Positions 1-48,526 of a DNA stretch of 48,526 bases are shown here, one piece after another. The translations under genes were made by a program, and so were the position numbers. The stretch spans positions 1-48,526 of IMG/VR virus record IMGVR_UViG_3300020196_000064; one strand, 5' to 3'. The notes under the pieces are model-generated. The model made no database searches. It saw nothing but the letters and a program-made list of their open reading frames with translations, and had not been told where the DNA came from. How positions within the stretch are numbered: position 1 is the stretch's first letter; the number at the start of each line of letters is the position of its first letter. This DNA is from a virus.

Positions 1-3000
1 AAAAACTCTTCCAGCAAATGTCGCATTACCCGATTGAGTTGTTGTCCCACTAATTGTGGAGTTTCCAAAGACTCTCATGCTACCAGCAACTGCTAGGTTT
101 TTAGCAACTCCAAGACCACCATTAAGTCTAACAGCACCATCAGCAGTGTAAGATACTCCAGATATAGTCTGATCAGTTGTATTTGTCAGTGAAGTAACAC
201 CTGTCACACCGAGAGTGCTATTGATTTGAGTTGCACTGGTGATAGTTGCAGTACCTGCAATAGTTGTATTACCAGAAGAAGAATCTACAACAAATTTATC
301 AACTGCAGATCCATTTCGAATCTTAAAGAATTCAGTAGAAGCACTATCAGATCCAACGATTGTTACATTCTTATTAAATGTTGAGTTATCAGTTACGGTA
401 AAGGTGCCAGATGCACTTGTGTTACCAGTTTGAGCATCAACTGAGAATGTCGTTGCTCCAGCAAGTCCATTCTTAACAAATAAATCATTTCCGTGATTTG
501 TTATACCGTAAATATCAGTTTGTCCAGTTTGTCCATATACACGGAAAATAACCAAGTCACTACCTGCCTGACTTCCTGGAGTATAATTTGTATTATGTCT
601 TACTTGTAAATCCCCACCGACATATAAATCATCTCTAATGACAGCGCCACCACGACAGAATATTGAGGAAAACCAATCATTAAGATAAGTTGGAGTTGCA
701 GTATCGTAGAAGTTTACGTCATCAAAGAATGTTTCTTTATTGTAGTGGTTTACTTCTCCCGCAATTCCACCACCAGTTGAAGTACCAAAATCGACTGATC
801 CAAATACTTTTAAATTTTCACCAACAATCAAGCTTTTTGCAATATCAACGCCACCAGAAACTAATAGAGCCCCTGGATGTGAGGCCATCGATGAATATGT
901 CGTGCCAGAGGTGATTGATCCTGCAAAATTGGCATCAGTGGTATTACTTAATGTTGTAATACCACTAACTGCCAATGTTGAAGATAGAGTTGTGCCTTGA
1001 CTAACTCTAAGTTGCTTAGCAATACCTACACCACCAGAAGTGATAATAGATCCTGTTGTGGTTGAAGTTGAATCTGTAGTATCTGTAGTAACGATTTGCC
1101 CAACTGTATCAATTTTACCAGAGCTCGCAGTAACAGCAAATTTATATGGTGAATTACCATCAGTATCAATTACAAGATTATTTTTAAATACTGATAATCC
1201 GTTATGTGTGGTTGTACCATCAATATCTAATGTGCCATATACTTTTACATTTCCACCAATAACCATAGAGCTTGCAATTGAAGCTCCTCCATCTACCTTT
1301 AATGCACCATAAGTTACTAGTGATCCATAGGCTGTACCTGCTAAAGCATTAGTAATATTGGTATTGGTAGTATTTTGAATATTGACTATGGATGCGGATT
1401 GGGTTGTTAGATTACCAGTAAGTGTTGTTGCACCAGTAACTCCAAGAGTGCCATTAAAACTTCCATTGCCTGTAGTTGATTGGAATTCAATTTTTGTTGT
1501 CCCTACTCCATCCTTTAATTGTAGAGTCTTAGATGCGCCTTGTAATACAAAATTGTCATCGAAACGAGAAGTACTACGCACTCTTAATGTGCTAGTAATA
1601 TCTGTTAGACCTCCAATAAATACATCGTTACTTACACCAATACCACCAGTAACTACTAACGTGCCAGTAGTTGCCGATGTTGAATTGGTGCCAGTGGTTA
1701 ACTTGAGATTGCCTGCTAATAGACCAGCATTGGTGCCAGAAAATACTTCGGAAGTATTTGTAGCATCGAAATAGAAGGCGAATCCACCGACATGACCCGC
1801 GAGATCAGTATACGAATCATCGTAACCATAGAATCCAAGTTTTGCTGCACTATCATAATATCTAAAACTGACACCTCTATCAAGATTATCATCAGAAGTT
1901 GGAGCAGTATCACCACCAAGAGTGATAATTGGATCGTCCACTTGCAATGTGGTAGAGTTAACCGTCGTTGTGGTGCCGTCAACCTGTAAATTGCCCCAAA
2001 CTCTGACGGTGCCAGTAACGGCACGATCATCACCAGGATCCAAGTTGAGGGTCGCATTAGTTGTAGCAATATAGTTATCTTGGAAACGATAATCTTCAAC
2101 ATGAATTTTACCTGTAGATTCACTTGCTTGAATACTAACAACATCTTCAGCATTTAGATTTAATGTGCTTGTACCAGCACCAGAATTGCTGACAGAAAGG
2201 GTTACAGATCTAGCAGATGCACTAGCTTGAGTGCTAGTAATTGTTAGATTTCCGTCGCCAGTTTTATTAATTGTCTGTGCTGTAGTTGCATCTAATGTAA
2301 TATCTGCGTGTCCGAAAAAACTTCTGACATTAATGTCAACTTCTCCAGATCCACTATTACCAGTATTATTGGCGCTAAACAGTAAACTGCCTGCGGTGTT
2401 ATTAACTTTGAGATAATTTAAATAATTAAATCCTTTATATGCAGTAGATGCTGTTAATTCTTGATCTAATTCAAAATCTTCTTTTGTATTAGTATCAGAG
2501 AAAGAAATTCTATTATTTTGTAGTTGAGTATTATCTACACCAAGTGCAGCAATTGTAACATGGCCATTTGAATCTACATCAAAATCTTCCTGTGCAAACG
2601 AGGCCAATCCTTTCTGTTCGGTTGCCGCAGCCGCGAGATATCTCCACCCTCCAGCATCGCTGGCATTAGTATGAGTAGGAGCACCAGCGCCCGCAGCGAT
2701 TGCTCTAATTGCTTGGTAGACATTACCGCCATTTTTGATGATGTCGTATCTTGAATAAGTTGTCCCAGCATTATACGAATTATACTTTGCGCCTTCGGTT
2801 GCGGTTGCAATAGGAAGATTGGTAGATGAAGTTAAACGTCCAAATGTGTCAACAGTATATTTTACTGTATTTACAGTTTGTGTGCCAAATGGTTCATTAT
2901 TTGATCCAACTGCAGATACTGAATTTAAATTTTCAGTATTGTAATCACCCGTTACAACAGTTGTTGTAATCAAATCGATGGTTGGGTTACCAGATAAACC

Positions 3001-3660
3001 AGCACCTTGGGTAACAGCAATTCTTCCTCCAGTACCAGTAATTGTCCTGGTAGACATTGCACCACCACTGGTTCTTGAAATAATGCCCGTTGTGCTTAGA
3101 GCGGAAATTGCAGCAAGATCTAAATCATATGGTTGTGCTGATTGCCCCTCAACATTACCATTCAATCCATATTCAGAAAGAGTCGTTGGACTTGAAGCAT
3201 TTATGACTCTTCCTTTAGCATCGACAGTTACCTTTGTATAAGTACCAGATGAAGTGCTAGTGGCATCATAGTGAGGTAATGAAGATATTAATTGTAATGC
3301 AGCATTAATATTTAAGTTTGCTGATCCATCAAAGTTTCCCGCACCAGTCAAATCCTGTGATAGTTGAATTTGGCGAGTAGATGCTAATCTTGTGGCAGTA
3401 GAAGCATTACCAATAATGGTTGCAGTAATAATACCAGCAGAGAAGTTTCCATCAGCATCTCTTGCCACCATAGTATTTGGTGTATTAGATACAGACTCGA
3501 TAGGTCTCTCATATTTTAGAGAGTTCCATGCAGTAACACCGTCTCCTATTTTTAAGCGACCTGTATCTAGCTCAATCCCCACTTCACCTTGAGCAAGAGT
3601 TGGGTTAACGTTTGCCCACTCCTGAGCACCACCTCTCCTTAATTGAATTCTATTTGCCAT
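1..3660 (-). CDS. Phage fibre/adhesin-like structural protein, C-terminal part missing
   Basis: The frame opens with ATG at 3660 and stays open for 1220 codons to the left edge, so the C-terminus lies outside the window. Residues 1-57 (MANRIQLRRGG, then GEVGIELDTGRLKIGDG) match the N-terminal fold seen in Mtd-like receptor-binding proteins and many cyanophage fibres; this is family recognition by eye. The rest is a long Ser/Thr/Gly/Asn-rich beta shaft with recurring phrases such as LGVTGVTSL, TLAVSGITTL and VVTGGIGVS. A module around residues 550-630 (VDDPIITLGGD, then RGVSFRYYD) is familiar from cyanophage fibres. The gene has its own late promoter and is separated from the upstream genes by a strong terminator. 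A role as a trimeric tail or baseplate fibre that contacts the host is inferred. No frameshift was seen at the six points checked along the frame. Confidence 0.85.
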   Translation of the reverse strand, partial: MANRIQLRRGGAQEWANVNPTLAQGEVGIELDTGRLKIGDGVTAWNSLKYERPIESVSNTPNTMVARDADGNFSAGIITATIIGNASTATRLASTRQIQLSQDLTGAGNFDGSANLNINAALQLISSLPHYDATSTSSGTYTKVTVDAKGRVINASSPTTLSEYGLNGNVEGQSAQPYDLDLAAISALSTTGIISRTSGGAMSTRTITGTGGRIAVTQGAGLSGNPTIDLITTTVVTGDYNTENLNSVSAVGSNNEPFGTQTVNTVKYTVDTFGRLTSSTNLPIATATEGAKYNSYNAGTTYSRYDIIKNGGNVYQAIRAIAAGAGAPTHTNASDAGGWRYLAAAATEQKGLASFAQEDFDVDSNGHVTIAALGVDNTQLQNNRISFSDTNTKEDFELDQELTASTAYKGFNYLNYLKVNNTAGSLLFSANNTGNSGSGEVDINVRSFFGHADITLDATTAQTINKTGDGNLTITSTQASASARSVTLSVSNSGAGTSTLNLNAEDVVSIQASESTGKIHVEDYRFQDNYIATTNATLNLDPGDDRAVTGTVRVWGNLQVDGTTTTVNSTTLQVDDPIITLGGDTAPTSDDNLDRGVSFRYYDSAAKLGFYGYDDSYTDLAGHVGGFAFYFDATNTSEVFSGTNAGLLAGNLKLTTGTNSTSATTGTLVVTGGIGVSNDVFIGGLTDITSTLRVRSTSRFDDNFVLQGASKTLQLKDGVGTTKIEFQSTTGNGSFNGTLGVTGATTLTGNLTTQSASIVNIQNTTNTNITNALAGTAYGSLVTYGALKVDGGASIASSMVIGGNVKVYGTLDIDGTTTHNGLSVFKNNLVIDTDGNSPYKFAVTASSGKIDTVGQIVTTDTTDSTSTTTGSIITSGGVGIAKQLRVSQGTTLSSTLAVSGITTLSNTTDANFAGSITSGTTYSSMASHPGALLVSGGVDIAKSLIVGENLKVFGSVDFGTSTGGGIAGEVNHYNKETFFDDVNFYDTATPTYLNDWFSSIFCRGGAVIRDDLYVGGDLQVRHNTNYTPGSQAGSDLVIFRVYGQTGQTDIYGITNHGNDLFVKNGLAGATTFSVDAQTGNTSASGTFTVTDNSTFNKNVTIVGSDSASTEFFKIRNGSAVDKFVVDSSSGNTTIAGTATITSATQINSTLGVTGVTSLTNTTDQTISGVSYTADGAVRLNGGLGVAKNLAVAGSMRVFGNSTISGTTTQSGNATFAGRVF

Positions 3661-3696
3661 TTTTTAAGACAACCTGTGTATTTAATGCTTCTTTGT

Positions 3697-3704
3697 TATT
3701 TATG
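3697..3704 (-). promoter_or_regulatory. T4-type late promoter for the fibre gene
   Basis: The minus strand reads CATAAATA, which fits the T4 late -10 element TATAAATA at seven of eight positions. It lies 37 bases before the fibre ATG and just after the terminator of the preceding unit. No -35 element is expected for this class. Confidence 0.65.
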
Positions 3705-3710
3705 TCAAAT

Positions 3711-3741
3711 AAAAAAGAGGGGGGAAATAAATCCCCCCTTG
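3711..3741 (-). terminator. Rho-independent terminator
   Basis: On the minus strand a run of six G pairs with a run of six C around an eight-base A/T loop that can close further, followed by TCTTTTTT. It lies two bases after the stop codon of the 73-residue gene. It separates the baseplate transcript from the fibre gene and is the clearest terminator in the window. Confidence 0.88.
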
Positions 3742-3743
3742 AA

Positions 3744-3965
3744 TCATTCTTCTGTATCAGTTTCGGCAGATTCTTCAGATTCTTCCTCTTCCGATTTTTC
3801 TTCCGAATAATATTGCAATGTTTCAATTGCTCCTTGTAGTTTTAGAGCAGTTACTTCATTATCTTTGATCTTAGATGCAAGTTGCTGATTCTCTTCTAGC
3901 AGCGCAGTATAGCGTTGTTTAAATTGAGTCAACATTTCTTCTTGAGAAACTTTTTCAATTGTCAT
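3744..3965 (-). CDS. Small acidic coiled-coil protein (73 aa), function unknown
   Basis: I do not recognise a named family. Residues 1-50 are helical with heptad-like spacing (EEMLTQFKQRYTALLEENQQ, then SKIKDNEVTALKLQGAIETL), which suggests a coiled coil. The last 18 residues are almost all Glu, Ser and Asp, giving a strongly acidic tail. The start ATG overlaps the end of the 83-residue gene by 11 bases, which points to coupled translation. It is the last gene before the terminator at 3711-3741. A role as a chaperone or linker for the fibre proteins would fit the position, but this is only inference. Confidence 0.8.
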   Translation of the reverse strand: MTIEKVSQEEMLTQFKQRYTALLEENQQLASKIKDNEVTALKLQGAIETLQYYSEEKSEEEESEESAETDTEE

Positions 3966-4206
3966 AATTGTTACTCTGATTTTTTACTAACGTCAGTAAT
4001 AATGCCTTAATAGCATCCATATCCGATTTTAACTCAGAAACATCATCTTGTAAAGCTTGTTGTTTCTTACGATCGTCTACACGGCGGTTATACGCCGCCA
4101 TATATTTATCATATTCAGATTCATTTGCATTGATGATGGCATTTGATTCTGGATCTCTATACCATCCATCTTTCCCATCTACGGGAATTAATTTTCTAGT
4201 ATTCAT
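3955..4206 (-). CDS. Small conserved phage protein with C-terminal coiled coil (83 aa)
   Basis: The N-terminal half carries the pattern DGWYRDPESNAIINANESEY, which I know from small proteins near the baseplate and fibre genes of marine T4-like phages; no function is established that I can name. Residues 40-75 (RRVDDRKKQQALQDDVSELK, then SDMDAIKALLLTLV) look like a coiled coil. The ATG follows the stop of the 2441-residue gene after only three bases, and its end overlaps the next gene by 11 bases, so it belongs to the same transcript. It may be a fibre-attachment or assembly factor; this is unproven. Confidence 0.8.
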   Translation of the reverse strand: MNTRKLIPVDGKDGWYRDPESNAIINANESEYDKYMAAYNRRVDDRKKQQALQDDVSELKSDMDAIKALLLTLVKNQSNNYDN

Positions 4207-4209
4207 AAA

Positions 4210-7200
4210 TTATGTAGCAAGAGCAATTGCACGGAGGTCAGCGATTAGAGGCACTTTTGCTTGATTGCTTGACCTCATCACAATTTTGATTTGGAATGCG
4301 TTGAAATTCAATCCAGTAACTTCATAATAATAGTCTTTCCAAAGAATTTCTTCTGATGGTGACGCATCATACTGTTTTGGTAATCCAACTAAAGTCCATC
4401 CAATAGAGTCTATGTCGTCATTGGTGCCGTTGTCAAATGCTTTGTAGTATACTCTAACGGAAGCTTCTGGTGGACGAGACATTTGGAAATCAATTCTAAT
4501 CGTCTTAGAATTCTTAATAAGTCTTGCAAGACGTGTAATATAAACAGCATCATTCTGATCACCTGTTGGCAATGTTGATACATCTTGTGATACATCAATC
4601 TTTCCTGCTTGTCCATATGGTTCGGGACCACCTGGCCATTCGTTGATACGATTTGTTGTGCAAATTAATGAGCAACGATCCATGTCAACAACAGGACTCA
4701 ATTTATCATTTTCGGTACTCATATCTAAGAGCATTGTAAATGATTTTGCTCCACCTAATTTTGCTTCCTCATTAATCTCAGAGCAAATCATCCTAGGATC
4801 AGAAAAGAAGTTTAGATCATTTAAAGTTACTGGCTCATATGTACCATCATTTACAAATGAGTCTTGATCGATTCCTAAAGATCCTCCTTCTCCTCCACCA
4901 TTGCCAACAGAAGTTGCGCTTGTAGTATTTACTCTAGCTGTAATATCGGTATCAGGTAACTTCATTATATTTACTGTTGGTGTAAGAGTTTCAAACTGCA
5001 CATTCTGAGATGCAATGACAGATTCTCCTCCAGCACGAATACCGTTATTTGCAACAGCATCAACAGATAACATATAAGTATCCATCCATGGGCATTGAAT
5101 ACCTTCATGCACTTTATTGATATTCGTTAATGGAATTCCATCTAAAGTGTAACATTGGACAACATCATCTACTGAATGTGTGGCAGCATCTGTTTCCATC
5201 GCTCCTCTACCATTAGTCGCAACAGTAATTGTTGCCCCATCTCCAGAAATAGCACTATAAAGAATAATCTCATCACCAATCTTTAGATATCCTGGATTTG
5301 CATTACTGATTGCCTGACCATTAACAATGGTATGGAAATCGACGGCAGTATTTACAGATATTGAAGTTGCAGTAGCAGTCAGTGAATTTGTTAAGTATGT
5401 TGGTGAAACTTCAGATAAAACTCCTTCGATACTAACATGATTTGTACGCTGGTGCATACAATGATTGTTGTGAAGTATCAGAATTTCTTTCTCATCTGAT
5501 GAGTATGAAGGTGCTAATGATAAATAAACTCCTTTAGAATCACCACTGTAGGTAACGGCAGAAACAGTTGCTGTTGCGCCACCTGTGTTAGAAATTTGCT
5601 CAGTCGCTGTAAATGCTCCAGTAATATAATTTAAAGTTAGACTCGTGCCACTAACTGCTGTAACGATACCAACAGTTGTACTGGTGCCACCAGTAACAAC
5701 ATTCCCTACAGAGAATGTACCTACAACCGATGACATTGTAATATTTGCAATCGATTTAGATGATCTAACTCTAAATGTTGTGGAAGTGCCAGGGAGCCAA
5801 TTACCAGAAACATCAGTAACTGTTAATGTATCTGGAGATGTAGTAGTATCAATTGAAACTACTGTGGCTGATGCGCCTGTTGTTTCTTGTAGTAAGTTTG
5901 CACCTTGACCAAAGGTATAATTTGCACCACTATCCAAAGTAAATACTAATTGTGGTTTACGAGTAGCAATTGGATTTGATTGCATAATTTTCAATCCACC
6001 ATTACCTAATCCTTGTGGAGAATTATTAAGTGCAAGAGTACCAGTCAAAGATGTAAATTTAGCTCTGTTAATTATGAATTTTAAATCTTCATACTGATCT
6101 GCTGTCCAAGTAGAAGCGTTTTGTGACTTGAATAGGACACCTGCATATGGTTGCTCAGAGATTGTTCTTGTGCCACTAACTTCAATATCTCCCATTCTAG
6201 AAATCCACACTTTATATTCATTGGAGTCTGACAGCAATACAAAACAGTATTCTGTAGATGCTTTAATATAAACAGGAGATCTAAAAGTAAATCTAGTAGG
6301 AATTGCTGCTGTAGATGAGATATCTACGTCATTTGGTGTAATAGTAACATCAGAGAATGGTAGGATAGTTTTGGTTGGATATCCATTTTCCATGGTGCGG
6401 ATTTGCATGGAAACTGGAATGTTTTTATCCTTTGATTGGAAATATATATCAACACTAGTTAAGAAAACTCCACCTTTCTCTTCAGTAATAAATGATTGTG
6501 CAAGAGGGTCATACCATCCAATTTGGCGCTCCTCAACTCTTGTTGATTGCACAACTCTCTCTTCACTTACAGTATCCTGCACAATTTCTGCATTTCTAAT
6601 GGCAAGAATATTTTCTTGCACAACTTGTAATGTGCCAGAGGCGGAATAATTTGTTTGTGCCGAAGAAGTTGCCTCAGTAGTATTGTTTACCTCACTTGTG
6701 GTAAATCTGAATAATCTAATGCCAGTTGCCCAACGTGGATTTGCATCATTCTTTGGAGATGGAATAAAGAATGTGCCCTTAAGTGTACCAACGTTATCAC
6801 TTAACAATCTACGGTCAGCAATAACTGCTCTAGCACCAGAAGATTGTCCAACTAAAATTTCACTAACTTGCATGTTTCCAAAATGATCTGGAGATACAGT
6901 CTTTGAAATAGAATCAATATCATGATTTAAGTATGGTGTTTGTGAGGAATATGTTTCTGGAAGAGTTTCTTCTCCTTTACCATATGGATTTGTTGTATAA
7001 CCATCATTAGGTGCTACAACTTTCAAACGACAACCAGAAGTTTGACCAATTACAGTTTCTCCGACAACAAATGGAGTTTCATTTGTTCTGGCATCGGTAG
7101 ATGAATTTTTGATCAATTCGATAACCTTTGGAGTTACATAATTTGAAATAGATACACCATCAAAGTATGGATAGAATCTTGTGCGTGGTTTTACTCTCTC

Positions 7201-10200
7201 TACTGAGAATCCAATATTTCTGGATCTAATCCAAGGAATATTGGATCTAGACAATACTGTATCACCTAAAGACTTTCTTTCAATTTTAGGCACAATTCTT
7301 GATCGGACACCTTGACGTGCTTGGTTATTTACAACTCTGAATGTTGTGCGCTCGTGAAGATAGAATAGTCCTTGCTGTCTCTGTCCGTGACCAGCTCTAC
7401 CTAACTGGCGGCCAATGCCATATGTTCCAGATTGTGATGTATGTTGGCTTGATGATTCTATACTCTCACCAGTCCAAGTTGTTTGCCAAGATCCCCATTG
7501 AATAGGTGCAAATCCATTTTGATCGACTTGCATATCTCTAGCAACAGCAGAAAAATCTCCCTCAACGTTTTCCACACGAGCAGGCATACGCTCGGTATCC
7601 AACCAATCATCAGATGCTGGTGTTAAATCGACTCTTCCAATAAATGTAAATACGTTAAATGGGTTAATATTTTCAGTACGTGACGCATATGGTTGCTTAA
7701 TTAATTCAACTTCTGTATACGGAAGCATCGCAATGTTTCCACGAGTTAATACAACATTTGAAGATGCGGAAAGATTTGTTACTAATGCGACATTAGTCGT
7801 ATAGTGTTGGGGACGTAATTGACCTTCTTTAAAATCTAAAGAGCACTTGTAATCTGGATGGAACACGGCACCAAGAGTGTGATCTGTAAAATCATCAACG
7901 ACATATCCATTTTTTAATCTATCAAATCCATTTTCATCATATACCTTAGTGTTGTCAGTCTGAGACTCTAATAAAGATAAAGAAGTATAATATTCTACGT
8001 GAGTTAGACGAGTTTCCAAATCACCAATATCTTTCATAGTGTAACGACGAATAATTTCCTGTGTTATCAGACAATCCCTTTCTGGATCAAACATAAATGG
8101 CTTATATTCGATCGTCGCTAATAACATAGCATTCTCAATCTTTTGTGGAGGAATTAAGTATTTTCCAGATACACCCTTCACAACCTTTAATTGTGCATCA
8201 TGAGTTAGATATAATTTATCAACTCTTGGTAGATACCAAGAATAATCAGATCTAAATGAAGAATCAACCTGCATAATATCAAAAATTGTTGATGCACCAG
8301 CGCCGCCAGTTGTATTGTATACTCTTGAATTAAAATCAAAAGTGCTACAATTCACAAAGTATGGGGCAGAAATTGTACCCGATCCAGATGCCAATTCTTT
8401 AACTCCAGGACGGAAGTCCAATTGGTCTCTTAAGAAGTTAATAGATCCATCAATTTTATATGTTGGAATTGCTTTATATGGAATTCCAGTATAAGATTCT
8501 GCGGAGAAGTAATCTCCAGACGATTCGTGTGCAAAATAATCAAAGATGACTAATAATCTTCTTGTTGGAGCAATGCTGGATGGAAGTCTAGTTAACTTTG
8601 AAACATCATAGTAATTAGTTCTTTGTCCTGGTTCTAAACGATATCTATCAGTTACTAACTTACTGCCAGCAAATACCGTATTTTCCCCATCATCAACAAT
8701 TGCCGTGATTGCATCTCCAGTTGCATTAAATCCTTGTAGAATTTCTCCAGGTATAAAATTAATTTCATTTAAAATTACATAATATAGTTTAAGATTGGTG
8801 TTTAAGAAAGAAATTACCCTTGCTCTAGCACCAGATGTTTTTCCAATAACAATGGTGTTATTTGCAAAAAACACAGATTCAGTTAATACTACATATGGCG
8901 GTGAAGCATCGTTTTCATCTAAAGATTCATATATGGCATGAATGTTATAAACGTCATTCAATCCTAAAGAAATTTCAAGATCTTCTACTCTAGTGCCTGG
9001 TAGAGTACTATATGTTAGTCCAGTCAATTGGACATCTTTATCTGTTAGGGTCTTGATTACTTTTAGTGACTTTAATAAACCAGCAGTTTTAATTTTCCTT
9101 GAAGGAGTATTCTTAGATACCAGTGCAGTAAGAGATACTGTAGTAATATTTGGCAATCCAGTAATAGTAATAGATTGGTTTTGAGCACCAAAAGTTACCG
9201 TCAATACTCCAGAATCTGCCAATGCATCAATATCCATATTTGTGCCAACGGGATATGTTGCATTTGTACTGGCAACGACTGTTAGTATATAATTTTCTGA
9301 AGATAGTGAAGCAAATGATTCGGTATCTGGGAGAGTGAAAGTAATGGATCCACTACTAACAGTTTTATTAATAAAGTTTCTATAAACAAAGAAAGACTCA
9401 TCAGAAATAGATTTCATTGCAACTTCTGGTAAGTCGAATGACAATTCTCCATTTTGATAATCTTTTTGGAAAATGAATGGGCGTAATCTAGTTACACTAG
9501 TACTTACAACGTCAGCAACTGTGCCAACAGCAAGAGTACTATCAAGTAAAGCAACTTGGTTTGCAAAGTCAAAGATGGTTGCAGATACTCCAGTGTGCTT
9601 ATTTACTGCTGTGTAATTAATCGCAGTTTGATTAATTCTTCTTACTCGCACAGTATTTGTGCCGACAAAATCTGCGACACCAGCAGCCAAAACATCTCCT
9701 GGTCTAAGATCTTTTTCAAATCTGGTTTTAAAACCAGTAATATCGTCACTTACATCGACATCAACAGTATTACCTTCAATTAAGGTCGCTTCGTTAAGGA
9801 CAACATTACAACCAAATTTTACAACATTGTTATTATTATATCCAAACATAGATTTGGTATCACCAAGTTGATAACTCCAAGCGGAGGTTAAACTGCCTCT
9901 CGCAATACCATCAATTTCTAATACTTCATTATTAACAAAAACACCACTTACTTGCTCTAAGTAGGCATAATGAGTATTGTTACCAGTATTTACAATATAC
10001 CCAGTTGCTCCAGAAGTTCTACCTCTGATTAATTGACCAACAGTGAATGGTGTAACTGGGTTGGCAATGTTGATAACAGTCCACATCTGCACATCAAAGA
10101 AATATAAATCATATACTCCGCCAGCTGGGATACTATTAGCACCAAAATTAGAATTTAGTGCATTTGCTGATGACGATCTTCTAAGTTGTACAGTCCTACA

Positions 10201-11535
10201 TCTACCAATTTGATTCGCGCCTACCTTTGGTGTAGATGTTACCGTTGGACTCCAATCATCATATAAGCGAAGAGTTTGATATGCATCAGAAATACCATCT
10301 CCAGTAATTTCTGGCCAACCATAAACTTGCCAAACTTTTAAGAAATTTCCGAGATTGAAGTTGAAAATACCATTATTGACAGTTTTATAATCTCTTGGTT
10401 TTTCAACATCAACATATTGTGGAGCAATAAACTCTGTCCTATATCCACGAATATATGCCTTTCCAGGTGCTACTTCAATAGATGCTAAATCTTCTGCCGC
10501 AGTATTTCCTTGCTGAGATTTTGTGCCAGGAGCGTTAACACCATTATTGAATCCATCGTCTAGATGCTCTCTAACCTTAACATCAAAACTATCAATTACA
10601 TAATCTCCACTTTCTTCATAAGTCCTTCTTGCAAGAGATCTCTCTAATTCGCTATACTCTGTGCGATTTACAAAACTTTCTACACGACTTTTGTTTATTC
10701 TTAATAATTCAATAAAATCCTTATCTGCTTCATCACCAATTAATCTCTTTACAAAAGATGTTTTAATTTTAAATCTATGGGCACCAGGAGCAGAATAATT
10801 CGATGTACCAGCAGCATTATCATTTAATGTTTCATCATCTTCTGGAGTAACAATCGATTCAAAAATTTCAAGTCCAACTCTATATGATGGATTATTGCTA
10901 TATTGTTCTAGAATAAGATATGAAGATGGGACATTAACAAAATGTCCTCTAATAAAATATACACCCTCATTAATATATGCAGAAGACGCTGTAGTAGTTG
11001 CATCAACTGGTAATAATTGGGCAAATGGAGTACCAACTTCAATCAGAGTTGATCCAAAAGTAATTTCAGCGTCACAAATTAATTGCTCATTTTCTTTAAA
11101 AGTCTTTTGAGTTGTTGTAGATGTAGTGTCTCCAGAATCAATATACTTCACATACAAAGTGAGATAGTCCTTTTCAGATTCTGATGCTGAAATACTATAT
11201 AAAACCTTTGCCTTAACCCCAGTCGTTAATCCTTCAATGATAGTTCCAGTAATCTGCTCTCTATAAGTTTCGACTGTACTCCCTAAGAAAGATTCCTGTA
11301 GGAGAATCGCACCAACGTTTAGGTCGTATCCAACTTGACCAGGGATCACCATTGATCCTTCTTTGAAGAAGTGTTGACCCATCGACTCTACTTGATTTTG
11401 GAGAATCGATTGTGCAGTAGTTAATTCACGAGCCTGGATTGGAAATCCAGGGCGAAACAATACTCGATAAAAATTATCATTTTTATCGAAATCGTCGTAA
11501 TAAGGAGTTACATTGAGGTTAGTATTCTGGGGCAT
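4210..11535 (-). CDS. Large baseplate/tail structural protein (2441 aa), DUF4815-like N-terminus
   Basis: Residues 1-70 (NVTPYYDDFDKNDNFYRVLF, then RPGFPIQARELTTAQSILQN) match the start of DUF4815-type phage tail proteins. The middle contains phrases shared by large marine-myovirus structural proteins: PYASRTENINPFNVF near residue 1285, RFYPYFDGVSISNYV near 1457 and GWYDPLAQSFITEEKGGVFL near 1676, the last opening a beta-sandwich-like region. Short modules of the form GExxxGxTSGAxAxV recur (FTVGQLIRGRTSGATG, FVVGETVIGQTSG). The start is fixed by coupling: the gp8 stop TAA is followed by G and then ATG. It sits just after gp8, where T4 encodes the gp9-gp12 baseplate and short-fibre proteins, so an outer-baseplate role is inferred. 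No symbol is given because homology to a specific T4 gene is not visible. Confidence 0.88.
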   Translation of the reverse strand: MPQNTNLNVTPYYDDFDKNDNFYRVLFRPGFPIQARELTTAQSILQNQVESMGQHFFKEGSMVIPGQVGYDLNVGAILLQESFLGSTVETYREQITGTIIEGLTTGVKAKVLYSISASESEKDYLTLYVKYIDSGDTTSTTTQKTFKENEQLICDAEITFGSTLIEVGTPFAQLLPVDATTTASSAYINEGVYFIRGHFVNVPSSYLILEQYSNNPSYRVGLEIFESIVTPEDDETLNDNAAGTSNYSAPGAHRFKIKTSFVKRLIGDEADKDFIELLRINKSRVESFVNRTEYSELERSLARRTYEESGDYVIDSFDVKVREHLDDGFNNGVNAPGTKSQQGNTAAEDLASIEVAPGKAYIRGYRTEFIAPQYVDVEKPRDYKTVNNGIFNFNLGNFLKVWQVYGWPEITGDGISDAYQTLRLYDDWSPTVTSTPKVGANQIGRCRTVQLRRSSSANALNSNFGANSIPAGGVYDLYFFDVQMWTVINIANPVTPFTVGQLIRGRTSGATGYIVNTGNNTHYAYLEQVSGVFVNNEVLEIDGIARGSLTSAWSYQLGDTKSMFGYNNNNVVKFGCNVVLNEATLIEGNTVDVDVSDDITGFKTRFEKDLRPGDVLAAGVADFVGTNTVRVRRINQTAINYTAVNKHTGVSATIFDFANQVALLDSTLAVGTVADVVSTSVTRLRPFIFQKDYQNGELSFDLPEVAMKSISDESFFVYRNFINKTVSSGSITFTLPDTESFASLSSENYILTVVASTNATYPVGTNMDIDALADSGVLTVTFGAQNQSITITGLPNITTVSLTALVSKNTPSRKIKTAGLLKSLKVIKTLTDKDVQLTGLTYSTLPGTRVEDLEISLGLNDVYNIHAIYESLDENDASPPYVVLTESVFFANNTIVIGKTSGARARVISFLNTNLKLYYVILNEINFIPGEILQGFNATGDAITAIVDDGENTVFAGSKLVTDRYRLEPGQRTNYYDVSKLTRLPSSIAPTRRLLVIFDYFAHESSGDYFSAESYTGIPYKAIPTYKIDGSINFLRDQLDFRPGVKELASGSGTISAPYFVNCSTFDFNSRVYNTTGGAGASTIFDIMQVDSSFRSDYSWYLPRVDKLYLTHDAQLKVVKGVSGKYLIPPQKIENAMLLATIEYKPFMFDPERDCLITQEIIRRYTMKDIGDLETRLTHVEYYTSLSLLESQTDNTKVYDENGFDRLKNGYVVDDFTDHTLGAVFHPDYKCSLDFKEGQLRPQHYTTNVALVTNLSASSNVVLTRGNIAMLPYTEVELIKQPYASRTENINPFNVFTFIGRVDLTPASDDWLDTERMPARVENVEGDFSAVARDMQVDQNGFAPIQWGSWQTTWTGESIESSSQHTSQSGTYGIGRQLGRAGHGQRQQGLFYLHERTTFRVVNNQARQGVRSRIVPKIERKSLGDTVLSRSNIPWIRSRNIGFSVERVKPRTRFYPYFDGVSISNYVTPKVIELIKNSSTDARTNETPFVVGETVIGQTSGCRLKVVAPNDGYTTNPYGKGEETLPETYSSQTPYLNHDIDSISKTVSPDHFGNMQVSEILVGQSSGARAVIADRRLLSDNVGTLKGTFFIPSPKNDANPRWATGIRLFRFTTSEVNNTTEATSSAQTNYSASGTLQVVQENILAIRNAEIVQDTVSEERVVQSTRVEERQIGWYDPLAQSFITEEKGGVFLTSVDIYFQSKDKNIPVSMQIRTMENGYPTKTILPFSDVTITPNDVDISSTAAIPTRFTFRSPVYIKASTEYCFVLLSDSNEYKVWISRMGDIEVSGTRTISEQPYAGVLFKSQNASTWTADQYEDLKFIINRAKFTSLTGTLALNNSPQGLGNGGLKIMQSNPIATRKPQLVFTLDSGANYTFGQGANLLQETTGASATVVSIDTTTSPDTLTVTDVSGNWLPGTSTTFRVRSSKSIANITMSSVVGTFSVGNVVTGGTSTTVGIVTAVSGTSLTLNYITGAFTATEQISNTGGATATVSAVTYSGDSKGVYLSLAPSYSSDEKEILILHNNHCMHQRTNHVSIEGVLSEVSPTYLTNSLTATATSISVNTAVDFHTIVNGQAISNANPGYLKIGDEIILYSAISGDGATITVATNGRGAMETDAATHSVDDVVQCYTLDGIPLTNINKVHEGIQCPWMDTYMLSVDAVANNGIRAGGESVIASQNVQFETLTPTVNIMKLPDTDITARVNTTSATSVGNGGGEGGSLGIDQDSFVNDGTYEPVTLNDLNFFSDPRMICSEINEEAKLGGAKSFTMLLDMSTENDKLSPVVDMDRCSLICTTNRINEWPGGPEPYGQAGKIDVSQDVSTLPTGDQNDAVYITRLARLIKNSKTIRIDFQMSRPPEASVRVYYKAFDNGTNDDIDSIGWTLVGLPKQYDASPSEEILWKDYYYEVTGLNFNAFQIKIVMRSSNQAKVPLIADLRAIALAT

Positions 11536-11536
11536 C

Positions 11537-13069
11537 TTAAAACTCGATTACGATTTTGATATCTTCTATTTGGTCATTAGCGCGGCCGATAGCGCGTCTG
11601 TTATCTATATAGATAATTTGTCCAGTGTTGGATCTGATCTCTGGTTTTGCATATCCAGTATTAAATTTCATTCCCAAGTCATACTCTGTATTATTGATGG
11701 TTCTTGTAGAAGTATTGGGAACTGATGGGAAATTAACATCTGGTTGTCCAGCTGCACCAGAAGTAGCACCACTTACAACGTTTGATCCATCAAATTCATT
11801 CAGAGTACCAGTAACTTCTGGAAAAATACCATCAACAGAATTTTGATAGTATTTTAAAACCTTAGTAATTGGATTCCAAGAAATTACTCTTCCACGAGCA
11901 GTAACCGAGGTGCCCCCAACAACTCTATTTTGAGCAATAACTTCATCTGGAACGTAATTTCCTTGAAAAGTTGGAGAAAAAATTACAGCCCTTGTCCCAG
12001 ATACTGTTAGATCTGCAATTAATTCATCAGTACCAAATTTTTTGGGATTAGTAACAAGACCAATTCTTCTGTAGTCATTATCAATTGGAAAATCTCCAGC
12101 ACCTTCATCATAAGACAATTTACTATTCACCATCACACGATATGCACCCAATTCAACTGTTGAATCATATCCATGCCCATTTGGAGGAGGAATGATTACA
12201 TCAACCTGTGATCCAGTTCCAGTGCCAATGCCAGCAATATTATCAATACCAATTTTACCAAAGGTATAATTAATACCACCTGAAGTTACCGTAGCAGAAA
12301 TAATCTTACCACCATCAACAACAATAGAAGCTCGGCCGCCAGTACCATCTCCATTGATGGGGACATTATCATAAGTGCCATTATTATATCCAGATCCAGC
12401 AGAATTGATTACAACAGTATCAATTTCTCCACTAACTGCATTTGTTTTTACAGCATCATTTGTAAATACTGGCATGTAATCATTGGAGAAAAACTTCAAA
12501 ACTGAAGCAACTGGAATTGTGTAAAGATACTTCCAACGATATCCATCTGCTGTTGTAATAACTGCTGTAGATGTGCCAGTTGGCTCAACGGTAGATGGTT
12601 TTCCATTTGGATCAGATGGTGAGGTGCCATTGTAAATGCACTTATAAACTTGATACTGAGAGTTTACAACGTAGAAATCCGAGTCATATAATTTTGTAGC
12701 ACCAGAAGAAGCGGTTTTACTGGGAGAATAATCATGACGATACATGTCATAAGTATAACCCAAACCACCCGTTGTTTGCTCAGGTGGAGTCCAGTCGATT
12801 CTTCTAATAACTTGTATTGTGTCAGAAGATAAGACACGTTTCATTGAAATTAGATCATCATATGATCCAGAAAATTCTTGGAAAGAATCTACAGCTTGTG
12901 GGGGAACATTCTCATCATCCCATGGTTGAGGTCTGCCAATAAAAATGTATAAACGGTCTCTTGTTTCTCCTGCAGCGGCGTCTGTTTGAGTCGGAATAGG
13001 ACCCTCCAGTGCTTTAATGAATTTTTTCGCAGAAAAAATTCTGAATTGATCAGTAAGTAATGCAGCCAT
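11537..13069 (-). CDS. 8: Baseplate wedge subunit gp8 (510 aa)
   Basis: I recognise T4 gp8 from several aligned stretches: FIGRPQPWDDENVPP near the N-terminus (T4 has FGRSEPWSSNEN), YVVNSQYQVYKCIYNG, TADGYRWKYLYTIP (T4 has GDGYVWEYLFEIP) and the C-terminal GQIIYIDNRRAIGRANDQIE (T4 has GEMIYMENRPPI and a similar end). T4 gp8 has 334 residues; this one is about 175 longer, with extra Gly-rich beta repeats (SAGSGYNNGTYDNVPINGDG) in the middle. It forms part of the baseplate wedge with gp6, gp7 and gp53. An in-frame TAA six bases upstream rules out an earlier start. A late promoter and an AGGAGG motif lie just upstream. Confidence 0.93.
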   Translation of the reverse strand: MAALLTDQFRIFSAKKFIKALEGPIPTQTDAAAGETRDRLYIFIGRPQPWDDENVPPQAVDSFQEFSGSYDDLISMKRVLSSDTIQVIRRIDWTPPEQTTGGLGYTYDMYRHDYSPSKTASSGATKLYDSDFYVVNSQYQVYKCIYNGTSPSDPNGKPSTVEPTGTSTAVITTADGYRWKYLYTIPVASVLKFFSNDYMPVFTNDAVKTNAVSGEIDTVVINSAGSGYNNGTYDNVPINGDGTGGRASIVVDGGKIISATVTSGGINYTFGKIGIDNIAGIGTGTGSQVDVIIPPPNGHGYDSTVELGAYRVMVNSKLSYDEGAGDFPIDNDYRRIGLVTNPKKFGTDELIADLTVSGTRAVIFSPTFQGNYVPDEVIAQNRVVGGTSVTARGRVISWNPITKVLKYYQNSVDGIFPEVTGTLNEFDGSNVVSGATSGAAGQPDVNFPSVPNTSTRTINNTEYDLGMKFNTGYAKPEIRSNTGQIIYIDNRRAIGRANDQIEDIKIVIEF

Positions 13070-13086
13070 TTGTTAGGTACAATTGT

Positions 13087-13103
13087 CCTCCTGTTTATTT
13101 ATC
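13087..13103 (-). promoter_or_regulatory. Late promoter plus AGGAGG motif upstream of gp8
   Basis: The minus strand reads GATAAATA at 13103-13096, a late-promoter match, then AGGAGG at 13092-13087. The AGGAGG is 17 bases from the gp8 ATG, further than usual for a ribosome binding site, and would lie at or near the 5' end of the transcript. No nearer in-frame start exists, so it may act at a distance or be coincidental. Confidence 0.6.
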
Positions 13104-13107
13104 AATA

Positions 13108-16100
13108 TTATTGAGATTGAATTTCAGTTACATATTCAATACGTTTAATTCTATACGATGCACCACCATTACCAAGAATATTTTCACCTCCCAATACTGC
13201 TTGCAGTATAGCTCCATATCCAGTTGTATCAGATACATTATTGGTAACTGTAACTTCTGGTTTGTATTCTCCAATATTAGTGACATAACCATTTAATCCA
13301 TATCCACCATTTACGATAGAAATGCTAGATATTTGATCTCCAGCTATAGTCATATTTGCTGTAGATGTTGCTTGAATGTCACCATTATTTTCAATGGTTA
13401 TTGTAGGCGGCGCAGTATAGTTGAATCCTGGTTCTTGAATTATAACATCAACTAATGTGCCTCTATCCGAAAAACTATAAAAATATCCAGCAATTCCAAT
13501 ATTTGTATTACCAGTATTGAATGGTATTATATTTTGCACTTGTAGTAATCCAGTTGTGGTATTCCAAGAAACTACCGTTGCTTTCACACCAGACTCATCA
13601 CCCGTAACAGTTTCATTAACAGTATAATTTTGTCCATTTCCAAAATTTCCATCCAAGTAAATATTAACAATAGCTGCATGGGAAATACCTTCACTTAACT
13701 GACCAGCTTCCACAATAGTTGCATATTTAAATGGAATTGCCGCGTCTTTAATTTGATCACCAACTTGGAATAGAGTGGTATTAGTACCTCCAAGTGTCTC
13801 TTCAATACCATACAAACTTGAATAGATTCCACCATCTAAACTAATCTGTCCAGCATAATCAGTGTTAGTATTAATTAAGTCTGGAATACCATCTCCAGCA
13901 CCATCTAGTTCATCATCATCCTCAAATTTTTTATCAACCAGGACACTAATTGGAGAGGTTAGTAAAGTTATACTACTACCAACTTCAGTAATAACAGTAT
14001 GTGGTAAAACTGCAAGGGGTGAGGAATCTGCTACTCCTGCATCAAATTGCACGATAGAATCTTCAGTCGATGGGATCCCCGCATCAATAAATGCCAGATC
14101 ATCGACTTGGAATGTCACATATAATTCTTTTGTTTGTGGATTCCAATCATATACTTTCGCAGATTTACTAGTGGAGTTTTCAATTTTTCTTACAATTCTA
14201 TCCCCAACATTATACTCATAAAGAGATTTTCCATTGGAATCATTTTGAGTATCGTCTAGGACAACACGTTGATCATATCTAAAATTAGTTCCTCTAGTAA
14301 CACCAGTCAATTTCTGCCTACTCTTTGAGGAATATGTGATTATTTCATTATTCAAACGGATTGTGCCAGATCCAGGGAGAGAATTTGTCGAATTGACATA
14401 AATCGTTCCTTGACTTGAAGTAACCGACTGTAGGAGTCCAATAAGAAATGCAGATTTGGAATTAAAAGACTGACGAGTCCTAATCTTTCTCTTTAGAGAA
14501 ACTAGTTTGGTAAATACAACTTGCGGTAGAGATATATATCCAACACCAGGATCTGTCACTGTAATTTCAGTTACTTTTCCCTGTGATACTGTTGCAATAG
14601 CTTTAGCGCCAATTCCTCCGCCTCCAGTGATTAGGACATATGGGGGATCTTGATAATATTCTCCAGGATCATTTACACTAATACTGGTAACTTTTCCAGT
14701 TGTATCTATTTTGGCACTACCTCTTGCCCCAGTACCATTTCCCCCACCTTCAAAAATGATTGTTGGGGGTGTGGCATAATTTTGCCCCCTATTCAACAAG
14801 GATAAACCAGTAACACTTTGGACAGCTGGTGTGACTTTAGCACCAGTTCCTTCTCCACCAAGCACTTGAGCTGTTGTTGATCCAAAATAGGCATCACCAG
14901 GACGTTTCATAGTGATGTAATCAACACCACCAGTGTCATCAAGAATTACTTTTGCTGCTGCACCATTAGCAAATTCCACTGGTAAATTGGTAACCTCATC
15001 ACCTTCAAATATAGGTGCCCCATAAAATTTTGGTCCTATATTATAGGGATATGTTGGATCTCCAGATACATTCTCAGTTAGAAAGTAAGCATATGTTCCA
15101 TTTGGATATTCTGGTGTTGGACCATATTTACCGTTGAATTCATCCAAATCTCCAACAGTAGCATCAAAAATATAGTCTTCAACAAAGTCACCTAAAGCAT
15201 ATCCTTCTTGAACTGAGCGTAATCCCAGACCAGGAGTAGTATATGCAAAAATATATAATACAGATGAAGAATCTACAGTTGGTATAATCTGAATTTTTCT
15301 TACAGATGCTCCATTAAATCCAGATAGATATTGGGAATATGTAACTTCATCTCCATCTAGATAATATACAATTCCATCAGTATATAGATAGTCTAAATTT
15401 CCTATTATTGGTGGAGATCCAACATGCCACCCATCTTCAGTAGTAGAAAATAGTAAAAACTCACTATCGTTTGATGAATCACTTTGATCAAAAGTATATG
15501 TTGCACCTCGATCTAAAGTAATAAATTCTAATAAATCTCCATCAATATAAAAACGATTATTGGAAACTGTTACTTCATACTCAATATCAAGTAAATCATT
15601 GGATATTCTTGGTCTAGTAGCAAATACTTCCAAACCTACTCTAAATCTATACGATGGAGATAATTTTTTAATTACTCCAGATTCGTCTCGTCCCCATGGA
15701 CCGTATATTGGATATCCATCAAAAGACATTCCCACAATTTTAGAATGTCCATCTGGATGTCTTGAATAGTCTGGCGATAAATTGGAGATATAGTATGTTG
15801 ATACATAATAATCATTAATTATTGGACTAGTGTCTGGATCTGGGTCCAATGACATATAACCTTCATCACCAGTATATCCAGACATATATGGATGATGTGC
15901 ACAGTAATAGTAAACTGGTCCCGTTTCACCAGCAACCATTGTGAAAATTGGTTTAAAAGTTTGCTCATAATCAGCAACGGGAACACCATCAGGATTAGTC
16001 GTATATACTTCTCCTGGAATTGGATTATTTGGACCTTCTGGAGTTTTACTAAACTCCATTGGATGACCACTATGATGATCATCATGATGATCTCCTGTGT

Positions 16101-17304
16101 CTTGTGCATTAGATGGATGACTTTGATTCCAAATTATCTGGTAACCAGACTTTAGTTTGATGTCTGATGGTGCAAGATAGAACTTATTGTTTTCAAAATT
16201 ACCAAATTCTTCAGCTTCATCTTGAAAATTTATATAAAATAATCCTTCTGGAAAAGCAATTGGATGATCAGAAATTTTGAAAAAGAATCCATTAATACCA
16301 CGGGCACTATCATTTTTTAAAAATATACCCTGTACATTTCTTAAATATAATCTAATTATTTGATTTTGATTATTTTTGATAATTTTAGCAACTTCAGCAC
16401 TTGCATTTTTGCCGACAAGATTAAATGTGCTACCAATTGAAATTGCACCAACACTCTGATCAACGTTAGTTACACTGACCATAATGTTATCGAATTCTAC
16501 TTTTATCAACCACTCAAAAGGTTGAATGAATCCATTTTCAAAAACACCATTAGTTTCTCTAAATTGAGTTATTAATTTACTGCTTTGATGAAAATATGTT
16601 TGATCTTCTATAACACCGTCATATTCATCTTGAGTGAGGAGATAGTTATGCTTTACAGTATCAACATTAAAGTTGACTGGAGTATCACCAAAACTTCCAA
16701 AATTTGGTGTGTGTAGTAAAACTCCATTTGCTAAAATGCCTACGGATTTATCTCTTTGGTCTAATCGATCATCTGGATTGGATGGTACATTTTTCCCACC
16801 TCTATAAATGAAAGTTTGATTAAATTCTCTATCTTCTAATACTCTATCATCTTCATCGTTTGATCTTTGAGCACCATCAGCAATATCGGCTGGTTTAGGA
16901 TCATTATCACTTAAAATGGTTAGTCTATCTGTCAATTTTTGATCGACTTCATCAAACTCTGCAGATGTTATAGAATTTGGATGTGATTGCCATATGCGAT
17001 TAATATCAAAAGTATTAACAACATCTGGTGTATCTGAAAGTGGGGTAATAACTATTCTTAATGGATCATACCCCAACCCAGATTCCAATACTCGCACATG
17101 AGTAATTTTTCCAGAATCTGCATCTATAATTGGATACAAAACAGCTTCTTCAATAGGCACTCCACATCCAGTGATGGTCAATTTTGGTGGATCTAATGGA
17201 TCATATTCCGATCCGCCATCCACAATTTTAATGGATTTTACACCAAATACTTCATTGAAGATTGGCTCAATTACAGCTCCAGATCCAGGTATAACTCTTG
17301 CCAT
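13108..17304 (-). CDS. Virion structural protein with cupredoxin-like and YHYH-like domains (1398 aa)
   Basis: The N-terminal third is beta-rich and opens with GxEYDPLDPP-type repeats. Around residues 375-480 lies a cupredoxin-like domain: His414 in HPMEFS and the C-terminal loop YYYCAHHPYM with Cys468, His471 and Met474, the usual type 1 copper ligands. A YHYH-like domain follows in two parts (FDGYPIYGPW, then GDFVEDYIFDATVGDLDEFN and PYNIGPKFYG). Between the parts sits a second cupredoxin-like stretch whose ligand positions read Glu615, Ala687, Thr690 and Leu693. The remainder (about 780-1398) carries GGGxGxGA beta repeats and GExVTG modules. The gene lies between the 411-residue cupredoxin protein and gp8, so a baseplate or fibre role is inferred. 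Copper binding is inferred from residues only. Confidence 0.88.
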   Translation of the reverse strand: MARVIPGSGAVIEPIFNEVFGVKSIKIVDGGSEYDPLDPPKLTITGCGVPIEEAVLYPIIDADSGKITHVRVLESGLGYDPLRIVITPLSDTPDVVNTFDINRIWQSHPNSITSAEFDEVDQKLTDRLTILSDNDPKPADIADGAQRSNDEDDRVLEDREFNQTFIYRGGKNVPSNPDDRLDQRDKSVGILANGVLLHTPNFGSFGDTPVNFNVDTVKHNYLLTQDEYDGVIEDQTYFHQSSKLITQFRETNGVFENGFIQPFEWLIKVEFDNIMVSVTNVDQSVGAISIGSTFNLVGKNASAEVAKIIKNNQNQIIRLYLRNVQGIFLKNDSARGINGFFFKISDHPIAFPEGLFYINFQDEAEEFGNFENNKFYLAPSDIKLKSGYQIIWNQSHPSNAQDTGDHHDDHHSGHPMEFSKTPEGPNNPIPGEVYTTNPDGVPVADYEQTFKPIFTMVAGETGPVYYYCAHHPYMSGYTGDEGYMSLDPDPDTSPIINDYYVSTYYISNLSPDYSRHPDGHSKIVGMSFDGYPIYGPWGRDESGVIKKLSPSYRFRVGLEVFATRPRISNDLLDIEYEVTVSNNRFYIDGDLLEFITLDRGATYTFDQSDSSNDSEFLLFSTTEDGWHVGSPPIIGNLDYLYTDGIVYYLDGDEVTYSQYLSGFNGASVRKIQIIPTVDSSSVLYIFAYTTPGLGLRSVQEGYALGDFVEDYIFDATVGDLDEFNGKYGPTPEYPNGTYAYFLTENVSGDPTYPYNIGPKFYGAPIFEGDEVTNLPVEFANGAAAKVILDDTGGVDYITMKRPGDAYFGSTTAQVLGGEGTGAKVTPAVQSVTGLSLLNRGQNYATPPTIIFEGGGNGTGARGSAKIDTTGKVTSISVNDPGEYYQDPPYVLITGGGGIGAKAIATVSQGKVTEITVTDPGVGYISLPQVVFTKLVSLKRKIRTRQSFNSKSAFLIGLLQSVTSSQGTIYVNSTNSLPGSGTIRLNNEIITYSSKSRQKLTGVTRGTNFRYDQRVVLDDTQNDSNGKSLYEYNVGDRIVRKIENSTSKSAKVYDWNPQTKELYVTFQVDDLAFIDAGIPSTEDSIVQFDAGVADSSPLAVLPHTVITEVGSSITLLTSPISVLVDKKFEDDDELDGAGDGIPDLINTNTDYAGQISLDGGIYSSLYGIEETLGGTNTTLFQVGDQIKDAAIPFKYATIVEAGQLSEGISHAAIVNIYLDGNFGNGQNYTVNETVTGDESGVKATVVSWNTTTGLLQVQNIIPFNTGNTNIGIAGYFYSFSDRGTLVDVIIQEPGFNYTAPPTITIENNGDIQATSTANMTIAGDQISSISIVNGGYGLNGYVTNIGEYKPEVTVTNNVSDTTGYGAILQAVLGGENILGNGGASYRIKRIEYVTEIQSQ

Positions 17305-17314
17305 TTATATTATA

Positions 17315-18550
17315 TTATTGTACTACGTTGATTGTGCCATTCATCAATGAATGAATAGTGCATTGATAATATAGAGTTGCTGGTGAATCCATTGGCACAG
17401 TCCAGTATAAAACATTCGTGCCAGATCCAGATTGCCCCGTTGTATATGGCACTCCATTTAAACCTTGAGTTGACTGTATTCTAAATGGATGTGCGCCACC
17501 ATTTGTAGAATTATCAAATGCATAGGTAAATCCTCTATGTACATAAATTGTTGGATCCTCCGTTGGCGCAGAAAATCCTGGTCCACTAAAAGTGTAATGA
17601 TTGCTTAGTGATGCTGATAAGTCCCACCAAATCATTGGACTACGACTTACAACCCAATCAGTCCCATTCCAATATAAATTGTCTCCTTGAGCAGGAGTTG
17701 TAATAGCAACATCATTTAGAGAATTAAATGTAGAAATAATAGTGCCATCAAAATTGATTGTTAACGTATCACCACTGATTATGGTTGCAATACTAGTGCC
17801 GCCAGTAATCGTTAGTGTATCAGTTGGAGTATTAGCAGTTGTAGATCCGCTATCTGCAGCAACAGTTGCAAATACATTAACAGAACCAACACCAGCATTA
17901 TCAGCGGCGGGAGCCCAATTACTGCCACTCCATTTTAAAACTTGGCCAGTAGTAGGTGCGGCCGTGACAGTATCAACATCTTTAAGAAGATTGATACTTG
18001 AATATTCTGTTAAAACTTTAGCTTTTACATTTCCAACGCCACCACTAGTAATATTAATGTTTACATATGGATTATCGTCCCCACTAACTGTATAAAAGTA
18101 TCCCCTATAAGCAACACCTGTTCCTGTTGCTGGTGGAGCAGCTGCTAGTGATGCGTATTCGTTTCTATATTTTACCTTTGTTGGAAAATCAATTATTGCA
18201 CCAGTGGTGCCACCAAAAGAGCTTGTTACACCTCCGTGTATAATTGATAATCCACCAGTACCAGCTGGATCGATGGTAACACTATTATTTCCAGTGGATG
18301 TAATTAATCTATTATTAGTATCTAAGTTTGCAGTCAATTGGGAAAAATCGGTTGCAACAAATGAAGATCCATTATATCTCAATACTTGACCAGTAGCTGC
18401 ACTAGTAACGCTCACCTGTAAGGTTGATCCATTTCCAAGAGCAGTATACAATTCGTCAAAGTTTGAATTCCATTTAGAAGCACCAGCACGAAGAGTATCT
18501 CCAGTGTTGTCATTTGCTGTAGTGCCAATACCAACTAGTTGCTTAGCCAT
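17315..18550 (-). CDS. Structural protein with C-terminal cupredoxin-like domain (411 aa)
   Basis: The N-terminus (VGIGTTANDNTGDTLRAGAS, then KWNSNFDELYTALG) is a motif widespread in phage fibre and tail-associated proteins. Residues 35-300 are low-complexity beta with two GQVL(R/K)(Y/W) modules. The last 95 residues form a cupredoxin-like domain: VHRGFTYAFDNS, His354 in HPFRIQ, and LYYQCTIHSLMNGTINV with Cys397, His400 and Met403. All four positions expected for a type 1 copper site are present. A late promoter lies 20 bases before the ATG, and the next gene starts 10 bases after the stop. No signal peptide is visible, so the copper-site domain would be displayed on the particle rather than exported alone; that is inference. 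Confidence 0.87.
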   Translation of the reverse strand: MAKQLVGIGTTANDNTGDTLRAGASKWNSNFDELYTALGNGSTLQVSVTSAATGQVLRYNGSSFVATDFSQLTANLDTNNRLITSTGNNSVTIDPAGTGGLSIIHGGVTSSFGGTTGAIIDFPTKVKYRNEYASLAAAPPATGTGVAYRGYFYTVSGDDNPYVNINITSGGVGNVKAKVLTEYSSINLLKDVDTVTAAPTTGQVLKWSGSNWAPAADNAGVGSVNVFATVAADSGSTTANTPTDTLTITGGTSIATIISGDTLTINFDGTIISTFNSLNDVAITTPAQGDNLYWNGTDWVVSRSPMIWWDLSASLSNHYTFSGPGFSAPTEDPTIYVHRGFTYAFDNSTNGGAHPFRIQSTQGLNGVPYTTGQSGSGTNVLYWTVPMDSPATLYYQCTIHSLMNGTINVVQ

Positions 18551-18569
18551 TGATTTTAAACTTTTTAGT

Positions 18570-18577
18570 TATTTATG
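18570..18577 (-). promoter_or_regulatory. T4-type late promoter for the 411-residue cupredoxin gene
   Basis: The minus strand reads CATAAATA, the same octamer as before the fibre gene, 20 bases upstream of the ATG at 18550. It lies in the 37-base gap after the giant gene and would start a fresh late transcript for the left-hand genes. Confidence 0.65.
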
Positions 18578-18587
18578 GTGTTTAAAT

Positions 18588-21500
18588 TTATCTAATTTCT
18601 GGTGGATAATCATTTGGATCTGGTGAAACCCAATCATCATCTACCAGAGTTTCGATCACAACGGATGGATTTTGATATCCAGTCCCAGATTCAACAACAG
18701 ATATACCAGAAACACCAACCAGTGCTTTAATCTCTGCTTCAAATCCAGTGATAGAATCGATTCTAACTGTTGGTCTAGAAGTGTAACCAGATCCACCAGC
18801 AGTTATAGTTGCATTGGAAATATATCCAGAAGTTAAATTACATGTAGCTTGAGCACCCTTACCAAATATAGATCCAAGATAATCAAATGTTATCAAAGAG
18901 TTTGATGATTCAATAACTGCAACTTCTCTGTCTGTAGTTTCTCCTTGGATACTGATAAAATCTCCAGCCTCAATAGGTGGTACAACTTCTGCAGCATCCA
19001 CATCAGCTTCAGATCCAACATAAGAGAATGCAACAAAAGTAGATCCAACACGAGGTATTTCTGTAAAGATGATTCTAGAACCAACAATTTCAAATCCAAC
19101 TCCAGGTTCTTGAATAACACCATTAACTGAAACTATAATATTATTTTCTGGTTTAATAGAAGTTGATTGGATACCTTCGGTAAGAGTTAGTGAATAGAAA
19201 ATTCCATTTCTCTTCAAGTTAAACGATTGTCTCAATGAATCAAATTCTGAAGAAATATCATCTAACTGTCTCAACTTACCCACATAGAATCCCGTGAAGG
19301 AGGATCCCAATGATGGGGGCTCGGTAAACTGTATTTTATCGGAAAATGCAGTAAATGCATTTGTTGCTCCAGGTGGTTGCAATGTGCCATTAATGAATAT
19401 TAAGAGATGCCCAGCAGGATCTGGGAAGTATTGCTCACCATTACCAAATGTTAGATCAAATGTAGTTTGCACTCCATCAAATCCTCTAGTTGCACGTTTG
19501 ACCCTACCCTTGACTTCTATACGATCTAAAATACCAGCAACATAATTTCTAGCAATTATACCATCTCTAAGTGTGATTTCTCCAATTACATTCGATAGGA
19601 ATAATCTTTGACTTGTGCCAATTGTAATAATATTTTCCACTAGCGCAGATCCAGTTGCAGGATTTACAACAACTGTAGAAATTGATGCTTGTCCAATAGC
19701 AAAATTTTGAAGACCATAATACACAATAGTATCACCATTTGATAGTGATCCATTTATAGGATAAATGTAAAGATAGTTATTAATCAAATCAACTTCTGTG
19801 ATTAGAGCAGTATTATTAATATCCTGCACTCCATTTGTAAGTTTATAGATTATTCCACCTTCAGCAAATTCATTCAGCGTACCAGTTATGTTGATACCGA
19901 TTCTATTATGACCATTTGAAATTATTCTGTCTCCAACTTCTATAGAAGTACCAGAAATATAAGCAGTATCAATATATAATCTTGTATTTTCTGCGTAAAC
20001 AACGGCAGTTTTTTCAAATTCTCCAACTAAAGATTCTGTATCAACTTCAATTCTACCACCAGTATTATCTAAGGCAGCGGCTTCATTTCTATTTAAATTA
20101 ACAACTTGTGCAGTTGCATTTGAAGTATAACCTTCAAATATCTGACCATCTTCAAAATCACCCAGTAACTCAATAATGTGTAATCTATTTTCAATTTGAT
20201 CCATTGAGCAAGTTGTGCCATTTTCATCACCAACTAAAATACTACCAATTGTAAATGGTAATGTACCAGTTGATATAACATCAATATACGAAATATCATT
20301 ATCATCGGTGTGGAATCCATATACAACACCAAATACTGTTGAGGTTGCTCCTTGTTTTCTAACAATTTCATTCATTGTAAATGGACCATCTTCAATGTCA
20401 CCATCAATTCTGAATCTTTGATATACTTTGGCAATTTTTGCCTCATTTAAGGAAATTGCTCCAATTTCAGCATAATTATTTGCAGATAATGCATAAACGT
20501 TATCTCCACCAACCACTTCGCCACCAAGAGGTACTGTAATATCTCTAATTCCATAAGTCGAATTTGGCACATCAATTCCACTAATAGAATTAATATTAGT
20601 ATAGTAATCACTATCAGAAAGTTGATTGACAATTATTGATATGCAATTTCTAACTATTCTATGAATTGAATATGAATCATAGTAAGATAACCAACCAGCA
20701 TTTGTATAGGATAAGAATCCAGCAAATGTTGAAGGAGATGGTAGATTTTGAAGAAGTGTATTTAGCGATAGATCCTCAAGGAGCGTCAATGCATACTTTT
20801 TAATATTATATTCTTTATTTACAAATAATTTTTGACCAGACACTGCCTGATAACCATCAACTGCATTGATATTAATCTTAGATCCCCAAATAAAGAATCC
20901 ACTTGTAGTATTTCCTGCAAAGCTCAAACTACCAGCAGGGTTTTTAAACGCAATGTGTGCTCTAATATTACTATATCCATAAGGAATAGATGCCGTTATA
21001 TAAATTCTATACCATCCATTTCCATATGGAAGCATAGCATGAGAAACATTGCTAAATGTGGAATTAGTAAAGAAGTTTTCGACAACTCCTGTAGAAACAT
21101 TTACATCAAGTCGCAATGAAGGAGTTGCAGCAGTATCTACCCTATATGATAATCTAAGTCTCCCATATCCATTAGCTTTTACAAAGTATGATATTGTAAA
21201 TTGTTGAGTTGTTGTGGTTGAATTTGGACCATTATCATATCTGAGTGTTTCATTATCAAATCTCACTCCATTGCTATCATAAGTTTCAAAAGATGTTATA
21301 TTATATTGCCTATAAACTTCATGCACACCATTAGTTGAGGTTGGTTTGAAACTAATTGCAGTATTAGTACCATCTGGTGCTAAAGAATTATTATTTAATA
21401 TTGTATTATTAGTGCTTACCCACGATGTAGCATTATAAAATTCAGAATTAGTAACTAAGTTAGTAGAGAAAGTTTCACTTTCAACTAAATTTGTAAGATT

Positions 21501-24500
21501 TTTTGCAGTATTAATACTTTGAATATTTGCAATATTGGTAAACCATTTAAATGCCGCACCAACACCGCCAGTAGGAATTACTGCTGTTACAGATCCCTGT
21601 GTCAGAGTTTGTCCAACTGCCATAGCAGTGCCTGTAGTTGGTCCAAGATATACGACATCTCCAGTATCTTCTAAGACAGTTGCAGACCCACCAGCGCCGT
21701 TTGTGACTGGACTACCAGCAGTAAATCTAGTGGTATTATATACCACTGTTGCAGTGCCTAGAGCTCCTGTGGTTGGATTTCCACCAGTAAATGTTACTGT
21801 TGGTGGATTATTTGGATCATATCCCTTACCTCTATTAGTAATAGTAATAGATTCTACAAATACTGTTGTATTAATTGTGATAGTTGGATCTACTGATGTA
21901 GTAGATGTGTCATTTTGTGTAAGCGCAAAATCATAGCCAACGCCAGTCGGAAATACAGCTTCAGTATCAATAAATCCAATTCTATACAATCCATAGTTAT
22001 CTGTTGCCGTTCCACCAGCACTTCTTTGCACTCTCCATCTAGTACTAGATGTCTTAGCTGCTGTTCTGATGGGAATATCCACGTAATTTAGCGTTGCAAA
22101 ATTAGTATAATTTTGGTTTTGACCATTAATACCAGATGTTCCCGCATCACCACCAAAAATGATGGTGTCATGAGTAACATATGTTGCTCCATTGTCAATT
22201 GAATAAAGGAGAGTTAAATTTTGACCAGCAGCTGCGGGAGCTTCTCCCCCATTTGTATTATTACCTGCAATAGCATAGACTCTAATAGTATCATATGCTG
22301 TCATATCATATGGAGTATTGATGGTAGCGGTATTTGCTCCAGCACCTGCTCCAAACTTAACATAGGATTTACCAGCATTAAAATTGCCAGTTGTACCAGA
22401 TCCAGTACCATTTGTTACTGTTGCACAACCAGCACCCAATGTATAAGATGCGGTGTTTGTGGATCTAAAATCAAATACTAATCCATCATAGCGGACTGCA
22501 CTAATTCCACCTCCAACTGGATTTCTAACTGTACTACCACCCCAACCACTTGTACCAGCTCCAATGAATATTAATTCTGGGGCATAGTTAAAATTAGATC
22601 CAGCAGAATTGATTACAATAGATGTTAATTTTCCACCATTACTTAAGTTTGCTGTTGCTGTTGCAGCAATTCCGCCAGCGCCAGGATCACTAATTTGAAT
22701 GGTTGGAGTTGATTGATATCCAGCACCAACATTAGTTAAAGAAATTACACTAATAACGCCTTCTCTAAGAAGAGAAATGGGTTGAGCAGTGGTTGAATTC
22801 GTAGTAGAAGTATCAGTTAATGTGATATCATGAATGATATCATCAGCAATCTGATTGATAAATGTAGTATCGTTAGGTGTCCAAGTACCTGCCCCAAATT
22901 GTGTATCAACATTTGCTTTTATTTCTTCCTTAAAATAATTTTTATTGAAGAGTAAAATTCTTCCGCCATAAATTCCATCATCTCTAGAAGGAGATAATGC
23001 ATCGATTAGTGTATCCCAAAGATTTTGGTATGCCGATACAACATCATTACAATCTGCTTGCGTATAGTTACCATTTCCATTTGAATCGGTAATTGTATTA
23101 TCACGATAAGCATTTTGTGTGGTATATAACGCAGCATACTGATCACCAGTTACAGATGCATTCTTATTGTAAAGTAAGTTATTTACTGCTTTAGACCCTA
23201 GGAATTTAACTTTTTCAAAAGCATATAGTGTTGCTAATAATTGATCTTCAACATGTTCAATTCCACCATTTTGAGTAACATAAAAATTAATAGATTCAAC
23301 AGTATTTGCATTTCCACCAGTTATTAGATCAGTAATTATGCTATCAATGATTAACTTGATATCTACTTGACATCTTGCTTTTCCACCAAGAGGATAAGTA
23401 AATGCCAAGTAATTTGTAGTACTTAAAGTATATGTAAAATCTTTTTCTAGGATTTCTACAGCCTCTTCAGCAATATAATTTTTGTTAAAATATAGTAAGT
23501 TGCCAGCATCTCTATATCTGTCTCCAGTAGGAGCAAGAATATCATTAGCAAGAGAAATTAATGTATCAATTGCATCTCTTACATTTTGACAATCGCCAGC
23601 ATCAACCGTTATACCCCAAGGTTGAATAATTGGTTGATCTGTATTTGCACTAGTTAAATCTCCAATTACTGCTTGTTTTGCATAGTATCCGAGACGTTCG
23701 TGTGCATATAGAGATTGTAGTAGTTGCAATCTAACATGTTGAATTTCACCATTATTCTTAATATAGAATTTAACCCCAGTTACTGTATTGAAATTACCAC
23801 CATATTGAATGTCTTTTGCAACTGCATCAAGAAGTAATCCAAGATCAGTTTTACATCTTTCAGTACCACTTCCATCTCCATCCTCATTTCCAGGCATAGT
23901 TAAAGCTAATTCTGGATATTTTTGAAGCATATCATATGCAGTCTTATCAACAATAGCCTCTCTATTATATCTAATTAGATTTGCTGCATCATAGAATCTA
24001 TTTCTAGATGCAGTATCAATTCTTCTAGTGACAATATAGTCATCAACATTATTAACTTGATCTATATCAAATGGCACACTATAATATGCATCAACATATG
24101 CGCCAAGATACTCATATACAGGAGCAACCCTCGTTAAAGATCCTAGATAATCACCAGTTGGATAAGTTACATTTGGTGTTTGTGCAATAGTAATAGTATC
24201 GATTAGGATATCAAGTAGATTTGCAATTGTATCCTTAACATCTGTACAATCGGTAGTACTATAATTTAAAACATTAACAGAATTAGCTGCTGCACTTACA
24301 AATGTATGTGTAAACTGTGCATCTGCTGGAGATACACCAACATTTACCGTAAATGTATTAACAGTTGTTGATACAATAGGAAGCACTCTATTATATGCTC
24401 TAGTATCAGAAACTCTTGGATGCTTAAGTTGTCTATAATTTCCATCACTGGTGCATGTGAATGTTAATGACTCTGGATCTATAGATATATAATTACTTGT

Positions 24501-27500
24501 TGTCAATCCATGACTAGATACGGTAAGTATAAGTAGTCCTGTAGCAGGATTATAAGATGCATTTGTTGGGGTTAACTGAGTGATAGTATTATTAGAATCA
24601 GTAAGTGTAGCATTAGTTACCTGAGTTAATCCGTGATTACCAATAACTGAAATAAAGACATTGTTTATGACATCCTGACATACCCCAATTAGATAATTAT
24701 ACACCCAGAGTGTTTGTGCTTCTTCCCCAGCAACATGTCTCAAAGTAACTGGCGTGACAGTGCGATTTACATATAATGCAGATGCATCCCACATGTAGCT
24801 ATTGCCACCATTTCTTAGATCTCTTGCAAGCTCTTCAACAATATCGATTACATCATCAACACAAGACTGAGATCCAGTTGGGACACTAAATGGTGAGAAT
24901 GGTGAAGAATTTTCAAGTCTATAAACGATCTCTCTAGCCATAAATTCTTTATTGTCTAATAGAAGATTGGCCGCATCTAGATATCTAAATGTTTTACCAG
25001 CAAATCCAGTTGGAATTGTTGTTGGATTTGCAAGTACAGTAGCACGAATTGAATCATTGGAAAAATCATTACCTTTAGACCAGGTTGCTACTCCAGACCA
25101 ATCTTCAGTATAAGTTTGGTTATTGGCACCATCTAAGTGAAGTAATAGTTTTGTATTTGTATCACCTTGGAATATTCCAGTTGCTGGAGTAAAGTTTGCC
25201 GTATACCTTGTAGTATCAGACACTCTAACCTCATCAATATACGCATTTATTTCGTATTGATTTGCATATGATGCAGAATAACCAATATTCAATCCTGTGG
25301 CGTCAGTAACTCCTGCAGAAGTCCCAGTGTGAACCAAATTTCCATTAATAAATGATTTAATTGTATTTCCACTCCTTGACCAAGCAACATGAGTCCATTG
25401 ACCAACTGAAACGCCAGTACCAGTTGTTTGCTCGTTAACAGTGGTATTTGTATATGATGTTAAGTATAAAGTGCCAGAGACATTGCGAATACCCCAATAC
25501 TGATTAGCACCAGTAGTTGCAAACACCATAGAATATTCTTCTGCTGGAATATCTGGTAAATGAATCCATGCTTCAAGTGTATAATTTACAAAATCAAATT
25601 CTGTGGTATTGGATATGCTGAGATAATCCATATCCCCATCCAATCTTAAAGAAGTTGTACCAAACTTCTTCTGAATTGTGGAAAGTTTTGCATTGCCATT
25701 AAAAACTACAGTATGAAAATCTGCCCCAATGCTGGTAGATCTACCCATCTTACCGAGATAGACTATACCTCTTGGTTTGTTGAATCCAATAACTTCAGCT
25801 TTACTATTTTCCGATCTGATAATTTGTCCTGGTGAGAAAAATCCACTTCCCTCAAAATTTTTACAACTTAATTTCCTAATTTCAGCAACATCAGATGAAG
25901 TAAAATTACCACTTTGTCCTCTAAAGGATATTAAGTAATTTCTAATGAATTCTTCATCTTCAAAATTGCCTGTTTGATTATTAGTCAATAAGACATTATT
26001 ACTAATGAATTCTGTTGATGGGAATTTAGCATTAAATGGAGTTTGATTATCATTAAAATCAACTAAAGATACAATCGATTTTGATAAGTCATCAATAATT
26101 GTATTTGGATAATTAGCAGAAGTAATTCTATTGAATAGGAATGCAAAGAATGCAGATCCATCAGAAATAGTAACACTTGGGATACTCTCATTAGTATCTT
26201 TAACTTTATAAACTGATAATGCTAAAACTCTAGAGACTACCTTTGATCCAGCAGCAACAATAACATCATTAACTTTAATATCAAACAGTCCTGGCGTTGA
26301 TTGGTAAGTACCAGTAGTTTTACTAATAACAAGTTCATTAGTTACTTGAATTTCTGTGCCATAAATTGGTGTCGCTTCATTGTAATTGACAGCTGTAGTA
26401 CCAGATTGTGCTCTTTGTACTGTAATTGTTGTTGATTGCGATCCTTGTGATACATCAGTAACTTTAATAAGTTCTGATCCAATTTGGTAATTTTTACCAC
26501 TAACAAAAGTGGCAGCACCAACAGGACCAGATCCATCAGTTTGTACAACTTCAAATGTCGTAGTTCCAATACCAATTGAGAATCTAAGTTCTGCAATTGG
26601 AGTATCGGATCCAGTTGCCAAGTTTACTTCTTCAACTTTTGCAGTTTTGCCCTGCAAATTCCTAATTGTCTCGCCAAAAATGTATAGACCAATATTATCA
26701 ATATCTGCTTTTGTTGCAATATTTCCAGCAAAACCAGTTGATCCTGCAGTGACAAATTCACCAATGGTAAAGTTGCCTTGAGTCATGTATCCATATACAT
26801 CATTGCCCTCTACAAGAGTAACAACTAATTTTGGTGGTCCTGCAAGAGATCCTGTTATAGTATTTCCAACCAGAGGATAAAATCCACTGACATTATTAAA
26901 TGTCAGTTTGATAGTATCAATTTGCTCTATTTCTGCAACAGCATATTGCACTTTTGCTGGAGGTGCTGGTGGCTGAGCAAATACAATTGAATTACTTTGA
27001 ATTTCAAATGAAGTGCCAGGAGTTTGTGCAATTCCATTCAAAATAACCATTAATTGATTTTCATTTGCAATAACTTGCTGGCCATCTACAGTTAATGGGA
27101 ATGAAATTCTTTCCCCGTCAAATAGTGGTGAAATATCATCCAATCTTTGTACGGTTGAAGTCAAAATTTGCTCAGAAGATGTAAGTCTCCTCTGTCTGAA
27201 TAAAACTTCAGTATTATTAAAATCCTGATAAATTGGCTCAACTAGGGTAAAATCTTGAATATTTGGTACAATTGCTTCTCTAGCCAATTCTACAGACTTT
27301 GTTAATGAAAAATCTGTTTCTCTGTTAGCAATATATGAATTTTCATTTAGACTCAATTGACCAAAAACCTTAAATGATGCTGGATGCACATTCTTAATAA
27401 CTGGATCTTTCCAGTCATTAATTAATATTGAAGAGTCGATAGCATATGAGAAATCTTGATAATAGTAAGAATCTTGCACTCTTTGTACAATTTCTGACGG

Positions 27501-30500
27501 TTTTCCAATATCATCAATAAATTGTCCAGATGTCTTAGTAATTGCTCCAATTTCTAAAACACCCTTTGCAATATTCAATTCAGCAATCGTGCCAGATGAT
27601 TTTGAAATAACACCTGTTATTTTCTCATTAACTACAAAATCTCCATTTCTATCAGTAATTTTCAGCAGTCTAGGTCCAATTTGCCATCCACCATTTGTTG
27701 AAACATATCCAGTAGCAGTGGCAGTAGCAAAACTTGGTCCTTGATATACCAATTCACCTTCTAAGAAGGTAGAAGTTTCAACCGTAGCCTCAGCTGATCC
27801 ACCAAATGAAGTGGTTAAAAGTTGCTGTCTTCCTAGACCAGCATTGACAAATGTTATGGCATCTCCTAATTCAGCATTAGATTCGGTAAGTGCTAATTGT
27901 AATTGATCATCTTCTAGAGAATTCTCAACTCCAGAGATTGCATAGTAAGTTGTGGTGCCATTTAATCTACCGATAGATCCAGCGGCAAGTGGAAATTCTG
28001 CACCATCTCCAATATCAACAACGTTTAATGTTACTGGCGCACCATTTACAATTCCATGTGGAAAAGCAAATTGTAGTAGTCCAAGATCTAAATTAATAAT
28101 ATAGTTGAATGAAGATTTCAATTCAACTGTTGGTTCTGATGAATATCCAGATCCAGGATCTTTAATATAAATTTGCTCCAGTCTTCCATTTCTTATGGTA
28201 GATTCAGCAATAGCACCTGATCCGCCGCCGCCAGTAATTATAACTGCAGGTGGTTGTGAATAACCATTACCAGGATTGGTTACTCTAATACTAGATAATA
28301 CGCTAGTATTAATTAATTGGGCATTAACTGGGAAGGTTATTTCTGGACGGAGCGTATAATCATGAGTGTAATCAAATCCAAAATTATTATTTTTTAATTT
28401 CTTGATTTTTCCTACACTAGATCCTTTAGTAAAAATAGATGCTCCAGTTCCAATTGGTGGAATAACCACATTCAATACCGCACCAGATCCAGTAAGTCCA
28501 GTGCCTAGAATTCCAGGAATCCCATCAACATCAATAAATGCAGTTGTATAATTTTTACCAGGAGAAGACACAGTTACATCAACAATCTGTCCTGGGATGA
28601 TATTAGCTTCTTCATCAGTTGTATTGTCAACAATTATTGTGACTAATCCACCTTCACCATCTCCCTGAATTGGCACGTTATCATAAGTGCCATTCGCATA
28701 TTCAGTACCAGGATCTTCAATTTCAACTCTTTCAATTTTTCTAGTTGATTCAATTCCAGTAACGATTGGCAATCTCTGATAAAATCCACCACCACTGACT
28801 AAACGAATATTGGCAATAGGGCCAACAGCTCGTGTAGAATCGGTAGAATATGATGTCTGCTCAGGAATGGCAACGCCTTCTGGTTCTGATTTAAGAATAA
28901 ACGTCATTGCATTATCACCAGTGGTGATATTTCCTCCAGAAGTGGACACAACATCAAATGGTCCAATATAAGGACTATTACCAATATCTAAAAATGCTCC
29001 TGAGGAAATAGGGCTATCATCACCACTTCTAGATGGATCAAAGTAATAAGAAATATTCGTAATATATTCTTTATCAACTTTTAACTTGACTGAAGGTGGA
29101 CTTCCTGATAATACAATACCTGGAGTGCCAATTCTTTCAATAGAGTTAAAAGAATATTCAAGTTTATTTAAACTATCTTTTGAGAAAGATAGGTTTGCTC
29201 CAAGAAGAGATGAATGGGACATATCAAAAATATATTGATGCCCATAATACATCTTCAGGTTTGGAGATTTAATAAAGATACTGACATCATTTGGAATTGT
29301 AGATGGACTTGTAATTGCAACCGATGGTAATTTATAAGTAAATTCTTTTTTACTAATAATCTTATCTACAGCGAATGACCCATCATACTCATCATATACA
29401 ACATTACTTACAGTTTGACTTGGATTACCATCAACATATATTTGTGATCCTTCACTTAGATAATGAGAATTTGTGGTAATCACATAAACTTGATCAGTAT
29501 TGCTAACTGCAGTTACTTGTAAAATCTTATTAAGATTTGTGGTAAGAGTGATATTTGTTACCGCCGTCAAACCAGTAATAGTTAAAATATTATAAGCAGC
29601 ATTAAAAGATATATTACTGTTTGTTAGCGAAATTACAGATCCTGGAATATATGGAGATGTGCCACTGATGCTGTTAATCCTTACCTGATAGATTGCTGTT
29701 GCACTATATGGTTGGAATGTTGCATACTCATCAAGATTATCAATACCTCCAACTGGTGAAGGTGTACCATAATTAGATAGATTAATTACAAATGTACCAG
29801 GTGTTGTATTAGTTACCTCACTAAAAACATAATAATCAAATATATTTGTGTCACTTACTACTGGCCCACGAATACCAAAAGTTGTTTGCTCATCAAATCT
29901 TTCTGTAGATAATCTACCAGTATTTAAATCATTTAACCAAGAATTATTATTTACAGCAAGATATACTTGATTTAAAGTTTTATCTACCTTAACAATATAT
30001 CCACTATTGACAAAATTTCCAGATGTATTTTTTAAGACCAGTTTTGCACCAACAGTAAAGTTAAATGCTTGATTAATCGTTAACTTTTGGATATTATCAA
30101 TCTTTTTAGTATTAGTTACTTTAAAATAATATCTATTTTTAACAATTGCTTCCGCCTTTAATTTTTGAGATCCTGGTGATGGTACAGTTGCATTTCTGAA
30201 GGACCAAATATCAGAAACATAGTTGATATTTGTTAAGTCTGAAACGTATAGTGTTGTTGCCTCAGAAAAATCAAGAATTTGCAATCCAGCATTACCAAGT
30301 GTATAACCAGCAGATGAAATAGTTAAGGTACTTGCTGATGATGATACAGTCTCTCTTTGTAAGGTAAAGGTTGTATTATCTTGGAAATCATTTGTGACCA
30401 ATCTAACAAGGTCTTGGTCTTTATCACTCTTAATTCCAGATCCATATGATTCCACATAATCATAACGATCTAAATTATTACTAAACCATGCATCATCAAC

Positions 30501-33500
30501 CCAATCATATGTTAGTGGGAAGTTTTGAGTTGCTGGAAGAGTAATACAGTCGGATGGTACTGATGGTATTACTGCATAACTTCTCAATCTAATAAAATCT
30601 ACATGGAATCGTCCTTGACGGTCTGCAGTAAATGCACCAGCGACACCACCCCATCCAGGTTGATTCCCAATATAAACATCTTTATTTCCTAAAGATGTTG
30701 ACTGGACTGTTCCAGTCATGACTTCAATACCATTTACGTAAGCAGTAAAAACATTACCAGATTTTCTTAATCCAATAAATTGCCAACGATCATTGAACCA
30801 CATATTTGTTTGCGATGATTCTAATGATCCAGAGGCCGCTGTTAATGCTGTTACATTATTAGTAACTGTAAGTTTTAACTTACCAGTGGAAATATCATAT
30901 CCTAGCCATAGACCTCCAGTTGTGGTTGTTGCATCACCTATTGCAAATAGGGTTATATTAGTATTTGATGAGTGCTGTATGGATGATGGTTTATGAACCA
31001 ACATATCAAATGTCCAATCACCAGCAAGTTTACTACCTAAAGCAGATCCCAAATGCTTTATGTAAGCAGTTACGGTTGTTGCAATCGTAGTAGTGTAACC
31101 TCTTATTGTTGCATAACCACTCCCAAATATTAATGCTTGATTTGCTCCAGATCCAGTACCAACTAAAGTTGGAGTATAGTGATTTGTTTTATCATATGCA
31201 GTGTTTCCTGTTGCATCTCCAATCACAGGAGCCCCGTTAAAATCGTAGACAAATTCATTCCTATTAATGTAAGATTGCCCAAATACATAATTATCACCAG
31301 AATTATCAGTTTCGATAGTGATTGGATAGAAACCTTCAATATTAGATCCAGATGTAGATGGTATAAATCTTTCTTTAGTATGAGTTAGTAGAGTGCCATC
31401 ATATTTAATTTTTACATTTCCACCATAAATCTCACCAGAATAATTTGTGTTTGCTCCAACTGGTAGAGTTTCTGCTGAAGTATTTACTGCGCTATACGCA
31501 AAATGAAGATCACCAAAAATATCAACTGAAGATTTGGTTGCTACTTTGGTGCTATTTGATCCAGTAGTATATCTGTAATTCCATATCTGATTGCCACTTT
31601 GATCATACTTACCAACCCAGAAACTATCAGTAATTGATGGAGTTGCTTTTAATCTACATGTAGCAACAACATATAACTCACCATATTCATCAGATGTTAG
31701 ATTTATATCAGTAAATGCATAATTTGCATTGGATTGCTCTTTTATCCACACAACTTCTATAGAAGTTGATAATACTGTAACTTTTCCTAAAGATAGGTTA
31801 GTATTAGTAGATGAAGATGTTGTAGAAGTTTCTAAGGTAAAGAATAAAGATCCATCTACCAACTGCATTGAGGTTAATTTTTCAGATCCAGTAGCTGAAG
31901 CTAATTTTCTCTTAGTAACAAAAGAACCAGCTGTATCAATTACACCAATAAATGCATCAAAAGCAGATGTAGAATTTGTATTTGTGAATCCTCCGATTGC
32001 AAATCTATTTGTTGAAATTTTTACAAGAGAAGTGATATTATCAGATCTTGTAGATCCAGAAATACCAGCATATGCCTTTTGAAATGATAAACTTGCACTC
32101 AATCCATCTACAGCCTCTGTGTATTTTACTAAAATAATATCTGGATTATAAACAGAAAGAGAACTACTATTTGGAGAATTTTGTCCGACAATCCAAATAT
32201 TGCCATTATCGACCACCATCTTCTTAAATTCAAGATTTGTCGGTACACCAACTGGAAGATTTGAATTGAGAGTTTTTGAATATTCTTCTGCTCCATCTGC
32301 GGTCAACTTAGAGAAAAATCCAATTGTATTACCGTTACTATCAACAGATGATCCACAAATGTATACTTGTTTCGATGTTGTAACTATAACATCATTGATC
32401 TTAATCTTTGATTGTCCTCCAGATGCACGAGAGACCCAATATTGCGCTTTTTTGAATATTTGAGGATGTGAAATTAGGAGACGTGGATTACTAGTATATG
32501 AATTTCCAGAATTAGTAATATTAACTTGCGAAATAGCACCAAGGCTATCTACTACAGATTCTACAGATCCAGATTTCCCATCACCACTAACCGTAATTAC
32601 TGAAGGAATATCTTCGTTATATCCACTACCGTTTTGAGTAACTACAATTTCTTCGATACCCTTAAATTGACGAACAACAAATGTTTTATTTGTATTGTCC
32701 ATTATTGGACTATAGTCAACATAAATTTTATCACCACTCAATAAAGTATGTGGAACTGTAGTTGTGATTGTGCCATAAATTTTATCATCTAAAATTTCAT
32801 AAGTATAAGCTTCTACTTTTTCTCCTCCAATTCTGGAAATTCTAGCTGAAGCTCCATTTCCATTAGTACCAGTATTATCAAATATTAGAATATCATTAAC
32901 TTGATAGTTTTGTCCTGGATTTTCAACTGTAAATCCTGTTACAGAGGCATCTTCAAATTTTGTAGTAGTTTCTACTTCAATATCAACTTTAGAATCAAAT
33001 TTAACTTTTGGAAAATAATCAAATATCTGAAGAGGTGCCTCTTCTAATATTTCATCTGGATCAGAAGTTTCATCAGGAGATATGATGCCATCTCTATTTT
33101 CATCTTCAATTTCAAATCTTAGAATATCCCCATTTTCTAGAGTAATTGAATTTTGAGATGCATTTGGAGTTCTTTCAACATCAATATCAACATTCTCATA
33201 TGGATCACGATATCTGACAACTCCAGTTGGAATATTCTGCTGAATTGCAGAGGCACTCAAATTCCATTCATCAACTAAAGAATTATAATTTGGACCGATT
33301 ATGTATGGGAAAACAGGATTGCCATCTGCACTAGCATCAATGGTTATAAAATAGCAGTACTGACCATTAGGAAAATCTGGTGTTTTACAGAATCTACCAT
33401 TATATTGATCTAAATCACCACTTGCAAAATTATATTCGTAATCTTCAACAAAATCACCAACAGGATATTCATCTAATGAAGGCCCCTGCACTCTTGCTGG

Positions 33501-36500
33501 ATATGGATTAATTATAGAATCATAGATTACATTAGATTTTAATGCATAGGAACTACGCATTCTAGAAATTGGTGATGTAGTGCTAGTAGGGTCAGAAAAT
33601 GCATAAGGACCGTAAATTGGATTTCCATCAAACGCCCAACCCAAAATAGGAGAATGCTCAAGTTGCTCAGTTTTCTCTTGAATTTCGTCATTTACAATAA
33701 ACAGATTATCACCAAGAATATATCTTAATCTTTGTGGATTTGAAACGTGAGCATACTCTCCGCCATACTGAGTATTATACCCAGTGAAAATTGATCCTCG
33801 TGCAGAATCGTAAGTTGTAGTTTTTTCAAGATTAAATGTCCATTCTGATAATTGTGCATCAAATACTGCATTTTGACCAATGGAGGTTAAATTTATCAAT
33901 GTTGTACCAGACTTATATCCAATACCCTTGTTTAAGATCACAATAGATGTGACTTTTCCAGCATTTTCGCCATCTAAGTCAATAACTGCTCTAGCAACAG
34001 CACCAAAACCTTCCCCCTGTATTGTTACTTCTGGAGCGGTAGTATATCCAACACCGCCAGAAATTACTGCAATAGATACAATTCTACCATTGCTAATAAT
34101 TGGTTGAGCAGCTGCGCCAACGCCAGAGCTTAGGGTTACATTTGGATCTGCTGTATAATCTTCACCTCCATCCGTAACTAAAACACTTTTAATCGGACCT
34201 CTTACAACTGCGGTGCCAGTTGCGCCAGAACCACCGCCGCCGACGATACTAATCTCAGGTTTTGATGTATATCCAGATCCACCATTATTGATCAGTATAT
34301 TAGATACCTTACCTTTTGTAATAATTGCTGTTGCTGAAGCACCAGATCCACCTCCACCAACAATAGACACTAGTGGGCTGGAAGTATACCCATTACCTTG
34401 ATTATCTACTTTGACTGCAGTTAAAGATCCATCAACAATAACTTTTGCAGTTGCTCCAGATCCACCACCATCAGATATAGTTAAGACGGGTGGATTCCCA
34501 GCATCATATCCAGATCCAGAATTTTCAATAAGAATTTGTTTAACAAAACCATATTTTTTTGTTTCTGCAGATTTATATGACCATACAGATACTCCGTTAA
34601 TTAGTGTGGCGATAGATCCTGGAAGAGTGGCATTTTTTGTAGATCTTGTCTGTGTTACCAAGGAAAATCTATTTAATTTTCTTTGATTACCTGGAAGAAG
34701 AGCAGATCCAACAAAAGGTCCAATATTATAGTTAGGAATACCAGTAGAAGCTACATACACATAATCCGTGTTGAAAAATGCATTTTGTACATTCGTAGTG
34801 TATGGTGAAATAGCGGTATTAATTGAAGTAGTTAAAGATTTGCCCTTATTCAAATCAACAGAGATAAGGATTGTACCTTGAGGATTTAAAGTTGCTGGTT
34901 GAGGTAACTGATATTGGAAAACAGTATCCGAATCTCTAGAAGTAACTTCAAACGTTCCATTATAAATGGTTGGGTTTGCACCATATATTGTAACTTGATC
35001 ACCAACTAATAATCCATGAGAAACGTCACAAGTAACTGTAGCAAATCTATTATTTACGCCACCAAATGTAAGATTGGTAGCTTTAACAATTTTTTTAACG
35101 TTATAAATCCAAGTTTTTAGTTGGGGAATATCTGCAGTGCCTCCCAATTTTGAAACTGCTAATTTATCTCCAGGAAAATAATAAGATCCAGTATCTGTCA
35201 GTTTAGTTTGTTGAGCATCAACAATACCAACAATATTCAGCACTACTTCTTGAGCAGTACCGTAATTTAAATATATTTTAAAGTTTGATATAATTTCAGT
35301 GGCAGAATCCCAATTTTGAGGTGTAGTTTTAGAAGATCCCCTAGTGCATTCAATAAACTGATTTAGTGATTTTTCCTTATATCTAACAATTTCATTTCCA
35401 TTAATTACAAATTCTCCATTTCTTTCAGGCCAACCAATAGTGGAGTCTACAGTAATAATATTAGTATCTTCTGTAATTGGCTCAGCTAACTTTGTCTTAT
35501 ATGGAACTACAAACGACCCCTGTATAGATCCAGCAGAAAGCACTAATTCATAAAGTGGTTCTTCGGAAGTTTGAATTGCAAGATAATTCTCAACTAGAGC
35601 AGTTGCATATCTTACATTAGTATCTGCAATATCAGCAAACTGTTGTACTGTAGAATCCTTAATATTAATAGGATCACCGCTTTCTAATGTGGCACGAAGA
35701 ACTGTGCCGACAGACCAAGTAGCGGCGGATGGTTTAATAATTTGATCTCTTGGATAAGAAACTGTAGCATTTACACCATACAATAATTTAAAAAGATAAG
35801 AGATACTTAATGAGGTACCCTTAGTTGAATAAAATGTCTTAATTGTTCTGATTGCATTCCTAACATCAATATTAGCAAAATCTAGTTTAGGAACATCTGG
35901 TAAATATTGCTCAGAATATTTGTCTAATATCTTTCTAACAAAGACAGAATCTAAGCAAGTAATAGAAGATCCACTTAAGTGCTCAGAAGCAGATGTTGAT
36001 CCAGAAAATACTGCATTTCCTTCTTCAGTATATTTCAATAATCCACTAGCAGCTCTAGCACATCCTTCAAATTTACACTTTTGATATCCGCTTCCATTTC
36101 TTACGACCTCAAATCCAGTTACTTCACCATCTCCAATATCGGCAGATGCTAGTGCTGGAGGGGGAGATTGAATGATCACCTTTGGTGGTAAAGAAGAACT
36201 ATAACCTTCACCAAAGTTAGTAATATTAATATCTGTAATCTGACCGTTAAAAATTACTGCTGAAGCTTTAGCACCCACTCCACCAATGTACTGACCAGTG
36301 ACAGGATCGACTCTATCATCAACAATATAAACTGATGGTACATCATCGTATCCACTACCACCATCAAGAATTTCAATATCAATTAGTCTTCCAGCAGCAT
36401 CAACAGTAGAATATAATACTTGAGCACCAGTTGGTTGTATTACAGCAACTCTAGGTGCAACTTCATACCCCTGGCCAGCATTCACTAAAACTAACTGAGA

Positions 36501-37934
36501 TACCTCTCCATTGTCATTTAAAACAGCATTAATTTTTGCTTGGATTCCATTTAGTCCTGTTGGTGGAGCAATATAAATTAATGGTGCTGTTGTATACCCA
36601 GATCCACCACTAATAATTGATATTGAATTCTCGTTTATTACTCCGTTTGTAACTGTAACCGCACCAATTTCTGCACCAGTTGGTTGCTCAAAGGTAATTC
36701 TTGGAATGAATGTATATCCACTTCCAGAAGAAATTATATTAATCGAAGTGACAGTGCCGTCCTCAACCACCGCCTCAATAACAGGTGCTTTACTTCCATC
36801 TATAGTTGGAAGATCAACTTTAACCTTTGGTGGATTATTATCACGATAACCTTTACCACCATTAATTAATTTAATTGATTTAATACCATTTACTAGTGAT
36901 GTAACTGATGCACCACTACTACCAGCAGCACCCTTTACAGAAACTTTTGGTGGATATTCAAATCTATATTGAGATCCAGAATTTTTAACGACAACATCTA
37001 CGAGCTCTCCATCATCATTTACACGGGAGAATCCAATTGCACCAGATCCAAAAGTGGGAATAGGAGCCTCAATTGCAAAAATATTTAAATCATTACCAAC
37101 TAAAGGAATAAATGAAAACGTTATTTGATCTCCATCTAAAGTGTAATCTTCTCTTGGGACTAATACACTACCATTATAAAATATTAGTAAATATTCATCA
37201 ATAATTGGAGTATAATTTACTCCTTGATTTTTTAATACAAATGTGCTTTTAATTACACTAAACTGAGATGTAATATCATCCAACTCAAAAATGGTGTTGT
37301 CTGAAAATCCTCTTAAATATACAATAGATGTTGATGTTGGATCATCATATTGAGTTTTTTCTGCTGGTGCTACTGTAAAAACAATATCATTTCCATCAAT
37401 AGTATAATCTACTTCTGGCACCAATACTCTACCATATAGTGTTACTAACAGGTGCGCTGCAGATGGTACACTTATTGGTGAGTTTTGTAGTTTTAAGGTA
37501 AATCTTTCCTCCTCACCATCAAACAATTCAATAGGATTAAATAAGTTTATCCACTTTAGCTTTACTTGTCCATAGTTTACACCAGGGCTCAGTGCAATGC
37601 TTGGGGATTGCACTGATTTCTCATAAAAAATTACTTCATTGCCAATTAAAATACTTCCATTCGTTTCTAAGAATCCATCTACGTTTTCAACAACAAGAGT
37701 ATCCGACTGAGAAGTAATACTTTCAACAAGAATTGTTGATCCATCTAAAATATTAACGTTTAAATCATCAATATTCAATATATCAAGAAACTGATTTAAA
37801 ATATTCTGACCTAAACCAGATTTTTCTTGAGATTTATAGTAATACTCAAGAAATTTTTCAAACAATGGAAAATTTTCTTGAAAATACTCAGGTACAAGCG
37901 TCTTGATTGATTGGGAAACTTTATTAATTGACAT
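18588..37934 (-). CDS. Giant mosaic baseplate-associated protein (6448 aa), in the position of gp7
   Basis: This is a single open frame of 19.3 kb. It starts five bases after gp6, where T4 has gp7 (1032 aa), so it is the positional counterpart of the wedge initiator; sequence homology to T4 gp7 is not visible. Residues 1-60 (LVPEYFQENFPLFEKFLEYY) and 690-740 (FYSTKGTSLSISYLFKLLYG) match phrases of large cyanophage structural proteins. Other regions, with rough residues: Gly-rich GSGY repeats (330-640, 1125-1345, 3200-3280, 5060-5125, 6370-6448); YHYH-like domain (1425-1540, GWAFDGNPIYGPY); propeller-like repeats (1830-2220); LamG-like domains (2225-2465, 4075-4270); helical repeats (4315-5050 and near 5700); LDDIS/NGV beta modules (120-300, 3590, 6150-6340). 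No transmembrane segment or protease motif was recognised. A long baseplate-attached fibre or adhesin is the best inference. Confidence 0.88.
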   Translation of the reverse strand: MSINKVSQSIKTLVPEYFQENFPLFEKFLEYYYKSQEKSGLGQNILNQFLDILNIDDLNVNILDGSTILVESITSQSDTLVVENVDGFLETNGSILIGNEVIFYEKSVQSPSIALSPGVNYGQVKLKWINLFNPIELFDGEEERFTLKLQNSPISVPSAAHLLVTLYGRVLVPEVDYTIDGNDIVFTVAPAEKTQYDDPTSTSIVYLRGFSDNTIFELDDITSQFSVIKSTFVLKNQGVNYTPIIDEYLLIFYNGSVLVPREDYTLDGDQITFSFIPLVGNDLNIFAIEAPIPTFGSGAIGFSRVNDDGELVDVVVKNSGSQYRFEYPPKVSVKGAAGSSGASVTSLVNGIKSIKLINGGKGYRDNNPPKVKVDLPTIDGSKAPVIEAVVEDGTVTSINIISSGSGYTFIPRITFEQPTGAEIGAVTVTNGVINENSISIISGGSGYTTAPLIYIAPPTGLNGIQAKINAVLNDNGEVSQLVLVNAGQGYEVAPRVAVIQPTGAQVLYSTVDAAGRLIDIEILDGGSGYDDVPSVYIVDDRVDPVTGQYIGGVGAKASAVIFNGQITDINITNFGEGYSSSLPPKVIIQSPPPALASADIGDGEVTGFEVVRNGSGYQKCKFEGCARAASGLLKYTEEGNAVFSGSTSASEHLSGSSITCLDSVFVRKILDKYSEQYLPDVPKLDFANIDVRNAIRTIKTFYSTKGTSLSISYLFKLLYGVNATVSYPRDQIIKPSAATWSVGTVLRATLESGDPINIKDSTVQQFADIADTNVRYATALVENYLAIQTSEEPLYELVLSAGSIQGSFVVPYKTKLAEPITEDTNIITVDSTIGWPERNGEFVINGNEIVRYKEKSLNQFIECTRGSSKTTPQNWDSATEIISNFKIYLNYGTAQEVVLNIVGIVDAQQTKLTDTGSYYFPGDKLAVSKLGGTADIPQLKTWIYNVKKIVKATNLTFGGVNNRFATVTCDVSHGLLVGDQVTIYGANPTIYNGTFEVTSRDSDTVFQYQLPQPATLNPQGTILISVDLNKGKSLTTSINTAISPYTTNVQNAFFNTDYVYVASTGIPNYNIGPFVGSALLPGNQRKLNRFSLVTQTRSTKNATLPGSIATLINGVSVWSYKSAETKKYGFVKQILIENSGSGYDAGNPPVLTISDGGGSGATAKVIVDGSLTAVKVDNQGNGYTSSPLVSIVGGGGSGASATAIITKGKVSNILINNGGSGYTSKPEISIVGGGGSGATGTAVVRGPIKSVLVTDGGEDYTADPNVTLSSGVGAAAQPIISNGRIVSIAVISGGVGYTTAPEVTIQGEGFGAVARAVIDLDGENAGKVTSIVILNKGIGYKSGTTLINLTSIGQNAVFDAQLSEWTFNLEKTTTYDSARGSIFTGYNTQYGGEYAHVSNPQRLRYILGDNLFIVNDEIQEKTEQLEHSPILGWAFDGNPIYGPYAFSDPTSTTSPISRMRSSYALKSNVIYDSIINPYPARVQGPSLDEYPVGDFVEDYEYNFASGDLDQYNGRFCKTPDFPNGQYCYFITIDASADGNPVFPYIIGPNYNSLVDEWNLSASAIQQNIPTGVVRYRDPYENVDIDVERTPNASQNSITLENGDILRFEIEDENRDGIISPDETSDPDEILEEAPLQIFDYFPKVKFDSKVDIEVETTTKFEDASVTGFTVENPGQNYQVNDILIFDNTGTNGNGASARISRIGGEKVEAYTYEILDDKIYGTITTTVPHTLLSGDKIYVDYSPIMDNTNKTFVVRQFKGIEEIVVTQNGSGYNEDIPSVITVSGDGKSGSVESVVDSLGAISQVNITNSGNSYTSNPRLLISHPQIFKKAQYWVSRASGGQSKIKINDVIVTTSKQVYICGSSVDSNGNTIGFFSKLTADGAEEYSKTLNSNLPVGVPTNLEFKKMVVDNGNIWIVGQNSPNSSSLSVYNPDIILVKYTEAVDGLSASLSFQKAYAGISGSTRSDNITSLVKISTNRFAIGGFTNTNSTSAFDAFIGVIDTAGSFVTKRKLASATGSEKLTSMQLVDGSLFFTLETSTTSSSTNTNLSLGKVTVLSTSIEVVWIKEQSNANYAFTDINLTSDEYGELYVVATCRLKATPSITDSFWVGKYDQSGNQIWNYRYTTGSNSTKVATKSSVDIFGDLHFAYSAVNTSAETLPVGANTNYSGEIYGGNVKIKYDGTLLTHTKERFIPSTSGSNIEGFYPITIETDNSGDNYVFGQSYINRNEFVYDFNGAPVIGDATGNTAYDKTNHYTPTLVGTGSGANQALIFGSGYATIRGYTTTIATTVTAYIKHLGSALGSKLAGDWTFDMLVHKPSSIQHSSNTNITLFAIGDATTTTGGLWLGYDISTGKLKLTVTNNVTALTAASGSLESSQTNMWFNDRWQFIGLRKSGNVFTAYVNGIEVMTGTVQSTSLGNKDVYIGNQPGWGGVAGAFTADRQGRFHVDFIRLRSYAVIPSVPSDCITLPATQNFPLTYDWVDDAWFSNNLDRYDYVESYGSGIKSDKDQDLVRLVTNDFQDNTTFTLQRETVSSSASTLTISSAGYTLGNAGLQILDFSEATTLYVSDLTNINYVSDIWSFRNATVPSPGSQKLKAEAIVKNRYYFKVTNTKKIDNIQKLTINQAFNFTVGAKLVLKNTSGNFVNSGYIVKVDKTLNQVYLAVNNNSWLNDLNTGRLSTERFDEQTTFGIRGPVVSDTNIFDYYVFSEVTNTTPGTFVINLSNYGTPSPVGGIDNLDEYATFQPYSATAIYQVRINSISGTSPYIPGSVISLTNSNISFNAAYNILTITGLTAVTNITLTTNLNKILQVTAVSNTDQVYVITTNSHYLSEGSQIYVDGNPSQTVSNVVYDEYDGSFAVDKIISKKEFTYKLPSVAITSPSTIPNDVSIFIKSPNLKMYYGHQYIFDMSHSSLLGANLSFSKDSLNKLEYSFNSIERIGTPGIVLSGSPPSVKLKVDKEYITNISYYFDPSRSGDDSPISSGAFLDIGNSPYIGPFDVVSTSGGNITTGDNAMTFILKSEPEGVAIPEQTSYSTDSTRAVGPIANIRLVSGGGFYQRLPIVTGIESTRKIERVEIEDPGTEYANGTYDNVPIQGDGEGGLVTIIVDNTTDEEANIIPGQIVDVTVSSPGKNYTTAFIDVDGIPGILGTGLTGSGAVLNVVIPPIGTGASIFTKGSSVGKIKKLKNNNFGFDYTHDYTLRPEITFPVNAQLINTSVLSSIRVTNPGNGYSQPPAVIITGGGGSGAIAESTIRNGRLEQIYIKDPGSGYSSEPTVELKSSFNYIINLDLGLLQFAFPHGIVNGAPVTLNVVDIGDGAEFPLAAGSIGRLNGTTTYYAISGVENSLEDDQLQLALTESNAELGDAITFVNAGLGRQQLLTTSFGGSAEATVETSTFLEGELVYQGPSFATATATGYVSTNGGWQIGPRLLKITDRNGDFVVNEKITGVISKSSGTIAELNIAKGVLEIGAITKTSGQFIDDIGKPSEIVQRVQDSYYYQDFSYAIDSSILINDWKDPVIKNVHPASFKVFGQLSLNENSYIANRETDFSLTKSVELAREAIVPNIQDFTLVEPIYQDFNNTEVLFRQRRLTSSEQILTSTVQRLDDISPLFDGERISFPLTVDGQQVIANENQLMVILNGIAQTPGTSFEIQSNSIVFAQPPAPPAKVQYAVAEIEQIDTIKLTFNNVSGFYPLVGNTITGSLAGPPKLVVTLVEGNDVYGYMTQGNFTIGEFVTAGSTGFAGNIATKADIDNIGLYIFGETIRNLQGKTAKVEEVNLATGSDTPIAELRFSIGIGTTTFEVVQTDGSGPVGAATFVSGKNYQIGSELIKVTDVSQGSQSTTITVQRAQSGTTAVNYNEATPIYGTEIQVTNELVISKTTGTYQSTPGLFDIKVNDVIVAAGSKVVSRVLALSVYKVKDTNESIPSVTISDGSAFFAFLFNRITSANYPNTIIDDLSKSIVSLVDFNDNQTPFNAKFPSTEFISNNVLLTNNQTGNFEDEEFIRNYLISFRGQSGNFTSSDVAEIRKLSCKNFEGSGFFSPGQIIRSENSKAEVIGFNKPRGIVYLGKMGRSTSIGADFHTVVFNGNAKLSTIQKKFGTTSLRLDGDMDYLSISNTTEFDFVNYTLEAWIHLPDIPAEEYSMVFATTGANQYWGIRNVSGTLYLTSYTNTTVNEQTTGTGVSVGQWTHVAWSRSGNTIKSFINGNLVHTGTSAGVTDATGLNIGYSASYANQYEINAYIDEVRVSDTTRYTANFTPATGIFQGDTNTKLLLHLDGANNQTYTEDWSGVATWSKGNDFSNDSIRATVLANPTTIPTGFAGKTFRYLDAANLLLDNKEFMAREIVYRLENSSPFSPFSVPTGSQSCVDDVIDIVEELARDLRNGGNSYMWDASALYVNRTVTPVTLRHVAGEEAQTLWVYNYLIGVCQDVINNVFISVIGNHGLTQVTNATLTDSNNTITQLTPTNASYNPATGLLILTVSSHGLTTSNYISIDPESLTFTCTSDGNYRQLKHPRVSDTRAYNRVLPIVSTTVNTFTVNVGVSPADAQFTHTFVSAAANSVNVLNYSTTDCTDVKDTIANLLDILIDTITIAQTPNVTYPTGDYLGSLTRVAPVYEYLGAYVDAYYSVPFDIDQVNNVDDYIVTRRIDTASRNRFYDAANLIRYNREAIVDKTAYDMLQKYPELALTMPGNEDGDGSGTERCKTDLGLLLDAVAKDIQYGGNFNTVTGVKFYIKNNGEIQHVRLQLLQSLYAHERLGYYAKQAVIGDLTSANTDQPIIQPWGITVDAGDCQNVRDAIDTLISLANDILAPTGDRYRDAGNLLYFNKNYIAEEAVEILEKDFTYTLSTTNYLAFTYPLGGKARCQVDIKLIIDSIITDLITGGNANTVESINFYVTQNGGIEHVEDQLLATLYAFEKVKFLGSKAVNNLLYNKNASVTGDQYAALYTTQNAYRDNTITDSNGNGNYTQADCNDVVSAYQNLWDTLIDALSPSRDDGIYGGRILLFNKNYFKEEIKANVDTQFGAGTWTPNDTTFINQIADDIIHDITLTDTSTTNSTTAQPISLLREGVISVISLTNVGAGYQSTPTIQISDPGAGGIAATATANLSNGGKLTSIVINSAGSNFNYAPELIFIGAGTSGWGGSTVRNPVGGGISAVRYDGLVFDFRSTNTASYTLGAGCATVTNGTGSGTTGNFNAGKSYVKFGAGAGANTATINTPYDMTAYDTIRVYAIAGNNTNGGEAPAAAGQNLTLLYSIDNGATYVTHDTIIFGGDAGTSGINGQNQNYTNFATLNYVDIPIRTAAKTSSTRWRVQRSAGGTATDNYGLYRIGFIDTEAVFPTGVGYDFALTQNDTSTTSVDPTITINTTVFVESITITNRGKGYDPNNPPTVTFTGGNPTTGALGTATVVYNTTRFTAGSPVTNGAGGSATVLEDTGDVVYLGPTTGTAMAVGQTLTQGSVTAVIPTGGVGAAFKWFTNIANIQSINTAKNLTNLVESETFSTNLVTNSEFYNATSWVSTNNTILNNNSLAPDGTNTAISFKPTSTNGVHEVYRQYNITSFETYDSNGVRFDNETLRYDNGPNSTTTTQQFTISYFVKANGYGRLRLSYRVDTAATPSLRLDVNVSTGVVENFFTNSTFSNVSHAMLPYGNGWYRIYITASIPYGYSNIRAHIAFKNPAGSLSFAGNTTSGFFIWGSKININAVDGYQAVSGQKLFVNKEYNIKKYALTLLEDLSLNTLLQNLPSPSTFAGFLSYTNAGWLSYYDSYSIHRIVRNCISIIVNQLSDSDYYTNINSISGIDVPNSTYGIRDITVPLGGEVVGGDNVYALSANNYAEIGAISLNEAKIAKVYQRFRIDGDIEDGPFTMNEIVRKQGATSTVFGVVYGFHTDDNDISYIDVISTGTLPFTIGSILVGDENGTTCSMDQIENRLHIIELLGDFEDGQIFEGYTSNATAQVVNLNRNEAAALDNTGGRIEVDTESLVGEFEKTAVVYAENTRLYIDTAYISGTSIEVGDRIISNGHNRIGINITGTLNEFAEGGIIYKLTNGVQDINNTALITEVDLINNYLYIYPINGSLSNGDTIVYYGLQNFAIGQASISTVVVNPATGSALVENIITIGTSQRLFLSNVIGEITLRDGIIARNYVAGILDRIEVKGRVKRATRGFDGVQTTFDLTFGNGEQYFPDPAGHLLIFINGTLQPPGATNAFTAFSDKIQFTEPPSLGSSFTGFYVGKLRQLDDISSEFDSLRQSFNLKRNGIFYSLTLTEGIQSTSIKPENNIIVSVNGVIQEPGVGFEIVGSRIIFTEIPRVGSTFVAFSYVGSEADVDAAEVVPPIEAGDFISIQGETTDREVAVIESSNSLITFDYLGSIFGKGAQATCNLTSGYISNATITAGGSGYTSRPTVRIDSITGFEAEIKALVGVSGISVVESGTGYQNPSVVIETLVDDDWVSPDPNDYPPEIR

Positions 37935-37939
37935 TTATT

Positions 37940-39961
37940 TCAAAAACAAGAGATGCCAGCAATGTCGCCATTATTTGCAATATCTGGAATTACGATGGTT
38001 GGTGGTGTGATCTCAAAATCACTTGGCGTAAGACTATTTAGTGGGATACTGGAAGGTAATGTTGTTCCAATTGGATTAATTGAGATGACTGGAACAATCA
38101 TATCAAAAACAGTAGACGGAGTTGGGGTAATGATAACAGAATTGTTAGACGGAATAATTTGTACTGCAATTTGAATCTGTCCAATACTAGAAGTTGCGGT
38201 AACACTTGTATCAACAACACCATCATTTACAGGTAAAATATTATTGCCAGCACCTATAATACTAACTGGACCAAAACAAATTTGACCAGTTTTATAATCA
38301 ACAGTGCCACCTTTATCATTCGTTACTATTTTACGATTTCCACTGCTGTAATAAACGATTAGATTACCATATCCATCATCTTCAAAATATTGATCCGTAT
38401 CTGGTCTATCTAAAGTCCTAAATCTAGATGATCTTATAACTGGCTCTTTTTTACAAGCAGCTGCATCACCTGTATTAGATCCACCAGGGGCACTATCATA
38501 AATTGGCGATCCAGTACTGACACAATATGTGTTTGTTTGTGCAGGATCTGGTTTAACATACTTTACAAGACTAATCTGTGTTGAAATATCAGCTATACAT
38601 CTATCGGAGTTAGAAACTGCTTTTTGTAATTTAGCTAAGCTAAATTGACCATTAAAGTTATTAATGCCAGTTTGAGAAGCCCATTGAGTAATTGCATTTT
38701 GTGCGTTGGCACCGATAGCAGAAACACTTCTGCTTGAGCACGCAGGGTCGTAAGTAATGAATATTTTACTATTGATGAAAATTGAATCTGCATCAACTAC
38801 TACTGGTTGAATTGATGCAATCGCATATGGTTTTAAATCATTTGCTATTTGTAATTTAGTAGCAGAGTTTAACTTGGATCCAGTTTTTGTCTTAATTGCA
38901 ATAAACACTTTTCCATAAATCGCTGGATATAAACTATCTCCACCAAATGCAACTACAGTTTTTGTATTTGGATAGATTTTTTTAACTATAGTTTCATAAT
39001 CCTGAGTTGTTACTGCTCGATATTGGGCACTATACCATCTTGGAGCAGAATATTTAATTTCTTCTATGGTTTCTTCCTTATCACCAAAACGAGCATATTC
39101 GGCAATTTGATAGTCAGTTTCATTTACATCATATTCATTACCATTACTATCAATAAAATTACCAATAAAGCTAAAACTCTTAACCCCATTTGCCTTTTCA
39201 CCAGAAGTAACTAAGTATTCTAAATCAATAACTTGACCATCACCTAGCTTTGATCCAATTACGCCATCCCCAAAAAAGATTTCATAACGCATATCTTCAG
39301 TTTCACTTAAAAAATAAATTCTATCAATTGACTGCACTCCAGTGACATTTTCAACTTTATTGAATACAAAAGATATCGTACTAGTTTTATTATCCCTAAC
39401 AGAAACTTTGAGAGTTGATGTATCAACAGAGTCATTAGGAATTACATATCTCTGTCTCGCAAAAGTGTTAACACTATAGGAGAAATTTACAATTGATCCC
39501 TCCATCAATTTAACACATCTAAACTCCCCAATACCTGTAGTTTGATTTACTTCAGTCGTCATTGGATCTAAACGATTCCAAATAAAATTTCCACCTTGAG
39601 CGGTAGGTCCAGTAATCAAAGTAATGTTATTTGGATATGTGCCATCTTCACCAACTTGGGTTTGGACTTGTAGATGTAGATAGCAATATGCAGCAGTGAC
39701 TGATTTTGGAGTATAATTTAATGCTTTTACTATATTGACAACATTATCTCTAACGGTGGCTGAAGCTAAAAATGCTTCATTCATCGACATATTTGCATTA
39801 AAAGCAACATAATATGTGTTATATGCTAATATGTCGATCATGTACGACAATGCAGATCCCTCAAACTCATAATCACTAAATTCTGATCGAGTTCTTAGAT
39901 AACTTTTAATTGAAGACTTAATATCTTCAAAATCTAGTGCTGTTAAGTTAGTGGGTAGCAT
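37940..39961 (-). CDS. 6: Baseplate wedge subunit gp6 (673 aa)
   Basis: The N-terminus (DFEDIKSSIKSYLRTRSEFS, then DYEFEGSALSYMIDILAYNT) is the signature of gp6 and the wider baseplate-J-like family, and the length is close to T4 gp6 (660 aa). The middle holds SAPRWYSAQYRAVTTQDYET, also typical. In T4, gp6 dimers form the continuous inner ring of the baseplate wedges. The start codon overlaps the gp25 stop as TAATG, so translation is probably coupled. The C-terminal 130 residues are Pro/Ile/Thr-rich (PVISINPIGTTLPSSIPLNS) and look like an appended extension. The stop is followed after five bases by the ATG of the giant gene. Confidence 0.93.
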   Translation of the reverse strand: MLPTNLTALDFEDIKSSIKSYLRTRSEFSDYEFEGSALSYMIDILAYNTYYVAFNANMSMNEAFLASATVRDNVVNIVKALNYTPKSVTAAYCYLHLQVQTQVGEDGTYPNNITLITGPTAQGGNFIWNRLDPMTTEVNQTTGIGEFRCVKLMEGSIVNFSYSVNTFARQRYVIPNDSVDTSTLKVSVRDNKTSTISFVFNKVENVTGVQSIDRIYFLSETEDMRYEIFFGDGVIGSKLGDGQVIDLEYLVTSGEKANGVKSFSFIGNFIDSNGNEYDVNETDYQIAEYARFGDKEETIEEIKYSAPRWYSAQYRAVTTQDYETIVKKIYPNTKTVVAFGGDSLYPAIYGKVFIAIKTKTGSKLNSATKLQIANDLKPYAIASIQPVVVDADSIFINSKIFITYDPACSSRSVSAIGANAQNAITQWASQTGINNFNGQFSLAKLQKAVSNSDRCIADISTQISLVKYVKPDPAQTNTYCVSTGSPIYDSAPGGSNTGDAAACKKEPVIRSSRFRTLDRPDTDQYFEDDGYGNLIVYYSSGNRKIVTNDKGGTVDYKTGQICFGPVSIIGAGNNILPVNDGVVDTSVTATSSIGQIQIAVQIIPSNNSVIITPTPSTVFDMIVPVISINPIGTTLPSSIPLNSLTPSDFEITPPTIVIPDIANNGDIAGISCF

Positions 39962-40377
39962 TAGGGGCGTTGTAATACAAACTGAATTGACTCTATAGTG
40001 GGCAATCCAACAATTTGGTATTCCAAGTCAACACTTATAGAATTGGTATCATAATCTGGTATGCATAAAATATTAGTAACGATAACTCGTTTCTCATAAT
40101 TTCTGATTGTATTTAGTATTTCACTTTGAATAGAATCCATTAAAAATGGATCTAGTTGCTCAAATAAGAGTTGTCCTACACTAGATCCAAAATTAGGATT
40201 AAAAAGTTTTTCGCTAGGATTTGTTAGTACAATATTTTTGATTGACTGTTTAATTGCCTCAGCATCTTTTACCTCAGATACATCTGCGGTAAAGTAATTT
40301 CTGAATAGTCCAACAGAAATATCTTTAAAACTTCTAGATTTTATAAAATCAGAACCTTTAAGTGGTATGTAAGGCAT
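39961..40377 (-). CDS. 25: Baseplate wedge subunit gp25 (138 aa)
   Basis: The protein has the length and pattern of gp25 of T4 (132 aa): AIKQSIKNIVLTNPSEKLFN, then PNFGSSVGQLLFEQLDP and a C-terminal beta region ending SIQFVLQRP. Gp25 sits at the hub-wedge interface where sheath assembly starts, and is homologous to the conserved sheath-initiator component of other contractile systems. The ATG overlaps the stop of the 63-residue gene as TAATG, and the gp6 start overlaps its own stop the same way, so the three genes form one coupled set. Confidence 0.93.
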   Translation of the reverse strand: MPYIPLKGSDFIKSRSFKDISVGLFRNYFTADVSEVKDAEAIKQSIKNIVLTNPSEKLFNPNFGSSVGQLLFEQLDPFLMDSIQSEILNTIRNYEKRVIVTNILCIPDYDTNSISVDLEYQIVGLPTIESIQFVLQRP

Positions 40378-40568
40378 TAATGCATCCTCTCTACATAATC
40401 GTCAAATCCTCCAGGACCACCACACCATCTAGAAAATCTATCCCTTGGGGGATTTTTAATAGATTTTTTTAAATAAATTTCAGATTTTGGATCAGTTATT
40501 AATACTTTAGTACCAAAATCGTCATTCATCATTTGTGGTACATTATCAGGGATGGGATGATTTGCCAT
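40377..40568 (-). CDS. Small conserved protein preceding gp25 (63 aa), function unknown
   Basis: I do not know a function. The protein is polar with a Trp-Cys-Gly-Gly stretch (FSRWCGGPGGFDDYVERMH) at its C-terminus and Pro-rich ends. Its stop overlaps the gp25 ATG by one base, so it is made together with the baseplate proteins. It is the first gene after the late promoter at 40614-40631. Its start codon lies two bases after a stable hairpin that contains the likely ribosome binding bases (TTAGAG). A baseplate assembly or hub-wedge accessory role is inferred from position alone. Confidence 0.82.
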   Translation of the reverse strand: MANHPIPDNVPQMMNDDFGTKVLITDPKSEIYLKKSIKNPPRDRFSRWCGGPGGFDDYVERMH

Positions 40569-40570
40569 AT

Positions 40571-40602
40571 CTCTAAAAACTGGGTTACCAGAACTTTTAG
40601 AG
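40571..40602 (-). promoter_or_regulatory. 5' leader hairpin in front of the 63-aa / gp25 / gp6 genes
   Basis: On the minus strand CTCTAAAA pairs with TTTTAGAG (eight pairs), and CTGG pairs with CCAG inside, with a small internal bulge and a TAAC loop. The 3' arm ends two bases before the ATG, so the TTAGAG that would serve as ribosome binding site is inside the stem. No U-run follows, which argues against a terminator. Translational control is inferred. Confidence 0.5.
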
Positions 40603-40613
40603 GGGTTGCCATC

Positions 40614-40631
40614 CCTGATATATTTATCAGG
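40614..40631 (-). promoter_or_regulatory. Late promoter embedded in a palindrome
   Basis: The minus strand reads CCTGATAAATATATCAGG. CCTGATA and TATCAGG form a perfect seven-base inverted repeat around AATA, and the left arm plus loop gives GATAAATA (40621-40628), a late-promoter match. It lies 53 bases before the ATG of the 63-residue gene. Confidence 0.6.
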
Positions 40632-40647
40632 CGTTTAGATAAAAGTA

Positions 40648-40797
40648 TTATTTACCTTGACCACGATATCTCTTTTTACGTTCATTACGTGATGTCGCGC
40701 CAAGATGTGTATTTGCACTTCTACCTTGACGAGTTTTCTTTGGAGCTCCTTGAGTATAATTACCCTTTACAAGACCGACTTTAGATTTTACTGCCAT
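40648..40797 (-). CDS. Short basic protein conserved in marine T4-like phages (49 aa)
   Basis: The start is taken at MAVKSKVGLVKGNYTQGAPK (ATG at 40797), because the longer reading from 40851 would run into the PAAR gene and its added residues look like noise. The product is rich in Lys, Arg and Gly and ends KKRYRGQGK. I recognise the phrase KSKVGLVKG and QGAPKKTRQG from small basic proteins in cyanophage structural clusters, but no function is known to me. It begins two bases before the PAAR stop codon, so the two are probably translated together. It could bind DNA, RNA or an acidic partner; this is not shown. Confidence 0.8.
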   Translation of the reverse strand: MAVKSKVGLVKGNYTQGAPKKTRQGRSANTHLGATSRNERKKRYRGQGK

Positions 40798-40799
40798 AA

Positions 40800-41291
40800 T
40801 TAAGATCCTACTAATACGTTGATTGCTCCACCAGCAATTTTTGATAAACAAGGTGGACCTAATGGATCCGCTACTCTACACAATGGTTTGCCATTAACCA
40901 AAACTCTTTTTTGAGTAGCAAATGCTTTTCTAATATGTGCTCCGCCGCCAGCTTTGTCTTCGACACATATGGTCTGTGTTGGACAAGGCATTGGTGGTGG
41001 AGGTGTTTGACATACTAGTGTCACCAATTGTGTGCAAGTTGGTGGATGATTTGTTAAAACATCTTGATCCAAGATTGGTACAATTCCATTTATTAAAACA
41101 TTGCAAGGTTTTACCGCCAATGGCAACTGTGGAAATGGAGGCCAAATATTAGTTGCATCCATTGCTGCTATTGGTTTTGGTGGCACTTTAATACATGGAG
41201 TGCCGCACGGGACTGCTGCATGTATTGTTGCTGGAATACATTTTCCATGTCCTGTGCAAGACCCTTTGTAAATTGCTGCTGGAAGACTCAT
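40800..41291 (-). CDS. PAAR-domain spike-tip protein (163 aa)
   Basis: The protein shows the PAAR pattern: an N-terminal GSCTGHGKCIPATIHAAVPC, then VLINGIVPILDQDV, and near the end a second strand pair with KRVLVNGKPLCRVADPLGPP, CLSKIAGGAINVLVGS. PAAR proteins cap the central spike of contractile tails and type VI secretion systems and carry a bound metal ion near the tip; T4 gp5.4 is the equivalent. Eleven cysteines and several histidines are present, more than the classic ligand set, so metal binding is likely, though the exact ligands cannot be assigned by eye. It sits between the 842-residue gene and the gp25-gp6 cluster, consistent with a hub role. Confidence 0.85.
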   Translation of the reverse strand: MSLPAAIYKGSCTGHGKCIPATIHAAVPCGTPCIKVPPKPIAAMDATNIWPPFPQLPLAVKPCNVLINGIVPILDQDVLTNHPPTCTQLVTLVCQTPPPPMPCPTQTICVEDKAGGGAHIRKAFATQKRVLVNGKPLCRVADPLGPPCLSKIAGGAINVLVGS

Positions 41292-41307
41292 CTTACCCTA
41301 TTAATTA

Positions 41308-43836
41308 CTATACGTCAAATGGATTCCCATATGCTTTAACTGCTGCACTATATATTTCCATTGAGGTGGTAAGATTATTATATACTAACATACTACCTTC
41401 TGCAGTCCATGCTTGACACCCAGTTCCATGGAGACCTGTTACAGTATATGAATATGAAGTTGTAGTTTGAGTTGTAACTCCACCTTGTGTTGATGATGTA
41501 CTACTGCTGCTCGATGCTGGAGGTCCAGGCGGAGGGCATATAATATGCCCACATCCAGTTTGTAATGGAGTGCAGCCTATTTTAATTTTAATTTTTGTCG
41601 TTTGACGACGATCTGCTCTATATTGTGTTATTAGATACTTTGTTTTTTCTGATGCCTTAGGCAAGTCAAGAAATCTTCTTTGAACTGTTTCAACTTTAAC
41701 TTCTTTGTATGTTGCAAATTCTGGAATTTTTTCCTGAGTAATTGCAGACATATGATTATCTATCGCTACATTTGTTGTAGAAGAGGCAGTATCATAGGAT
41801 TTGGAAAACTCAATTTCTGCTGAAGATGGATTGGTAAGATTATTAAGTACACTACCATCCATTTTATCAAAATTTTTCTTAAGTTTTTTCACCTTATCTT
41901 CAGAAAATAATCTCTGATTTAGTTGTAATTTTCTATTTCTATTTTGATCAGCTAAGAGGACTCCATTATCAACCTCACTAACAACTTTTCTCTCTGTATA
42001 GGAATCTTTTACTCTATCTAAAGCTGCTTTACCGTCAGGTGTTTTGAATCCAGCTTCAAACTCTGGCCAATATTCTTTTGCTGGACCACTCGTAATTTTA
42101 TCTAACTGAGTAGTGATTGCTGCTTCTTCGTCAGTTTGTCCAGTATTAGTAACTTTTTCTTCTTTTTTATACCTGTTTCTGATACCAATAATAGGTGGAT
42201 TTGAAGAACTATACCCAGTGCCAGGATCAGTGATTTTAAGACCTGTCAAAACACCATTTGAAAACGTGCCTTCGGCTTTTGCTTGCCTTCCAGTCGTAGT
42301 ATCTGGTGGAGTTACAAACATAATTGGTGTGCCAACACCAGCTGTATTCCATCCTTCACCCCCATCAGTGATTACAGCACTACTGATTTGCCCATTTGAG
42401 ACAGTAACAGTAATTTTTGGATCTTTAATTACTGAATAAATGTTTGGTGCGTCATTATTTACACTAAGAGTGGTATATTGAATCGATTTATCGGTAAATT
42501 CATATAAACCTATCAAAGCACACCTATCTTTTATACCATATCCAGCGACTGCAGTGATAATATGATTCCTATTTGATGTATATTGAGCGTTTTTAGTGAA
42601 TTCAGATCCACTACCATTAAGATATATTACATGATAGGCAAAATTTTCAGTGTCGGTATGACCAGTTTCAGTGATTACGTGCCCATTAATGGTATCTCCC
42701 TCTCTCAGAAGGTCAAATCCAACTGGAGCACCGACAGTATTGACTGGACCAAGACCAGTAATCTTAATGGAGAAGTTAAAAGTTGTGGTTGTTGAGTCTG
42801 GATGAGAGTGTACATACGTCAGTGGGAAGGTTTGATTCAAAGAATAACCTTGACCAGGTGCTAATAATTCCAAAATTTCAAATGTTGTGCCAGTAATTAC
42901 TAATGGCTCAACATCAAAGTTGATTGTTGGCTTAATACCAATCTTTACTCGGAGTCCTTGTGCTGTTGTAGTCTCAACAACAGTGTCTTCATAGATATAA
43001 AATTGATTAACATTTGTTTCTGATGCAAACCATGGATTAAAATTGACCAAAATTGGATCTAATGATCCCGTAGTAGTGCTATCATAAGCAAGTACATCAA
43101 TATTTTGCCCTTGGGCATCATACATGAAGTTAATTTTTGTCACCCCAGTAGGAACTTCTGTAGATAAAGCGTTGTATTTGAAGATTAATTTCTTAGAATC
43201 CGTGCCAATTCCATAGATTGTCGGATATGGGCAGTCTGGATCGCCAGTTTCATCACCACTTTCTGTAGTATAACTGCATGTCATTTTATTTGGAGTGCAG
43301 AAAAATGACGTACATTCAACGCAAATTGCTCCATCTGCCGTTGGTGCTGTTGTTGTGGATCCTCCAGGTGGATTGGTGCCTCCCGTAAAAGTCGATGATC
43401 CTGTCCGTTGCTCATGAATCAACCAATAGCATGGATTATCAATTACCCCTGCATTTGCACCAGATTCCCAAACATATATGAACCAAGTGTCACTATCCAT
43501 CCATTTGAAAGATAATCCATTTGGTGTACTGTCAAAAATCTTTTGCTGAGTATTACATACTCCCCTTACTTCCTTTCCACAAGTAGCACCTGCAAGCTCA
43601 GTTGCACCAACTGGAGATGAATATGATCTTCCAGAATTCGTAGTAACAAGTGTCCCACCATATAAAACCTGATTCTGTGGAGGTCTCCTTACGTTACCAT
43701 ACGTGATTGGAGTTGGATATGTCTCGTGAATAGATAATTTTGTACGTTTTGCATCCCCTGGCACCTGAGGATCACAATGACTCGTGTCTAGAGAAAACCC
43801 ACTACATGCACTCCCATCTGTATGGCAATCAGGCAT
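41308..43836 (-). CDS. Virion structural protein with cysteine-containing ends (842 aa)
   Basis: I do not recognise a named family. The N-terminus has three cysteines in 21 residues (MPDCHTDGSACSGF, then HCDPQ), and more follow at residues 85-195. Residues 500-570 carry GxGY-type beta repeats (ITDGGEGWN, KITDPGTGYSSSNPPIIGI) like those in the other structural proteins. Residues 590-730 are charged and helical (DRVKDSYTERKVVSEVDNGV). The C-terminal part has IGCTPLQTGCGHIICPPPGP, a Ser/Thr linker, then a compact end (LHGTGCQAWTAEGSMLVYNN). It starts eight bases before the stop of the 101-residue gene and is followed by the PAAR gene. A hub, spike or tail-tip role is inferred from the neighbours. 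Confidence 0.82.
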   Translation of the reverse strand: MPDCHTDGSACSGFSLDTSHCDPQVPGDAKRTKLSIHETYPTPITYGNVRRPPQNQVLYGGTLVTTNSGRSYSSPVGATELAGATCGKEVRGVCNTQQKIFDSTPNGLSFKWMDSDTWFIYVWESGANAGVIDNPCYWLIHEQRTGSSTFTGGTNPPGGSTTTAPTADGAICVECTSFFCTPNKMTCSYTTESGDETGDPDCPYPTIYGIGTDSKKLIFKYNALSTEVPTGVTKINFMYDAQGQNIDVLAYDSTTTGSLDPILVNFNPWFASETNVNQFYIYEDTVVETTTAQGLRVKIGIKPTINFDVEPLVITGTTFEILELLAPGQGYSLNQTFPLTYVHSHPDSTTTTFNFSIKITGLGPVNTVGAPVGFDLLREGDTINGHVITETGHTDTENFAYHVIYLNGSGSEFTKNAQYTSNRNHIITAVAGYGIKDRCALIGLYEFTDKSIQYTTLSVNNDAPNIYSVIKDPKITVTVSNGQISSAVITDGGEGWNTAGVGTPIMFVTPPDTTTGRQAKAEGTFSNGVLTGLKITDPGTGYSSSNPPIIGIRNRYKKEEKVTNTGQTDEEAAITTQLDKITSGPAKEYWPEFEAGFKTPDGKAALDRVKDSYTERKVVSEVDNGVLLADQNRNRKLQLNQRLFSEDKVKKLKKNFDKMDGSVLNNLTNPSSAEIEFSKSYDTASSTTNVAIDNHMSAITQEKIPEFATYKEVKVETVQRRFLDLPKASEKTKYLITQYRADRRQTTKIKIKIGCTPLQTGCGHIICPPPGPPASSSSSTSSTQGGVTTQTTTSYSYTVTGLHGTGCQAWTAEGSMLVYNNLTTSMEIYSAAVKAYGNPFDV

Positions 43837-44134
43837 TGTCCTCTAACACTCCTAGTTTTGTGTAAATTAGATCTAAATTCTCTTTGATATTCAAATATCC
43901 TTCCATTTCATTTTGTATATCCGTGCCTATAGGTTTGTATAGTACTTTATCAACAGACTGAATATCTTCTATGTATTCAACAACGATATTGTGTGCGGAT
44001 TCTAGATCATTCAAACGCTCACCAATCTTGATAAGACATTCATTTACCGTCTTCATTGCATCATGAATGTCAGCAAATCGATTATCAACTTCCTGAATCA
44101 TTTGTTGAATAAGTTTGTTTTCCTCTTCTGTCAT
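43829..44134 (-). CDS. Small coiled-coil protein (101 aa), function unknown
   Basis: The sequence is acidic and mostly helical with clear heptads (LIQQMIQEVDNRFADIHDAM, then VNECLIKIGERLNDLESAHN), so a coiled-coil oligomer is likely. No catalytic motif is visible. Its end overlaps the 842-residue gene by eight bases, so the two are translated together, and it could act as an assembly partner or linker for that protein. The upstream 54 bases hold two copies of ACCGCG but no clear promoter. Confidence 0.8.
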   Translation of the reverse strand: MTEEENKLIQQMIQEVDNRFADIHDAMKTVNECLIKIGERLNDLESAHNIVVEYIEDIQSVDKVLYKPIGTDIQNEMEGYLNIKENLDLIYTKLGVLEDNA

Positions 44135-44188
44135 TATATGAAATGTAAACGCGGTTTTTTGTGGTTTTCGCGGTGTGGTAGCGCGACA

Positions 44189-44356
44189 TTAATCTTCAAG
44201 TTTCTTGAGAGTAAAACTTCCAGTGACATCATCAACCTCATATTCTAAAGAATCTCCCTCTTTCCATCCAAGATCTTCACAGATTTCATCAGGAATAGGA
44301 AGAATTAACTCTCCAAACTCGTCTTCTTCGATAGTGATAGTGAATCTCTTGGACAT
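44189..44356 (-). CDS. AbrB/SpoVT-like small DNA-binding-fold protein (55 aa)
   Basis: The sequence begins MSKRFTITIEEDEFGELILP, continues IPDEICEDLGWKEGDSLEYE and ends FTLKKLED. This is the swapped-hairpin pattern of AbrB and MazE-type proteins: a beta strand, ILPIPDEI, the hinge LGWKEGD and a final strand. Such proteins bind DNA as dimers, as regulators or antitoxins. No toxin gene is adjacent, so a toxin-antitoxin pair is not supported. It is the first gene after the strong promoter at 44633-44661 and stands at the border between the small genes and the structural genes, which would suit a transcription regulator. AGGTTATAAGAATT before the ATG gives only a weak ribosome binding site. Confidence 0.75.
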   Translation of the reverse strand: MSKRFTITIEEDEFGELILPIPDEICEDLGWKEGDSLEYEVDDVTGSFTLKKLED

Positions 44357-44640
44357 AATTCTTATAACCTATTAACTTATGGATTATTTGTCGGATTATT
44401 CACCTGACGAATTTTCCAGTTTATAAAAACCTCAGAGGTAAATTTTTTTCCTGGGAATTTTTTTTTATATAGGCTGGAAGGAGATTCGATTTTGATATAT
44501 CTAAGGCGTTGGGATACTTTTGTAGGTTAGGGTAGTATTCGGTTTTTAATTTAGGGGCCGCCCTAAGTATAACAAACCCCAAATTTAACTGCGATTTCGT
44601 ATAATTTAGTGAGGGACATTTGACTGCCCCTCAGTATACC
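44357..44640. other. Non-coding leader between small genes and structural genes
   Basis: This 284-base stretch has no gene I can support. On the minus strand one frame is open for 69 codons (44424-44630) but contains no ATG. A short palindrome, TTAGGG with CCCTAA, lies near 44550-44566, and ACCTCTGAGGT followed by TTTTT near 44426-44436 could be a weak terminator. Long A and T runs lie at 44440-44475. It probably is the leader of the transcript from the promoter at 44633-44661. Confidence 0.5.
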
Positions 44641-44661
44641 TCAGAAGTCGATCTCTGTCAA
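44633..44661 (-). promoter_or_regulatory. Near-consensus sigma70 promoter reading into the structural genes
   Basis: The minus strand has TTGACA at 44661-44656, a spacer of exactly 17 bases and TATACT at 44638-44633, so 11 of 12 bases match the bacterial consensus. The -35 lies inside the last codons of the 56-residue gene. The first gene downstream is the AbrB-like gene, about 280 bases away. Confidence 0.75.
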
Positions 44662-44811
44662 GGTCGGAATACCCAGGACAGACTCAATCATGGGCGACTC
44701 AATATAATCGAAGGTGCTCACATTGTCAGAGGTGAGGGCATCGAGAATCGAGAGGATATCGGTGCCAGTGCTACCCTGACGGAGCATCGAGATCATAACA
44801 GATTTGGACAT
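44641..44811 (-). CDS. Phage miniprotein (56 aa), function unknown
   Basis: The frame reads MSKSVMISMLRQGSTGTDIL, then a helical stretch and the end IPTLTEIDF. The opening MLRQGSTGxxILxILD pattern is one I associate with small cyanophage proteins, but no function is known to me. Two short helices and no cysteine or metal motif are visible. It follows the 104-residue gene by 65 bases. The end of this gene doubles as the -35 element of the promoter at 44633-44661. No clear ribosome binding site precedes the ATG. Confidence 0.72.
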   Translation of the reverse strand: MSKSVMISMLRQGSTGTDILSILDALTSDNVSTFDYIESPMIESVLGIPTLTEIDF

Positions 44812-44876
44812 AGGATTGTGCTGTTGAGTGTTAGTGAATGTGGGGTGAGTTTAGTGTCATCACCCAGGACAGATTG

Positions 44877-45191
44877 TCATGCCAGACGCATACCATCAAA
44901 GAAAGGAATTGCACCACCTTCCTGTTGCACAAACCACTGAAAGTTTTTCTGGAAGACTTTCTCACCAGGCAAACCATGCACAGAGAGAAGTGCATTGAGG
45001 CGGGACTTTGTGGTCACAGAATGCCATCCACCAGAGAAGAGTTGGATGAAGTCGTTACCAATGGAAGCGATGTGATTGCCGTGCAGATAGACAAACGAAA
45101 CGTCGCTAATCGTCACGACTTGAGTGTTGCCAGACTTGAAATCTTTCCGATCGATGATGGCGTCATTCATCTTGGTTTCGATCTTACGCAT
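44877..45191 (-). CDS. Conserved cyanophage-type small protein (104 aa), function unknown
   Basis: The pattern FKSGNTQVV, VYLHGNHIA, GGWHSVTTKSRLNALLS and VFQKNFQWFV, ending PFFDGMRLA, is one I recognise as a recurrent small protein of marine myoviruses; its role is not known to me. It appears to be a compact alpha/beta protein without a membrane segment. The first ATG is used because the alternative at residue 8 would shorten the conserved start. Its leader of roughly 60 bases carries one of the three repeated CATACT promoter blocks. The TTGACA promoter at 45380-45408 may also feed it. Confidence 0.8.
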   Translation of the reverse strand: MRKIETKMNDAIIDRKDFKSGNTQVVTISDVSFVYLHGNHIASIGNDFIQLFSGGWHSVTTKSRLNALLSVHGLPGEKVFQKNFQWFVQQEGGAIPFFDGMRLA

Positions 45192-45249
45192 GAGAGGAAT
45201 CTGAGAGGGTCTGTGAAGTGTTTAGGAGGTCTCTCCCCCTGATGTCCTT

Positions 45250-45308
45250 AGTATGGCACCTCTGGGGGGTCTGTGGGGGGTTTGGTGGACACTTGTCAGA
45301 CTGGCACA
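45250..45308 (-). promoter_or_regulatory. Repeated early-promoter block, copy 3
   Basis: The minus strand reads GTGCCATACTAAGG around the -10 (45255-45250) and carries the conserved upstream piece TGTGCCAGTCT at the far end, 59 bases in total. The -35 TTGCAA of the other two copies is replaced by CCCCAC, so this copy may be weaker or need an activator. It serves the 104-residue gene. Confidence 0.5.
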
Positions 45309-45379
45309 CCCTGACCCTGATTTCTCTTTACTTTCCTCCCAAAGTACTTAGTTGGTTCTCTTTAACCCTGACAGTGTTG

Positions 45380-45408
45380 ATTGTAGAGGATCTCGGAATG
45401 TTTGTCAA
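45380..45408 (-). promoter_or_regulatory. Near-consensus sigma70 promoter in the small-gene region
   Basis: The minus strand has TTGACA at 45408-45403, a 17-base spacer and TACAAT at 45385-45380, 11 of 12 matches to consensus. The transcript would start near 45373 and run into the 104-residue gene through a leader of about 180 bases that includes the second promoter block. Confidence 0.7.
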
Positions 45409-45573
45409 GAGGGTAATGCGATTGATGAGCATTTCTGATGGGTCTGTGAGACATTTGGAGTCCTTATCTGTGAGGGGTTGACTATCGATAGGAAACGTGC
45501 TAAGGTTGCTATTTCTCTGCACATTTCTTTCGATCAACATCACTCACCCACGTTTTTTTCGACATTTAATAAG

Positions 45574-45625
45574 TTTTCCGCAATTTCCACAATTTATACT
45601 TTTCTGTGGAAAAACCTGTGGAAAA
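45574..45625. repeat. Cluster of four DnaA-box-like 9-mers
   Basis: On the plus strand TTTTCCGCA (45574-45582) and ATTTCCACA (45583-45591) lie head to tail with no gap. On the minus strand two exact TTTTCCACA copies occupy 45605-45613 and 45617-45625. From memory, TTTTCCACA is the DnaA-box form reported for cyanobacterial origins. The four sites face each other around an AT-rich centre. Whether this is an origin, a regulator site or chance is open. Confidence 0.5.
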
Positions 45626-45699
45626 CTATACTTAGTATCTCTCTGAGAGTGACAACAATGTAAGACCATTCTTCCTTTGGAGTTGTTACTGTAGTGACA

Positions 45700-45936
45700 T
45701 TACTTTTGATCTTCATGTATTACATCCTTCCAGTCTTCTGGATAACATAGCACACACACTTTCTCTTTCTTGTGTAATGCTGCTGGATCATGTCTTGCAT
45801 ACTCATTCACACAAATGGTGATGTAATAGTCATCAATGAAATGTACGTAACCAATCAAATGTTTCCACCTTACTTTCTCTCCTATCCGAAAAGTTGTTGT
45901 AGAGGATTGATCTTTGGTGGTTTCATTGCTGTCCAT
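45700..45936 (-). CDS. Small SH3-like phage protein (78 aa), function unknown
   Basis: After a polar N-terminus of 14 residues the pattern FRIGEKVRWKHLIGYVHFID, DYYITICVNE, then VCVLCYPEDWKDV reads as a small beta barrel of the SH3/KOW type. I know similar miniproteins in cyanophages but no function. The ATG lies 55 bases inside the 102-residue gene in another frame, and no later ATG exists, so the overlap appears real unless a rare start codon is used further in. The next feature downstream is the long non-coding region with the DnaA-box-like cluster. Confidence 0.72.
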   Translation of the reverse strand: MDSNETTKDQSSTTTFRIGEKVRWKHLIGYVHFIDDYYITICVNEYARHDPAALHKKEKVCVLCYPEDWKDVIHEDQK

Positions 45937-46190
45937 TTCGTTGTTAGTTTGGGGTCGATGATTGTGCCGACTGTTTTACTATTAACTGGGGAATAGATTG
46001 CATTACTCTTCTTGTGAATGAATCCCCAGATTGTAGTTACTTGCTTTGTCGTGTAACTATACTTATCTGGGTGCCAGAGATCGACTCTCCAGAAACGTGC
46101 ATTGTGCTCGCTGATGACATACCTATGATCCTGGGGTGCCTGATGAGGAAGGTCGGATACTTTCGGTTGCTCAGTATTGACTTTTCTCAT
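45882..46190 (-). CDS. Conserved phage miniprotein (102 aa), function unknown
   Basis: The core RYVISEHNARFWRVDLWHPD, then TIWGFIHKKSNAIYSPVNSK and VGTIIDPKLTTKWTAM reads as a compact beta-rich domain that I associate with small cyanophage proteins. No enzymatic motif is seen. Its start overlaps the end of a 54-residue frame by 20 bases and its end overlaps the 78-residue gene by 55 bases. The tight packing fits early phage genes. Function is not known. Confidence 0.78.
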   Translation of the reverse strand: MRKVNTEQPKVSDLPHQAPQDHRYVISEHNARFWRVDLWHPDKYSYTTKQVTTIWGFIHKKSNAIYSPVNSKTVGTIIDPKLTTKWTAMKPPKINPLQQLFG

Positions 46191-46335
46191 ACAATTTGCG
46201 ATCCAAATAGTCTAGATACTGATCAGAAGTTAGCAACTCTTCAACACACTGACCATCAAGGAAAGTGTGATAGTTGACGCTGCAATTCGACTCGGATTGA
46301 GATGAGTCTTTCGTAGATGAATTGTTGATAGTCAT
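46171..46335 (-). CDS. Possible miniprotein (54 aa) heavily overlapping its neighbour
   Basis: The frame reads MTINNSSTKDSSQSESNCSV, then FLDGQCVEELLTSDQYLDYL and ends YEKSQY. The C-terminal half looks like a real helical miniprotein. The only ATG lies 80 bases inside the 52-residue gene in another frame, which is a large overlap, and the N-terminal 20 residues look unstructured. Either the overlap is true or translation starts later at a non-ATG codon. The end overlaps the 102-residue gene by 20 bases. Confidence 0.5.
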   Translation of the reverse strand: MTINNSSTKDSSQSESNCSVNYHTFLDGQCVEELLTSDQYLDYLDRKLYEKSQY

Positions 46336-46414
46336 TGCCCTCAAGTAGTGAGATCAGATTGTCAATTTGTTGTAGCGCGAGAATTAACTTTGTCTGCTCA
46401 TTTGTGAGTTGCAT
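46256..46414 (-). CDS. Small helical phage protein (52 aa), function unknown
   Basis: The sequence MQLTNEQTKLILALQQIDNL, then ISLLEGNDYQQFIYERLISI and VELQRQL is almost entirely helical, with a pattern I recognise from short cyanophage proteins without known role. The ATG lies 17 bases inside the end of the 67-residue gene. A possible ribosome binding site, AAGGAG, lies at the usual distance upstream (AAGGAGTTAGTGTATC then ATG). Confidence 0.7.
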   Translation of the reverse strand: MQLTNEQTKLILALQQIDNLISLLEGNDYQQFIYERLISIRVELQRQLSHFP

Positions 46415-46601
46415 GATACACTAACTCCTTGAGCATTTCTTCTCCATAGACTCTACGAATGAGCGACTTGAGTGAATCTTCATCGTTTGGAATGGTGTTG
46501 AGCAGATCCTGAAAGATCGTCTCTTGAAGATCACCAAAGTCACTACCTTCGCAGACTCTTTCTGCATACAATCGTTTGAGTTGTTGTAGATAATCATCCA
46601 T
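46398..46601 (-). CDS. Small helical phage protein (67 aa), function unknown
   Basis: The sequence MDDYLQQLKRLYAERVCEGS, then DLQETIFQDLLNTIPNDEDS and LIRRVYGEEMLKELVYHA is helical and acidic. No domain is recognised. It ends 17 bases inside the next gene, consistent with coupled translation in this packed block. The first ATG is used; there is no second one before residue 55. Confidence 0.75.
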   Translation of the reverse strand: MDDYLQQLKRLYAERVCEGSDFGDLQETIFQDLLNTIPNDEDSLKSLIRRVYGEEMLKELVYHATHK

Positions 46602-46680
46602 GAGATCTGACGATTGTTTTGTTGGTAGGTTTGTTGTTAAACATGACTGCGCGGATTTGTACAGTTTGCTTCCGCACCAT
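46594..46680 (-). CDS. Possible short basic peptide (28 aa)
   Basis: The frame reads MVRKQTVQIRAVMFNNKPTN and ends RSHG; a GTG start nine codons earlier would overlap the stop of the 51-residue gene as GTGA. It fills most of the gap between two better-supported genes and overlaps the next ATG by eight bases, but at this length it could be chance. Confidence 0.3.
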   Translation of the reverse strand: MVRKQTVQIRAVMFNNKPTNKTIVRSHG

Positions 46681-46703
46681 GTTGGTTTGACGTTGTTCGC
46701 GAC

Positions 46704-46859
46704 TCACTTAACTTCTCCTTGCATGGTTTGACCAACCCAGACAAATGCAGATCCTACATTATACCTGAAAGATGGAGAGATTAGACACAAAGCAACAATC
46801 AGGAGAGCAAAAAGATTCATGGGATTGGGTATCTTAAAGGTGAGAGATTTGCGAGACAT
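46704..46859 (-). CDS. Small single-span membrane protein (51 aa)
   Basis: The sequence has a basic start (MSRKSLTFKIPNP), a hydrophobic segment of about 18 residues (MNLFALLIVALCLISPSF, residues 14-31) and a polar tail (SAFVWVGQTMQGEVK). This fits a single membrane span with the basic end on the cytoplasmic side. It begins five bases after the stop of the 64-residue gene. It is the only clear membrane protein in the window. A role in host takeover, superinfection exclusion or lysis control is possible, but nothing in the sequence decides between these. Confidence 0.68.
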   Translation of the reverse strand: MSRKSLTFKIPNPMNLFALLIVALCLISPSFRYNVGSAFVWVGQTMQGEVK

Positions 46860-46864
46860 TGTGA

Positions 46865-47059
46865 TCAGAAAGGGTTTGACCAGCGATATGCTTGAGAATC
46901 AGAAACATAACCCTCTTTGTTGAGTGCATCCACAAAGTTTGCCCAGTATTCACGCTTTGCAATCGTGTCAGTTTTGAGTGAAGGTTGGACCAGAGTTGCA
47001 ACCTTCCAGTTGTAACGAAACTGGGAGAGTGCGGACTGTTTGGTGATCGTGCGGGGCAT
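46865..47059 (-). CDS. Basic phage miniprotein (64 aa), function unknown
   Basis: The start is placed at MPRTITKQSALSQFRYNWKV because AAAGGACACACA before it gives a good ribosome binding site, while the longer reading from 47107 would place the CATACT promoter inside the gene. The rest (LVQPSLKTDTIAKREYWANF, then VDALNKEGYVSDSQAYRWSN) is helical and basic. No family with known function is recognised. It is the first gene after promoter block copy 1 and is followed five bases later by the membrane-protein gene. Confidence 0.78.
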   Translation of the reverse strand: MPRTITKQSALSQFRYNWKVATLVQPSLKTDTIAKREYWANFVDALNKEGYVSDSQAYRWSNPF

Positions 47060-47083
47060 TGTGTGTCCTTTGTTGATGTCTAT

Positions 47084-47143
47084 AGTATGGCACCGATCAG
47101 GGGACATTGCAACCCCCTGTGTGCCACTTCCTAGACTGGCACA
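47084..47143 (-). promoter_or_regulatory. Repeated early-promoter block, copy 1
   Basis: The minus strand has TTGCAA at 47112-47107, a 17-base spacer and CATACT at 47089-47084. Directly upstream, TGTGCCA and TGGCACA form a perfect seven-base inverted repeat around ten bases (47119-47143), and GGTGCCA recurs just before the -10. The block spans 60 bases and overlaps the end of the 65-residue gene. Confidence 0.68.
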
Positions 47144-47328
47144 AGACCGAACCGCTCGATCATAATGTCACGAACATGTTCGCGGTCGAAACTATCACCA
47201 TCGCACCAACGTGTGCCAGGTGATGTTAAGTACTGTATGGTGGCGTCGATGATCATCTCATCTGTGGCACCCATGTTATAAATGCCACCAGGACCATAGA
47301 ATGAACGAACGTAGTTGATGAATTGCAT
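47131..47328 (-). CDS. Cyanophage-type miniprotein with YGPGGIY motif (65 aa)
   Basis: The start is placed at MQFINYVRSFYGPGGIYNMG, two bases after the stop of the preceding 52-residue gene; the longer reading from a TTG at 47409 overlaps that gene in another frame. The conserved parts are FYGPGGIYNMGATDE and GDSFDREHVRDIMIERFG, a pattern I recognise from short proteins in Synechococcus and Prochlorococcus phages whose role is not known to me. The stop codon lies inside the inverted repeat of promoter block copy 1. Confidence 0.78.
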   Translation of the reverse strand: MQFINYVRSFYGPGGIYNMGATDEMIIDATIQYLTSPGTRWCDGDSFDREHVRDIMIERFGLVPV

Positions 47329-47330
47329 AA

Positions 47331-47489
47331 TCAGATCACAGAAACTTCGACACGCTTGAGATTCAATCCACACAGTTGATTGTAGACGCGCTTGCTGATA
47401 GTATCGCAAGCATTTTTTAACTTAGATCGCTCGTACCAGATAGTGATACAACCGTCGAAAGTTTCAACCTGAATACGAATGTCTTTCAT
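47331..47489 (-). CDS. Phage miniprotein (52 aa), function unknown
   Basis: The frame reads MKDIRIQVETFDGCITIWYE, then RSKLKNACDTISKRVYNQLC and ends VEVSVI, an alternating beta-alpha-beta pattern. It fits exactly between its neighbours: it starts seven bases after the stop of the 55-residue gene and ends two bases before the ATG of the 65-residue gene. No family is recognised. TGATCTGATC before the ATG gives no strong ribosome binding site, so it may depend on coupling. Confidence 0.68.
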   Translation of the reverse strand: MKDIRIQVETFDGCITIWYERSKLKNACDTISKRVYNQLCGLNLKRVEVSVI

Positions 47490-47496
47490 GATCAGA

Positions 47497-47664
47497 TCAG
47501 TATGCAGAAACAGTGGTGTAAAGAGTGTTGGTTGAGTTATACCAGAGATTCACATCACACTGGTATTCTTCACTCAAACTGTAGGCGATGTCGTATGCTT
47601 GATCAAGGTCAACAGTTTGATTCTCCCAGGGAGCAGCAGAGCAGCGGATGTCGATTCGAGTCAT
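47497..47664 (-). CDS. Phage miniprotein (55 aa), function unknown
   Basis: The start is placed at MTRIDIRCSAAPWENQTVDL because the CATACT promoter lies 24 bases upstream; the longer reading from 47772 would run through that promoter. The rest (AYDIAYSLSEEYQCDVNLWY, then STNTLYTTVSAY) looks like a small alpha/beta fold. No function is recognised. The promoter-to-ATG distance equals that of the 64-residue gene, which supports both start choices. Confidence 0.72.
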   Translation of the reverse strand: MTRIDIRCSAAPWENQTVDLDQAYDIAYSLSEEYQCDVNLWYNSTNTLYTTVSAY

Positions 47665-47688
47665 GTTTGTTTCGTTTGGTATGCAACT

Positions 47689-47749
47689 AGTATGGCACCC
47701 CCTCGGGCATATTGCAAGGGGGGGTTGTGCCACTTTCTCAACTGTCACA
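47689..47749 (-). promoter_or_regulatory. Repeated early-promoter block, copy 2
   Basis: The minus strand has TTGCAA at 47717-47712, a 17-base spacer and CATACT at 47694-47689, the same layout as copy 1. The upstream inverted repeat (47726-47749) has one mismatch. The block spans 61 bases and includes the stop codon of the 74-residue gene. Confidence 0.68.
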
Positions 47750-47969
47750 CAATGGCATAAGTATTCAACCATTGCCCAACATCTGTGCTACGATTACACA
47801 AACGCAGCATATCAAAGCGACGCACAGGCACTGCATAGACGTTGCCCGATGTCATTTTGACAATGACAATTCCAGTCAATGGAGACAGAATCACGGCATC
47901 AAATGCCTTGCTTTGAGTACAATCAATCTGCACGAATACGGGCAGGTTTTCAATAATCCAGTCGAACAT
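47745..47969 (-). CDS. Phage miniprotein (74 aa), possible beta-rich fold
   Basis: The sequence MFDWIIENLPVFVQIDCTQS is followed by VKMTSGNVYAVPVRRFDMLR and ends WLNTYAIV. The second half resembles small proteins with a TSGNVY strand and a following helix that occur in cyanophages, loosely like KTSC-type domains; this is a weak call. It starts 69 bases after the end of the 123-residue gene, with no clear ribosome binding site. Its stop codon overlaps promoter block copy 2. Confidence 0.65.
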   Translation of the reverse strand: MFDWIIENLPVFVQIDCTQSKAFDAVILSPLTGIVIVKMTSGNVYAVPVRRFDMLRLCNRSTDVGQWLNTYAIV

Positions 47970-48038
47970 TTGTGGGTCAGTGATGGTGAAAGTAGTAACG
48001 AACGAGAATTGAAGCGAAGAAGATTGTCTGTGAAAGAA

Positions 48039-48410
48039 TCACGCAATCTCCTCAAATTGCAGATCCTGAATGAGATCCATTGCAACGGTCAGAGCATCAT
48101 CAAAGGACCGCACATCCTCAGCGATACACTTAGAACAACCAGGGCGACCCGTGGTAGAGTCAGCAACCTCAAGTTGCACCCAGACGTTAAACACATCGTA
48201 GGCATCTCCTGCCATGTAAGTGTTACCATCGTACTTATCCTCTTTGATGAGAATAGGGGCACCACGTTTGGTGCTGTGCTTAATCGTGATGGTAGGATCT
48301 TCGATCATCGTGTAGACATCGAAGGTGTCACCTTTCAGAGTGCGATTGACACAAACGAACTCAGCGGAGAGATCGTTACCAGTTTGGAATTGGGTTGCTT
48401 TGTTTTTCAT
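48039..48410 (-). CDS. Phage protein with CxxC motif (123 aa), function unknown
   Basis: The protein starts MKNKATQFQTGNDLSAEFVC, continues with beta-rich segments (TFDVYTMIEDPTITIKHSTK and FNVWVQLEVADS) and has RPGCSKCIAEDV at residues 89-100, followed by a helical end. The CxxC could bind metal or be redox-active; one pair alone does not decide. No named family is recognised. The ATG lies only seven bases after a TATACT and is preceded by AAGAGC, which may be a weak ribosome binding site. The gap to the next upstream gene is 20 bases. Confidence 0.78.
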   Translation of the reverse strand: MKNKATQFQTGNDLSAEFVCVNRTLKGDTFDVYTMIEDPTITIKHSTKRGAPILIKEDKYDGNTYMAGDAYDVFNVWVQLEVADSTTGRPGCSKCIAEDVRSFDDALTVAMDLIQDLQFEEIA

Positions 48411-48430
48411 GCTCTTAGTATAGGGTGCGC

Positions 48431-48526
48431 TCAGTTGAACCAGTAGGCGAGGTGTGCCAGTTCCTCTGCCGTCTCCTGCAGGTTGTCAGAGGTCAGACCT
48501 GCCAAGATACGCTCGGCATCCTCCCC
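48431..48526 (-). CDS. C-terminal end of a small phage protein (31 residues visible)
   Basis: The frame enters from the right edge and ends with TGA at 48431. The visible residues (GEDAERILAGLTSDNLQETA, then EELAHLAYWFN) are helical and protein-like, and the frame has no stop over 31 codons. The N-terminus lies outside the window. No function is recognised. Confidence 0.6.
   Translation of the reverse strand, partial: GEDAERILAGLTSDNLQETAEELAHLAYWFN

Follow-up and report, generated by a model that had tools for sequence, protein, structure and literature searches.

T4-like cyanophages are abundant marine viruses, and we know of no T4-type origin that uses the host initiator DnaA. Clusters of DnaA boxes outside oriC are found in Escherichia coli at datA and other DnaA-titration loci. 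In cyanobacteria the DnaA box is the 9-mer TTTTCCACA, and its binding by domain IV of DnaA was demonstrated by EMSA and footprinting in Cyanothece (PMC4674748). The oriC regions of Synechococcus elongatus, Anabaena and Cyanothece carry TTTTCCACA boxes beside dnaN. The T4 origins oriF and oriG are each made of a promoter and a DNA unwinding element and are primed by an R-loop, and the review of T4 replication describing them does not mention DnaA (PMC3016281). For the cyanophage Syn9 a single theta origin was predicted (Weigele 2007, as cited in PMC2984593). A literature search found no link between this predicted origin and DnaA boxes, and no mapped origin for any T4-like cyanophage was found in the literature.

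A DnaA-box cluster in a cyanophage non-coding gap

The window (the whole analysed stretch, a 48.5-kb virus record) was identified by DNA comparison as a fragment of a T4-like cyanophage of the family Kyanoviridae, with S-H35 and S-RIM4 as its nearest relatives at the locus described here. The locus lies in a non-coding gap (45192-45699) between genes of 104 and 78 aa, both on the minus strand in the ORF list; the proteins encoded on either side have matches in phrog_554 and phrog_522. S-H35 and S-RIM4 have non-coding DNA that aligns to the gap. The preliminary description, made from the letters of the window, was correct in placing its box cluster in a non-coding gap of a T4-like phage. About 30 bp of the gap (45405-45434), just upstream of a conserved promoter-like block, are missing from four relatives.

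The four 9-mers within 52 bp are present as first described, at 45574-45625. Two of them, on the plus strand, have one mismatch each and are arranged head-to-tail with a 9-bp period: TTTTCCGCA at 45574-45582, whose CCG core is kept in relatives, and ATTTCCACA at 45583-45591, where many relatives have the exact TTTTCCACA. The other two, on the minus strand, are exact cyanobacterial DnaA boxes at 45605-45613, invariant across a five-phage alignment, and at 45617-45625, which gives this pair a 12-bp period. The stretch between the facing boxes (ATTTATACTTTTC, 45592-45604) can fairly be called an AT-rich centre. A fifth match with one mismatch, at 45556, falls in the T-run of an AT-rich motif and was left out of the box count. 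To the right, the flank at 45626-45670 (CTATACTTAGTATCTCTCTGAGAGTGACAACAATGTAAGACCATT / TCTCTGAGAGTnATAnCAATGTA) is well kept in the closer relatives only.

The best 60-bp TTTTCCACA cluster of the window scores 2.8. None of 500 permuted 9-mers and none of 300 dinucleotide-preserving shuffles reached this value (the maximum of each was 1.4), which rules out a chance cluster. Across the window as a whole the 9-mer shows just a mild excess (32 sites with at most one mismatch, 23.5 expected), and the signal therefore resides in the clustering. The window has 4 exact copies of TTTTCCACA, two of them inside the cluster.

Conservation and geometry of the boxes

The gap is 72-86% identical to non-coding DNA of Shandvirus, and weaker alignments were obtained with Namakavirus, Ormenosvirus, Ahtivirus and Neptunevirus phages. 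In S-CAM1, Syn1, S-CAM3 and S-RIM44 a 24-25-mer spanning the tandem boxes (around 45617-45625) is exact, and beyond it there is no alignable DNA at the locus. The box cluster was found again in many other genera. All 16 phages whose whole genomes were picked through similarity to the cluster have an exact TTTTCCACA at the cluster locus, while genome-wide copies are rare (1-12). In Syn9, S-H35, S-MbCM6, S-ShM2, S-PM2, Syn1 and S-SM2 this cluster ranks first among the TTTTCCACA clusters of the genome; in these seven fully scanned genomes 0-5 of 300 permuted 9-mers match it, with the caveat that contigs and isolates are interrelated, so that the items counted are not independent of one another, and neither the permutations nor the shuffles adjust for kinship. 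The search in related phages that had been proposed as a check thus showed that many Kyanoviridae keep the cluster at the corresponding non-coding position, and the lack of conservation in close relatives that was to speak against it did not occur.

Genome scans found no cluster in P-SSM4, S-SSM7, S-CRM01, S-TIM5, S-RSM4, P-HM1 and T4. Universality in Kyanoviridae was rejected: of eight cyanophages selected by name and not through the cluster, S-SM2 alone has two exact boxes close together. The cluster is widespread in this family and not universal. In S-CREM1 (record positions 87785-87828 and 88401-88432), S-ShM2 (52811-52842 and 53068-53092) and S-RIM8 (41476 and 41703-41734) the first cluster is accompanied, at a distance of about 230-600 bp, by another small box cluster or by a lone exact box. 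The deposited S-PM2 record (AJ630128, 19177-19333) has tRNA-Asn and tRNA-Leu genes annotated across the module. ARAGORN found no tRNA in that 6-kb S-PM2 stretch, and these two annotations may be spurious.

A scan of viral contigs in which 6-36 bp were allowed in the inverted pair and 3-4 bp in the tandem pair returned 72 contigs, 71 of them encoding Kyanoviridae-like proteins. The common layout is a box, 14-15 bp, an inverted box, 3 bp and another inverted box. After removal of duplicates, 46 of 53 distinct cores combine the 13-15 bp gap with the 3-bp tandem spacing; most of the others have a gap of 25-26 bp, approximately one extra helical turn. The spacer sequences are diverse across the 72 contigs. 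Such constancy of spacing with variable spacer sequence suggests that a protein complex assembles on the DNA. Tandem TGTGGAAAA boxes with 3-bp spacing were also seen in viral contigs without Kyanoviridae-like genes, some with at least 3 copies; DnaA-box arrays may also exist in other groups of phages.

Inverted boxes could also form an RNA or DNA hairpin (a terminator or cruciform) and not be protein sites at all. Folding is indeed strong for both strands of the window (z about -5), and for S-H35 and S-MbCM6 as well, but Syn1, S-CAM1 and S-H38 have direct repeats only, form no box-box hairpin and reach z of just -0.6 to -2. No T-tract terminator was found at the window module, and a hairpin leaves the fixed spacing of the direct pair unexplained. 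This explanation is very improbable, and as a shared function an RNA hairpin or terminator is unlikely, given the members that have only direct repeats.

The DnaA of marine Synechococcus WH7803 is ordinary and keeps the C-terminal DNA-binding signature. The WH7803 oriC, just upstream of dnaN (called from sequence and position and not by family search), has a weaker pair, TTTTCCACG-TTTTCCCCA, with a 9-bp period, and pairs of this type were seen with variation across much of the host genus. The TTTTCCGCA-ATTTCCACA pair of the window has the same 9-bp period. The perfect tandem pair with 3-bp spacing is present in none of 31 host-genus genomes; together with the different sequence and layout of the oriC boxes, this speaks against a captured fragment of host oriC. 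Exact TTTTCCACA pairs do occur in WH7803 away from dnaN, within genes or close to them, at C1:1819368-1819420 and 177534-177835. The reading of the 9-mers as host-type DnaA boxes is well supported, by the published 9-mer (PMC4674748), the conserved locus and the fixed geometry.

Two other uses of such boxes have to be weighed. In one, already raised in the preliminary description, the array would be a decoy: high-affinity boxes would compete for DnaA with the weaker boxes of oriC, so that host replication would stop or genes under DnaA control would be altered. The phage boxes are indeed perfect consensus, compared with the TTTTCCACG and TTTTCCCCA pair of WH7803, and the absence of the perfect 3-bp-spaced pair from the host-genus genomes fits a decoy as well. 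Titration, however, calls for copies and not for one rigidly phased array coupled to an AT-rich motif and to an antisense promoter that is nearly unique; a decoy is rather unlikely. In the other, the array would bind an initiator or regulator encoded by the phage, with a site resembling a DnaA box. Some Kyanoviridae have the promoter and the AT-rich motif but no boxes, which could mean that a phage factor provides the specificity; yet the boxes are exactly identical to the DnaA box of the host phylum in dozens of sequences and no phage DnaA is obvious: none of the 11 phages tested has a match to PF00308 (DnaA domain) over the cut-off, a result on which a phage-encoded DnaA was rejected. A phage factor of this kind is quite improbable.

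The promoter-like element and the AT-rich motif

Beside the boxes lie a promoter-like element and an AT-rich motif, both missed in the first reading of the window. The promoter-like element, TTGACT-N17-TAAGGT, is on the plus strand at 45478-45506, where it faces the boxes and runs antisense to the genes on either side. It has at most one mismatch to the consensus TTGAC-N15-TGNTARRMY and is of host-type form, with an extended -10 and a 17-bp spacer; a generic sigma-70 scan does not list it, and its -10 hexamer is weak. In aligned relatives the consensus is found about 40-110 bp from the boxes, which lie downstream in the transcribed direction. It is also antisense to the neighbouring genes in all annotated isolates that were read.

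Each phage genome has 0-3 copies of the motif, usually including one at the box cluster, and the element is the sole good match in Syn9, S-H35, S-MbCM6, S-ShM2, S-PM2, Syn1, S-RSM4 and the window. Across 173 viral contigs, a motif within 330 bp of the tandem boxes points toward them in 68 and away from them in 20, compared with 5-10 toward and 8-11 away for random positions. Both the promoter and the AT-rich consensus patterns were written after the alignments had been viewed, and for this reason only the near-uniqueness, the orientation and the random-position control count as tests. An ordinary early-gene promoter is disfavoured by the near-uniqueness of the motif within each genome and by its antisense orientation relative to the genes.

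These features would also suit an antisense or other non-coding RNA gene regulated by DnaA, whose short product would be blocked or timed by DnaA bound downstream and which would have no origin function. The conserved antisense element and the position of the boxes some 40-110 bp downstream of it are what such a gene would have. On the other hand, the module has no Rfam match and the sequence between promoter and boxes is poorly conserved, the AT-rich tract excepted, which makes an RNA gene unlikely.

The AT-rich motif of the window, CACTCACCCACGTTTTTTTCGACATTT (45541-45567, plus strand; consensus CACnnnnCnnnnTTTnTTnannnATTT), is kept in relatives and is a candidate unwinding element. It is found beside the promoter-like element in S-H35, S-ShM2, S-PM2, Syn1, S-RSM4, P-HM1 and the window. 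In most phages read the promoter-like element comes first and the AT-rich motif second; the order differs in S-SM2 and S-SCSM1, in which the boxes precede the AT-rich stretch. The association of boxes, promoter-like element and AT-rich motif is directly observed, as is the antisense placement. In S-RSM4 (NC_013085, 140181-140250) and P-HM1 (NC_015280, 34414-34502) the promoter-like element and the AT-rich motif are present without boxes, and the boxes are therefore not obligatory. They look like an addition to the core module, or a part of it that can be lost.

A candidate replication origin and its relation to known systems

On present evidence the module is probably the replication origin of a T4-like cyanophage, or the initiator-loading part of one. 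The origin role proposed in the preliminary description is plausible: it is strengthened by the antisense promoter-like element and the AT-rich motif, but GC skew lends it no support, and the box-less S-RSM4 and P-HM1, the cyanophages that lack the cluster, the poor -10 hexamer of the window and the placement of the AT-rich motif relative to host oriC count against it. The locus is the best candidate so far for the replication start site of these cyanophages, and its boxes suggest that they borrow the initiator protein of the host. That many T4-like cyanophages start replication at one hybrid origin, made of an antisense promoter, an AT-rich tract and a DnaA-recruiting array, has a roughly even chance of being right.

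DnaA binding, transcription, an R-loop and origin activity are predicted here from DNA sequence. At such an origin, antisense transcription would begin at the promoter-like element, carried out by the RNA polymerase of the host and probably directed by the housekeeping sigma factor. In much the same way as at T4 oriF and oriG, the transcript would unwind the AT-rich tract, either transiently or by forming an R-loop. The phased TTTTCCACA array would be occupied by host DnaA, with monomers held at distances (3 bp and 14-15 bp) that would allow cooperative contact, and bound DnaA would help to melt the site or hold it open for loading of the phage helicase. A host-type promoter at the origin of a cyanomyovirus would make sense because these phages lack MotA (PMC2984593).

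The GC-skew check gave no support for an origin at the module: no inflection was found there in any of nine phage genomes. This is a weak test, since almost every gene is on the same strand and the skew is blurred by recombination-dependent replication. In the window, GC content rises and GC skew turns positive at 43501-48500 while the genes stay on the minus strand; this was not seen at the modules of relatives.

If the origin reading is true, these T4-like viruses would have their replication coupled to the cyanobacterial initiator, and perhaps to the control that the cell cycle or light exerts on it. The module would connect phage replication with the host initiator in a concrete way, and it is a precise single-locus origin candidate in well-studied isolates (Syn9, S-PM2, Syn1, S-H35). 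S-RSM4 and P-HM1 would provide a natural comparison of DnaA-dependent and DnaA-independent forms. Syn9, for which the single theta origin was predicted, belongs to the same phage group and carries the module at about 52.55-52.70 kb.

Compared with known systems, the module shares with cyanobacterial oriC the same 9-mer, several boxes in a non-coding gap and an adjoining AT-rich tract, and its 9-bp-period pair resembles that of marine Synechococcus oriC. Unlike oriC, it is not beside dnaN, its boxes are inverted with 14-15 bp and 3 bp spacing, its AT-rich motif flanks the boxes on the other side, and it is coupled to an antisense promoter-like element. Like E. coli datA it is a cluster of DnaA boxes outside oriC, but it is compact, geometrically fixed and accompanied by the promoter-like element and the AT-rich motif. 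As at T4 oriF and oriG, a promoter-like element in a T4-like genome points into an AT-rich tract. The cyanophage element, however, is of host type (TTGAC-N17) and not MotA-dependent, and the module, unlike the T4 origins, is apparently a single locus and carries DnaA boxes.
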